This document shows, piece by piece, positions 1 through 47,470 of a DNA stretch of 47,470 nucleotides. The position numbers were made by a program, and so were the translations under genes. The notes beneath the pieces are model-generated. The model was given only the letters and a program-made list of their open reading frames with translations. It was not told where the DNA came from and ran no database searches. The stretch is from Clostridiales bacterium (GTDB taxonomy: Bacteria > Bacillota > Clostridia > Christensenellales > Aristaeellaceae). The stretch lies in assembly GCA_012520375.1 (NCBI GenBank), contig JAAYOH010000011.1, positions 1 to 47,470 on the forward strand, read 5' to 3'. Numbering within the stretch: position 1 is the first letter of the stretch; each line of letters starts with the position of its first letter.

Positions 1-780
1 CCTTTTTATGCCATTTCAGTGCCTCTTTGTATTTCATTTGGTCGGTGTAAATTCCGGCGATATTGTTGCATGTCATTGCTGTATTCGGATGGTCAGGACC
101 CAGGGTTTTTTCGTAAATCGCCAATGCTTTTTCAAACCATTCCAGCGCCTTACCATATTTCCCTTGCTGGAAGTATATCCCAGCGATATTGATGTACGTC
201 GTTGCTATATTCGGATGGTCAGGACCCAGGGTTTTTTCGTAAATCGCCAATGCTTTTTCAAACCATTCCAACGCCTTACCATATTCCCTTTGCTGGAAGT
301 ATATCCCAGCGATATTGTTGTACGTCGTTGCTGTGTCCGGATGATCGGGACCCAGGGTTTTTTTACAAATCGCCAATGCCTTTTTATACCATTTCAGTGC
401 TTCTTCATATTTCCTCTGGCTGTCGTACACTATGGCGATATTGTTGTATGTGGCTACCGTATCCAGTTTGTTATAAGGCAAGACCCTTTCGTGAATTGCT
501 AATGCCTTTTTATGCCATTTTAGTGCCTCTTCATGTTTCCCCTGATCACTGTATATAACGGCGATATTGTTGTACGTTGTTGCCGTATTTGGATGGTCGA
601 GACCCAGGGTTTTTTCGTAAATCGCTAATGCCTTTTGATACCATACCAGCGCTTCTTCATATTTCCCTTGGCTATCGTATATTCTGGCGATATTGTTGTA
701 TGACGTTGCCGTATCTGGATGTTCGGGCCCCAGTGTTTTTATATTAATCGCCAATGCTTTTTGATACCATACCAGCGCCT
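1..780 (-). repeat. 126-bp tandem repeats coding for TPR units
   Basis: Six in-phase units of 126 bp within the TIR-NB-ARC-TPR gene. Units 62-187 and 188-313 match at 118 of 126 bases by direct comparison; the others are more diverged. The array continues beyond the left edge. Confidence 0.9.
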
Positions 781-2449
781 CTTTATATAGCGCTGTGTGG
801 TACAACCATCCTGCCCCTTCCACATACAGACCGGTGATCTCTTCTGTTTCCGTTTTCAAATCTTCCGCGTGCGAAAGGACCGATTGCACATGGGGTATCA
901 GACCAGCGCAATTGTCCCATGTTTTCATATCATGCTGATCATATGCAAAGATCTTATCCAGAATCCTTACACAACAGTGAAAGCATTGGATTCTATCATT
1001 TCCTAGGGATTGCTGTATTACATCTTGGAGCAAACGATGAATGCTGATCAGACCTTTATCGATCTGTACCAACGAATATCGTACGAGTTCTCTCAAAGCC
1101 TTATCGAATTCCAGCGCGTCTTGCACAGAACTTGCCAGCGGTTCTGGAAGATATTCACTGGTTTGGAGGAACATATTTTCATGAATATGATCCGGAGCTA
1201 GAAAAGCAAGAAGTTGGATTAGTTGTTTCGTGCTTTCATTATCAATTTTATCAAGGGAAATATTCCAGGTCGTAGCAACCGTTTTCTCATAAGAAATGGA
1301 TTCATATCCAACTTTTCCAAATATGTCAAGCCGATATTTTATAAAGAGATCGATATACTCTTTGTACGATTTGTTGCTTTCCAACATATAGGCTGCCGCT
1401 TGGTCCAGCGCCAGCGGGAGATATCCCAGTTCCTCTGCAAGTACTACTGCATCGTCAATACTTCCTTTCAACTTGAAACTTTTAAGAAACTCCACTGCTT
1501 CCTGTGGTTTAAATACTTTTATCTCTAGCTTCTGCATATTGCGCCAACTCTGATTTCTTGTTGTAATCAGGATGTGACCCGTATTAATGCGCGGGAGATA
1601 CGGTGTCAGATCCTGCTCGCTTTCCGCATTGTCATAGATAAACAGCCAGTTGCGATTCTGCGACATCCATCCCCATATTGAATGCAATATCTCTTCCCTA
1701 TCATAAGCGATGTCTTTTTTGATAATTCCTTTTTGCAACAATAGGCTTTTGTAAGAATTCAACATTGCCACTTCATTTTCCGCATTGACCCACCAGACGG
1801 TGTCGTACAAATAACCGTTGCTTAATGCATGGGCAAGCGCAATCTGTGTTTTCCCGACGGCCCCCATACCATACATGACGATGGAACAGGGATTCTTTTC
1901 CCCAGGATTTAGGGAATTTTCCAGCTTACAAAGAATTTCTTTTCGCCCTGTAAAGTGAAGGTTTTTGGTATGAGGTATATTGTTGAGAGGAAGTTGTCCA
2001 GGAAATATTGGTTTCTTTGTGCCGGGATAGCCAGCCTTGTTTCTTGGTATACCTTCTTTGTTTATCTGCTTCAGTCTTTCTTCTGCCTCTTTTTCATCTG
2101 CTCCAAAGAGGTCGATATAGATGATTGGTGCAAATAAACCTTCCGGCTTGTAATCTTCTATCCGGATTGGGATAAATGAACCTTTTTCACCGCATGGGTC
2201 TTTGGTAAATGCCGCTGTCCATTCAGCCTGACAATATACACTTTTCATGTATTCAGCAGACAAGACCGCAATGAATCTTTCGCAATGCATCAATGCCTTA
2301 TGCATATTTTTAACAAAATTTTCCCCTGGCTTGAAATCCCAAGCCTGTAGATATGTGGTGTAGCTATTTTCCTCCAATACACCGGCGATCCAGGTTGCCC
2401 ATTTTTCGTCAGGGGTCGTATAACTGATAAAAAAATCTCTCTTTTCCAT
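1..2449 (-). CDS. TIR / NB-ARC / TPR protein (NLR-like, probable antiphage sensor), C-terminus beyond window
   Basis: Reading the minus strand from the ATG at 2447-2449 gives 816 uninterrupted codons that leave the window at its left edge. Residues about 1-140 form a TIR domain: an FFISYT start, and YCQAEW carrying the glutamate expected of NADase-type TIRs. Residues about 155-400 form an NB-ARC NTPase: Walker A GMGAVGKT at 194-201, kinase-2 strand LFIYDN near 266, HILITTRN near 285, and GYLPLAL near 341. After a helical linker come six kinesin-light-chain-like TPRs of 42 residues (core KALAIYEKTLGPDHPNT) and part of a seventh. In this family ligand sensing by the TPRs is thought to drive oligomerisation, and TIR then consumes NAD+; that this happens here is inference. 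An AAGGAAAGAGAG site precedes the start. The base composition is AT-rich compared with the core. The architecture also resembles actinobacterial FxsT proteins, but no FxsA-like partner is seen. Confidence 0.88.
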   Translation of the reverse strand, partial: MEKRDFFISYTTPDEKWATWIAGVLEENSYTTYLQAWDFKPGENFVKNMHKALMHCERFIAVLSAEYMKSVYCQAEWTAAFTKDPCGEKGSFIPIRIEDYKPEGLFAPIIYIDLFGADEKEAEERLKQINKEGIPRNKAGYPGTKKPIFPGQLPLNNIPHTKNLHFTGRKEILCKLENSLNPGEKNPCSIVMYGMGAVGKTQIALAHALSNGYLYDTVWWVNAENEVAMLNSYKSLLLQKGIIKKDIAYDREEILHSIWGWMSQNRNWLFIYDNAESEQDLTPYLPRINTGHILITTRNQSWRNMQKLEIKVFKPQEAVEFLKSFKLKGSIDDAVVLAEELGYLPLALDQAAAYMLESNKSYKEYIDLFIKYRLDIFGKVGYESISYEKTVATTWNISLDKIDNESTKQLIQLLAFLAPDHIHENMFLQTSEYLPEPLASSVQDALEFDKALRELVRYSLVQIDKGLISIHRLLQDVIQQSLGNDRIQCFHCCVRILDKIFAYDQHDMKTWDNCAGLIPHVQSVLSHAEDLKTETEEITGLYVEGAGWLYHTALYKEALVWYQKALAINIKTLGPEHPDTATSYNNIARIYDSQGKYEEALVWYQKALAIYEKTLGLDHPNTATTYNNIAVIYSDQGKHEEALKWHKKALAIHERVLPYNKLDTVATYNNIAIVYDSQRKYEEALKWYKKALAICKKTLGPDHPDTATTYNNIAGIYFQQREYGKALEWFEKALAIYEKTLGPDHPNIATTYINIAGIYFQQGKYGKALEWFEKALAIYEKTLGPDHPNTAMTCNNIAGIYTDQMKYKEALKWHKK

Positions 2450-2557
2450 TTAATCTCTCTTTCCTTTTCGTTTTGGATCGTCTTACTATTTTATATCCGG
2501 AAAGGCCAGCTTGTTTTGTTGCATTCCTCTTATTTGATGACTATTTCTGATACACAT

Positions 2558-2586
2558 ACTGTAGCATATACGCCGAGTTTAATCAA
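2558..2586 (-). promoter_or_regulatory. Promoter of the TIR-NB-ARC-TPR gene
   Basis: On the minus strand TTGATT and TACAGT are separated by 17 bp, with TGC directly before the -10 (extended -10). The start codon lies about 100 nt downstream. Confidence 0.5.
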
Positions 2587-2986
2587 TGCAATAAAGCAAA
2601 ACTGCTTGCCCATTTGAAAAGGAAGCGCAAGTATGATAAGCTATGGTTACAACATCCCTACGGGGATCCGGACGGGCTCTAAATAAAGCAGAGTGTCCCG
2701 ATTCAAAGGACCAGAATTGCATCGTATACTTCGGGCGGAACATGTTTTCGATGATCCCGAAACAGTACTGCTAGAGGGGATAATGATCCAGATGGCGATA
2801 CACATGCAGGAGGACCGGGAGGAAACTTAGCGAAAGGGCGCAGAGGTAGTGTACAGTATTTAAGGCATGAAATTGCCCGGCGTGGCAAAGAAACTGAAGG
2901 AAAGGTTTACATGACCAGCATACCGGCTACCTAATCTACATATGCGAAATGCACGAAACGACTTTGGTGAGAAATGGGGGAAAACA
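2587..2986. other. Spacer with no convincing gene
   Basis: This stretch lies between the TIR gene promoter and pcm. It holds a 45-codon open frame with a GTG start (2693-2830) without a ribosome binding site or a recognisable product, and a 15-codon frame near 2867. Either could be a decayed gene remnant. A 13-bp sequence, GAAATTGCCCGGC, at 2869-2881 recurs at 3639-3651 on the other side of pcm. Confidence 0.4.
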
Positions 2987-3568
2987 ATGGATCAGCATAG
3001 GCTTGAAGCATATTTTCGTTCACTGGATCGTTCGCTTTTTGTCGGAGACGACATGAAAAAACATGCAGGAATTGACGGGCCTTTGCCCATAGGGTTCGGC
3101 CAAACCATTTCGCAGCCCAGCCTCGTGCTGGAAATGACGCGGCTTCTGGAACCGGAAAACGACAGCGTGGTGCTGGAGATCGGAACCGGTTCAGGTTTTC
3201 AGACGGCCATCCTGGCAAAAATGGCAGCAGAAGTATATACCGTGGAACGGATCGACGAACTGGCGAAAAAAGCCAGAGAGAGGTTGGAAGCGTTGAATTT
3301 TTCGAACATCCATTACAAGATCGGAGACGGCAGCAATGGATGGCGGGAACACGCTCCCTACGACAGGATCATGGTAACCGCGGCGGCAGGCCTACTGCCG
3401 GAGGAATTGGTGAATCAATTGGCAGATGGCGGCAGGATGGTCATTCCCATCGGTCCGCCGCATATGCAGGAATTGAAACTGATTACGAAGGCAGATACTG
3501 GCGAAATACACGGTGAAACGATCGGCAGGGTCAGATTTGTGGAATTTATAGGGCGATACGGCTGGTAG
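2987..3568 (+). CDS. pcm: Protein-L-isoaspartate O-methyltransferase
   Basis: A SAM-dependent methyltransferase of 193 residues that would repair isoaspartyl residues in aged proteins in the cytoplasm. The PCMT signatures are clear: PLPIGFGQTISQP before motif I, then the SAM-binding motif LEIGTGSGFQTA, an acidic YTVERI strand, YDRIMVTAA, and the GGRMVIPIG strand. Length is close to the usual 200-220. The frame is open from an ATG at 2942, but only the ATG at 2987 has a GGGGG ribosome binding site at proper spacing, and the protein read from there starts like its family. It stands alone: the neighbours on both sides run on the opposite strand and unexplained spacers flank it, so co-regulation cannot be inferred. 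Confidence 0.88.
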   Translation: MDQHRLEAYFRSLDRSLFVGDDMKKHAGIDGPLPIGFGQTISQPSLVLEMTRLLEPENDSVVLEIGTGSGFQTAILAKMAAEVYTVERIDELAKKARERLEALNFSNIHYKIGDGSNGWREHAPYDRIMVTAAAGLLPEELVNQLADGGRMVIPIGPPHMQELKLITKADTGEIHGETIGRVRFVEFIGRYGW

Positions 3569-3939
3569 AACGAATAAAGAGGAGATGAGTTGGGGAAGTT
3601 TCTTCCTGCCGAACCGATGAAACGAGCCAAGGCTTGAAGAAATTGCCCGGCACATGTATCAGAACCTTTCATTCCATGGTTTGCCACACGACGAGGTATG
3701 CTGTTTCCTACAATCAAAAAGAGAATCCGGAAGCGGAAAGCCATGGCTACAGCCACAGCAAGGCCATAAAGGAAGGCTCCCACAGGCGGCCGTATGCACT
3801 TCGACGGGGAAGCAGCAAAAGAGCCCTTGGCGAAGGACCACACCTGCTCAAATGTGAAAAAACACTTGAAACGACCCCCGCCGACTACACGGCAAAACTT
3901 CCGCAACCATCGGGCTGCGGAAGCTTTTGCATCTATTTT
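3569..3939. other. Spacer between convergent pcm and metA
   Basis: Apart from the metA terminator hairpin near 3898-3923 and the second copy of the 13-bp repeat at 3639-3651, I see no gene here. The open frames in it lack ribosome binding sites and resemble no family. Those on the plus strand that run on past 3940 are antisense to metA. Confidence 0.5.
3893..3923 (-). terminator. Intrinsic terminator of metA
   Basis: On the minus strand an 8-bp stem, CTTCCGCA paired with TGCGGAAG (10-nt loop), is followed by TTTT. It lies 17 bp after the metA stop codon. A short T run on the other side may let it also stop plus-strand transcription from pcm. Confidence 0.7.
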
Positions 3940-4881
3940 TTATTCCGGCTCCTCGTTCTCCACCGACTGGATGGCGCCCAGGTCGTAGGGGGTGGTCTGG
4001 TACACGAAGTAGTTCAGCCAGTTGCAGAACAAGAGGTTCGCGTGGCCCCGCCAGCGCACCAGGGGCGGCTTGGTGGGGTCGTCGTCGGGGAAATAGTTCT
4101 CCGGCACATGGATGGGCAGGTTCGCCGCCACATCCCGCTGGTACTCCTGGTTCAGGGTGTCGGCGTCGTACTCAGAGTGGCCGGTGACGAAGATCTGCCG
4201 CCCTCTTTTGGTGAACGCCGCATACACCCCCGCCTCGGGGGAGGAGGAAAGGACGCGGATCCCGCCCACCGCCTCGATGTCCTCCCGGGCAACCGTGGTG
4301 TGGCGGGAGTGGGGGACGAAGAAGACGTCGTCAAAGCCCCGGAACAGGATGGAGCGCTTGTACTCCACCTGGTGGGGGAAGACCCCGAAGAGCTTCTCGG
4401 GCAGCTCCCGCTTGGGAATGCCGTAGTGGTAGTACAGGGCGGCCTGGGCGCCCCAGCAGATGTGGAAGGTGCTGTGCACATGGGCCTTGGTCCACTCCAT
4501 GATCTCGCACAATTCCTCCCAGTAGTCCACCCCCTCGAAGGGCAGGTGCTCTACCGGCGCCCCCGTGATGATGCAGCCGTCGAAGTTGCGGTGGCGGATG
4601 TCGTCAAAGGTTTGGTAGAAGGCGTGGAGATGCTCGATGGGGGTGTTGGTGGGGGTATGGCTCTTGGGGGCGATGAGCTCCAGCTCGATCTGCAGGGGGG
4701 TATTGCCCAGAAGCCGGGAGAACTGGGTCTCGGTCTGGATCTTTTTGGGCATCAGGTTCACCAGCAGGATCTGCAGGGGACGGATGTCCTGGCTGGTGGC
4801 CCGGTCTTCGGTCATAACGAAGATGTTTTCGCTGCGCAGCGTCTCCACTGCGGGCAGGGAGTTGGGGATCTTGATGGGCAT
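3940..4881 (-). CDS. metA: Homoserine O-acetyltransferase (MetA family, acetyl-CoA type)
   Basis: A 313-residue MetA family enzyme that acylates homoserine, the first committed step of methionine synthesis. The whole family fold is present: [14 protein letters not shown] near residue 40, catalytic Cys142 in [10 protein letters not shown], and His235 and Glu237 in TGHSEYD. Position 111 is Glu (TGAPVE). In this family Glu111 goes with acetyl-CoA and Gly111 with succinyl-CoA, so acetylation is expected despite the traditional succinyltransferase name. That agrees with the neighbour: metY, which uses O-acetylhomoserine, ends directly before this start with no gap, so the two are surely cotranscribed and probably translationally coupled. 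An intrinsic terminator follows the gene. No S-box or other riboswitch is visible upstream. Confidence 0.95.
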
Positions 4882-6168
4882 TTACTTCACCGCCTTCAGC
4901 GCCTGCTCGATGTCGGCGATCAGGTCCGTGGCGTGCTCCAGCCCGCAGGACATGCGCACCATCCCCGGGGGGATGCCGGCGGCGGCCAGCTGCTCGTCGC
5001 TCATCTGCCGATGGGTGGAGGTGGCCGGGTTCAGGCAACAGGTGCGGGCGTCCGCCACGTGGGTCTCGATGGCGGCGATCTTCAGATGTTTCATGAAGGC
5101 GCTGGCGGCTTCCCGGCCCCCCTTGATCTCGAAGCTGACCACGCCGCAGGAGCCCTTGGGCAGGTACTTCTGCGCCAGGGCGTAGTAGGGGTCCCCAGGC
5201 AGGCCGCAGAAGCGCACGGCGGCGATCTTGGGATGCTTTGCCAGATATTCCGCCACCGCCTGGCCGTTCTCACAGTGCCGCGCCATGCGCACGTGGAGGC
5301 TTTCCAGGCCCAGGTTCAGGTAGAAGGCGTGCTGGGGGGACTGGATGGAGCCCAGGTCCCGCATCAGCTGGGCGGTGCACTTGGTGATGAAGGCGCCCTC
5401 CTGGCCGAAGCGCTGGGCATAGGTGATGCCGTGGTAGCTGTCGTCGGGGGTGCACAGGCCGGGGAATTTGTCGGCGTGGGCCATCCAGTCGAAGCGTCCG
5501 CTGTCCACGATGGCGCCCCCCACCGCTACGCCGTGGCCGTCCATGTACTTGGTGGTGGAGTGGGTCACGATGTCGGCGCCCCACTCGAAGGGCCGGCAGT
5601 TGACGGGGGTGGCGAAGGTGTTGTCCACGATCAGGGGCACGCCGTGGGCGTGGGCGGCTTTGGCGTACAGCTCGATGTCCAGCACGGTGAGGGCGGGGTT
5701 GGCGATGGTCTCGCCGAAAACCGCCTTGGTGTTGGGGCGGAAGGCGGCGTCCAGCTCCTCCCAGGTGCAGTCGGGCCGCACGAAGGTGGTCTCGATGCCC
5801 ATCCGGGCCATGGTGACCGAGATCAGGTTGAAGGTGCCCCCGTAAATGCTGGAGGAGCACACCAGATGGTCCCCGGCGCAGGCGATGTTGAACAGGGCGA
5901 AGAAGTTGGCGGCCTGCCCGGAGGAGGTGAGCATGGCGGCGGTCCCGCCTTCCAGCTCGCAGATCTTGGCGGCCACGTAGTCGTTGGTGGGGTTTTGCAG
6001 CCGGGTATAGAAGTATCCGGAAGCCTCCAGATCAAAGAGCTTGCCCATGTCTTCGCTGGTGGCGTACCGGAAGGTGGTGGACTGCACGATGGGAATCTGC
6101 CGGGGTTCGCCGTTGCCCGGGGTATAGCCGCCCTGCACGCACAGGGTATCCAGATCGTATTTGCTCAT
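4882..6168 (-). CDS. metY: O-acetylhomoserine sulfhydrylase (aminocarboxypropyltransferase)
   Basis: A 428-residue enzyme of the Cys/Met PLP-dependent family. It condenses O-acetylhomoserine with sulfide (or methanethiol) to homocysteine (or methionine). The PLP lysine is Lys207 in THSTTKYMDGHG, with Asp182 in VDNTFATP and the SSGQAANFF loop near residue 82. Its length and the PWDP-free N-terminus (CVQGGYTPGNGEPRQIPIVQ) fit MetY better than cystathionine synthase or lyase. The start ATG has AGGAGCGGGAAG immediately upstream. The preceding nucleotidyltransferase gene ends 23 bp before it and metA follows with zero spacing, so all three are likely on one transcript. The sulfide it needs may link it to the sulfate-activation genes at 14123-16898, although no sulfite reductase lies in the window. 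Confidence 0.95.
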   Translation of the reverse strand: MSKYDLDTLCVQGGYTPGNGEPRQIPIVQSTTFRYATSEDMGKLFDLEASGYFYTRLQNPTNDYVAAKICELEGGTAAMLTSSGQAANFFALFNIACAGDHLVCSSSIYGGTFNLISVTMARMGIETTFVRPDCTWEELDAAFRPNTKAVFGETIANPALTVLDIELYAKAAHAHGVPLIVDNTFATPVNCRPFEWGADIVTHSTTKYMDGHGVAVGGAIVDSGRFDWMAHADKFPGLCTPDDSYHGITYAQRFGQEGAFITKCTAQLMRDLGSIQSPQHAFYLNLGLESLHVRMARHCENGQAVAEYLAKHPKIAAVRFCGLPGDPYYALAQKYLPKGSCGVVSFEIKGGREAASAFMKHLKIAAIETHVADARTCCLNPATSTHRQMSDEQLAAAGIPPGMVRMSCGLEHATDLIADIEQALKAVK

Positions 6169-6191
6169 CTTCCCGCTCCTGTTCCTGGTCG

Positions 6192-7085
6192 TTATTTTTT
6201 GAGGTCTGCGTAGAGGTCCGGGGCATAGGCGCCCTTGGCGTACAACGCTTTGAAGCTGTCCACCACGTTCTGTTTGTCCTCTTTATACGTCACGCCGAAC
6301 CAGGCGTCCCGGGAGGGCAGCACGCTTACCTGGGCGCCCTCTTTCAGCAGCCCGTCCACGATGATGGGCAGCAGGTACTCGTCCTTCAGGGGGTTCTGCA
6401 TGGTTTCGAGGAAGCGGGGGAAGCCCTCTTCCAGCACCCGGAGGAAGCGGGTGGGCAGGCACCAGAAATTCATGGAGACCAGGGCGTCCAGGGGGATGTC
6501 CTTGTCCCCGGACCGGGCGCCGCCGGAGGTTTTGACGATGTCGTGGGTCTCGTCGATGCCGGTGAGCCGGCCATCCTCCACGGAGCAGATGCCCCGGGTG
6601 ACGCCGCCGATATCCGACAGGGTGTTTTTCAGCACGTAGCCCACCAGGCCATAGGCATCCTGCTTGAGAAAGGCGGCGGCTTTGACGAAACCCTCCTTGC
6701 CGTAGTAATCATCCGCATTGATGACGGCAAAGGGCTCGGCGATGAGGTCTTTGCAGGCCAGCACCGCGTGTCCGGTGCCCCAGGGCTTTACCCTGCCCGG
6801 GGGCAGTTCCGCGGGGATGTCCGTGAGCTCCTGGAAGGCGTAGCGCACTTCCACGCCCAGGCCCTGGCACAGGTTCTCCATGCGGTTCCCGATGACCTCT
6901 TTGAAGTCGGCTTCGATGTCCCTGCGGATGATGAAGACGATCTTGTCGAAGCCCGCGGCGATGGCGTCGTGGATGGAGTAGTCGATGATGATCTCGCCCC
7001 CCGGGCCCACGGGTTCCAGTTGCTTGATGCCGCCGCCGAAGCGGGAGCCGATGCCGGCTGCCAGGATGACCAGTGTGGTTTTCAT
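6192..7085 (-). CDS. Sugar-1-phosphate nucleotidyltransferase-like protein
   Basis: A 297-residue NTP-transferase fold protein. The N-terminal signature LAAGIGSRFGGGIKQLEPVG matches the nucleotide-binding loop of UTP- or dTTP-dependent sugar-phosphate uridylyl/thymidylyltransferases, and INADDYYG at about 124-131 is the metal-binding strand. The C-terminal part (ending in TYKEDKQNVVDSF) lacks a hexapeptide acyltransferase domain. The frame stays open upstream, but the ATG at 7085 has AAAGGAG and gives the standard N-terminus. The substrate cannot be read from the sequence, and nothing in the neighbourhood (a two-segment membrane protein upstream, metY downstream) indicates a sugar pathway. 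Confidence 0.8.
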   Translation of the reverse strand: MKTTLVILAAGIGSRFGGGIKQLEPVGPGGEIIIDYSIHDAIAAGFDKIVFIIRRDIEADFKEVIGNRMENLCQGLGVEVRYAFQELTDIPAELPPGRVKPWGTGHAVLACKDLIAEPFAVINADDYYGKEGFVKAAAFLKQDAYGLVGYVLKNTLSDIGGVTRGICSVEDGRLTGIDETHDIVKTSGGARSGDKDIPLDALVSMNFWCLPTRFLRVLEEGFPRFLETMQNPLKDEYLLPIIVDGLLKEGAQVSVLPSRDAWFGVTYKEDKQNVVDSFKALYAKGAYAPDLYADLKK

Positions 7086-7116
7086 GGTGATGGCTCCTTT
7101 CTCATGCTCTTTGGGA

Positions 7117-7644
7117 TCAGCCCCATTTTTCCCGGGCGTCCCGTCTGCGTTGTTCCACATCGAACATGGCCCCCTTGATGTCCTCGTTGGCCATGAGCAT
7201 GCCCAGGTGTACCTGACCATCTTTGCGGTAGGCGAAGCAGGTTTTGGGGAGGGCCGGCTCCCGGGGATGGCTGAGGGTGGCATTGATCATGATCTTTGCC
7301 CCGGGCCATTTGGCGGCGGCTTCTTTTTCGTCCCCCACGAAGAGGATATCGTTCAGGGGCAGTTGCAGGAGCACCTTGGTGCGCTGCCCGTACAGGCGTT
7401 CGATGTAAAAAATCCCGCCGTTCACGGTGTACTGGAACTCCAGGATCCAGTCCCGCATCAGGGTATAGGCGACAAAGCCCGCAAGGGCCACCACAGCCAG
7501 CTGCCCCCAGACGGGGTTGGCCAGGCGCCGGTTCACCAGGTTCATGCCCGCGGCGGCCAGGAACACGAGGAGCATGATGCCCAGCACAACGAGGATCCCC
7601 ATGAGGGGGCCGATCTTTTTGGGGCTCAGTTTTTGGGTAATCAT
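7117..7644 (-). CDS. Two-segment membrane protein, unknown function
   Basis: A 175-residue protein that I do not recognise. Residues about 12-36 and 46-62 are strongly hydrophobic and should form a membrane hairpin with a short basic turn (NRR). The rest, about 110 residues, is soluble and rich in beta-type sequence, with ILEFQYTVNGGIFYIERLYG after the second segment. This suggests a cytoplasmic beta domain, since lysines and arginines cluster at the N-terminus and at the end. Its ATG overlaps the stop codon of the solute-binding-like gene by 4 bp, so the two are translated together and may act together at the membrane. Confidence 0.6.
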   Translation of the reverse strand: MITQKLSPKKIGPLMGILVVLGIMLLVFLAAAGMNLVNRRLANPVWGQLAVVALAGFVAYTLMRDWILEFQYTVNGGIFYIERLYGQRTKVLLQLPLNDILFVGDEKEAAAKWPGAKIMINATLSHPREPALPKTCFAYRKDGQVHLGMLMANEDIKGAMFDVEQRRRDAREKWG

Positions 7645-8342
7645 GCGGGCGCCTCCTTAAAGGGCAGGGCGATCAGGGCGCCCAGCACCCGGGCGCAGGT
7701 CTCGGGGTTGACGGAAAAGTGCATCAGCACGGCGCAGCAGTCGGCGGTATCAAAGCCCGCGGATTCCAGCCAGGGGTTGCCCCGTACCGGGATGCCGTAC
7801 AGGCGGTCGGGGCCTGTGGCGGGGAGGGGCACGCCCTCCTCGTCGGTTTCTCCGGTGGTTTCCGGGAGCATCATGCCGGACAAATCCATGCCCTCGGTGG
7901 AGAGCAGGCCTGCCGCCACATACTCGTCCAGGGGCTTCAGCCCGCCCATCTGCCACAGTTGCTGGAACTGGTTGCTGTCGACGATCCAGATATCCCCCTG
8001 TCCGGCGGCCAGCATCACGGAGTACTTCTGGGCCCCGTACACGTCCTTGGTGGCATCCCCGGAGTAGGCGATGTGGAAGAAATCCACCGCTTCCAGGGTC
8101 TCGTCGTAGGACTGTCCTGCCGCCAGCAGGGCGGGGGCCAGGGTGGCCTCGAAGTCTTCCACGGCGACGTAACCGCTCTGGACCAACTGGAACTCTACCT
8201 TGCGCTCCGCCGGAGGCCGGTATTCGGTCATGGTGTACGCCAGATCCCCCACGAACCAGCCGGCCAGTGCGATCAACAGGTACACCCAGAAATAATATTC
8301 AAAATGGGTCTTGACGGTGAGGGGGCGATTTTTCTTTGCCAT
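7641..8342 (-). CDS. Membrane-anchored protein resembling an extracellular solute-binding domain
   Basis: A 233-residue protein. A basic N-terminus (MAKKNRPLTVKTH) is followed by one membrane segment (about 17-37) and an outside domain. The stretch GQGDIWIVDSNQFQQL, then GGLKPLDEYV, resembles the hinge region of family 1 extracellular solute-binding proteins. The domain is about half their length, so it is a reduced or derived version rather than a complete transporter component, and no permease lies nearby. The frame is open further upstream; the ATG at 8342 was chosen because GAGGAGGAT sits at ideal distance. It is first in the run toward metA and overlaps the next gene by 4 bp (ATGA). Confidence 0.6.
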   Translation of the reverse strand: MAKKNRPLTVKTHFEYYFWVYLLIALAGWFVGDLAYTMTEYRPPAERKVEFQLVQSGYVAVEDFEATLAPALLAAGQSYDETLEAVDFFHIAYSGDATKDVYGAQKYSVMLAAGQGDIWIVDSNQFQQLWQMGGLKPLDEYVAAGLLSTEGMDLSGMMLPETTGETDEEGVPLPATGPDRLYGIPVRGNPWLESAGFDTADCCAVLMHFSVNPETCARVLGALIALPFKEAPA

Positions 8343-8382
8343 GCGCATCCTCCTCATGCAGGGCGTGTGCCGTATTTGAATC

Positions 8383-8411
8383 ATGCTATCATCTGTGACC
8401 CCATGAATCAA
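8383..8411 (-). promoter_or_regulatory. Promoter of the run ending in metA
   Basis: On the minus strand TTGATT and TAGCAT are separated by 17 bp, with TGA before the -10. It lies in the 111-bp gap ahead of the first gene of the run, whose start codon is at 8342. Confidence 0.45.
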
Positions 8412-8453
8412 GCGTTATCATGTAATTTCATGCAGCAGTTTGGCGGGCCCGCC

Positions 8454-9149
8454 TCATGGATCCTCCAGCCATCCCGTCCAGAGGGGCCCCGGATCCCCCT
8501 GGATCCGGTACCATCCCGCCCTGCGCAGGCTCAGATGCCCCGCAGGCGACAGGACCAGGATGTCGGGCACCAAGATCTCCAGGCGGCTCAGGCAGAGGGC
8601 GTACTCCCGCGCCAGCTCGACCTCCTCCTCCCGGGGCGTGCAGTCCCCTCCGTCGTGCCAAAGGGCGAGGAGGGCGCACTGGGCGCGGCTTCTGACGGGG
8701 GGTTCCACCAGGGCCCGAAGGGCGAGAGCGGGCATGGCGGTTTGCAGCAGCCGACCCGAGGCGTCCAGGCTCAGAACCAGCGCCTGACCGGGGGCCCGGG
8801 CAAAGAGGACGCGGCAAATTTCCAGCGCCCGATCCAGCCGGTTTATGGTGGGCCCCTTGACGCCGGGGGCGGCATAGCGGCGGGCGGCGCGGTGCAAAAG
8901 GCCCAGCCAGGCGGCGCTCTCCCCGCCGATGCCCGGCACATCCCGCAGGGCTTCCTCCCCGGCGGCCAGCACGGCGCCCACCGAACCGAAGCGCCGGATG
9001 AGGGCGTGGGCCAGGGGGTTCAGGTTTCTGCGGGGCAGGGCGTGGTACAGGAACAGCTCCAGCACCTCGTGGGGCTGGAAGGCCGCAAGCCCTTCCCGCT
9101 CCGCCCGCAGGCGCAGCCTGGACCGGTGTCCGCTGTGGATGTTCGACAT
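8454..9149 (-). CDS. RadC/UPF0758-like protein with degenerate metal site
   Basis: A 231-residue relative of RadC (JAB/MPN fold). The N-terminal half keeps the helix-hairpin-helix element (VPGIGGESAAWLGLL) and the usual start MSNIHSGHRSRLR; the ATG at 9149 is preceded by GGAGG. The C-terminal JAB half is recognisable from its strands, but the metal-binding pattern has decayed. Where RadC has HNHPSGDPTPS, this protein reads LWHDGGDCTPR: the first histidine is Leu, the proline is Asp and the serine is Arg. Hydrolase activity is therefore unlikely, while a structural or DNA-binding role is possible. RadC proteins have no firmly assigned biochemical activity. A terminator separates it from citC upstream, and 111 bp separate it from the next gene. 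Confidence 0.75.
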   Translation of the reverse strand: MSNIHSGHRSRLRLRAEREGLAAFQPHEVLELFLYHALPRRNLNPLAHALIRRFGSVGAVLAAGEEALRDVPGIGGESAAWLGLLHRAARRYAAPGVKGPTINRLDRALEICRVLFARAPGQALVLSLDASGRLLQTAMPALALRALVEPPVRSRAQCALLALWHDGGDCTPREEEVELAREYALCLSRLEILVPDILVLSPAGHLSLRRAGWYRIQGDPGPLWTGWLEDP

Positions 9150-9196
9150 AGAGGGCCTCCTTCCGGCCGATTGGGGTACGCCCGGCTTCCCCAAGG

Positions 9197-9217
9197 AAAA
9201 AGAGCCCGGGCGGGCTC
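9197..9217 (-). terminator. Intrinsic terminator at the end of citC
   Basis: On the minus strand GAGCCC-GCCC-GGGCTC is followed by TTTTT. The hairpin begins inside the citC stop codon, so transcription of citC should end before the radC-like gene. Confidence 0.8.
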
Positions 9218-10250
9218 AGTAGTGTATGACGTCCTCGGTTTCCCGGATCGCCTGCACCACGGCTTCCCCCTCGGGGCCGGCGAAGAAATCGTAGGTGCTG
9301 TCCGGCAGCATGTCCCGGACCGAGGGAAGATCCTGGTCGTGGATGGCCTTTCGCACCGCGCTGGCGCTGATGAAGCGCTCACCGGCCCGCAGGCGGGGGA
9401 TGACCCGGAAGTCGATGCCGGCTTCCGGCAACCGGGCTGCCATCACCTGGTTGTACAGGCCGGTTACCAGGCTGTGTGGCTCTTCTCCCGCGAAACGGAG
9501 GCGGATGTCCAGTTCCCGGGCGATCCGGGCGAACACCGTCAGATCCAGCTGGGCCTGTGCCCGGATGACTTCCTCGCTGTCCCGGAGGAAATAGCTGGGG
9601 AAGGTGGCGGAACTGATCATGTAGGGGCCGGTGTCCTGCACCAGCACCCCGGGGATATGGGAAACACCCCGCAACACCAGCTCTTTGCGCACCCCGGCGG
9701 GGATGGGCCCCGCTTCCTCGCTGAGTACGAAGAGGTACAGGCTGTCGCAAGCGGCGGCGGCGTGCTCCGCCAGGTGCCGGTGGCCCAGGGTGAAGGGATT
9801 GGCGTTCATGACCACAGCGGCCTTCAACCCCTCCGGCCGCCGCGGCAGGGCTGCGCAGTAATCCCGGAAGCCGCTGCGCCGGTTTTCCATGAACACCAGG
9901 TCGGGTATCCGGGCGATCTCAAAAAAGCCCAGATCGGCAAACATGGGGGCGCCGGCGGGCTTGGTATACAAAAAGAGGTGCAGGTTGCCCCGCAGGGCCT
10001 GTATTTCCATCAGGTGGCTCATCACCAGGCTCATCAGGCCCTCTCCCCGGTGCTTTGGCGCTACCGCCATGCAGCGCAGGGTGTTGCCGAAACAGCTGCC
10101 GGTGGCGACGACCCGGTACGCCTCGTCCAGCAGGACGCAGGTATAATCCAGGCACTTGTCCCGGCGCAGCCCTTCCCCCTCCAGCAGCGCGTCCACTTCC
10201 CCGTTTATCCGGCGGTTGCCGGGCCGAAGGGCCCTTATCTCGTACCGCAT
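9216..10250 (-). CDS. citC: [Citrate (pro-3S)-lyase] ligase, orphan
   Basis: A 344-residue CitC family protein, which adenylates and acetylates the prosthetic group of the citrate lyase acyl carrier subunit. The N-terminal GNAT-like part (MAVAPKHRGEGLMS near 65-78) is followed by a nucleotidylyltransferase domain starting at AAVVMNANPFTLGHRHL (HxGH-like motif). ISASAVRKAI near the C-terminus is the second nucleotide-binding motif. Length is typical. No citD, citE, citF or citX lies in the window, so the substrate protein is elsewhere or differs. The ATG at 10250 has no ribosome binding site of its own and sits inside a short leader ORF (10235-10330), so translation probably depends on coupling. 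In the citC frame a TAG lies a few codons upstream, so an N-terminal extension is excluded. Confidence 0.88.
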   Translation of the reverse strand: MRYEIRALRPGNRRINGEVDALLEGEGLRRDKCLDYTCVLLDEAYRVVATGSCFGNTLRCMAVAPKHRGEGLMSLVMSHLMEIQALRGNLHLFLYTKPAGAPMFADLGFFEIARIPDLVFMENRRSGFRDYCAALPRRPEGLKAAVVMNANPFTLGHRHLAEHAAAACDSLYLFVLSEEAGPIPAGVRKELVLRGVSHIPGVLVQDTGPYMISSATFPSYFLRDSEEVIRAQAQLDLTVFARIARELDIRLRFAGEEPHSLVTGLYNQVMAARLPEAGIDFRVIPRLRAGERFISASAVRKAIHDQDLPSVRDMLPDSTYDFFAGPEGEAVVQAIRETEDVIHY

Positions 10251-10330
10251 GGCGGGGGAAAGGGGCGGATGCTATGCACCGCGCCCTGGGCGAGGGTGGA
10301 TTCTGTCCCGGGCGGGACTTTTGTATTCAT
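10235..10330 (-). CDS. Leader peptide overlapping the start of citC
   Basis: A 31-codon ORF (MNTKVPPGTESTLAQG...) begins at an ATG preceded by a strong GGAGGTGGGG ribosome binding site and ends 16 nt inside citC in another frame. It lies on the transcript from the promoter at 10410-10438. Because citC lacks its own ribosome binding site, ribosomes ending here could restart at the citC ATG. An indel artefact joining the two frames is not needed, since citC has a full-length family N-terminus. Confidence 0.5.
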   Translation of the reverse strand: MNTKVPPGTESTLAQGAVHSIRPFPPPCGTR

Positions 10331-10409
10331 TTGCCCCACCTCCATCCTTTCGATCCGAAGGGCACCGGATATACTGCAACAAGATGTAAAGCGCGACCTG
10401 TACAGGGCT

Positions 10410-10438
10410 ATTATACACAAGGAGCGGGGACAATGCAA
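10410..10438 (-). promoter_or_regulatory. Promoter of leader ORF and citC
   Basis: On the minus strand TTGCAT, a 17-bp spacer and a perfect TATAAT. The expected transcript start near 10403 leaves about 70 nt of leader before the ATG at 10330. Confidence 0.75.
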
Positions 10439-10507
10439 TATGGGTCCGTGGCAAGGTCCCAAGGGAAAAGCCCGCGGGAAAACCTTTAAGGCAACTCTTT
10501 TCCTCGG

Positions 10508-11716
10508 CTATTTCAGCGAGGTCAGGATGGCGGCCTTGCTGATGATGCCTACGAATTTTCCATCATCGTTGAGTACGGCGATGGGAAACCTTGACTGTGA
10601 TGCAATGGGGATCAAATCCGAAATCTGCATATCCTGTTTTGCCGTTGGCGTGTCGTTGACCAGGGCTTCTTTGAACGACAGTTTTCCTTCGCGCACCTGA
10701 AAGGCCGCGTCAAGGGGCAGCACCCCAACGAAGTTCATTTTGTTGTCCACCACGTACGCGCTGGATACGTTATGAATGCGCATCAAAGCCAACGCGGTGT
10801 TGGCGCCATCCTGCAGGCTGACAAGACAGGATGGGGTTTGCATAAAGCTTTTCACCTGATAAACTTGCGCTTTGTCGGCGCTATTGATGAAATCGCTGAC
10901 ATACTCGTCTGCGGGGTTGCTGGTCATCTCCTCCGGGACATCTGTCTGGACAATTCTACCGTCGCGCATGATGGAGATGGTGTTGCCCAGTTTGAAGGCC
11001 TCGTTGATATCGTGTGTGATGAAGACGACCGTTTTGTTCAGCTTCTCCTGGATGGACAGCAATTCAAATTGCATATCCTGTCTGACCAAGGGGTCCAGGG
11101 CAGAGAAGGGCTCATCCATCAGCAGGATATCCGGGTTGTTTGCCAACGCCCGCGCGATGCCCACCCGCTGGCGCATACCGCCGCTCAGGCTATCGATGCT
11201 TTTGTTCTCCCAACCCTTCAGGTTGACCATTTCGATCATTTCCATCGCCCTGTCGATCCTGTCTTTCTTCTTGACTCCGCGTATTTCCAATCCATACGCC
11301 ACATTGTCCAGCACATTGCGGTGGGTAAGCAGGCCAAAACTTTGAAAGACCATGGAGACGTTTTTGCGCCGATAATTGAGCAGCTGTTGCGCGTTGAATG
11401 TTTGAATGTCTTTTCCTTCAAAGAGGATTTTTCCCTTGGTGGGCGTCAGCAGCAGATTGAGGCAGCGCACCACGGTGGATTTGCCCGATCCGGACAAACC
11501 GATGAGCGTATGGATCTTCCCGCGTTCCACATCAAAGGAAATGTTGTCCACCGCGAGGGTAACGCCTGTTTCCTTCAGGATTTCTTCCTTGCTTTTTTGT
11601 TCTGCCCGCAACTGGGCAGCCTGCTGCTTTTTTCGCCCAAACATCATGGTCAGATTCCGGACGCTCAGAATGATGTCTTTGGTTTCAACCATTGCCTGTA
11701 TCGTATCTGGTGTCAT
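10508..11716 (-). CDS. proV: Glycine betaine/proline-type ABC transporter ATPase with CBS pair
   Basis: The 402-residue energising subunit of an osmoprotectant importer of the ProU/OpuA type. Walker A GLSGSGKST lies at 73-81, the signature LSGGMRQRV near 180, and Walker B ILLMDEPFSALD follows. The insert before the P-loop (about 28-50, KKQQAAQLRAEQKSKEE) is typical of ProV. Residues about 290-402 form two CBS modules, which in OpuA sense ionic strength or cyclic-di-AMP and gate transport. The ATG at 11716 has AAGGAG and lies 1 bp after the permease stop codon, so the pair is translationally coupled. The base composition of this operon is lower in GC than that of its neighbours. Confidence 0.93.
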   Translation of the reverse strand: MTPDTIQAMVETKDIILSVRNLTMMFGRKKQQAAQLRAEQKSKEEILKETGVTLAVDNISFDVERGKIHTLIGLSGSGKSTVVRCLNLLLTPTKGKILFEGKDIQTFNAQQLLNYRRKNVSMVFQSFGLLTHRNVLDNVAYGLEIRGVKKKDRIDRAMEMIEMVNLKGWENKSIDSLSGGMRQRVGIARALANNPDILLMDEPFSALDPLVRQDMQFELLSIQEKLNKTVVFITHDINEAFKLGNTISIMRDGRIVQTDVPEEMTSNPADEYVSDFINSADKAQVYQVKSFMQTPSCLVSLQDGANTALALMRIHNVSSAYVVDNKMNFVGVLPLDAAFQVREGKLSFKEALVNDTPTAKQDMQISDLIPIASQSRFPIAVLNDDGKFVGIISKAAILTSLK

Positions 11717-11717
11717 A

Positions 11718-12593
11718 CTACATCTCCTTCTTGTTGTAGGCCCCCTGTGTGAGGCGATCAATCAGCACGGCCATGATCACGATGGCGATACCGGCTGCGA
11801 ACCCCCTGCCGCTTTCCAACCGGTTGATCCCGGTGAGCACCTCGGAGCCAAGCCCCCTCGCACCGATCATGGAGCTGGTGACCACCATGGCGATCGCCAT
11901 CATAATGGTCTGGTTGACGCCCGCCATAATGGTCGGCATCGCCTGGGGAATAAGCGCCTTCACAAGCAGTTGCCAGCGTGTGGCGCCGAAAGCCTTGGAA
12001 GCTTCGACAATCTCCCGATCCACGCTGCGGATGCCCAGGTTGGTCATTCTTACCATTGGGGGCATGGAATAGATTACTGTGGCAATGACTGCGGGCACAT
12101 TGCCCAGCCCCAGCAACATGACGGCTGGGATCAGGTATACAAAGCTTGGCATGGTCTGCATGGTATCCAGGATCGGACGGACGAACCTGCCAAACCTGTC
12201 GCTGAACGAAATCAGAATGCCCAGGGGAAAACCAAGAACCAGCGAGATAAAAACCGAGGTGATGATGATGGACAGGGTCGTGTACATCAGGCTCCACAGC
12301 CCGATCAACCCGATAAAGAAGAGCATGGCTGCATACATAAGCGCGCGCAGCGGGTTCCGGGTGGCCCTCCAGGCGCCGATCAATACGGCCAAAATCATAA
12401 GCCACCAGGGGATGCTGTTGATGACAGTCTGCACCCAAAGCAGTATTTGGCGCAGGAACATGGAAATGCCGTCGAAGAAGGCGCCCCAGTTGTTCATCAT
12501 GTATTCGATCGCCTGATCGATGGGCTTTTTGATGTCAAGGTAGATCCCTTTCGGGAATTCCGTTACCCATTCAAACAAAACATTACACCTCAC
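11718..12593 (-). CDS. proW: Glycine betaine/proline-type ABC transporter permease
   Basis: The integral-membrane subunit of the importer, up to 291 residues. It has the amphipathic N-terminal stretch typical of ProW, then about six or seven membrane segments between residues 60 and 280. The EAA coupling loop reads VEASKAFGATRWQLLVKALI near residue 200. The longest frame starts at a GTG (12593) without a well-placed ribosome binding site. A TTG at 12578, seven bases after GAGGTG, is a plausible alternative that removes five residues. A hairpin separates the gene from the substrate-binding gene upstream, and the ATPase follows after 1 bp. Confidence 0.92.
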   Translation of the reverse strand: MRCNVLFEWVTEFPKGIYLDIKKPIDQAIEYMMNNWGAFFDGISMFLRQILLWVQTVINSIPWWLMILAVLIGAWRATRNPLRALMYAAMLFFIGLIGLWSLMYTTLSIIITSVFISLVLGFPLGILISFSDRFGRFVRPILDTMQTMPSFVYLIPAVMLLGLGNVPAVIATVIYSMPPMVRMTNLGIRSVDREIVEASKAFGATRWQLLVKALIPQAMPTIMAGVNQTIMMAIAMVVTSSMIGARGLGSEVLTGINRLESGRGFAAGIAIVIMAVLIDRLTQGAYNKKEM

Positions 12594-12610
12594 AAAGATT
12601 TATTCTGCGG

Positions 12611-12655
12611 CAAACAGCGGGGCAACCAGCCATTGAATGGCTGCCCCGTCGTTTG
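12611..12655 (-). promoter_or_regulatory. Intercistronic hairpin between binding protein and permease
   Basis: A long imperfect inverted repeat: CAAAC at one end pairs with GTTTG at the other, and inside it GGGGCA with TGCCCC and CCATT with AATGG. No T run follows on either strand, so it looks like an mRNA-stabilising or partial-stop structure, not a full terminator. Such elements often raise expression of the binding protein over the permease. Confidence 0.55.
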
Positions 12656-12678
12656 CCTGTTTCGTTGATTGCTTGTTG

Positions 12679-13668
12679 TCAGAGGCCTTCCCGAACCAAG
12701 GCAGCCTTGTCCTCGGCAAGCCATTGGTCCAGGAGTTCATCATGGGTTTTCAGGAACCAAATGGCGGCGTCATGATAGGAGGCGTCGTTCTCGCTGATAT
12801 ATGCCAACGCTTCGGAGGTCAGCTGACTGGACGTCTTGTACTGGCTCAAAAACTCCGAATATTCCGGATGCTGTTCGTAAAAGGTGGTATTTGCAGACAC
12901 CGTCAGACGGATGGACGGGCATGCACACTGGCCCAGCAGGTACAGATCGGGCTCGTAGGGAGCGTCTTCGAGGAGGACAAGGTCATACTTGCCCGTAATC
13001 CAGGCAGGCTCCCAATAATATGCCACAATGGGCTCTCCCTTTTCATAAGCGCCGACAATCGCGGCGGCCAGGGCAGGATCGGAACCCGGGTCGATGTAGT
13101 TGTACATCTCGTCCAAGCCATAGAATCCTATCTTATCGCGCATGATGCCGTCGATCTGCCAACCGGAAATGGCTCCGTAGATCCGGCCTTTTCCGGGGTC
13201 TTCCGGGTCGTTGAACAACTTGTTGTAACGCTTCAAGTCCTCCACCGTCTTTAAGTCCGGCGCCATGGGTTCAATGCCCCTTGCGGCATCCCCTTCGATC
13301 ACATAGCGCGGGACATACAGCCCCTGGATGTTGTCGTCGTAATTGACGCCGAGTTCCATCAAGCGACCCGCCTCGACATCCTCCTGGTAGGGCGCGATGC
13401 TGTCGGTCCAGGTCTCCATATAAACGTGGATATCTCCCTTGAGGAGCGCGTTGTAGGTTATCGCCGTGGAGCCGGAGATCTCTTCCGTCTCATAGCCATA
13501 CGCCTTTTCAGCGATCAGCATAGCCACCGCGTTGTGGAACTTCATGCTGTCCCAGCCCGCGTCGCCAAAGATGATGGTGGACGAGGCGGCGCTGACGGGG
13601 ATCACCAAGCCAAAAGCCATGACGGAAAAGACGGCGATCAAAATCGTCTTGATCCGTGTGTTTCTCAT
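12679..13668 (-). CDS. proX: Glycine betaine/proline-type substrate-binding protein
   Basis: A 329-residue OpuAC/ProX family binding protein. A signal peptide (MRNTRIKTILIAVFSVMAFG, then LVIPVSAAS) has an Ala-type cleavage site and no lipobox cysteine. In a Gram-positive one would usually expect a lipoprotein, so anchoring may differ. Tryptophans that could form the quaternary-ammonium cage are seen in DAGWDSMKFHN, METWTDS and YYWEPAW. It is the first gene of the operon, with AAAGGAG before the ATG and a strong promoter upstream, and is separated from the permease by a hairpin. The substrate is inferred from the family; choline or proline betaine are equally possible. Confidence 0.92.
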   Translation of the reverse strand: MRNTRIKTILIAVFSVMAFGLVIPVSAASSTIIFGDAGWDSMKFHNAVAMLIAEKAYGYETEEISGSTAITYNALLKGDIHVYMETWTDSIAPYQEDVEAGRLMELGVNYDDNIQGLYVPRYVIEGDAARGIEPMAPDLKTVEDLKRYNKLFNDPEDPGKGRIYGAISGWQIDGIMRDKIGFYGLDEMYNYIDPGSDPALAAAIVGAYEKGEPIVAYYWEPAWITGKYDLVLLEDAPYEPDLYLLGQCACPSIRLTVSANTTFYEQHPEYSEFLSQYKTSSQLTSEALAYISENDASYHDAAIWFLKTHDELLDQWLAEDKAALVREGL

Positions 13669-13772
13669 TGTTTCCTTCTCCTTTCTGGTCTGTTGATTGA
13701 CTTTGTCAATGGCAAAGCCAGTCAGGAATCGCGCTCATTTCTTCGATTCAACCACACTGACGCCATGTGCGG

Positions 13773-13809
13773 CCAGCGGTTCCGGGAGCGCAGCTTCTGG
13801 AACCACTGG
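13773..13809 (-). promoter_or_regulatory. Hairpin at the 5' end of the importer transcript
   Basis: On the minus strand CCAGTGGTTCC pairs with GGAACCGCTGG (11 bp, one G-T pair, 15-nt loop). It begins almost exactly at the expected transcription start, so it may protect the 5' end of the mRNA or, as DNA, serve as an operator. Confidence 0.5.
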
Positions 13810-13814
13810 CTATA

Positions 13815-13843
13815 TTTATACCATAAATGCTTCCATTTGTCAA
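13815..13843 (-). promoter_or_regulatory. Strong promoter of the betaine importer operon
   Basis: On the minus strand a consensus TTGACA, a 17-bp spacer and TATAAA. The leader to the start codon at 13668 is about 140 nt. Confidence 0.85.
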
Positions 13844-14072
13844 GAATTAATGTCATTTTAGACTGTTTCTTCGCGCAAAAGCATCATAAATAGGTAATAT
13901 CATCACTTGGCGGAGACCTCCTTATCGCAGCGGGCAAGGGCGTCGAAAACGTTCTCTCGGGCGTTCGGACCGTCGCAGTGGGGGATGCCGGCCCCGCTCT
14001 GTGCTTCCTTTTTTATCTCGTCACGCCGATGCCCGGAGAGTGTGCGGTCTGCCGTCGTCAACAGGGCATAAC

Positions 14073-14108
14073 AAAAGCGCCCGGATGGGATTTCTCCACC
14101 CGGACGCT
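14073..14108 (-). terminator. Intrinsic terminator of cysN-cysC
   Basis: On the minus strand AGCGTCCGG pairs with CCGGGCGCT around a loop containing AGAAAT and is followed directly by TTTTG. It lies about 15 bp after the stop codon. Confidence 0.75.
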
Positions 14109-14122
14109 GCCTGGGAAAGGCG

Positions 14123-15979
14123 CTATTTGTTCCCCTGCATCTTGGCTTCGATGGCGCCCATGAGGCTCTCCACGCACTCCTCTTCGCTCCACAATTCGGT
14201 GTCCAGCACCAGGTCAGGGTTGACCGGAGGCTCGTATTTGTCGTCAATGCCGGTGAAGTCGGCGATCTTTCCCGCATCCGCCTTTTTGTACAGCTGCTTG
14301 GGATCCCGCTGGCGGCAGGTCTCCACGCTGGCTTTTACGTATACTTCCAGGAAGCTGCCGCTGCCGATGGTCTCCCGGGCCAGGCGCCGGCTCTCCTCGT
14401 AGGGGGAGATCAGGCTGACCAGGGTGATCAGCCCTGCGTTGCGGAACAGCTTGGCCACGTGGGTGACCCGGCGGATGTTGGCCTTGCGGTCCTCGGGGGA
14501 GAAACCCAGGTCGCTGTTCAGGCCCCGGCGCAGCTCGTCGCCGTCCAGGACATAGGAGCCGATGCCCTGCTCCACCAGCAGCCGCTCCACCTCCTGGGCG
14601 ATGGTGGTCTTGCCCGCTCCGGACAGGCCGGTCATCCACACCACCAGCCCGCGTCGCCCGGTGAGCCGGATGCGCTCGTCTTTGGTCATGCGCCCCGCGG
14701 TCCAGCGGATGTTGCGCACGTCGTAATCGTAGGCTTTCATGGCCTCGGTGATGATGCCGCCGCCGGCGATCTCGTAGTTGTCCACGATGACGAACCGGCT
14801 GGTGGACTGGTTTTCCCCCGCCAGGTCGAAGGCGACGGGCCGCTCCAGGGTGAGGATACACTCCGCCACCTCGTTCTTTTCCACGTACTGGCGCAGCAGG
14901 CTGGACAGGGTGGAGGCGTTGACGATGCGCTCCACCTTTTCCAGTTTCATGCGCACGTGGGTGGTGCCGCATTTGAAGAAATACTCCCGGCCGGCGTCAA
15001 AGCGCTGCTTGCCCAGCCAGAACAGGTTGGCCCGGATACGCACCCCCACGTTGGGGGCGGGATCGCTCTCCAGGCACACCACTTCACCCCGCTTGACGAA
15101 GATTTGCTCCGTCATGGTGAAGCCCGCGGCCTCTCCTGCGGAGAAGCGCTCGGGGGTGGGGGCGTTGAACACTTCCAAGGACTTGACCGCGGTCTTTTTG
15201 CCGGAGGGGTAGAAGACGATGCGGTCTCCCGCCTGCACCTTGCCCGCGTCTACCGTGCCTGCAATGATGCGGCGGCTGTCGCCGCCCTGGGTGAACTTGT
15301 ACACGCCCTGGACGGGCATGCGCAGGGGCTGGTGCTCCGGCAGGGGCGCCGATGTGAAGCTGTCCATCTGCTCCAGCACGTTGCAGCCGCTGTACCAGGG
15401 CATGTTGGGGGAATGGTCTGCAATGTTGTCCCCCTGCCTGCCGCTCACCGGGATGAAGGCGGCGGGCTCGATGTCGATTTTTTTGAGGAATTGGGCGTAT
15501 TCGCTGCTGATGTCCTCGTAGACCTTTGGATCGTAGCCCACCAGGTCCATCTTGTTTACCAGCACCGCCACCTGCTGGATGCCCAGCATGGACAGGAAAT
15601 AGCCGTGGCGGCGGGTATTTTCCTCCACGCCCCGGGAAGCGTCGATGACCAGCAGGGCGGCCTCCGCCCGGGAGGCGCCGGTGACCATGTTCTTCAGGAA
15701 TTCGATGTGGCCGGGGGCGTCGATGATGATGTAGCGGCGCTTGTCGGTCTTGAAGAAACAGCGGGCGGTGTCGATGGTGATGCCCTGGGCCTGCTCGTTC
15801 TTCAGAGCGTCCAGCAAAAAGGCGTATTCGAAGGGCTTGGAGTTGCGCCGGCATTGCTCCCGGATGGCTTCCAGCTTGCCCTCGGGCAGGGTGTGGGTAT
15901 CGGCCATCAGGCGGCCGATGACGGTGGACTTGCCGTGGTCCACGTGACCCACGGTGACGATATTCATGACCTCATCCAT
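14123..15979 (-). CDS. cysNC: Bifunctional sulfate adenylyltransferase subunit 1 / APS kinase
   Basis: A 618-residue fusion. Residues 1 to about 420 are CysN, a translation-factor-like GTPase: G1 GHVDHGKST at 11-19, DAPGH, and NKMDL. With CysD it uses GTP hydrolysis to drive formation of adenosine 5'-phosphosulfate. From about residue 440 the CysC domain begins, with P-loop GLSGAGKTT and the active-site serine region [10 protein letters not shown]; it makes PAPS. The fusion is known from several phyla (NodQ-like). The gene follows cysD after 37 bp, with the terminator just after it. No APS/PAPS reductase, sulfite reductase or sulfotransferase is in the window, so the fate of PAPS (assimilation or sulfation) cannot be decided. 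Confidence 0.95.
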
Positions 15980-16016
15980 CAGGCGATCCTTTCTATAGTC
16001 AGACAGTATGGGAATC

Positions 16017-16898
16017 CTACATGTAGCCGTCCCGGCGCAGGGTCTCCAGGCCGCCGCCGTCTTCCTTGTCCTGGGCGCGGCCCGAGCGCTCCGCGATGTT
16101 GGACAGGGCGCCGGTTTTCAATTCTTCGATGATCTCCCGGGGATTGCGGGAGGTGGACCGGATGGGCCCGGTACAGGGAGCGCAGCCCAGGGAGCGGTAG
16201 CGCTTGCCGTCGCCCTGGTCGTAGTACAGGGATACGGTGGGGATGTGCTCCCGCTCGATGTACTCCCAGATGTTCAACTCGGTCCAGTCCAGCAGGGGAT
16301 GGATGCGCACATGGGTGCCCGGTGCAAAGTCGGTCTTGAACTGGTTCCAGAACTCCGGGGGCTGATCGTCCAGATCCCAGTCGTTGTTCCTGTCCCGGGG
16401 GGAGAAGTAGCGCTCCTTGGAGCGGGAGCCCTCTTCGTCCGAGCGGGCCCCCACGATGACCCCGGTGTAGGCGGCCCGGTTGGTGTCCCGCTCGTATTCC
16501 CCGGTGCTCAGGTTCAGCCGGTAGCGGGGCCACTTTCCGTTCAGGGTGTTGGTCAGGGCCTCGGTTTTCAGCAGGCGGCAGCATTCCACCCGGCCCACCG
16601 CCCCGTCGGGGAAGGTCTTCCGGGCTTCAAGGGCCTCCCGGTTCTCCCCGTAGATCATATATAGCCCGTATTCCCTGGCCAGCCGGTCCCGGTATTCGAT
16701 CATTTCGGGGATCTTGTAGTGGGTGTCGATGTGCACCAGCGGAAAGGGAACGTGCCCGAAAAAGGCCTTGCGGGCAAGCCACAAAAGCACGGTGGAATCC
16801 TTGCCGATGGACCAGAGCATACACATGTTGTCGAAGGCGGCATAGGCCTCCCGCAGGATGTGTACGCTTTTGTATTCCAATGCGTCGAGATGATCCAA
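16017..16898 (-). CDS. cysD: Sulfate adenylyltransferase subunit 2
   Basis: A 293-residue PAPS-reductase-fold ATP pyrophosphatase that, with CysN, adenylates sulfate. The PP-loop is SIGKDST near residue 30, followed by [17 protein letters not shown]. The C-terminal GCAPCTGPI and [11 protein letters not shown]-like end ([15 protein letters not shown]) are CysD hallmarks. The frame is open far upstream, but homology begins at [17 protein letters not shown]. The codon in front is a TTG (16898) with GGGGAGGG seven bases ahead, so a TTG start is preferred. A weak start codon ahead of a strong ribosome binding site may tune its level against cysNC. Confidence 0.93.
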
Positions 16899-17753
16899 TG
16901 TATCGTCCCTCCCCGATATGCATAAAGGCATCCCCATTCCAGAGGACAACATATAACAGTATACCCTATTTTTGCGATGGTTTCCAGTACTTTGCCCATG
17001 GGAATTGTGAAAATCCTGTATTGAAGGGTGCAGCCAAGGAGGGCGAGCGGGCTGGAAACCCGGGAAGACGGCGGACGGGAACGGCGCGGCCGGCAGAGCC
17101 GCGACCATTTTGCCCGAGAAGCTGATTGAAAAAGGATGCGGTGAAGGCATTTGGACGCATTCTGCCCAGAACTGCCTCTATGAAACTTGAAAGATATGGA
17201 CCCGGATGAGAACATTCATCCCGAAAACCCCGTCAAGCGCTCTTGCGCGCCGGGAACGGGCAAAATGGAAAGCAAGGGTGTAAGCCAGGGTGTTATGGAA
17301 GGGCGGTGATGCGGCGCACTTTGCGTGGAATTGGACAGCCTCAAGGTGTGCAAGTATGGGTCTGCCATGATTTCCGGAAGAAGATCTACACGCGATGTAT
17401 GGGGCCTGCAGTTGATGTCGGGGCAGTCCGGCCTTTATGGACTGAACGTGGCAACGAGGACTTGATGATTGCAGCTACACCAAAAATCCTCATGTATCCG
17501 GGAATAAAAACGCAAAGTACACACCGACCCCGGGGAAGACGGGTCCGGAGGAGGGCCTTCCCGGGAAGACGATCCGATGCTCCATGATGCCGGGAGGAGA
17601 ACAGGAAGATTTGGTTAAGCCCAACGCAGACCTGCCATACAGTATTGCGTTCATGATGACAGGATGTTACAATCTTGGCAATGGGTTAAAAGTGAGCCCG
17701 GTATCTCTTGCGAAAAACTCGCGCCATGGCCGGGAAATGAGGAGGGAACAAAA
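16899..17753. other. Long spacer between divergent cysD and dehydrogenase genes
   Basis: About 850 bp with a candidate cysD promoter near one end and no gene I can support. The longest plus-strand frame (17243-17587, 114 codons) has a very basic, low-complexity product and no ribosome binding site. A related 11-bp sequence occurs three times: CCCGGGAAGAC near 17058 and 17560, and CCGGGGAAGAC near 17531. No tRNA, T-box, S-box, 6S or RNase P features were found by eye. A non-coding RNA is possible but unsupported. Confidence 0.4.
16958..16986 (-). promoter_or_regulatory. Candidate promoter of cysD-cysNC
   Basis: On the minus strand TGGAAA, a 17-bp spacer and TATACT, about 60 bp ahead of the cysD start codon. 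Four of six -35 positions match consensus. Confidence 0.45.
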
Positions 17754-18776
17754 ATGCCCGAAATGATGAAAGCCGCTGTTTTTGAATCCGAAGGTGTGCT
17801 GAACCTGAAGGAGGTACCAGTGCCTCAGCTGGAAAATGAGGACCAGATCTTGATCCGGGTGGAAGCTGCCAGCATATGCGGAACGGATGTACACATCGCC
17901 TCGGTGCCGCCTGGATTCCACGCGGCCCCGGGAACCATTTTAGGACACGAGTTTGTGGGCATCGTGGATAAAAAGGGCGCCAATGTACACCATCTTGAAA
18001 TCGGCGACCGGGTCGTGGTCAACCCAAACAATTATTGTGGAAACTGTGTATATTGCAGAAAAAACCTGCCCAACGAGTGCGAGAAGATCGAGGCTCTTGG
18101 CATTGAATACGATGGCGCATTTGCCACCTATTGCAGAGTATACGGCAAGGTGGCATACAAAATTTCCCAGAAGGTCCCCGTGGACCTTGCCGCCTGTGCA
18201 GAGCCGTTGGCCTGTGCTGTCAACGGTTTGAAGAAGGTGCAAGTGCTTCCGGGAGATTCTGCCGTGGTGATAGGCGGAGGTCCTATCGGGCTGATGCTGG
18301 CCATGCTGCTGAAATCTTCGGGTGCCGGAAAGGTATTCTTGCTGGAACTGGCACCGTACCGCATCGAGTTTGCAAAGAAACTCGGCGCCATGCAGGTAAT
18401 TGATCCCACGTCTTGCGATGCAGCAAAGATCATCGCGGACGCTACCGGGATTGGCGCGGACATCGTGTTCGACGTTGCGGGCAGCCAAATCAAGGCGGCG
18501 ATCGAACTGGTGCGCAAAGGAGGCAAGGTGGTGCTGTTCGGCATCAACCAGCGTGCGCACACAGAGATTACCCAGTACGACATCACGGCGAAAGAGATCT
18601 CGGTGCTGGGGACCTGGCTGGCAAATGCCACCTTTCCCGAGGCCGTGCGCATCCTGGAGGAAAAGATCATAGACATCGCCCCCCTCATAACGGATGTCCT
18701 GCCGCTGGAGGCGTTGAATCAGGGCATTGCCAAACTTGAAGCCGGGCAGGCGATCAAAATTGTTGTAAGGCCCTAG
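17754..18776 (+). CDS. Zinc-dependent medium-chain dehydrogenase (polyol / threonine dehydrogenase-like)
   Basis: A 340-residue MDR family oxidoreductase. Catalytic zinc ligands are Cys42 (ICGTD) and His65-Glu66 (GHEF). The structural zinc site is Cys95, Cys98, Cys101 and Cys109 (CGNCVYCRKNLPNEC). The NAD(P)-binding motif VIGGGPIGLML lies near 172-182. The ensemble resembles sorbitol/L-threonine 3-dehydrogenases and related sugar-alcohol enzymes, but the substrate cannot be named. The frame is open upstream; the ATG at 17754 has GAGGAGGGAACAAAA and gives the usual N-terminus. It has long spacers on both sides and no obvious partner. Its GC content is slightly below that of neighbouring genes. 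A short symporter-like fragment follows downstream. Confidence 0.88.
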   Translation: MPEMMKAAVFESEGVLNLKEVPVPQLENEDQILIRVEAASICGTDVHIASVPPGFHAAPGTILGHEFVGIVDKKGANVHHLEIGDRVVVNPNNYCGNCVYCRKNLPNECEKIEALGIEYDGAFATYCRVYGKVAYKISQKVPVDLAACAEPLACAVNGLKKVQVLPGDSAVVIGGGPIGLMLAMLLKSSGAGKVFLLELAPYRIEFAKKLGAMQVIDPTSCDAAKIIADATGIGADIVFDVAGSQIKAAIELVRKGGKVVLFGINQRAHTEITQYDITAKEISVLGTWLANATFPEAVRILEEKIIDIAPLITDVLPLEALNQGIAKLEAGQAIKIVVRP

Positions 18777-19176
18777 GTGGGAACAGAGAGCATAACCAAA
18801 GGAGATTCGCTCAGGGCTGCGATCCATTGGTCTTGAATGGGTCGGCTGCGCCATGGCTTGACAGTCCCCCATATATTTGCTTGCGCCTGTGCCGTATGGA
18901 TTGCCGTTCTTTGGCAGTATACAGCGCATCGCAAGATTGTTATCTTGGCGGAGCGGGGATTCCATCCGTTGGCCAAGGAGCGTACGACATAGTGGAGATT
19001 GAAGGAGCAACAAGTGTTCGGAAGGCGTTGAACTTACTTTCCCCTTATCCGCGGGATGTTGGGCGGCTGCATCATAGTTGGTATATCCGGCGGCGTGAAG
19101 ACCCTTGATCGCGTTGCAGAAGAACTTTAAACTCTCGCTGTTGGGTTATTTTCAATACTCAGGCCCTGCTTCTCCC
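18777..19176. other. Spacer with a possible symporter fragment
   Basis: No intact gene. In one frame, 19044-19130 reads GMLGGCIIVGISGGVK then TLDRVAEEL and a stop. This resembles the segment found in sodium:alanine symporters (IVFGGIKRI..VAEK). It has no start and a stop just upstream, so if real it is a relic of a gene that once accompanied the dehydrogenase. Confidence 0.2.
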
Positions 19177-19206
19177 TTGCGCCGGGCCTGGTTCCTGTGC
19201 TATACT
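19177..19206 (+). promoter_or_regulatory. Promoter of tdk
   Basis: TTGCGC, an 18-bp spacer and TATACT, with TGC directly before the -10 (extended -10). The start codon is 30 bp downstream. Confidence 0.6.
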
Positions 19207-19235
19207 CCCGACAGCGAGAGGGGGAGATTGGGGAC

Positions 19236-19793
19236 ATGGCAAAACTGTATTTCCGGTATGGGGCTATGGGCTCCTCCAAGACGGCCAACGCCATCATGGT
19301 GCGGCACAACTACATGGAGCGGGGACAGAATGCCCTGATGCTCAAGCCTGCCATGGAAAGGCGGGACGGGATAAAGAAGGTGTGCTCCCGCTCGGGGCTG
19401 GTGGCCCCCTGCGCCTATGTGGAGGAACTGGACGAGATCGACCTGGACCAGTACGACTGCCTCATCGTGGACGAAGCCCAGTTCCTCACCAAGGAGCAGG
19501 TGGCCAAGCTGGTGGACATTGTGGACGAGAAGGACCTGCCTGTCATCTGCTACGGGTTGCGGGCAGACTTCAAGGGCGATCCGTTCCCCGGCAGCATGTG
19601 GCTGATGACCTGGGCAGACAGCATCGAAGAGGTGAAGACGGTGTGCTGGTGCGGCCGCAAGGCGACCTGCAATGGCCGCATCAAGGACGGCAAGCTGCTG
19701 CGGGAAGGGGAACAGGTGGTTCTGGGGGGCAGCGAGAGCTATGTGAGTCTGTGCCGAAAACACTGGCGGGAGGGAAACCTGGGCGACGGATAG
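19236..19793 (+). CDS. tdk: Thymidine kinase (type II)
   Basis: A 185-residue enzyme of thymidine salvage that phosphorylates thymidine to dTMP. The P-loop is FRYGAMGSSKTANAIM, with Ser in place of the usual Gly before Lys, a variant I believe occurs in Firmicute TKs. The Walker B is CLIVDEAQFL, then the lasso region. The zinc site consists of CWCGRKATC and the later CRKH. Length is typical (about 190). The ATG at 19236 was chosen over an upstream one because GGGGAGATTGGGG precedes it and the family N-terminus begins there. It has its own promoter and a 72-bp gap to the WG-repeat gene. Confidence 0.93.
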   Translation: MAKLYFRYGAMGSSKTANAIMVRHNYMERGQNALMLKPAMERRDGIKKVCSRSGLVAPCAYVEELDEIDLDQYDCLIVDEAQFLTKEQVAKLVDIVDEKDLPVICYGLRADFKGDPFPGSMWLMTWADSIEEVKTVCWCGRKATCNGRIKDGKLLREGEQVVLGGSESYVSLCRKHWREGNLGDG

Positions 19794-19865
19794 GATTGAA
19801 CCTTTTTTCCCATTCCTCCGTCATAATCCCACCATAAATTGTCAGGGCAATCGGAGGGATCTCAT

Positions 19866-21179
19866 ATGAAACGAAGGGTATCGTTGACGGCGCTGGCGCT
19901 GTGCCTGTTTTTGTCGGTACAGTGCTGCGCCTTTGTGTTGCCCCTGGAAGGGGACGTACTGGCGAGCGAGGAAGGGGCGCTGCTGACCGGGGTGGGGGAG
20001 TACCAGTCCATTGAACCCCTCCCGGGTGGGCAATACGCCGGGTACAAGGAGGAGGGTGTCTTCCTGCTGGACGGGTCGGGCGTCGTGGTGGGCGGGCCCT
20101 ACGAGGCGCTGTTTGAACAGGACGGGAAGCTCTTAATCATGGAGGGGGGGCTTCTCGGGGTGCTGGGGGAACTGCCCTGCACCCACACCCAGATCGCGGC
20201 CAACGGCGCGGGGGGGTACCTGGCAATCAATTCCGACCCCTACGACGACAAACCCGACGGGGTGTACCATATCGACGCGTCCGGCAGCGAGCGGGCCACA
20301 GGCATCCGCATCCAGTACGGCCTGTGCTCCTTTTCCGAGGGGCTGATGCCCGTGGTGGACGCGGTATCAGGGCGCATGGGCTACCTGAACCGGGAGGGGG
20401 AGTGGGGGATCACGCCCCAGTTCGAGTACGCCGGCGACTTCCGGGACGGCGTGGCGGAAGCCGCCCTGGTGACGGGCACCGGGCTCATCGATGGAAAGGG
20501 CAACTGGCTGCTCACCCCCAAGTACGAAGCCCTGGGGCGTTCCGGAGACGGCCACATGGTGCTGGCCCAGGAGAACCGGAGCAGCATCGTCCTCCTGGAC
20601 GGAAAAGATCTGGCCACCGTCAAGACCTTTACGGGCCTGGACATCTGCTTTTTTGCCGACTCTGAAGCAACGGTGGCGGTGCTGTACCTGGACGACTGCA
20701 CCCGCCTCATTGGCGCGGGGGGACAGACCCTGGTGGAAAGCGGCCTGGACGCCGTCTTTGACCTGTGGTCGGAAACGAAGGACCGGATGCTGGTGCGCCT
20801 GGGGGACTGGGGCGAACCCTGTGTATGGCTGTACGACATGAACGGACGGGCGGTGGCGGGGCCCTGGCAGGACGCCTGGCTGCTGGGGGAGGGCCTGTAC
20901 GCCGTATCCGAATTTGAGGTATACGAGAGCGTGGACACCGAAAACGCCTGGCACAGCTATGAGATGGTGGAGGGCAGCGAAAAGATCTCGGTGGTGAACG
21001 CCGAGGGCGAAACGGTGATCCCCGGCAGGCCTCTGATCTCCCTGACCATGGACAAGGACGGCTACCTGATCATGGAATCCGAAGAGGGGGCCGGGGCCAT
21101 GGACCGTTCCGGCAAACTGCTGTGCTGGTACAGCCGGGCGGGGGAAGCGATCCCGCCACAAAACGACGGGGAGGAATGA
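19866..21179 (+). CDS. Secreted WG-repeat-like protein
   Basis: A 437-residue exported protein. The start at 19866 has CGGAGGG and gives a Sec signal (MKRRVSLTALALCLFLSVQC); the two cysteines are not in a good lipobox. The mature part consists of degenerate beta-repeats of the WG type, clearest at GYLNREGEWGITPQFEYAGD near residue 180, with later poorly conserved copies (LIDGKGNWLLTPKYEAL, VVNAEGETVIPGRPL). WG-repeat proteins probably form beta-propellers for surface binding; no ligand is predictable. It ends 3 bp before the dhaK start codon, so it is surely cotranscribed with dhaKL. That is an unusual pairing of an exported repeat protein with cytoplasmic kinase subunits. Confidence 0.75.
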   Translation: MKRRVSLTALALCLFLSVQCCAFVLPLEGDVLASEEGALLTGVGEYQSIEPLPGGQYAGYKEEGVFLLDGSGVVVGGPYEALFEQDGKLLIMEGGLLGVLGELPCTHTQIAANGAGGYLAINSDPYDDKPDGVYHIDASGSERATGIRIQYGLCSFSEGLMPVVDAVSGRMGYLNREGEWGITPQFEYAGDFRDGVAEAALVTGTGLIDGKGNWLLTPKYEALGRSGDGHMVLAQENRSSIVLLDGKDLATVKTFTGLDICFFADSEATVAVLYLDDCTRLIGAGGQTLVESGLDAVFDLWSETKDRMLVRLGDWGEPCVWLYDMNGRAVAGPWQDAWLLGEGLYAVSEFEVYESVDTENAWHSYEMVEGSEKISVVNAEGETVIPGRPLISLTMDKDGYLIMESEEGAGAMDRSGKLLCWYSRAGEAIPPQNDGEE

Positions 21180-21182
21180 GCC

Positions 21183-22196
21183 TTGCAGAGAATCCTGAAC
21201 GATCCCGACCGCATCGTGGACGAGATGCTGTCCGGTTTTGTCAAGTGCCATGGGGATATCGTGAAGCGGGTGATCACCGGACCGGACAATCCCCGGGGCG
21301 TCATCGCCGCCAAGGATGCCCCGATCCCGGGCAAAGTGGGCGTGGTCACCGGGGGCGGCTCCGGGCACAAGCCCGCCTTTGTTGGATATGTGGGCAAAAA
21401 TATGTGCGATGCGGCGGCGGTGGGCGAGATCTTCACCTCCCCCACGGCCCTCTCCTTCCTGGAGGCCTTCCGGGCTGCCGACGGAGGGAAAGGCGTGGCC
21501 TGCCTGTACGGCAACTATTCCGGGGACAACATGAACGTGAAAATGGCCGCGCGAATGGCGAAGAGAGAAGGGATCCAGGTCAAGACCGTGGTGGCCAATG
21601 ACGACGTGGCTTCTGCTCCCAGGGACCAGCGGGAGAAGCGCCGGGGCGTGGCCGGGGAAATTTTCATGTGGAAGTGCGGCGGCGGAAAGGCGGCCAAAGG
21701 CGGCAGCCTGGACGAGGTCATCGCCGCGGCCCAGAAGGCCATCGACAACTGCCACAGCGTGGGCATCGGCATCACTCCCTGCACCCTGCCGGCGGTGGGG
21801 CATCCGAACTTCGAGATCAAGGACGGCACCATGGAGGTGGGCATCGGGCACCACGGGGAGCCCGGTATAAAGGTGTGCCCCCTGGAAGATGCCAAAGGCA
21901 TGGCAAAGCGCATGGTGGACGTCGTATTGCCGGATCATCCCTTCGAAGCGGGGGACGAGGTGGCGGTGCTGGTGTCCGGCTTGGGGGCCACCCCCGTCAT
22001 GGAATTGTACGTGCTGTACGACGAGATCGAATGCTTGTTAAAGGACAAGGGAATCCGGATCCACAGGGCTTATGTGGGCAATTCCTTCACCTCCCTGGAC
22101 ATGATGGGTGCTACCCTGACCCTCATGAAACTGGACGAGGAACTCAAGGAACTGCTGGACATGGAAGCCTGGTGCATGGGCTTCAAACAGAAATAG
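21183..22196 (+). CDS. dhaK: Dihydroxyacetone kinase subunit DhaK
   Basis: The 337-residue substrate-binding subunit. VTGGGSGHKPAFVGYVG near 55-71 binds the substrate phosphate region, and the conserved histidine that forms a hemiaminal with dihydroxyacetone is His224 in IGHHGEPG. The start codon is TTG at 21183, with GGGGAGGAATGAGCC in front; no in-frame ATG gives the family N-terminus. It follows the WG-repeat gene by 3 bp, and dhaL starts 16 bp after its stop. No dhaM or other PTS phosphoryl donor is nearby. DhaK/DhaL pairs are known that use PTS DhaM or ATP (fused forms), and others act on tetrulose sugars, so the true substrate and phosphate donor are open. Confidence 0.93.
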   Translation: MQRILNDPDRIVDEMLSGFVKCHGDIVKRVITGPDNPRGVIAAKDAPIPGKVGVVTGGGSGHKPAFVGYVGKNMCDAAAVGEIFTSPTALSFLEAFRAADGGKGVACLYGNYSGDNMNVKMAARMAKREGIQVKTVVANDDVASAPRDQREKRRGVAGEIFMWKCGGGKAAKGGSLDEVIAAAQKAIDNCHSVGIGITPCTLPAVGHPNFEIKDGTMEVGIGHHGEPGIKVCPLEDAKGMAKRMVDVVLPDHPFEAGDEVAVLVSGLGATPVMELYVLYDEIECLLKDKGIRIHRAYVGNSFTSLDMMGATLTLMKLDEELKELLDMEAWCMGFKQK

Positions 22197-22212
22197 AAGG
22201 GGGCCGGGAATC

Positions 22213-22854
22213 ATGGCCTGTTTTGCCAACGGGGAGGGCCGCAGCATCCTGCTGAACATGGTCAAGGCCATCCAGGGCCACAAAGAGTACCTGGGGGAGG
22301 TGGACGGCCTCATCGGGGACGGGGACCACGGCATGAACATGAACAAGGGATTCACCCTGTATGCGGAAGAACTGGGCGAGGATGCGGTCACCTTTTCCGA
22401 CGGCCTGTTTGACCTGGGCGCTTTGCTGCTGAACAGGATCGGGGGCTCCATGGGGCCCATCTACGGAACCGTTTTCATGGAGATGTCCGACGCGGCAAAC
22501 GAGATGGAAGAGGTCGACCTGCCCCTGTTTGCCGCCATGATGCGGGCCGGGCTGGAGGGCCTGTACGACATCGTGGACGCCCGGCCGGGGGACAAGACCC
22601 TGGTGGACACCCTGCATCCCGCAGTACAATCCCTGGATGCGGATGCCCGGCAGGGCACGGCGTTCCGGGACGCCCTGGCCAACATGCGGGCCGCGGCGGA
22701 GGCGGGATGGAAGAGCACCGAAAGCCTTATGGCCAGGTACGGGCGCAGCGCCCGGCTGGGCGAGCGCTCCCGGGGGGTGCCGGATGCGGGAGCCACCTCC
22801 TGCAAGCTGATCCTGTGGGCCATGGCCGAGGGGATCGAAGCGTTGTTGAGATAG
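22213..22854 (+). CDS. dhaL: Dihydroxyacetone kinase subunit DhaL
   Basis: The 213-residue nucleotide-binding subunit, an all-helical barrel that holds ADP/ATP through two Mg ions. The ligand motif is LIGDGDHGMNM, with Asp36 and Asp38 in the classic position. The second conserved element GGSMGPIYG follows at about 78-86, and DARPGDKTLVDTL near 122-134 completes the site. Length is typical (about 210). A strong hairpin follows the gene. With DhaK it should phosphorylate a small ketose; whether phosphate comes from ATP or from a PTS protein encoded elsewhere is not visible here. Confidence 0.93.
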   Translation: MACFANGEGRSILLNMVKAIQGHKEYLGEVDGLIGDGDHGMNMNKGFTLYAEELGEDAVTFSDGLFDLGALLLNRIGGSMGPIYGTVFMEMSDAANEMEEVDLPLFAAMMRAGLEGLYDIVDARPGDKTLVDTLHPAVQSLDADARQGTAFRDALANMRAAAEAGWKSTESLMARYGRSARLGERSRGVPDAGATSCKLILWAMAEGIEALLR

Positions 22855-22891
22855 CAAAGACCGGTCAAGTGAATGGACCGGCAAGGCGACG

Positions 22892-22925
22892 GGGGCTGAC
22901 GCAGCCTGATGGCTGCGGCAGCCCT
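22892..22925 (+). terminator. Hairpin at the end of the dha cluster
   Basis: GGGCTG-A-CGCAGCC, a 4-nt loop, then GGCTGCG-G-CAGCCC: a 13-bp stem with one mismatch, followed by TCCTTTG. The T run is poor. A smaller inverted repeat CCGGTC...GACCGG precedes it at 22861-22881. It lies between convergent dhaL and cinA. Confidence 0.55.
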
Positions 22926-22952
22926 CCTTTGATGGAATAGAGGACAACAGAT

Positions 22953-24194
22953 TCAGACGTCCAGGAGATGTTCCCGCAGCATATTCAGGGCGTGGACACA
23001 GGCCAGGGTGCGCACCCAGTCCCGATCCCCCAGGAAGCGGAACTGCTTGACCAGGCTGCCCCCTTTCCGGGCCAGCCCGATGTACACCGTGCCCACCGGG
23101 TCCTCCGGGGTGCCGCCCTCAGGGCCCGCATAGCCCGTAACCGACAGGGCATAATCGGCGCCGGAGGCCGCCAGGGCGCCTTCCGCCATGGCCCGGGCGC
23201 AGGGGGCGCTGACGGGGCCGGGACCTTCCAGGATATCCTGCGGAACGCCCAGAACGCTTTGCTTGGCTGCGGGGGTATAGGTGACGAAACCGTGGGTAAA
23301 CACCGCCGAGGCGCCGGGGATCTCCACCAGCCGGGCGGACAGCAGGCCGCCGGTGCAGCTTTCTGCGGTGCACAGGGCCTCGCCCCGCTCCCGAAGCATG
23401 GACAGCACGGTCCGGGCCATGGAGGCGTCCCGGCCCTGGGCGTACAGGGAGGGGCCCAGGCGCCGCTGGATCTGATCCGCCACCGGGTCCAGGATGGGCG
23501 CTGGATCCTCCCCGACGGGCAGGCACACGGTAAGCCTTGCCTGTACCTCGGCGGGGCCGCAGTACAGGGCGAGGGTGGGGGAACCCAGGTGGAACAAGTC
23601 CTCCAGGATGCTCTCCACAGTGGATTCGCCTACGCCGAAGATGCTCAGAAAGCGGGAGTGGATGACCAGGCCGGTCTTTTCCCGCAGGTAGGGCTCCAGG
23701 GACTCGTCGAACATGGCGGTGAGTTCCCGGGGCGGCCCGGGCAGAACCGCCACCGACTTTCCCTCCGCCTCCACCACGCAGCCCGGGGCGGTGCCCCGGC
23801 TGTTGGGCAGCACCAGGGCCCCCTTGGGGAAATAGGCCTGTTTCAGGTTGTTGGCGGTCATTTTTCTGTGGGGATGCAGCCGCGTCATGCGCTCCGTCAG
23901 GGCGTCCAGGCTGGGCTGATGCAGTTCCATGGGCAGCCCAAAGTATTCCCCCACCATTTCCTTGGTCAGGTCGTCCTCCGTGGGCCCCAGGCCCCCGGTG
24001 GTGATGACCATGTCCGAACGGGACAGGGCCTCGTTCAACGCCAGCTTGACCCGTTCCGGGTTGTCCCCCACCACGGTGTGGCGGTACACGTTGACGCCGT
24101 ACTCGCTGAGCCGGCGGGACAGATACTGGGCATCCGTATTGGCGATCTGGCCCATAAGGAGTTCGGTGCCCACGGAGAGGATCTCACAGATCAT
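22953..24194 (-). CDS. cinA: CinA: nicotinamide-nucleotide amidohydrolase family protein
   Basis: A 413-residue two-domain protein. Residues 1 to about 170 are the molybdopterin-binding-like domain (SVGTELLMGQIANTDAQYLS, then VITTGGLGPTEDD) with ADP-ribose pyrophosphatase-type activity in studied members. About 255-413 form the PncC-like NMN deamidase domain (CTAESCTGGLLSARL; SVTGYAGPEGGTPEDPVGTV). It acts in recycling pyridine nucleotides. The ATG at 24194 overlaps the pgsA stop by 4 bp, so it is translationally coupled. In many Bacillota recA directly follows cinA; here cinA ends the cluster and recA is about 16 kb away on the other strand. Confidence 0.95.
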   Translation of the reverse strand: MICEILSVGTELLMGQIANTDAQYLSRRLSEYGVNVYRHTVVGDNPERVKLALNEALSRSDMVITTGGLGPTEDDLTKEMVGEYFGLPMELHQPSLDALTERMTRLHPHRKMTANNLKQAYFPKGALVLPNSRGTAPGCVVEAEGKSVAVLPGPPRELTAMFDESLEPYLREKTGLVIHSRFLSIFGVGESTVESILEDLFHLGSPTLALYCGPAEVQARLTVCLPVGEDPAPILDPVADQIQRRLGPSLYAQGRDASMARTVLSMLRERGEALCTAESCTGGLLSARLVEIPGASAVFTHGFVTYTPAAKQSVLGVPQDILEGPGPVSAPCARAMAEGALAASGADYALSVTGYAGPEGGTPEDPVGTVYIGLARKGGSLVKQFRFLGDRDWVRTLACVHALNMLREHLLDV

Positions 24195-24721
24195 GAAGCA
24201 AACACCCCTTTGTTGCAGGCGATGTATTCCACACAGGACCACAGGGACAGGGCCACCGACAGCCACAGCAGGATGGCGCCGGGCAGGGCCAGCCAGGGGA
24301 AGAAAGAATCCGCGGTGATCAGGGCCAGGCTCACCATCTGGACCGCCGTCTTGAGTTTCCCCCCTTTGCCCGCCGCGATGACCAGGCCTTTGGAAGCCGC
24401 CACCAGGCGGATGCTGGACACCAGGAATTCCCGGGCCAACAGCACCATCACCGCCAGCCAGTGCACCTTGCCCTGGGCCAGAAGGCCCACCAGGGCGGTC
24501 ATCACCAGCAGCTTGTCCGCCATCGGGTCCATCAGCTTGCCGAAATCCGTGATCAGGCCGTGTTTGCGGGCGTACCAGCCGTCGAAAAGGTCTGTGACCG
24601 AGGCGATGCCAAACACGATGGCAGCCAGCAGGCTGTACAGCGGCGTCTCCTGCATAAGCAGCGCCACAAACAGCGGGATCATGCAAATCCGCAGCATGGT
24701 CAGTTTATTGGGCAGATTCAT
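24191..24721 (-). CDS. pgsA: CDP-diacylglycerol-glycerol-3-phosphate 3-phosphatidyltransferase
   Basis: A 176-residue integral membrane enzyme that makes phosphatidylglycerophosphate, the precursor of phosphatidylglycerol. The full CDP-alcohol phosphotransferase pattern is present: DG, then AR, eight residues, G, three, D, three, D (DGWYAR ... GKLMDPMAD) near residues 46-72. There are about four or five hydrophobic segments. It overlaps both neighbours by 4 bp (rimO before it, cinA after it), in the order usual for Bacillota, with GGGGAGG ahead of the ATG. Confidence 0.95.
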   Translation of the reverse strand: MNLPNKLTMLRICMIPLFVALLMQETPLYSLLAAIVFGIASVTDLFDGWYARKHGLITDFGKLMDPMADKLLVMTALVGLLAQGKVHWLAVMVLLAREFLVSSIRLVAASKGLVIAAGKGGKLKTAVQMVSLALITADSFFPWLALPGAILLWLSVALSLWSCVEYIACNKGVFAS

Positions 24722-26040
24722 CCTATCGCCTCCCCAAACAGGTCGTAGGCATCGGCGCCGGTGATCCGGACGAAGACGTACTGGCCCGCCTTCAGCCCGG
24801 ACCGGGCGTCAAAACGAATGAGGCCGTCCACTTCCGGGGCCTCCAACAGGGAGCGGCCGAAATAGCTTCCGCCTTCGAAGCCTTCCACCAACACTTCGCA
24901 GGTCTCGCCGATGCGGCCCTCGTTGTGCTCCAGGGAGATGCCCTGTTGGGTCATCATCACCTGGTCCAGGCGCATCTGCTTCACTTCTTCCGGAAGCTGT
25001 CCCGGCATGTCCGCTGCAGAGGTCCCTTCTTCCGGGGAAAAGGTGAAAGCGCCCAGCCGATCGAAGCGGGCTTCCCGGATGAAATCCAGCAGTTCGTTAA
25101 ACATGGCGTCGCTCTCCCCGGGGAAGCCCAGGATCATGGTGGTACGGACCAGGATACCGCGCTCTCGGCACAATTTGATCAGCTTCCGGATATGCTCCGG
25201 GGAGCCCCGCCGGTTCATACGCTTCAGCAGCGTCCCGTTGATGTGTTGCAGGGGCAGGTCCAGGTAGCGGGCCGCCTTGGGGAGGGAGACAAGGGTGTCC
25301 AGCAGGCGCTCGTCCACCGTATCCGGATAACAGTACAGCACCCGCAGCCAGTGCAGCCCTTCCAGGTTCGACACATCCCGCAGCAGGTCCGGGAGCAACA
25401 ATTTTCCCCCGGACAGGTCGTTGCCGTAGCGGGAGGTGTCCTGGGCGATCAAGGTGATCTCGCTGACCCCGCCCCGGACCAGTTCCCCGCACTCCTGCAG
25501 GATGTCCCCGTAGTCCCGGGAGCGGTAAGCGCCCCGGATCAGGGGAATGGCGCAGTAGGTGCAGCGGTTGTCGCAGCCGTCGGAGATCTTGACATAGGCG
25601 GAGTACGGGGGCGTGGTCAGCACCCGGGGCGCGGGGAAAAAGCGCTCTCCTTCCCCGGTCATCACAAGGCGCTCTCCTTTGCACAGCCTTTCAAGCACCG
25701 TCGGGAGCCGGTCGTAACAGGCCACCCCCAAAAAGCCGTCCGCCTCGGGGATCTCCTGGAAGAGGGCCTCGGGGTAGCGCTGGCTCAGGCAGCCCGTCAC
25801 CAGGAGCAGACGGCAGCGGCCCCTCTGTTTGTAGGCGGCCATTTCGAAAATGGTGTCGATGGATTCCTTTTTGGCGGGCTCGATGAAACCGCAGGTGTTC
25901 ACAACGATCAGTTCCGCTCTGGCCGGATCCGCCACCGGGGTGACGCCCATGGAACGCAATTGTCCCAGCAGCACCTCGCTGTCTACCCGGTTTTTGGAAC
26001 AACCCAGGGATACCACGCCCACCGTTTTGGGAAGTCTCAC
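24718..26040 (-). CDS. rimO: Ribosomal protein S12 methylthiotransferase
   Basis: A 440-residue radical-SAM enzyme that adds a methylthio group to an aspartate of ribosomal protein S12. The N-terminal UPF0004 domain holds the three auxiliary-cluster cysteines (SLGCSKNRVDSE, VVNTCGFIEPA, VTGCLSQRY). The radical-SAM cluster motif is CDNRCTYCAIP. The C-terminal TRAM domain covers about 375-440. The SLGC...NRVDSE wording and cluster position mark RimO rather than MiaB. The start is a GTG at 26040, the only codon that opens with the family N-terminus (RLPKTVGVVSLGC), preceded by AAAGGGG. It lies 34 bp after ftsK and overlaps pgsA by 4 bp. Confidence 0.95.
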   Translation of the reverse strand: MRLPKTVGVVSLGCSKNRVDSEVLLGQLRSMGVTPVADPARAELIVVNTCGFIEPAKKESIDTIFEMAAYKQRGRCRLLLVTGCLSQRYPEALFQEIPEADGFLGVACYDRLPTVLERLCKGERLVMTGEGERFFPAPRVLTTPPYSAYVKISDGCDNRCTYCAIPLIRGAYRSRDYGDILQECGELVRGGVSEITLIAQDTSRYGNDLSGGKLLLPDLLRDVSNLEGLHWLRVLYCYPDTVDERLLDTLVSLPKAARYLDLPLQHINGTLLKRMNRRGSPEHIRKLIKLCRERGILVRTTMILGFPGESDAMFNELLDFIREARFDRLGAFTFSPEEGTSAADMPGQLPEEVKQMRLDQVMMTQQGISLEHNEGRIGETCEVLVEGFEGGSYFGRSLLEAPEVDGLIRFDARSGLKAGQYVFVRITGADAYDLFGEAIG

Positions 26041-26074
26041 GATCGCATATCCCCTTTTCTTTGGGCCTCCGGGG

Positions 26075-28738
26075 TCAGGATCCGCCGAACAGGCTGCGAT
26101 ACTGTTCCCGGGTGATCAGCACCTTGCGCGACTTGCTGCCCTCGTCGGGGCCTACGATGCCGCGCACTTCCATTTCGTCGATCAGGCGGCCCGCCCGGGA
26201 ATGGCCCACCCGCAGCCTGCGCTGCAGCATGCTCACCGAGGCCGACTCCGCGTCCACCACGAGTTCCACTGCATCGGGCAGCAGCTCGTCGAATTCGCTG
26301 AGGCTATCCTCCCGGTCCGCATCGCTGAGGCCCGAGGACTCGATGTGCTCCTGGGCGTCCTCGTCGTACTGGCTTTCATGTCGCACTTTGATGTATTCCA
26401 CGATGCTGTGGACCTCGTCGTCGGATACCCAGGAACCCTGTACCCTCGTCTTTCCCATGCCGCTGGGGGCGTACAGCATATCGCCCCGGCCCAGCAGCCT
26501 TTCCGCACCCCCCACGTCCAGGATGGTCCGGCTGTCCACCTGGCTGGCCACGGTGAAGGCGATGCGGGAGGGGATGTTGGCCTTGATGACGCCGGTGATG
26601 ACGTTGACCGAGGGGCGCTGGGTGGCGATCACCAGGTGGATGCCCGCAGCCCGGGCCAATTGGGCCAGGCGGCAGATGGAATCTTCCACCTCTCCCGGGG
26701 CGACCATCATCAGGTCTGCCAACTCGTCGATGATGATGACGATCTGGGGCATGGCGGGCTGGTCTCCCGGCCGGCGCTGGTTGTAGCCTTTCATGTCCCG
26801 GACCCCGAGCTCGGCGAACTTTTTGTAGCGCTCGGTCATCTCGTTCACTGCCCACTGCAGGGCGCCCGACGCCTTTTTGGGATCGGTGACCACGGGTACC
26901 AACAGGTGAGGGATGCCGTTGTAGCAGCTCAGCTCCACCACCTTGGGGTCGATCATGATCAGGCGCACCTCGTCCGGGGTAGCCCGGTACAGGATGGAGC
27001 AGATGATGGAGTTGATGCACACCGATTTGCCGGAACCGGTCTGGCCCGCGATGAGCACATGGGGCATCCTGGCCAGGTCGGCGATGATGTAGCGGCCCGC
27101 GTTGTCCCGACCCAGGGCCACCGCCAGGCGGGAGGCGTGCCGGCGGCATTCCTGGCTCTCCAACACGTCCCGGAGGGGCACGGCTTCGATGTGGTCGTTG
27201 GGCACCTCGACCCCCACCGCGGCCTTGCCCGGGATAGGGGCCTCGATGCGCACGCTCACCGCGGCCAGGGCCAGGGCGATGTCATCCGCCAACGCCGTGA
27301 TGCGGCTGACCTTGATGCCGGCGGCGGGACTCAGCTCGAAGCGGGTGACGGTGGGGCCGTGGGAGATGCCGATCATCCGGGCGGTGATGCCAAAACTGGC
27401 CAGGGTTTCGATGAGTTTTTTGCCCTTGGCGGCGTCGTGTTCGCTCTGGTTTCGAACCTTGGAGGGGCGGGTGGGCTGCAACAGGTCGATGGGCGGGTAC
27501 GTGTAAGGGGTCGCATCCGGAGGCGCGGGTCTGGCGATGGGGGGCATGTCCGCCCTGCGGCGCCGGGCCGGCTTGTCTGCCGGGGCATCGGCGACAAAGG
27601 GAGGCGCATCTGCCGGGGCAGGCGACGCCCCTTGGGTTTCCTGGCCCTCATCCCCGGCGCCGTGCATGATCTGGGCGGCATCGCCGAAGGGATCCACTTC
27701 TTCCCAGGACAGGTCTTCGGCTTCAGGGATTTCGGGGGGTTCCGGGGACTGTGGGGACTCGCCACTGTCCTGCAAGCTGTCCCGCAGGGGCAAAGGCTCC
27801 TGGATGGTTATTTTTTCCGTTTTGATGCGGGGACGCCTGCGGCCGCTCAGGAAATGCGGTACGTCTTCCCCGGCGGGATCCTCCTCTACTGGGGTCACCC
27901 AAGGCTCGCCGGGCAGGGGGTCGTTTTCGGACAGGCGTTCTTGATGACGGCTGCTGCCGCCCCGGCGGATGGCTGCGGCATTGTCCCCCAGGTAGCGGGC
28001 AAAGGGATCGTTCTCCTCCCCGGTCCGGGGCGCCACCTTGGGGATGACCTGGGCCCTTCGATCATCCCGGATTGGGGGTGTTTCCTCCTCTTGCTGGAGG
28101 CTGCGTTCCTGTATCCGCTGCTGCTGGGCCTCTTTGTAGCCGTCGAAGCGTTCCCGGGCTTTTCGGCCGATTCGGGTCAGGGAGATTTTGCGCAACAGGA
28201 TCAAACAAGCCAGGATCAGGGCCACCAGCATCATGATGGCGCCGGCCAGGCCCAGATTTCGTTCCAGGGGCCAGCAAAGCAGTGCGCCCAGCACCCCGGC
28301 GCCCCCCACCCGGTACCCCCAGCTGCGCTGCAGGAAGGTCTCGTAGTTCCATAACCTGGCGCCCTCCATGATGGTGTCAAAACGGAACAGATGGACCATG
28401 GTCATGACCAACAGCACCAAAAAGGCTACCAGCAGCACCCGGCCCGGTTTTCTCTCTTTCTTTCTGCCCGAGAAGGCGGTGACGATGCCGCCCCAGCACA
28501 GGAGGAAGGGCAAGACAAAGCTCAGGCCCCCCGCCAGGGAGCGGGCAATGTCTACGATGACCTTGCCTGCGCCCCGTTCGTGCCCGGTGATCAAAAAATA
28601 CAGAAGCAGGATGCCGGCAAAGAACAACAGGACCCCGGCAACCTCCCGGCCCAGCCCTTTTTCCTGGGTGGGCTGCGCCTTGCCTTTGTCCTTCCCCTGG
28701 GTGTTTTTTGCTCTGGTGCTCTGCGTCTTTCTGGCCAT
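26075..28738 (-). CDS. ftsK: DNA translocase FtsK/SpoIIIE
   Basis: An 887-residue septal DNA pump that clears chromosomes from the division septum. Four or five membrane segments occupy about 31-182. A charged, proline-rich linker (about 190-440) follows, and then the motor: Walker A AGQTGSGKSV near 560 and VIIIDELADLMM as Walker B. The last 70 residues form the winged-helix gamma domain (LRVGHSRAGRLIDEME) that reads polar DNA sites. Length is typical of the family in Bacillota. It heads the run ftsK-rimO-pgsA-cinA. The ribosome binding site is only fair (GCGGGG). Confidence 0.95.
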   Translation of the reverse strand: MARKTQSTRAKNTQGKDKGKAQPTQEKGLGREVAGVLLFFAGILLLYFLITGHERGAGKVIVDIARSLAGGLSFVLPFLLCWGGIVTAFSGRKKERKPGRVLLVAFLVLLVMTMVHLFRFDTIMEGARLWNYETFLQRSWGYRVGGAGVLGALLCWPLERNLGLAGAIMMLVALILACLILLRKISLTRIGRKARERFDGYKEAQQQRIQERSLQQEEETPPIRDDRRAQVIPKVAPRTGEENDPFARYLGDNAAAIRRGGSSRHQERLSENDPLPGEPWVTPVEEDPAGEDVPHFLSGRRRPRIKTEKITIQEPLPLRDSLQDSGESPQSPEPPEIPEAEDLSWEEVDPFGDAAQIMHGAGDEGQETQGASPAPADAPPFVADAPADKPARRRRADMPPIARPAPPDATPYTYPPIDLLQPTRPSKVRNQSEHDAAKGKKLIETLASFGITARMIGISHGPTVTRFELSPAAGIKVSRITALADDIALALAAVSVRIEAPIPGKAAVGVEVPNDHIEAVPLRDVLESQECRRHASRLAVALGRDNAGRYIIADLARMPHVLIAGQTGSGKSVCINSIICSILYRATPDEVRLIMIDPKVVELSCYNGIPHLLVPVVTDPKKASGALQWAVNEMTERYKKFAELGVRDMKGYNQRRPGDQPAMPQIVIIIDELADLMMVAPGEVEDSICRLAQLARAAGIHLVIATQRPSVNVITGVIKANIPSRIAFTVASQVDSRTILDVGGAERLLGRGDMLYAPSGMGKTRVQGSWVSDDEVHSIVEYIKVRHESQYDEDAQEHIESSGLSDADREDSLSEFDELLPDAVELVVDAESASVSMLQRRLRVGHSRAGRLIDEMEVRGIVGPDEGSKSRKVLITREQYRSLFGGS

Positions 28739-28779
28739 TTTGATGTGTTTCCCCGCTATTCGATATATTTTCGGGCTAT

Positions 28780-28808
28780 ATTATATACCAGGTGAAGGAA
28801 AAATTCCA
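28780..28808 (-). promoter_or_regulatory. Promoter of ftsK-rimO-pgsA-cinA
   Basis: On the minus strand TGGAAT, a 17-bp spacer and a perfect TATAAT. The start codon lies about 40 nt downstream. Confidence 0.65.
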
Positions 28809-28870
28809 CCCCACGCGTGTAAACAAGAGAGGGGAGGACCGGGGCGCCGCAATGGTTCCGCACGGAATCC

Positions 28871-28899
28871 TTGTGCCACCAGGTGGTTTGTGGTATGAT
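28871..28899 (+). promoter_or_regulatory. Promoter of glycerate kinase with internal palindrome
   Basis: TTGTGC, a 17-bp spacer and TATGAT. The spacer region carries the palindrome CCACC-A-GGTGG, overlapping the -35 edge, a position where a repressor would block RNA polymerase. The leader to the ATG at 29003 is about 95 nt. Confidence 0.6.
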
Positions 28900-29002
28900 G
28901 GGCCCATAAAACACGACCGCGATGGCGTGTCGAAGGATCCGGACCCGGGGGCACAAAAGGCGCCCGGGGTCGGGTATTCCCGACGCGGGGAAAGGGGAAG
29001 GA

Positions 29003-30136
29003 ATGAAGCTGTCACAGATCGTCCTGGCGCCGGATTCCTTTAAGGGGACCATGACGGCGGACAGGGTTTGCGAGATCATGGAAGGGGCCATACGGCGGCA
29101 TTTGCCCGACATCCGTATCCATCGGGTCCCCATGGCGGACGGAGGGGAAGGGCTGGTGGAAGCTGCCCTGGCCGTGCTGGGGGGCGTCCGGAAGACGGCC
29201 CGGGTGCAAGGGCCATATGGGGAAGAGGTGGAAGCGCCCTATGCGCTGCTTCCCGACGGGCGGGTGGTCATGGAGATGGCCTCCTGCGCGGGGCTGCCCC
29301 TGGCCCAGGAGCAGGGCAGGCTGGACCCCCTGAACGCCAGCACCTACGGGGTGGGACAATTGCTTCGGATCGCAAAGGACGGAGGGGCAAAAGAGGTGCT
29401 GCTGGGCCTTGGGGGCAGCGCCACCAACGACGGGGGCATCGGCATGGCGGCGGCGCTGGGCTACACTTTCCTGGACGAGAACGGCGAGAAACTCGCCCCC
29501 CTGGCGGTGAACCTGCAGAGGATCCAGGGGATCCTGCCGCCGGAAAAGCCCATGGGACTGCAGGTGACGGCAGCCTGTGACGTGGACAATCCCCTCACCG
29601 GCCCCCAGGGGGCAGCCCACACCTTCGGCGGCCAGAAGGGGGCGGACGAGGAGATGCGCAAACGGCTGGATGCGGGGCTGAAGCAGCTTGCCCGGGCCGT
29701 CGTGGACTGCCTGGGCCTCGAGGTGGATGGGATCCCCGGGGCGGGGGCTGCCGGCGGCCTGGGGGCGGGGGTACTGGCCTTCCTGGGGGGGAGCCTGACC
29801 CCGGGCATCCAATTGATGCTGGACGCGGCGGGATTCGAGGAAAAGCTGGTGGGCGCCGACCTGGTCATCACCGGGGAGGGGCGTATCGACTGGCAGACTG
29901 CCCACGGCAAAGTGCCCTGCGGGGTGTCCGGCAGGGCAAAAAAATACGGCGTCCCCTGCATCGCCCTGTGCGGCTCCATCGGAGAGGGCGTGGAGGCGGT
30001 GTATGAACAGGGCATCACTGCGGTGTTTTCCGCCGTGCGGGGGGCCGGCACGTTTGCAGAGATCCAAAAGAGCTGTGAGGAAGATCTGCGCCTTTTGACG
30101 GATGCGGTGGTGCGCACCCTGCTCATAGAAGGTTAA
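29003..30136 (+). CDS. glxK: Glycerate kinase (type I)
   Basis: A 377-residue GlxK/GarK family kinase that phosphorylates D-glycerate (to 2-phosphoglycerate in the characterised type I members). Hallmarks are APDSFKGTMTA at the N-terminus, MADGGEGL near 46-53, the glycine-rich LLGLGGSATNDGGIGMA near 135, and VITGEGRIDWQTAHGK near 293. The ATG at 29003, with GGGGAAGG, gives the family start. It is a single-gene unit with its own promoter. Its stop codon overlaps that of rsmA on the other strand by 4 bp, leaving no room for a terminator in between. With dhaKL it is the second small C3-substrate kinase in the window. Confidence 0.93.
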   Translation: MKLSQIVLAPDSFKGTMTADRVCEIMEGAIRRHLPDIRIHRVPMADGGEGLVEAALAVLGGVRKTARVQGPYGEEVEAPYALLPDGRVVMEMASCAGLPLAQEQGRLDPLNASTYGVGQLLRIAKDGGAKEVLLGLGGSATNDGGIGMAAALGYTFLDENGEKLAPLAVNLQRIQGILPPEKPMGLQVTAACDVDNPLTGPQGAAHTFGGQKGADEEMRKRLDAGLKQLARAVVDCLGLEVDGIPGAGAAGGLGAGVLAFLGGSLTPGIQLMLDAAGFEEKLVGADLVITGEGRIDWQTAHGKVPCGVSGRAKKYGVPCIALCGSIGEGVEAVYEQGITAVFSAVRGAGTFAEIQKSCEEDLRLLTDAVVRTLLIEG

Positions 30137-30984
30137 AGGGTCCGCCGCTCCCGGAGGGCGTTGGCGATGCGGGCCATTTCCCCGAGGCTCAGGGCCTCGC
30201 CCCGCACCTTCGGGTCCAGGCCGCAATCGGCGAGCAATTGCCCCGCCTCCTCCCGGTTTATGAGGAAGGCGGCGCACAGGTTGTTGACCAGGGTCTTGCG
30301 CCGCATGGCAAAAGCGGCAGAGAGGACCTTGTGCATCATCCCCTCGTCGGCCACGGCAAAGGGAGGGGAAGGGTGCCGGACAATGCGCAGCAGGGCGCTC
30401 ATCACATGGGGGCTGGGGGTGAAGGCTCCGGGGGGCACGTCAAAGAGGATATCCGCCCTCCCATACCAGGCTATGGTGGCGGTCAGCAGGCCGTACTCCT
30501 TTTCGCCGGGCTGTGCCGTCATGCGCAGCGCGGCTTCTTTTTGCACCATGACCAGGATGCTCCCGATGTCAAGGGGCGCCCGGCACAGCATGGCGACGAG
30601 GTCTGCCGTGATGTAATAGGGCAGGTTGGACACCACTTTCAGGGCCGCGTTTTCGCCGAATGCTTCCCGGCATAGGGCGGGCAGGTCCACCTTCAGGGCG
30701 TCCCCGAAGACCACCCGGGCCCCGGGCGCCACCCTGTCCAGGATGGGGGCCAGGGAAGTGTCCAGCTCCAGGGCCAGCACCCGGGCGCCCCGCTCCATGA
30801 GGGCGGCGGTCAGGATGCCGCAGCCCGCTCCGATCTCCAGCACGTTGTCATCCGGGCCCACTTCCGAAGCCCGGACGATCTTCCCGATCACGCCGTCGTT
30901 CAGCAGAAAATTCTGGCCCAGGGAATGGGTGAAGCGAAAACCCGCCTCTTTCAGGGCCTTTCTTGCGACCTTTTCGTTGGACAT
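30133..30984 (-). CDS. rsmA: 16S rRNA dimethyladenosine transferase
   Basis: A 283-residue KsgA/Dim1 enzyme that dimethylates two adjacent adenines in helix 45 of 16S rRNA. LGQNFLLND near 22-30, SAM motif LEIGAGCGILT near 49-59 and the catalytic NLPYYI motif near 114 are all intact. The C-terminal helical domain is complete. The open frame extends upstream, but homology and an AAGGAG site point to the ATG at 30984. That ATG is 5 bp after the addB stop, so the two are one transcript. The 3' end overlaps the convergent glycerate kinase. Confidence 0.95.
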   Translation of the reverse strand: MSNEKVARKALKEAGFRFTHSLGQNFLLNDGVIGKIVRASEVGPDDNVLEIGAGCGILTAALMERGARVLALELDTSLAPILDRVAPGARVVFGDALKVDLPALCREAFGENAALKVVSNLPYYITADLVAMLCRAPLDIGSILVMVQKEAALRMTAQPGEKEYGLLTATIAWYGRADILFDVPPGAFTPSPHVMSALLRIVRHPSPPFAVADEGMMHKVLSAAFAMRRKTLVNNLCAAFLINREEAGQLLADCGLDPKVRGEALSLGEMARIANALRERRTL

Positions 30985-30989
30985 GGATG

Positions 30990-33900
30990 TTATACTCCTT
31001 CGGGGTCCCCTTTGCTCCGGAGGATGGCCGTCACCTCCCGGGACCGGATGCCCTCCAGTTCCCGGGGCTCGGCGCCGGGCAGCCGAAGGTCCCAACCGCA
31101 CACCGTATGGTAGGGGCAGTAGGCGCAGGCGTCCAGGGCTCCGCACCTTGCGGGGGCGATGGAGCTGTCCCCCTCCCGCATTTTTTGCAGCATGTCTTCG
31201 GCTTTGCAAAGGGTATGGGACATCAGCAGCTTGAAATCCTCCAGGCTCAGCTGGCTGTCGTTGGCCCGGGGGCTTTCGGCCTTCGTATAACTCACGTTCA
31301 CCGCCCGGTCCGGATGCCGGGCCATGGCGGAGATGATGCGCTCGTCCTTCAGAATCAGACCCTCCAGGCGCATGGACCTGTCCCGCTCCCTCTCCACCTG
31401 TTCCGGATCCCGGCACTCGGTCTCCAGCAGCGGATCCGAGACGGTGAAGTAAAAAGCGCCGGCGGGCCGGGCAGCCAGCTGGGTGGTGGCGGCATGCAGG
31501 TACAGCGGCAACTGCAGCTGCAGCCCGTGATAGATCTGCTCCAGGCTGACCTTCCTGCCTCCCGTCTTGTAGTCGATGACCCGCACATAGGAGGCGCCTC
31601 CCGGGTCCTCGAACAGGTCGATCCGGTCGATGCGCCCTTCCAGCCGGGTGCCGTCCGAGAAACGGGTCATATTCCTGTCGATAAAGAGCTCTGCCGAGGC
31701 CGGAACAAACAGGCTGCCCAGGAACTGGCGCACCATGACCGAGGCGGCCCGTCGGGCCACCCGCTGCAGCTGTTCCCCCTCCGCCTTTGCCAAAGCGCTC
31801 TGCCCCACATAATGGCCGATCGCTTCGTCGATCAGCCCGGCGGTGATGCGGTCCATCAGGGCACAGCCCTCTTCCTCCGTGAGGCTGCCCAGCTGCCTCC
31901 CATGGGCGGTCACGAAACGCTCCAGCGCTTCGTGGTAGAAGTTGCCCGCATCCCTTGGGGAGAGGGAAAAGGGGATGAACTCCTCGGGCCGCAGGGCGTG
32001 GTAGACGAAATGCTTGAAGGGGCAGGCGGCGAAGCGCTCCAGCCGGGTGGCGCTTACTCCGCCCAGGGGCCGAAGCAGGGCGTCGAGGGGCTGCTCCAGG
32101 TTTTCGGAGAACACCCTATGGGCAAAGGAGGCATCCATGCGCTCCAGGGCGGGGCCGGTTCCCTCCATGCGCTCCAGGGCCCGGCGCGCCGCCCCGGGCG
32201 CGGGATCCCCATGATCCCGCAGGGAAGGCACCAGGCACAGCGCCGCGTCCCGGTGTTCCAGCCGGGGCCGGAGCAATTCCCCGGACCCCGTCACGCCCCC
32301 AAGGATCTGTGCCTTGGGCAGCAGCCGGATGACCTCGTTCATCAGCATGCTGTTTTGCTGGGCGCGCCCTTCTTTGTCGCTCTGGGCGCGGCTGAGCAGC
32401 AGGCATTCCCCCGTCATGCTCAGCAGGGATTTGAGACCCAGGCGCTGCATGCGCATCCGCTCCTGGCTGTCCATGCCCAGGTCTATGCCCAGATCCCGCA
32501 GGGAGGCGATTTCTTCGTCGCTGAGCAGATCCTGGCCCGCGCCCGTCCCCGAATCCGAAGCGCCCACCACGAACAGCGCCTTGATGGGCTTGCCCCGGAG
32601 GTGTTCCAGCAGGCCCCCCTCCACGGCGTCGGCGGACTGGGGGAGCGCCTTGACGATGGCGGCGGACAGGGCGCGGCGCAGCATCTCATAGATCTCCTCC
32701 AGGCTCATGGGCCGGTCCGCCAGGAGCTGCGCCATCTGGTCCAGCGCCTCGATGATGCGGTTCCACACCTGGATGCCCTCGGCGGCCCAAACCGAAAGAT
32801 CCAGGGCTTCCAACTGTTCCCTGTCCGACTGGATCCGGTCATACGCCTGGACGTCTTCCAGCAGGGCGAACAGGGCGGCCAACCGTTCGGCGGTGCTTTG
32901 GGCTGCTATGCTGCGCTGTTCCAGAGCGACGAGGGGGGCGGCTATCCGCTCCCGCAGAGGCTCTGCCGCCAGACGCTCTTCCTCGCTGCCCCGGGTGAGG
33001 GGCCTGCGCCAGGCGCCGCCCTTCAGCCCGTGAGCCTGCACATAGTTGACCAGGATGTCGGCTTCTTCGTCGGTCAATCCCCCATAGCCCGAACGGATGA
33101 GCAGCACCAGGTCGTTCAGGCGCCAGCCTTTTGTCACGGCGCTGAGGGCGGACAGCAGGTATACCGCGAGGGAATGCTTGTCCGCCGGGCGGCCCTGGGT
33201 GAGGAACAGGGGGATGCCGTACAGGCGGAAGGCCCGGCGCAGGGAGCCCATGAAGCTTTCGTCGGAGCTCATGCAGGCCACGGCATAGTCCCGGTAGCGC
33301 CAGCCCCGGGTGCGGCACAGCCTGCGGATCATGGCGGCGCAGTACTCGGCCTCCTCCTGGGGATCCTTGCACAGGCTGATTTGTACGTCCCCGGGTTCCC
33401 GGGGAAAGGGCTCCTGGGGGATACAGAACAGCTCCTTCTCCAGCCAGCCCATGGCCCCGGACCGGGGCTCGTCGGGAAGGTGAATGCGGGCGGGGCTGCA
33501 GCCCAGCGCCCACGCTTCTTTGTTTAAGGTTTGCACGGAGCGCAGGACGGGGGTGTAGAGGCGGCCGTCCCGTTCCGCCTCCCGCAGGTTGAGGGCAACC
33601 AGAAGCTCGTGGCAGACGGGCAGGATGGACAGGATGACCCGGCGCAGGGTGGGGGTGATCAAGTCGAAGCCGTACACCAGCACCGTGGCGCCCCGCAGGA
33701 AGTCTGCCTGGTCCATGCGCTCACAGGCCCGGTTCGCCTCGTCTTCTCCGTCCATGAAGCGCCCTTGCAGGGCGGCTTCGTAGGCCTCGTATAAAAGGGC
33801 CAGGTCCTTCAGCTTGTGGGGCAGCGAACCGGGGATGTCGGCGAGCTTTCGCAGGTCCTCCGGAGTCAGCCCCGCCTGCTTGAAAGCGTTGATCTGGCGG

Positions 33901-34265
33901 ACGCATTTTTCCGCGAAACCGGCCCGGTTCCGGGCGTCGGCGTACCAGTTCAGCGCCTTGCCCGCGTCCCGTGCGGCGGCGTGCATCAGCATGACCCGGC
34001 CTTGCTCATCGATGCGGGTCTGGCCGGGGGCGCCGGCTCGCTGGAAGACCCGCTGGTACAGGCGGCCGGGGGAGAGAACCTGCAACCGAAAAAAACCCTC
34101 CCCCGAGATCTCGCTGAGCACGTCGATCTCGGCCTGCAGGGTGTAATGGTCGGGCACCAGGAGCACCGCGCTCTTTGCGGAGGCGGGGGCCAGCACCTCC
34201 CGGAGGCGATCCAGCACGGCTGTGCGAAGGGCGGAAGACCGGCCCGTCAGGTAGGATAGTTTCAT
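30990..34265 (-). CDS. addB: ATP-dependent nuclease subunit B (AddB/RexB type)
   Basis: A 1091-residue subunit of the AddAB/RexAB helicase-nuclease that processes double-strand breaks for RecA. The nuclease core is VIDYKTGG with a preceding EGRIDRIDLFED, near residue 880. The four iron-sulfur cysteines are visible: one in FAACPFKHF and three in DACAYCPYHTVC (CxxCx5C). The N-terminal Walker A of B. subtilis AddB (GRSGSGKT) reads GRSSALRT here, so the nucleotide site is lost, as in RexB proteins. The partner addA/rexA is not adjacent; rsmA follows instead. The ATG at 34265 has AAAGGGG upstream. Confidence 0.92.
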   Translation of the reverse strand: MKLSYLTGRSSALRTAVLDRLREVLAPASAKSAVLLVPDHYTLQAEIDVLSEISGEGFFRLQVLSPGRLYQRVFQRAGAPGQTRIDEQGRVMLMHAAARDAGKALNWYADARNRAGFAEKCVRQINAFKQAGLTPEDLRKLADIPGSLPHKLKDLALLYEAYEAALQGRFMDGEDEANRACERMDQADFLRGATVLVYGFDLITPTLRRVILSILPVCHELLVALNLREAERDGRLYTPVLRSVQTLNKEAWALGCSPARIHLPDEPRSGAMGWLEKELFCIPQEPFPREPGDVQISLCKDPQEEAEYCAAMIRRLCRTRGWRYRDYAVACMSSDESFMGSLRRAFRLYGIPLFLTQGRPADKHSLAVYLLSALSAVTKGWRLNDLVLLIRSGYGGLTDEEADILVNYVQAHGLKGGAWRRPLTRGSEEERLAAEPLRERIAAPLVALEQRSIAAQSTAERLAALFALLEDVQAYDRIQSDREQLEALDLSVWAAEGIQVWNRIIEALDQMAQLLADRPMSLEEIYEMLRRALSAAIVKALPQSADAVEGGLLEHLRGKPIKALFVVGASDSGTGAGQDLLSDEEIASLRDLGIDLGMDSQERMRMQRLGLKSLLSMTGECLLLSRAQSDKEGRAQQNSMLMNEVIRLLPKAQILGGVTGSGELLRPRLEHRDAALCLVPSLRDHGDPAPGAARRALERMEGTGPALERMDASFAHRVFSENLEQPLDALLRPLGGVSATRLERFAACPFKHFVYHALRPEEFIPFSLSPRDAGNFYHEALERFVTAHGRQLGSLTEEEGCALMDRITAGLIDEAIGHYVGQSALAKAEGEQLQRVARRAASVMVRQFLGSLFVPASAELFIDRNMTRFSDGTRLEGRIDRIDLFEDPGGASYVRVIDYKTGGRKVSLEQIYHGLQLQLPLYLHAATTQLAARPAGAFYFTVSDPLLETECRDPEQVERERDRSMRLEGLILKDERIISAMARHPDRAVNVSYTKAESPRANDSQLSLEDFKLLMSHTLCKAEDMLQKMREGDSSIAPARCGALDACAYCPYHTVCGWDLRLPGAEPRELEGIRSREVTAILRSKGDPEGV

Positions 34266-34287
34266 GGGAGCGCCCCTTTCTGTCCTT

Positions 34288-34316
34288 ATCTTATCACGGA
34301 AGTTCGGAGATTGAAA
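34288..34316 (-). promoter_or_regulatory. Promoter of addB-rsmA
   Basis: On the minus strand TTTCAA, a 17-bp spacer and TAAGAT, with TGA before the -10 (extended -10). The start codon is about 23 nt downstream of the -10. Confidence 0.5.
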
Positions 34317-34354
34317 CACAATCCGCCAAAATCGGGAGAAAAAATAAAATACAG

Positions 34355-34385
34355 TTGACATATTTGGGAATTATTATGGTATAAT
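34355..34385 (+). promoter_or_regulatory. Promoter of the AAA+ protein gene
   Basis: A perfect TTGACA and a perfect TATAAT with a 19-bp spacer and TGG before the -10 (extended -10). It stands in an AT-rich island within GC-rich DNA. Confidence 0.75.
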
Positions 34386-34430
34386 AGAATACAAGTAATT
34401 TATTACAACCCATGAAAGGAGGATGCTGCT

Positions 34431-36815
34431 ATGCCGTTACCGGGAATGCTGGCCATAGGCTTCCTGGAAGAAGACAATCCCTCCAAGGCATATTTCCGAT
34501 TCATGCCCGTAGGCGTGCTGGAAAATGAAAGGCTGCGCGTGCCGGAGGAACTGGAAGGAAAATATCCCGACGACGGGTTCATTCGCATCGTGCCGGATAA
34601 AAACGAAATGATGGATTTTAAAAACCGCATGCGGGGACTGGGGGGGTACTGTGCCCTGGACCTGCGCAGGTATCCCAACGAAAACGAAAAAATCAGGGCA
34701 AACAAGAACTATGGGGCTGCAAACGAGGTCAATGCCTCCATCGTATACTCCGACGTCATTGCCCGGGTGCCCGCGGACCGGGCGCTGCAGGTGCTGGACG
34801 CCCAGTACGTGTTCGTGGGGGAGGAAGTTACCCTCCGGACCGGGATCCCGGGCACCGAATACGTGTTGTTGCAGCGGGAAGAGACCTTGATGGGGCCCTG
34901 GGAATGGCGGGAGGACAGGGAGATGGCGGGGTGCATCGTGCTTCGCCATGCAGACGGGATCCCCTACAAAACCATGCCCCGGCAGGAGGCGGCGGATTGC
35001 CTGTTTACCATCGGCTACCATGGCACGAGCTATGAACTGCTGACCAAGCCCGATCTGTTCGGCGTCGGGGAGCGCCTTCTCCAGAAGGCGGATGCTCCGG
35101 AAATGGAGCCCCAAAGGGATATGGAAGCCCCCGAAGTTCCGGAGCCAGTGGAGATTCCGGAAACTATGGGAACGCCGGAAGTTCCCGAAACCCCGGAACC
35201 TCCCGGGGAATCGATCCGGGAAGAGCCGCCGGCGCCGAAGCCCGAGGCGGCGCGGCAGCCCAGGGCCATCCGGGATCGGGTGAACTTCCGGGAACAGGCG
35301 CTTCAAGCCCAGTCCGGCATCAATCCCAGGCGGGGCCGTTCCCTGCCGGAGATCGTGGACGAGCAGTGGCGCAGATCCCGCTACGAGCAGCTTGGGCATC
35401 CCGTGCCCCCGGAAGCCAGCGGAAGGCCGGTCCTCAGTCCCATCGACCATGCTGTAGGCGCGGTCATGGAGGCCTGGTCCATCCCGGAAGCCCGGGGCGG
35501 CCTGCTGAAGGGCCTTTTACAGGATGAAGAACTGCGGGACAGCCTGATGGAGGCCCTCGGGATCCACGCGGAGCAGATGGATCGAAGCGCGGACGAGCGA
35601 ATGGACGAGATGCAGGCGGAAAAGCTCCGGCTGATCGCGGACATCGACGCCCTTCGGATCCGCCGGGCGGACATGAAACAAGAACTGATGGAAGACCTGC
35701 GCCGGGCCCACAAGCACGATTTTGAGGTGCTCAGCCAGCGCAACCAGGTCCTGAAAGAGGAGATTGAGTGCAACAAGGCGGTTGCCAGGGAAGCAGAAAA
35801 GGCGGCCCAGGCAGCCCAGCGGCTCCTGTCACGGGAATCGGACAAATTGCTGGACAAAATGGTGGAACAGGCGGCGGCGGCCCGCGCGGTACAGCGCATC
35901 CTCGAGAGCGCCTACAATGGGCCCCAGAGCCATCCAGAACTGTATCAACCCAGCGCCGGGGAGCTGCTCAGCGACCTGCGGGTACAGCTGGATGCCGCCG
36001 GTTTCGGGATGAGCAACGACCAGGCGGTGTGTATGCTGTTGAGCCTGGCGAGCGGAGGCCTGGTGGTGATCTCCGGCCCCGCGGGCTGCGGCAAGAGCAA
36101 GTTGGTGCGCAGCCTGGCCCATGCTTTGGGGCTGACGCGGGAAAACGGCCGCTTCCTCCAGGCGACGCACGCCAAGGACGACAGGGTAGAAGGATTCCTT
36201 GACCGCATGGACGGCTTGACCCCTTCCCTCCTGTTGCTGGACGACGCCAACATGCCCGACGTGTCCGGCGCCATGGAGGAGGCGGTGCGCCTGAGCGAGC
36301 GGGCCCAAGCCATGGAACTGCCCCTGCTGATCGTGCTGACGGTGCAGGACGCCCCCGAGGGGCTTGCCCTGTCCGCCCGGCTGTTGGGGCGCGCCTTCTT
36401 CCTGCGGATGGACGCCCCGGCCCCGGACCATGCCTGGAAGCCGGCCCCAATCACCAACCCCTCGGCCCAGCGGGCAGTGGCCCTGAGCTCCCTGCGACAG
36501 ATTCTGGCCCCCGGGCAGGACGTGCCGGGGATGATCGAAGAGCGGCTGGAGCGATTGCGCAAGGCCCTGGAGGAGATCGGCTACCGACTGGACCGGCGCA
36601 CCCTGAACGAGACCTGGTCATTCTGCTCCCGCATGGCCCGGATGAGCAGGCTGCAGGAGGCGGATATCCTGGATCTGGCCCTGTGCCAGCGGGTGCTGCC
36701 CGCCATGCTGGCTGGGATGGAGCTGAAGCAGCTGATAAAGCTGCCGGAACTGTTGTGCGATATGCCCCGCTGCATGGCTTTGATGGATACCCCATTGCCT
36801 TTGCCGCCCCTGTAA
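34431..36815 (+). CDS. Orphan AAA+ ATPase with N-terminal domain, Pro/Glu linker and coiled coil; function unknown
   Basis: A 794-residue protein that I do not recognise as a named family. Residues 1 to about 215 form a folded domain without a motif I know. About 222-275 is a linker of Pro and Glu (PEVPEPVEIPETMG...). About 305-375 is helical. About 385-495 is a charged heptad-like coiled coil (MDEMQAEKLRLIADIDALRI). About 505-794 is an AAA+ module: Walker A GPAGCGKSK at 549-557, Walker B LLLLDDAN at 600-607, and ALSARLLGRAFFLRMDAP as a sensor-like strand. The ATPase resembles MoxR/McrB-like dynamic ATPases in general shape, but no VWA, nuclease or other partner gene is next to it. GAAAGGAGG precedes the ATG. 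It has its own promoter and lies between addB and serS. Confidence 0.7.
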   Translation: MPLPGMLAIGFLEEDNPSKAYFRFMPVGVLENERLRVPEELEGKYPDDGFIRIVPDKNEMMDFKNRMRGLGGYCALDLRRYPNENEKIRANKNYGAANEVNASIVYSDVIARVPADRALQVLDAQYVFVGEEVTLRTGIPGTEYVLLQREETLMGPWEWREDREMAGCIVLRHADGIPYKTMPRQEAADCLFTIGYHGTSYELLTKPDLFGVGERLLQKADAPEMEPQRDMEAPEVPEPVEIPETMGTPEVPETPEPPGESIREEPPAPKPEAARQPRAIRDRVNFREQALQAQSGINPRRGRSLPEIVDEQWRRSRYEQLGHPVPPEASGRPVLSPIDHAVGAVMEAWSIPEARGGLLKGLLQDEELRDSLMEALGIHAEQMDRSADERMDEMQAEKLRLIADIDALRIRRADMKQELMEDLRRAHKHDFEVLSQRNQVLKEEIECNKAVAREAEKAAQAAQRLLSRESDKLLDKMVEQAAAARAVQRILESAYNGPQSHPELYQPSAGELLSDLRVQLDAAGFGMSNDQAVCMLLSLASGGLVVISGPAGCGKSKLVRSLAHALGLTRENGRFLQATHAKDDRVEGFLDRMDGLTPSLLLLDDANMPDVSGAMEEAVRLSERAQAMELPLLIVLTVQDAPEGLALSARLLGRAFFLRMDAPAPDHAWKPAPITNPSAQRAVALSSLRQILAPGQDVPGMIEERLERLRKALEEIGYRLDRRTLNETWSFCSRMARMSRLQEADILDLALCQRVLPAMLAGMELKQLIKLPELLCDMPRCMALMDTPLPLPPL

Positions 36816-36844
36816 CGGATCCATTCCAATAAAAAATGATAGGG

Positions 36845-36893
36845 AGAGGCCGGGGGACATGTTAAAAAATGCGTCAAACGTCCCACGGCCTCT
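36845..36893 (+). terminator. Terminator-like hairpin between the AAA+ gene and serS
   Basis: AGAGGCCG-G-GGGAC pairs with GTCCC-A-CGGCCTCT: a 14-position stem with one mismatch and a 21-nt A-rich loop. No T run follows. Its right arm lies in the -35 region of the serS promoter, so it may also act as an operator. Confidence 0.45.
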
Positions 36894-36898
36894 GGGCA

Positions 36899-36907
36899 TG
36901 GTATAAT
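36899..36907 (+). promoter_or_regulatory. Extended -10 promoter of serS
   Basis: TGG followed by a perfect TATAAT, without a clear -35. The distance of about 35 nt to the start codon leaves no space for a T-box leader. Confidence 0.55.
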
Positions 36908-36942
36908 GATAAAGGATTGTATGGTGTAAGGAGTGTCGACGG

Positions 36943-38220
36943 ATGCTGGATATCAACCTGATCAGGAACGATCCCCAATGGGTCACCGAAGCGCTGAAGA
37001 AGCGGGAATACGAAGCCGACCTCACAGAGCTGCTCGACTGGGACAGCCGGCGCAGGGAACTGCTGCAAAAAAACGAAGCGGTCAAGGCCGAACGCAACAA
37101 AATGAACAAGCAGATCCCCATGCTGAAGAAGCGGGGGGAGGATACCACCTGCCTCATGGCCCGGCTGAAAGAGATGGCGGACCAGGTCAAGGCCATGGAT
37201 GAAGAGCAGGGCGATCTGGAAGAAAAAATCCGCACCGCCCTGTTGTCCCTCCCCAACCTGCCCGCGGAAGACGTGGTGGCGGGGGGCAAGGAGAACAACC
37301 AGGTGGTCTCCCTGTTTGGCGAAAAGCCCGCCTTCCCCTTCGAGCCCAAGAACCATATGGACCTGTGCACCGACCTGGGCCTCATCGACTACGAGCGGGG
37401 CGTCAAAATGGGCGGGAACGGCTTCTGGCTGTACACCGGCGAGGGCGCCCGGCTGGAATGGGCGCTGCTCAACTACTTCATCGCCGAACACCTGAAGGAC
37501 GGCTATACCTTCATGCTGCCGCCCCATATGCTCACCTATGAGTGCGGCCTGACGGCGGGCCAGTTCCCCAAGTTCCAGGAGGACGTGTACCGCCTGTCGG
37601 AAGAGGGCTTCTACTTCATGCTGCCCACCGCGGAGACCGCCCTGATCAACCTGTACCGGGGCGAGATCCTGGAAGAGGCGGAGTTGCCCAAAAAGATCTT
37701 TGCCTATACCCCCTGTTACCGCAGGGAGGCGGGCGCCTACCGGGCCAGCGAGCGGGGCATGATCCGGGGCCATCAGTTCAACAAGGTGGAGATGTTCGCC
37801 TACACCCTGCCCGAAGACAGCGACGCCATGCTCCAGGAGATGATCCGCAAAGCCTGCCGCCTGGTGGAGGGCCTGGGCCTGCACTATCGGCTGACCAAAC
37901 TGGCGGCGGGGGATTGCTCCGCCTCCATGGCCACCACCTACGACATCGAGCTGTGGATCCCCAGCATGAACGAATACAAAGAGTGCTCCTCCGTATCCAA
38001 CGCCCGGGATTACCAGGCGCGGCGGGGCAACATCCGACTGCGGCGCAAGGAAAACCGCAAGGTGGAATTCCTGCACACCCTCAACGGCTCCGGCCTGGCC
38101 ACCAGCCGCCTGATGCCCGCCATGGTGGAGCAGTTCCAGCAAGGGGACGGCTCGGTCCGCATCCCCCGGGTGCTGCAGCCCTTCATGGGCGGCCAGGAAG
38201 TGCTGCGGCCGGGAAAATAA
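36943..38220 (+). CDS. serS: Seryl-tRNA synthetase
   Basis: A 425-residue class II synthetase that charges tRNA-Ser. The N-terminal long coiled-coil arm that binds tRNA covers about 28-105. Motif 2 reads CYRREAGAYRASERGMIRGH, followed by QFNKVEMF. Motif 3 is LNGSGLATSRLMPAMVE. The substrate region has ECSSVSNARDYQARR. AAGGAG precedes the ATG. The HAD phosphatase starts 3 bp after the stop, so both are on one transcript. Confidence 0.96.
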   Translation: MLDINLIRNDPQWVTEALKKREYEADLTELLDWDSRRRELLQKNEAVKAERNKMNKQIPMLKKRGEDTTCLMARLKEMADQVKAMDEEQGDLEEKIRTALLSLPNLPAEDVVAGGKENNQVVSLFGEKPAFPFEPKNHMDLCTDLGLIDYERGVKMGGNGFWLYTGEGARLEWALLNYFIAEHLKDGYTFMLPPHMLTYECGLTAGQFPKFQEDVYRLSEEGFYFMLPTAETALINLYRGEILEEAELPKKIFAYTPCYRREAGAYRASERGMIRGHQFNKVEMFAYTLPEDSDAMLQEMIRKACRLVEGLGLHYRLTKLAAGDCSASMATTYDIELWIPSMNEYKECSSVSNARDYQARRGNIRLRRKENRKVEFLHTLNGSGLATSRLMPAMVEQFQQGDGSVRIPRVLQPFMGGQEVLRPGK

Positions 38221-38223
38221 GCC

Positions 38224-38790
38224 ATGCTCCGGGTGTACGACTTCGACAAGACCATTTTTGATGGGGACTCCACCGCCCGCTTCGTGGGATATTCCCTGAC
38301 AAAGCGGCCCGTCCTGCTGATGAAGCTGCCCCGGGTGCTGTACCACTACATCCGGCTGGCCCTTGGGCTGGAGGACAAGACCCGCTGCAAAGAGGTGCTG
38401 TACCGGGCGCTGTTGGGGGACTTTTCCCGGGCGGAGAACGAGGCGCTGGTGGAGGCGTTCTGGGCCCGGGAAAGGGGCCGCATCAAGGCCTGGTACCTGG
38501 CCCAGAAGAGGGAGGACGACCTCATCATCTCGGCGGGGCCCTCCTTCCTGCTGGAGCCCATCTGCCGGGAACTGGGCGTGCGCCTGATCTGTTCCCCGGT
38601 AGACGTACGGGGCCATGCCGCCGGCGCCAACTGCGGCGGCGGGGAAAAGGTGCGCCGCTTCCGGGCGGCGGGGTTTGGGGATCCCTTCGAATTTTACTCC
38701 GATTCCCTGGTGGACGCCCCCATGGCCGCCATAGCTTCAAAGGCGTACAGGGTGCGGGGGGATCGGATATCGGACTGGCCGGGTCGGTAA
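38224..38790 (+). CDS. HAD-IB family hydrolase (phosphoserine-phosphatase-like)
   Basis: A 188-residue HAD superfamily protein with all four motifs: nucleophile and acid/base aspartates in YDFDKTIFDGDST (Asp6, Asp8), the motif II serine in IISAGPS, a lysine in GEKVRRF, and YSDSLVDAPM as motif IV. The cap between motifs I and II is helical, as in the SerB-like IB subclass. The substrate is unknown. Coupling to serS makes phosphoserine a natural guess, but these HAD-IB proteins often act on lipids or other phosphomonoesters. It starts with ATG 3 bp after the serS stop. Confidence 0.82.
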   Translation: MLRVYDFDKTIFDGDSTARFVGYSLTKRPVLLMKLPRVLYHYIRLALGLEDKTRCKEVLYRALLGDFSRAENEALVEAFWARERGRIKAWYLAQKREDDLIISAGPSFLLEPICRELGVRLICSPVDVRGHAAGANCGGGEKVRRFRAAGFGDPFEFYSDSLVDAPMAAIASKAYRVRGDRISDWPGR

Positions 38791-39153
38791 CCGGGGAAAC
38801 CATGGCAGTCTGTCCTATCGTCAGCGCAAACGCAGGCTCACCTTTTTCGGACCTCATACCGGGTGACGAGAGAGAGGGCCTGCATTTTGTTTGAAGACGC
38901 GGGGGCGACGCACGATCGGGGCAGAAGATTGGCCCGGGGATTGAATTTCCCGGCGGATTGGAGTATACTATGGAGGGGAAAACCGCCCCGTATAGGGGGA
39001 GGTGCGTGACGGGAAAGGGACATCCCCTGGACGGGATCCGGGCCCCGGCGCATGGAACCGTCGCCGCTAAACACTTGGAAACCCACGGATCACACATGCC
39101 GATTGAACGGCGTGCTCGATAGACATCACGATATATTTCATGGAGGAAGCAGG
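38791..39153. other. Spacer with the aminopeptidase promoter and a long leader
   Basis: A promoter at 38941-38969 is followed by a leader of about 180 nt. The leader contains an in-frame ATG at 39052 that would extend the aminopeptidase by 34 residues, but no ribosome binding site supports it. No tRNA, riboswitch or other gene was recognised. Confidence 0.45.
38941..38969 (+). promoter_or_regulatory. Promoter of the M18 aminopeptidase
   Basis: TTGAAT, a 17-bp spacer and TATACT. Confidence 0.7.
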
Positions 39154-40536
39154 ATGGAACGACCCAATGCGTGGAATGCATACGACGAAGAAGCGCTGGC
39201 AAAACTGGAGGAAACGGCCCGGGATTACCGGGATTTTCTTGACAACGGGAAGACCGAGCGGGAATGTGCCCGGCGGGCCATCGAAATGGCAAAGGCCCGG
39301 GGCTACCGGGACCTGAACGACCTGGTCCGGGAGGGGACGGCCCTGAAACCCGGCGACAAGGTGTACGCAAATTGCATGGACAAGGCGGTCATGCTGTTCC
39401 TGTTGGGCAGTCAGCCCCTGGAGCGGGGCCTGAACCTTTTGGGCGCCCACATCGACGCGCCCCGGGTGGACCTGAAACAAAACCCCCTGTACGAAGAGGG
39501 CGGCATGGTCTACGCGGACACCCATTACTACGGCGGCATCAAGAAATACCAGTGGGTGGCCCTCCCCCTGGCCCTTCACGGGGTGGTGGCGAAAAAGGAC
39601 GGCACCCTGGTGGATCTCTGCATCGGCGAGGACGAAAAAGACCCGGTGGTGGGCATCTCCGACCTGCTCATCCACCTGGCTCAGGACCAGATGACCAAAA
39701 AGCTGTCCGAAGGGGTGGAGGCCGAGAACCTGGACATCATCCTGGGGGGCAGGCCCCTGGCGGGGGAGGAAAAGGAGCCGGTGAAAGCCACCCTGCTACA
39801 GTTCTTGAAGGAAGAATACGACATCGAGGAGGAGGACCTGATCTCCGCGGAGATCGAGGCGGTGCCTGCGGGCAAGGCCCGGGATATGGGCCTGGACCGG
39901 AGCATGATCCTGGGCTACGGCCACGACGACCGGGTGTGCGCCTACGCTTCCCTCAGGGCCCTCTTTTCCCTGGAGGGCGTCCCGGAGCGCAGCTGCTGCT
40001 GCCTGCTGGTGGACAAGGAGGAGATCGGTAGCGTGGGGGCCACCGGCATGGAGTCCCGCATGCTGGAAAATGCCCTGGCAGAACTGATGGCGCTGGCGGG
40101 GGAAGGGGGAAACCTGCCCCTGCGCCGGGCCCTGGCATCCTCCCGCATGCTGTCCTGCGACGTGAGCGCGGGCTTCGATCCCCTGTACGCTTCCGTGTTC
40201 GAGAAGAAAAATGCGGCCTTCCTGGGCCGGGGCGTCTGCTTCACCAAGTACACCGGTTCCCGGGGCAAGGCCCATGCCAACGACGCCAATGCCGAATTCA
40301 TGGGCAGGCTGCGGGGCATCATGGACGAGGCCGGGGTGGCCTGGCAGACCGCCGAACTGGGCAAGGTGGACGTAGGGGGCGGCGGCACCATCGCCTATAT
40401 CTGCGCCCGGTACGGCATGGAGGTCATCGACAGCGGCGTGCCGGTCCTGTCCATGCACGCGCCCTGGGAAATCATCAACAAGGCAGACCTGTACGAGGCC
40501 GTAAAGGGCTACGCTGCCTTCCTGGGCAGCCCTTGA
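39154..40536 (+). CDS. M18 family aminopeptidase
   Basis: A 460-residue cytosolic dizinc aminopeptidase of the aspartyl aminopeptidase type. Metal ligands and catalytic residues sit in GAHIDAPRVDLKQ (His, Asp), VDKEEIGS (Glu-Glu), SCDVSAGFDP (Asp) and PVLSMHAPWEI (His). The family-typical THYYGGIKKYQW segment is present. It should remove N-terminal residues, acidic ones in characterised relatives, during peptide turnover. The ATG at 39154 with GGAGGAAGCAGG is preferred to upstream starts. The recA promoter overlaps its stop codon. Confidence 0.92.
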   Translation: MERPNAWNAYDEEALAKLEETARDYRDFLDNGKTERECARRAIEMAKARGYRDLNDLVREGTALKPGDKVYANCMDKAVMLFLLGSQPLERGLNLLGAHIDAPRVDLKQNPLYEEGGMVYADTHYYGGIKKYQWVALPLALHGVVAKKDGTLVDLCIGEDEKDPVVGISDLLIHLAQDQMTKKLSEGVEAENLDIILGGRPLAGEEKEPVKATLLQFLKEEYDIEEEDLISAEIEAVPAGKARDMGLDRSMILGYGHDDRVCAYASLRALFSLEGVPERSCCCLLVDKEEIGSVGATGMESRMLENALAELMALAGEGGNLPLRRALASSRMLSCDVSAGFDPLYASVFEKKNAAFLGRGVCFTKYTGSRGKAHANDANAEFMGRLRGIMDEAGVAWQTAELGKVDVGGGGTIAYICARYGMEVIDSGVPVLSMHAPWEIINKADLYEAVKGYAAFLGSP

Positions 40537-40561
40537 AGGCCGGACCCGTTTGTGGTATAGT
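40533..40561 (+). promoter_or_regulatory. Promoter of recA
   Basis: TTGAAG, a 17-bp spacer and TATAGT. The -35 overlaps the stop codon of the aminopeptidase. I find no good LexA box of the Bacillus (CGAACN4GTTCG) type here, so SOS control by that sequence is not supported. Confidence 0.6.
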
Positions 40562-40590
40562 AACACCATGCAAACCTGAGGAGGATACGT

Positions 40591-41682
40591 ATGGCAGAAA
40601 AAAGGAACGACAAGGCGGAAGCTGTGCGCAAGGTGAGCGATGACGAGCGCAGGCGCGCGCTGGAAGTGGCCCTGAGCCGGATCGAGAAGGATTTCGGCAA
40701 GGGCTCGGTGATGAAACTGGGGGACGCGGGCGCCCGGATGCAGGTGGAGGTCATCCCCACCGGTTGCCTGTCCCTGGACTTCGCCCTGGGCGTGGGTGGA
40801 CTGCCCCGGGGCAGGATCGTGGAGATCTACGGCCCCGAATCCTCGGGCAAGACCACCCTGGCCCTGCACACCATCGCCCAGGCCCAGAAGATGGGGGGCA
40901 CCGCCGCCTTCATCGATGCGGAGCACGCCCTGGACCCGGTGTACGCCCGGAAACTGGGGGTGGACATCGATGAATTGTACGTGGCCCAGCCCGACAACGG
41001 AGAGCAGGCCCTGGACATCACCGAAGCCCTGGTGCGCTCAGGCGCCATCGACCTGGTGGTCATCGACTCGGTGGCCGCCCTGGTGCCCCGGCAGGAGATC
41101 GAAGGGGACATGGGGGACCCCCATGTGGGCCTCCAGGCCCGGCTCATGAGCCAGGCGCTGCGCAAATTGGCCGGTGTCATCAGCAAGACCAACGCCCTGG
41201 TCATCTTCATCAACCAGCTCCGGGAAAAGGTGGGCGTCATGTACGGCAATCCCGAGGTGACCACCGGGGGCAAGGCCTTGAAGTTCTATGCCTCGGTGCG
41301 CATCGACGTGCGCAAGGGGCAGCCCATCAAGAACGGCTCCGACGTCATCGGCTATCGCACCAAGCTGAAGGTGGTCAAGAACAAGGTGGCGCCTCCCTTC
41401 CGCACCACCGTCGTGGACATGCTTTTTGGCGAGGGAATCTCCCGTTCCAGCGCCCTGCTGGAGATCGCGGTGCAGCGGGAGATTATCCGCAAGAGCGGCG
41501 CCTGGTACTACTACAACGACCAGCGCATCGGCCAGGGCAAGGAAAATGCCCGGCTGTATGTGAAAGATCATCCCGAGCTGGCGGACCTCATCGAGGAGCA
41601 GGTGCGGGATGATTTCGCCGCCGGCAGCCTGGAAGTGGACGGGGAGCCCGAAGACCTGGATGAACCCGACGATGAGGAATGA
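40591..41682 (+). CDS. recA: Recombinase RecA
   Basis: The 363-residue strand-exchange protein and SOS coprotease. Walker [10 protein letters not shown] lies near residue 81, and [11 protein letters not shown] is Walker B. The L1/L2 DNA-binding loops ([32 protein letters not shown]) are intact. The C-terminal tail is acidic ([12 protein letters not shown]). GAGGAGG lies ahead of the ATG. It begins a closely packed run: the lipoprotein gene starts 23 bp after its stop. The usual cinA neighbour is absent. Confidence 0.98.
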
Positions 41683-41705
41683 GATCTGACGGGGGAAGGG
41701 TACGC

Positions 41706-43631
41706 ATGCGGAAACGGATATCCCTGGCGCTCCTTTTGTGCTGCCTGTTAACGGCCTGCGCCGTTTGCAGCCATGTGCCCGCGTCCGCCCTTGCCTATTT
41801 CCCGGCCCCCTTCCGGGTCCCCAAACCCACACCCACACAAACTTCTACCCAAACGCCTACCCCTACCCCGACGTCCACGCCTACTCCAACGCCCACGCCT
41901 ACTCCAACGCCCACGCCTACCCCCACGCCCACGCCTACCCCCACGCCCACGCCTACCCCTACCCCAACGCCCACGCCCACGCCCACCCCCCTGCCGGATA
42001 CCTTGTCCGTACAGCCCGATACCGGGAAGATCCAGATGGTGGTGCCCGAGGAGATCCAGGTGGAAGTGAGCCTGGAAAACACGGGGCGGATTCCCATTTC
42101 GGATATAAAGGTGTGCCGGGAAAACGGGTCCGTGGTGCGGGAGCTCGGGGCCCTGAACGAAGGGGAGAGCGCCCGGTTCCAGGAGACCATCACCCCCACG
42201 GACACCCAATTGAACGAGGGCGCCATCCCCTATCTGGTGTGTTACACCCTGGGCAAGGGCGGTCCGCTGGCCCGGGAAGAACGGCGGCCCATCCTGATAC
42301 GCATCACCAGGCTGCCTGCCTTGCCCGGGGTGGAATTCACCCGCTCCCTGCCCGTCGGGGACGTGAAGCCCGGGGAAGAGGCGGCCATCGTGTACCGCCT
42401 GCGCAACACGGGCAACGTGCAGCTCACCAGCCTGACCATAGAGGACGGAACACTGGGCCAGGTGGGCGCCCTGGACCGGCTGAACCCGGGGGAGCAGCAA
42501 GCCATCATCCACCGCTTCACCGCCCTCGAGCCCGTGTCCTCCCAGCCTGTGCTCCGCTATTCCCACCGGGCCACCCAGGACTTTTTTGAGGCGCACCTGT
42601 CCGAATTGTGGGTGCATCCCGCCAGCGAGCACCTGGAGATCGCCCTGACGGCGGACCGTTCGGCGGTCTCCCCCGGGGACGTGGTCCGGCTGAACTATAC
42701 CGTGCTGAACGGCGGGACGTTGGTCTACGACAAGCTTTCCCTCAGCGACCAGGTCCTGGGGGCTATGCACCGCTTCAGCGGCAGATTGCTGCCCGGCGGC
42801 CGGCTCGATTTCAGCAAGCAGGTGGCGCTGGAGAGCACCACCACCTTTCAGTTCCTGCTGGAGGCGATCAGCGAGGGGGGCAGTGAGGTCAAGGCCTCCT
42901 CCAATCCCCTGACCATCGCGGTCAGCCAGCCGGACGGGGTGTTGTCCCTCAGCCTGAGCGCCGTGCCCGACAAGGACGTTCTGGCAGCCCCCGGATTCGT
43001 TACCTTCGCCCTCACGGTGCACAACGGAGGGGAGAGCCAGGTACGCAACGTCCGGCTGTCCGAGCGGGAACACGGCCACTTCAAGACCCTTGCCGTGCTG
43101 GCCCAAGGGGATACCCCCGCCAGCGTCACCTATCCCGTGGATCGGGAACAGAGTTTCGTGTTCGCGGCGGAACTGGAAGACGAGCGGGGCGGCCACCTTA
43201 CCGTGCTGTCGGCTCCCGTCACCGTTGCCTTCGGCCCCGGCGGCCAGGCGGGAGGAACCACCCCGCAGCCCGGGGACGTGGAGGCCATGGCGGGCGCTCC
43301 CTCCTATCAGGTGCGGGAGGACGACTCCACCTATGCCGGGATGATCGTCGGCGCCCTGCTGGTGCTGGTGCCGCTGGCGGTATACGTTATCCTGAAAGGG
43401 TCGGCCAACAGGCGCCGCAGGAAGCGCAGGAACAACCAGCACATCTGGCGGCTGCGCCAGAGTTACAGGCGCAGCCTGGTCCGGGAAGAGGAGCAGGACA
43501 CCAAGCCCAACCCCGTGGTGAGCCGGTATACCCTGCGGCATGCCAAGGTGAAAAGGCAAACGGAGCAGGACGGGCGCAGGCCCGGCACGCCCCATGGGCC
43601 CAAAATCGGCTCCCGGAAGGGCAAACAATAG
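41706..43631 (+). CDS. Predicted lipoprotein with Pro-Thr linker, Ig-like repeats and C-terminal membrane anchor
   Basis: A 641-residue exported protein. The signal peptide ends in the lipobox LLTAC (Cys18), so N-terminal lipidation is likely. Residues about 40-97 are an almost pure Pro-Thr repeat (a rigid cell-wall-spanning spacer) encoded by GC-rich 6-bp and 18-bp tandem repeats. About 100-540 contain three or four beta-rich modules like CARDB/DUF11 domains ([40 protein letters not shown]). A membrane segment at about 540-562 ([19 protein letters not shown]) is followed by a very basic cytoplasmic tail (RRRRKRR) of about 80 residues. Two anchors in one chain is unusual. The binding partner is unknown. 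It lies between recA (23 bp) and the mutase-like gene (11 bp). Confidence 0.75.
41823..41994 (+). repeat. Short tandem repeats coding for the Pro-Thr linker
   Basis: About 170 bp of repeated CCCACG/CCTACC/CCAACG hexamers, in places arranged as 18-bp units. Both DNA repeat and amino-acid repeat are in frame, so changes in copy number would alter linker length without frameshift. Confidence 0.85.
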
Positions 43632-43642
43632 AAGGAGGCTTT

Positions 43643-45178
43643 ATGCAAAAAAGCCAATACTTGAAACTGAAGAGCGGGACGGACATCCGGGGCTGCGCCA
43701 GCCCGGGAGAGGGGCGCCAGCCCCTGCTCACGAAGCAGGCCGCCGAAAAGATCGGCTACGCCTTTGCCCATTTGCTGGCCCGCAGGCAGGAAACCACCCC
43801 GGACAAACTGACCATCGCGGTGGGCCACGACGCCCGGGAGAGCGGGTCCGCCCTGGCCCGGGCTTTCATCCGCGGCCTCACCGCCGCGGACTGCGACGTG
43901 ACGGACTGCGGGCTGTGCCCCACCCCCGCCATGATCTGGTCCGCCGCCCTGGGCCATGCGGACGGCGCTGCCATGGTGACAGCCGGCCATCATCCCTGGC
44001 ACGAAAACGGCTTCAAGTTCAGCGGCCGGGACGGGGGCTTCACCGGGGAGGAGATCGAGGAGATCCTCCGGGCTGCGGAGACCGCCAGCCCGGTGGTGCG
44101 CCTGGTCACCCCCTTTGACATGGCAAGCCTGTATCTGGACCAGCTGCGGGCCATGGTGTGCCAAAGGCTGGACAGCGAGGTGCAGTGTCCCCTGTTGGGG
44201 CTCCACGTGGTGGTGGATGCCGGCGGCGGCGTCGGTGCCCTTTTTGCCCGCTTCCTGGAGGAACTGGGCTGCGAGATCACCGGCAGCCGGGGCCTGGAAC
44301 ACGATCCCTTCAGCCCGGCGGGCTACCGCGCCTTCGACGACCCCCGGGTGTTGAAGGCCATGGCCCGCACCGTGGTGGACAACACCGCCGACCTGGGGGT
44401 GATTCTGGATGCGGACGGGGACCGGGCGGTGTTCGTGGACGAAAAGGGCCGCACCTTAAGCGGCGACCGCCTGATCGCCCTGGTCAGCGCCCTGCTGCTC
44501 CGGGAGCCCGGCGCCACCATCGTCACCGATTCCGTCACCTCCTCCGGGCTGCAGCGCTTCATCACCGAGTGGGGCGGGGAGCACTACCGCTTCAAGCGGG
44601 GCTACCAGAACGTGATCCGGGAAGCCGTGCGCCTGAACCAGGAGGGCATCGACTGTCCCCTGGCCATGGAGACCAGCGGCCACGCTGCCTTCCGGGACAA
44701 TCACTTCATAGACGACGGCATGTACCTGGCGGCCTGGCTGCTGTGCGAGGCCCTGATCCTCAAACGGGACGGGGAGACCCTTTACAGCCTCATCGAGGAG
44801 CTCGGCGAGCCCGTGGAGCGCAGCGAGCTGCGCCTCCCCATCCTGGAGGAGGACTACCACCTGGCGGCCCAGTCGGCCATCGAGACCATCCTGTCCAATA
44901 CCCTGGCGGACGCCTCCTGGCACCTGGCCCCGGACAACCGGGAAGGGGTGCGCATCCTCTTCGACCTGTCCGGGGGCGTGGGCAACGCCTGGTTCCAGCT
45001 GCGCCTGTCGGTGCACGACCCGGTGCTGGCGCTGTGCGCCGAATCCGAAGTGCCCGGGGGCGTGGAACACATGCTCACCCAGCTGTACGCGCTGCTCAGG
45101 GAAGAGCAGGAGGGCGCGCTGGACCTCATGCCCCTGAAGCAGGCCATCGGGCAGGGGGAAGAAGGGGAAGAAAAGTGA
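43643..45178 (+). CDS. Phosphohexomutase homologue lacking the catalytic serine
   Basis: A 511-residue protein of the alpha-D-phosphohexomutase superfamily (phosphomannomutase/phosphoglucomutase branch beginning KSGTDIRG). The metal loop DADGD (256-260), sugar-binding ETSGH (343-347) and the C-terminal phosphate-binding region are present. The catalytic loop, however, reads VTAGHHPWHENG where active enzymes have TASHxP: the phosphoserine position (115) is Gly, codon GGC. Normal mutase chemistry needs that phosphoserine, so the protein is either inactive, regulatory or repurposed. The neighbouring residues remain conserved, which argues against simple decay. The MazG-like gene starts inside its stop codon. 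Confidence 0.85.
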   Translation: MQKSQYLKLKSGTDIRGCASPGEGRQPLLTKQAAEKIGYAFAHLLARRQETTPDKLTIAVGHDARESGSALARAFIRGLTAADCDVTDCGLCPTPAMIWSAALGHADGAAMVTAGHHPWHENGFKFSGRDGGFTGEEIEEILRAAETASPVVRLVTPFDMASLYLDQLRAMVCQRLDSEVQCPLLGLHVVVDAGGGVGALFARFLEELGCEITGSRGLEHDPFSPAGYRAFDDPRVLKAMARTVVDNTADLGVILDADGDRAVFVDEKGRTLSGDRLIALVSALLLREPGATIVTDSVTSSGLQRFITEWGGEHYRFKRGYQNVIREAVRLNQEGIDCPLAMETSGHAAFRDNHFIDDGMYLAAWLLCEALILKRDGETLYSLIEELGEPVERSELRLPILEEDYHLAAQSAIETILSNTLADASWHLAPDNREGVRILFDLSGGVGNAWFQLRLSVHDPVLALCAESEVPGGVEHMLTQLYALLREEQEGALDLMPLKQAIGQGEEGEEK

Positions 45179-45552
45179 ACGACCGGGATACTACCCTGGC
45201 CGCCCTGAAGGAAGAGGTACACAAGCTGTGCCTGCGCAAGGAATGGGGCGTCCAGGGGGTACAGGATCCCCAGCACGTTGCCATGGCCATGACGGTGGAG
45301 ATGGCCGAGTTGCTGGAGCATTTTCAATGGCTGTCCCCGGCGGGGGTGCAGCGCCTGCTGAAAGGGGAGGACCCGGAGCGGGTGGCCCTGATCGGCGGGG
45401 AGTTTGCCGACGTCATGATGTACGGGCTGCAGCTGGCCCGTGCCCTGGACATCGACATCACGGAAGAAATCATGCGCAAGATCCGCATTGTGGACGAGCG
45501 GCCGAACAGCCGCCGCGAGCTCATCGCCCGGGGCGATCCGGATCTGCGCTGA
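45175..45552 (+). CDS. MazG-like nucleotide pyrophosphohydrolase
   Basis: A 125-residue all-alpha NTP pyrophosphatase of the MazG/DCTPP1 type. It would split a (d)NTP or a modified nucleotide to the monophosphate and pyrophosphate. The metal-binding pattern is VEMAELLEHFQWLSP (near 40-54) and GEFADVMMYG (near 76-85), with acidic residues spaced as in the family. The start is GTG at 45175, overlapping the preceding stop codon (GTGA), with GAAGGGGAAG upstream. The tight coupling to a mutase homologue before it and a GMP-synthetase homologue 19 bp after it suggests a joint role on a nucleotide or nucleotide-sugar. The substrate is unknown. Confidence 0.85.
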   Translation: MNDRDTTLAALKEEVHKLCLRKEWGVQGVQDPQHVAMAMTVEMAELLEHFQWLSPAGVQRLLKGEDPERVALIGGEFADVMMYGLQLARALDIDITEEIMRKIRIVDERPNSRRELIARGDPDLR

Positions 45553-45571
45553 GGCGCCGGGAGGGAAAGCC

Positions 45572-47044
45572 GTGTATCAGAGTATGTGTGTCATCCTGGA
45601 TATGGGCGGGTCACAGGCGGTCTCCGTAGCCCGCAAAGTCCGGGCCAAGAAGGTGTTCTGCGAGATATTGCCCTGGGATGCCCCGGTGGAGCGCATCCTC
45701 CTCCACGCGCCCCTGGGGGTGATCGTGGCGGGGGGTGTGGGCGACCCCTTTGCGGGGGAGGGACTTCCCCCTGCGACCCTGGCGCTGCCCCTGCCCATGC
45801 TGGGGCTGGGCTGCGGCGCGGGGGCCATCCTCTCGGGCTACGGCGCCGCATCCACCCGCAGCATGCCCGGTCGCCAGACCGTGCAGGTCAGCTTCGACGA
45901 CGATCCCCTCTTTGAGGGGCTGAGCAGCTCCGAGCGCCTCATCCAGCGCCTGGACGAAGTGGAGCTACCCCCGGGCTTCCACTCCATCGCCCGGGAAGAG
46001 GGCGACTGGTCCGTGGCCTTTGCCTGCCCGGAAAAGGCGCGGTGGGGCGTGCAGTTCTATCCGGAGCAAAACGATCCCGACGGGCTGCAGATCCTGGAAA
46101 ATTTTACCATGAAAATTTGCGGCTGCCAGCCCTCCTGGAATATTCAGAATTTCATGGAGTACGAGACCGCCCGCATCCGGGAAAAGGCCGGGGAGGGCCG
46201 GGTCCTGCTGGCCCTGTCCGGGGGCGTGGACTCCGCCGTGTGCGCCGCCCTGATGCACCACGCGGTGGGGGAGCGGCTCCACTGCGTCTACGTGGACACC
46301 GGCTTCATGCGGGCGGGGGATGCGGAGGCCATCCGCCAGATGGCCGAGAGGCTGCCCGGCGCCCATTTCACCCGGGCTGAGATGGAGGAACGCTTCCTCC
46401 GCAAGATCGAAGGGGTGCGGGACGCAACCCGCAAGCGCCGCCTCATTTCCGAGGAACTGATCCGGGCCTTCGAGGAAAGCGCCCAGGACGCGGAAGATGC
46501 CGGGGTGCTGGCCCGGGGCACCACCTACGACGACCTGTTGATGGGGGAGGAAAGCCCCGAGGACCGGGAGAGCTCCTCCGTCCTGCAGGTGCTGGAGCCC
46601 CTGCGCGGCCTCTTCAAGAGCGAGGTGCGGGCCCTGGGCCGGGCCCTGGGGCTGCCCGAGGAAATCACCGACCAGCAGGCCTTTCCCGGCGCCGGACTGG
46701 CGGTGCGCTGCATGGGATGCGTCACCAGGGAAAAACTGTCCATCCTGCGCCGCTCCGACCTGATCTTCCGGGAAGAGATCCAGCAGGCCGGCCTGGAGCG
46801 CAGGGTGCGCCAGTACTTTGCCCTGCTGGCCGACGTGCTCAGCCCCGACGCCCACGGCCGCCTGGGCTACACCGTGGTGCTCCGGGCGGTGAACTGGTCC
46901 ACCCCCGACGTAGCGACCTCCTACCGCCTGCCCTTCGACCTGCTGGAGCGGGTGATGGAGCGCATCACCGGCACCGTGGAGGGCGTGAGCCGGGTGGTGT
47001 ACGACCTCACCAGCAAGCCACCCGCTCGGATCGAGTGGGAGTAG
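45572..47044 (+). CDS. GMP-synthetase (GuaA) homologue with inactive glutaminase domain and altered synthetase motif
   Basis: A 490-residue protein with GuaA domain order. N-terminal amidotransferase domain, residues 1 to about 180: where GuaA has GICYG this reads GLGCG (the catalytic Cys position is Gly80), and the conserved FHPE is FYPE (Tyr163), so glutamine hydrolysis should be lost. ATP-pyrophosphatase domain: SGGVDS at 216-221 is intact, and FPGAGLAVR is near family sequence. The conserved KSHHNVGG loop is missing; ESPEDRESSSVLQ stands there. The C-terminal dimerisation end is typical (VVYDLTSKPPARIEWE). It may use ammonia or act on another substrate. The start GTG (45572) has GGGAGGG seven bases upstream; an ATG at 45584 is the alternative. 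Confidence 0.85.
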   Translation: MYQSMCVILDMGGSQAVSVARKVRAKKVFCEILPWDAPVERILLHAPLGVIVAGGVGDPFAGEGLPPATLALPLPMLGLGCGAGAILSGYGAASTRSMPGRQTVQVSFDDDPLFEGLSSSERLIQRLDEVELPPGFHSIAREEGDWSVAFACPEKARWGVQFYPEQNDPDGLQILENFTMKICGCQPSWNIQNFMEYETARIREKAGEGRVLLALSGGVDSAVCAALMHHAVGERLHCVYVDTGFMRAGDAEAIRQMAERLPGAHFTRAEMEERFLRKIEGVRDATRKRRLISEELIRAFEESAQDAEDAGVLARGTTYDDLLMGEESPEDRESSSVLQVLEPLRGLFKSEVRALGRALGLPEEITDQQAFPGAGLAVRCMGCVTREKLSILRRSDLIFREEIQQAGLERRVRQYFALLADVLSPDAHGRLGYTVVLRAVNWSTPDVATSYRLPFDLLERVMERITGTVEGVSRVVYDLTSKPPARIEWE

Positions 47045-47082
47045 TATCAGCAGCACAAAATAATGTTGATATATAAGGTGTT

Positions 47083-47113
47083 TTGAATGGTTGACGCCCT
47101 AATGCGCTATAAT
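47083..47113 (+). promoter_or_regulatory. Candidate promoter of the restriction-modification genes
   Basis: TTGAAT, a 19-bp spacer and a perfect TATAAT, in AT-rich DNA after the last gene of the recA run. The long spacer makes the -35 uncertain. Confidence 0.5.
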
Positions 47114-47182
47114 ATGTGGGAAAAATCATTTATTATGTCTCTTTGAGAGCAAGATACACTCGTAGGCGGAGGAGATGGTTGG

Positions 47183-47245
47183 ATGGGCACCCAGGATCAT
47201 GATGTTATGTATGAGTTTTTAAAATATGTTGTTAAAACAAAATGA
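47183..47245 (+). CDS. Possible 20-residue leader ORF before hsdM
   Basis: ATG GGC ... TGA encodes MGTQDHDVMYEFLKYVVKTK. GGCGGAGGAG lies about 10 bases upstream. The ORF ends 20 bp before the hsdM ATG and is on its expected transcript. It may be a coupled leader or simply chance. Confidence 0.25.
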   Translation: MGTQDHDVMYEFLKYVVKTK

Positions 47246-47265
47246 TTGGATGAGGAAATGATTAC

Positions 47266-47470
47266 ATGACAATCACCAAAAAGACGAACAACACAGCCGC
47301 CATCGGTTTTGAAGAGCAAATTTGGAAAGCAGCAGATATTTTGCGTGGAAATATTGATGCAGCGGAGTACAAGCATGTTGTGCTTGGGCTTATCTTCCTC
47401 AAGTATATCTCTGATAAATTTGACGAACGCTATCAAGAACTGCTGGAGGACGATGACGACATCGAGGATA
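47266..47470 (+). CDS. hsdM: Type I restriction-modification methyltransferase subunit HsdM, N-terminal part
   Basis: 68 codons are visible before the right edge. [20 protein letters not shown] then [18 protein letters not shown] is the standard N-terminal helical (N12) domain of HsdM. The methyltransferase domain would follow outside the window. HsdM with HsdS methylates adenine at the recognition site and with HsdR forms the restriction enzyme; hsdS and hsdR are expected downstream. The gene is AT-rich and follows the end of the GC-rich block, consistent with an acquired defence gene. The ATG at 47266 has GAGGAAA about ten bases ahead. Confidence 0.9.

Follow-up and report, generated by a model that had tools for sequence, protein, structure and literature searches.

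A proposed GuaA-derived pseudoenzyme, specific to a single bacterial family and one near relative

What becomes of a GMP synthetase that has lost both its glutaminase and the loop with which it makes GMP? The question is raised by a gene in a 47,470-nucleotide stretch of DNA (the window: contig JAAYOH010000011.1, positions 1 to 47,470, of the Clostridiales bacterium assembly GCA_012520375.1, family Aristaeellaceae), which a sequence-only reading had taken to encode a new subfamily of GuaA-like enzymes that adenylates another substrate or uses free ammonia. The gene starts with GTG at 45572 and stops at 47042-47044, an alternative ATG start being possible at residue 5. It and its upstream neighbor have the following layout:

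45175 to 45552, forward strand: gene for a MazG-like nucleotide pyrophosphohydrolase (PF12643), 19 bp upstream of the window gene
45572 to 47044, forward strand: GuaA-like pseudoenzyme gene (the window gene), an open reading frame encoding 490 aa with Pfam GATase, NAD_synthase and GMP_synt_C domains
45572 to 46129, forward strand: glutaminase (GATase) domain, residues 1-186, with a dead triad (PF00117 at 7-181; site table)
45809 to 45811, forward strand: codon of Gly80, which replaces the catalytic Cys (alignment)
46058 to 46060, forward strand: codon of Tyr163, which replaces the triad His (alignment)
46064 to 46081, forward strand: E-x-N-D-P-D, residues 165-170, a clade-special motif (Glu in 62/62 rows, Asp168 in 62/62)
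46130 to 46711, forward strand: ATP-pyrophosphatase domain, residues 187-380 (Pfam, model, site table)
46217 to 46234, forward strand: SGGVDS P-loop, residues 216-221 (sequence, site table)
46544 to 46582, forward strand: site of the missing lid loop, residues about 325-337 (alignment; drop in AlphaFold confidence)
46712 to 47041, forward strand: C-terminal dimerization domain, residues 381-490, with the KPPARIEWE end at 482-490 (PF00958, 78.4 bits)

The best solved relatives of the protein are GMP synthetases, with the Thermus enzyme (2ywb) at the top (E 6.5e-84). Its AlphaFold model has a mean pLDDT of 90.3, with minima of 63-68 at residues 321-340, around the former lid, and of 53 in the final ten residues; in Foldseek searches with this predicted model the closest PDB folds are again GMP synthetases (5tw7, E 1.6e-50), and the best full-length matches among bacterial GuaA proteins are 34-38% identical to it. 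The GMP synthetase fold is thus predicted to be retained, which speaks to fold and not to function. With GuaA (PRK00074; 1gpm, 2ywb/2ywc, 5tw7, 3uow) the protein shares the three-domain layout, the P-loop, most XMP contacts and the C-terminal dimer end, but it falls below all three GuaA equivalog cut-offs (397.3 bits against 400 for NCBIfam PRK00074, 288.6 against 338.75 and 74.6 against 172.15 for the other two).

Alignment to the Thermus GuaA (TtGuaA, 2ywb) bore out the residue calls of the sequence-only reading exactly: Cys78 is replaced by Gly80, the triad His164 by Tyr163, and the KSHHNVGG loop is missing, leaving the lid residues Lys334, His336, His337 and Asn338 without counterparts. 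The parts it had described as kept, namely SGGVDS at 216-221, the linker and the C-terminal KPPARIEWE, are indeed present, as is the triad Glu166 (Glu165 in the window protein). Two further substitutions were absent from its list. In the helix preceding the lid Asp371 (Plasmodium numbering) is kept as Asp321, whereas Glu374, described as invariant in PMC9312489, has become Met324; and the ATP-contacting Arg378 (Thermus) is Gln368. Of the XMP and ATP contacts listed in PMC11448925, seven of the eight XMP contacts given for TtGuaA are kept (Arg289, Pro372, Gly373, Gln414, Lys482, Ile487 and Glu488 in the window protein), the exception being Pro384, now Ala374.

We tabulated these residues in 11 rows of the window's subclade (clade I, at least 42% identical to the window protein, plus L093), in the remaining 19 pseudoenzyme rows (clade II, a label only and not shown to be one clade), in 14 GuaA proteins with a complete KAHHN/KSHHN synthetase and a truncated or missing glutaminase (type B), and in 50 canonical GuaA proteins from relatives and outgroups, which include two odd rows, G035_C167 and G010_C32. 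The residues are kept as follows, in the order clade I, clade II, type B, canonical:

Catalytic Cys: 0/11, 0/19, 1/14, 48/50
Triad His: 0/11, 1/19, 0/14, 50/50
Lid Lys: 0/11, 0/19, 14/14, 50/50 (each of the lid Lys/His/His/Asn being kept in 50/50 canonical rows)
P-loop Asp221: 11/11, 15/19, 14/14, 50/50
Asp371 (Plasmodium numbering): 11/11, 14/19, 14/14, 50/50
Glu374 (Plasmodium numbering): 1/11, 1/19, 14/14, 50/50
Lys359: 11/11, 13/19, 14/14, 50/50
XMP-phosphate Lys495: 5/11, 0/19, 14/14, 50/50
Gln424: 9/11, 8/19, 14/14, 50/50

In a wider set of 62 rows, including the window (14 repeats of genomes already present were dropped and the row from G168 was set apart), the Cys column holds Gly in 61 and Ser in one, the triad Glu and the Asp of the ExND motif are present in all 62, the IK(S/T)HHN lid motif is missing in 61, its sole bearer being L184, and 18 rows lack SGG[VLA]DS. 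As the same departures recur in orthologs from many separate genomes, they are attributable neither to chance nor to a sequencing or assembly error, which we rejected as a cause.

In a phylogenetic tree built with the lid columns removed a branch with an SH-aLRT support of 100 separates all 30 pseudoenzyme rows from true GuaA, and the 14 type B rows are likewise set apart (SH-aLRT 100); this tree comes from a quick method with no bootstrap and contains several long branches, so its inner order is unsure. Copies of this kind occur in 29 of 60 genomes (the window's own and 59 relatives), of which 28 are among the 36 genomes of the window's family, own genome included, and one, G057, belongs to another family of the same order; G168, from that same other family, also has the form. 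In a survey of 150 genomes of the window's family 101 show one short-form match each among the matches listed, a possible undercount as weaker matches were unlisted; these were chosen by match length, with the window's own genome, a partial match in G396 and L184 of G337, which bears the lid, among them, and had their motifs checked in a subset of rows. No stop was found inside any listed match of this survey. A model of the window's subclade scored above 600 bits in just three of 297 genomes of the order (G006, G000 and G299), all from the same family. Among 196 genomes of the class, every full-length match listed has canonical length apart from the window's own and two that contig ends truncate; matches to the synthetase part only are common. 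A scan of named genomes returned mostly canonical GuaA among its best 80 loci, with a single full-length locus lacking the Cys motif and the lid (L093, from the uncultured Clostridiales MAG RUG13574). The proposal of a new subfamily is therefore upheld by the clean split in the tree and by the spread of the short form through the family, and the window gene belongs to a GuaA-derived group, probably of pseudoenzymes, that is specific to one family of bacteria and a near relative of it.

One member points to the order in which the active sites were lost. L184, from G337, combines a dead glutaminase carrying the clade motif (QFFPEQNDPDG) with an intact lid and synthetase, and so the glutaminase was probably lost first and the lid later. 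L184 lies on the clade's side in both the synthetase tree (support 97) and the glutaminase tree (100), from which the eight longest rows were left out; we accordingly do not favor its being a chimera of a clade member and another GuaA, although a canonical row, G059, is closest to it by path length in the synthetase tree (0.93), a point left for that reading. Like most of clade I, L184 has a MazG-like gene upstream, here at 37 bp, and its genome also carries a canonical GuaA. The succession would thus have begun with loss of the glutaminase and gain of the ExNDPD motif, continued with loss of the lid loop and, outside the window's subclade, ended in erosion of the XMP site and the P-loop. A separate case, L083 (G035:C167:406-1968), has altered glutaminase motifs (GIGYG, no HPE) with intact lid and synthetase; as it groups with canonical GuaA, it probably reflects an independent loss of the glutaminase.

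The absent lid weighs more heavily than the absent Cys. In an alignment of 600 GMP synthetases PMC4673825 reports IK(T/S)HH in every one; it also reports that the Plasmodium enzyme retains ammonia-dependent turnover when mutated to C89A, so that loss of the Cys alone is evidently tolerated. According to PMC10526850 the lid Lys/His/His take part in ATP binding and in adenylation itself, the lid mutants K386L and H389A form no adenyl-XMP and N390A no GMP, and mutation of the lid Lys, His and Asn abolishes or cripples these steps with ammonia too. Given these reports, the missing loop makes it unlikely that the window protein synthesizes GMP, even from ammonia. In the open-access literature we found no paper on GuaA paralogs, pseudoenzymes or dead glutaminases of this kind.

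A broken-looking copy that many members of a family keep intact probably has a new job other than making GMP, and the protein combines an enzyme fold whose catalytic residues are lost with retention by selection, as is expected of a pseudoenzyme. Based on these observations we propose, with moderate confidence, that the window gene is a GuaA paralog turned pseudoenzyme with a new and most likely nucleotide-responsive role. Such a protein would still dimerize and would bind ATP, a purine nucleotide such as XMP, or both, without being able to complete adenyl-XMP or GMP, and could serve, in response to nucleotides, as a regulator or scaffold, its partner perhaps being the neighboring MazG-like pyrophosphohydrolase or the GNAT acetyltransferase encoded downstream in many relatives. 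Erosion of the P-loop among the 19 rows outside the window's subclade speaks for a non-catalytic role of the group.

The gene neighborhoods of 45 loci from different genomes (window included, genome repeats and the canonical L052 dropped, some contigs being too short) vary, and no constant operon partner was found across them. A MazG-like gene lies at most 70 bp upstream in 15 of them, or in 17 if two more at 361 and 826 bp are counted, a GNAT acetyltransferase gene follows directly in 22, and 13 have a CHAP/peptidoglycan-binding gene upstream; the downstream GNAT gene accompanies both upstream MazG (9 loci) and upstream CHAP (13). Presence of MazG follows the clade labels imperfectly, G004 of clade I being without it and G002 of clade II having it. 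In the window's own genome a GNAT homolog is encoded on another contig (C26); such homologs are found in 20 of 22 family genomes and in none of the 14 others searched. They also occur in G003, G008, G010 and G017, in which no copy of the pseudoenzyme was found. Elsewhere, in G026, an IMP-dehydrogenase homolog (L047, C3:595110-596495; 357 bits, below the model cut-off) directly precedes the copy, whose reading frame opens at 596605; this may be what is left of a guaB-guaA order. At 47050-47470 the GC fraction of the window falls abruptly to 0.37 from 0.60-0.72 before, and a type I restriction methylase (HsdM_N) begins there and runs into the contig end; this stretch adjoining the window gene was likely acquired as an island. 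On the other side of the gene, 41679-43631 encodes a probably exported protein that has a hydrophobic stretch at its N-terminus, a long repeat of Pro and Thr, and matches to DUF7507, CARDB and DUF11.

If the protein senses a ligand, the former glutaminase is a candidate for the site. Twelve columns, chosen by threshold with no shuffled control, so that fixation by common descent would also qualify, carry in the clade a conserved residue that is uncommon in GuaA, and 10 of the 12 lie in this domain; they include Gly80 (29/30), Arg122 (29/30, counted in the 30-row set, its reference column having met gaps in the 62-row set) and Asp168 (30/30). These columns suggest, but do not prove, a rebuilt site. 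Tentatively, and with clear doubt, we raise the further possibility that the domain has been remade family-wide as a ligand or partner site (Gly80, Arg122, Glu165-x-Asn167-Asp168-Pro169-Asp/Glu170), which would make the group a new class of GuaA-derived nucleotide sensor or else a novel ATP-dependent enzyme. The broader notion that constraint had shifted into the dead glutaminase was initially suggested by the window/G001 pair (dN/dS of 0.230 for the glutaminase, 0.409 for the ATP-pyrophosphatase and 0.423 for the dimer domain, with raw distances hinting likewise); we dropped it as a general claim after comparison at matched identity. At synthetase identities of 0.46-0.52 glutaminase conservation is 0.392 in the clade (49 pairs) versus 0.472 in canonical GuaA (16), and at 0.52-0.58 it is 0.465 (14 pairs) versus 0.488 (422); the opposite direction appears only in two pairs at 0.58-0.64, other genera being mixed.

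The strongest rival, which we nevertheless regard as unlikely, is that the protein remains active as a PP-loop ATP-pyrophosphatase and adenylates some other acceptor, with ammonia or another nucleophile, its lid having been replaced for the new substrate. The P-loop Ser/Gly/Gly/Asp/Ser, Asp321 and Lys349 are kept in all 11 rows of the window's subclade, a pattern that fits an ATP-using enzyme too, and the new motif in the former glutaminase and the MazG-like neighbor, suggestive of nucleotide chemistry, point the same way. Against it, the lid residues reported to serve adenylation itself (PMC10526850) have no visible conserved replacement at the lid position, the Arg378 contact is Gln in two of the 11 rows, the window's included, and in the remaining 19 rows the P-loop Ser survives in 13. 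The suggestion in the sequence-only reading that another substrate is adenylated hence draws support from the window's own subclade and loses it elsewhere in the group.

An improbable alternative is that the protein is an inactive chain that would form mixed dimers, through its C-terminal domain, with an active or glutaminase-less GuaA, in the manner of prozymes such as that of S-adenosylmethionine decarboxylase, reported in PMC6221367 as a catalytically dead paralog beside the active enzyme. The dimer-domain residues Arg438, Arg474 and Asp478 are kept in 11, 10 and 11 of the 11 subclade rows, and 26 of the 29 genomes of alignment A1 hold another GuaA match. The search for a second, canonical guaA in the window's own assembly (2.29 Mb, 95% complete) had a divided outcome: besides the window gene there is one further GMP_synt_C match, on contig C74, encoding a type B protein of 430 aa (L001:1495-2787, reverse strand) in which KAHHNVGG and the checked synthetase residues are intact but the glutaminase domain is truncated, and the assembly yielded no GuaA with the catalytic Cys. 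The same-genus G001 has a Cys-bearing GuaA (C103), a type B gene (C55) and a 65% identical ortholog of the window protein; type B genes also occur in G002, G006, G012, G026 and others. Like the archaeal-type GMP synthetase subunit B (MjATPPase, 6jp9), type B proteins resemble the window protein in having synthetase and dimer domains with no working glutaminase in cis, and probably use free ammonia or draw it from a separate glutaminase; they differ in keeping lid and P-loop (14/14), whereas the window protein has a full-length dead glutaminase domain and no lid. Partnership with such a protein is at odds with several observations. The other GuaA genes lie on contigs separate from the pseudoenzyme copy, or more than 300 kb away in G026, and the Lys of the C-terminal KPP is lost in all 19 rows outside the window's subclade. 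Furthermore, in G020, G030 and G033 no GuaA-like gene besides the pseudoenzyme copy was found although IMP dehydrogenase is present, so the protein cannot solely be a partner of another GuaA, unless these assemblies miss one; in these three and G016 (90-96% complete, IMP dehydrogenase present) no GuaA with intact motifs was found, and the gene may lie in the missing part.

Still less probable is a slow, ammonia-dependent GMP synthetase. The seven XMP contacts kept and the ammonia activity reported for Plasmodium C89A are in its favor, but the lid, present in every sequence aligned in PMC4673825 and with mutants reported in PMC10526850 as inactive or crippled, is gone, and the type B GuaA of the genome has the full set of synthetase motifs. 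The earlier suggestion that free ammonia is used is hence poorly supported for the window protein; it is plausible for the lid-bearing intermediate L184, judging from its motifs.

We give hardly any credence to a decaying, functionless relic, in spite of the erosion of catalytic sites across the group and of a dN/dS in the window/G001 pair (0.335) exceeding that of the MazG-like (0.165) and type B (0.203) genes, because the listed matches are free of stops, dN/dS is 0.08-0.42, well under 1, over 24 congeneric pairs, the new residues persist in 62 of 62 rows and the copy in two thirds of the surveyed family genomes. Purifying selection acts on the window gene, under a weaker constraint than on the type B and MazG-like genes.

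These observations matter beyond this locus. GMP synthetase is regarded as a strictly conserved enzyme, and PMC4673825 reports its lid motif for all 600 aligned sequences; the clade breaks this rule family-wide. As a practical warning, copies scoring just below the cut-off may be read as GMP synthetases, probably wrongly. As the loss was apparently stepwise and an intermediate is still extant, the family offers a natural series for the dismantling and reuse of a two-site amidotransferase.
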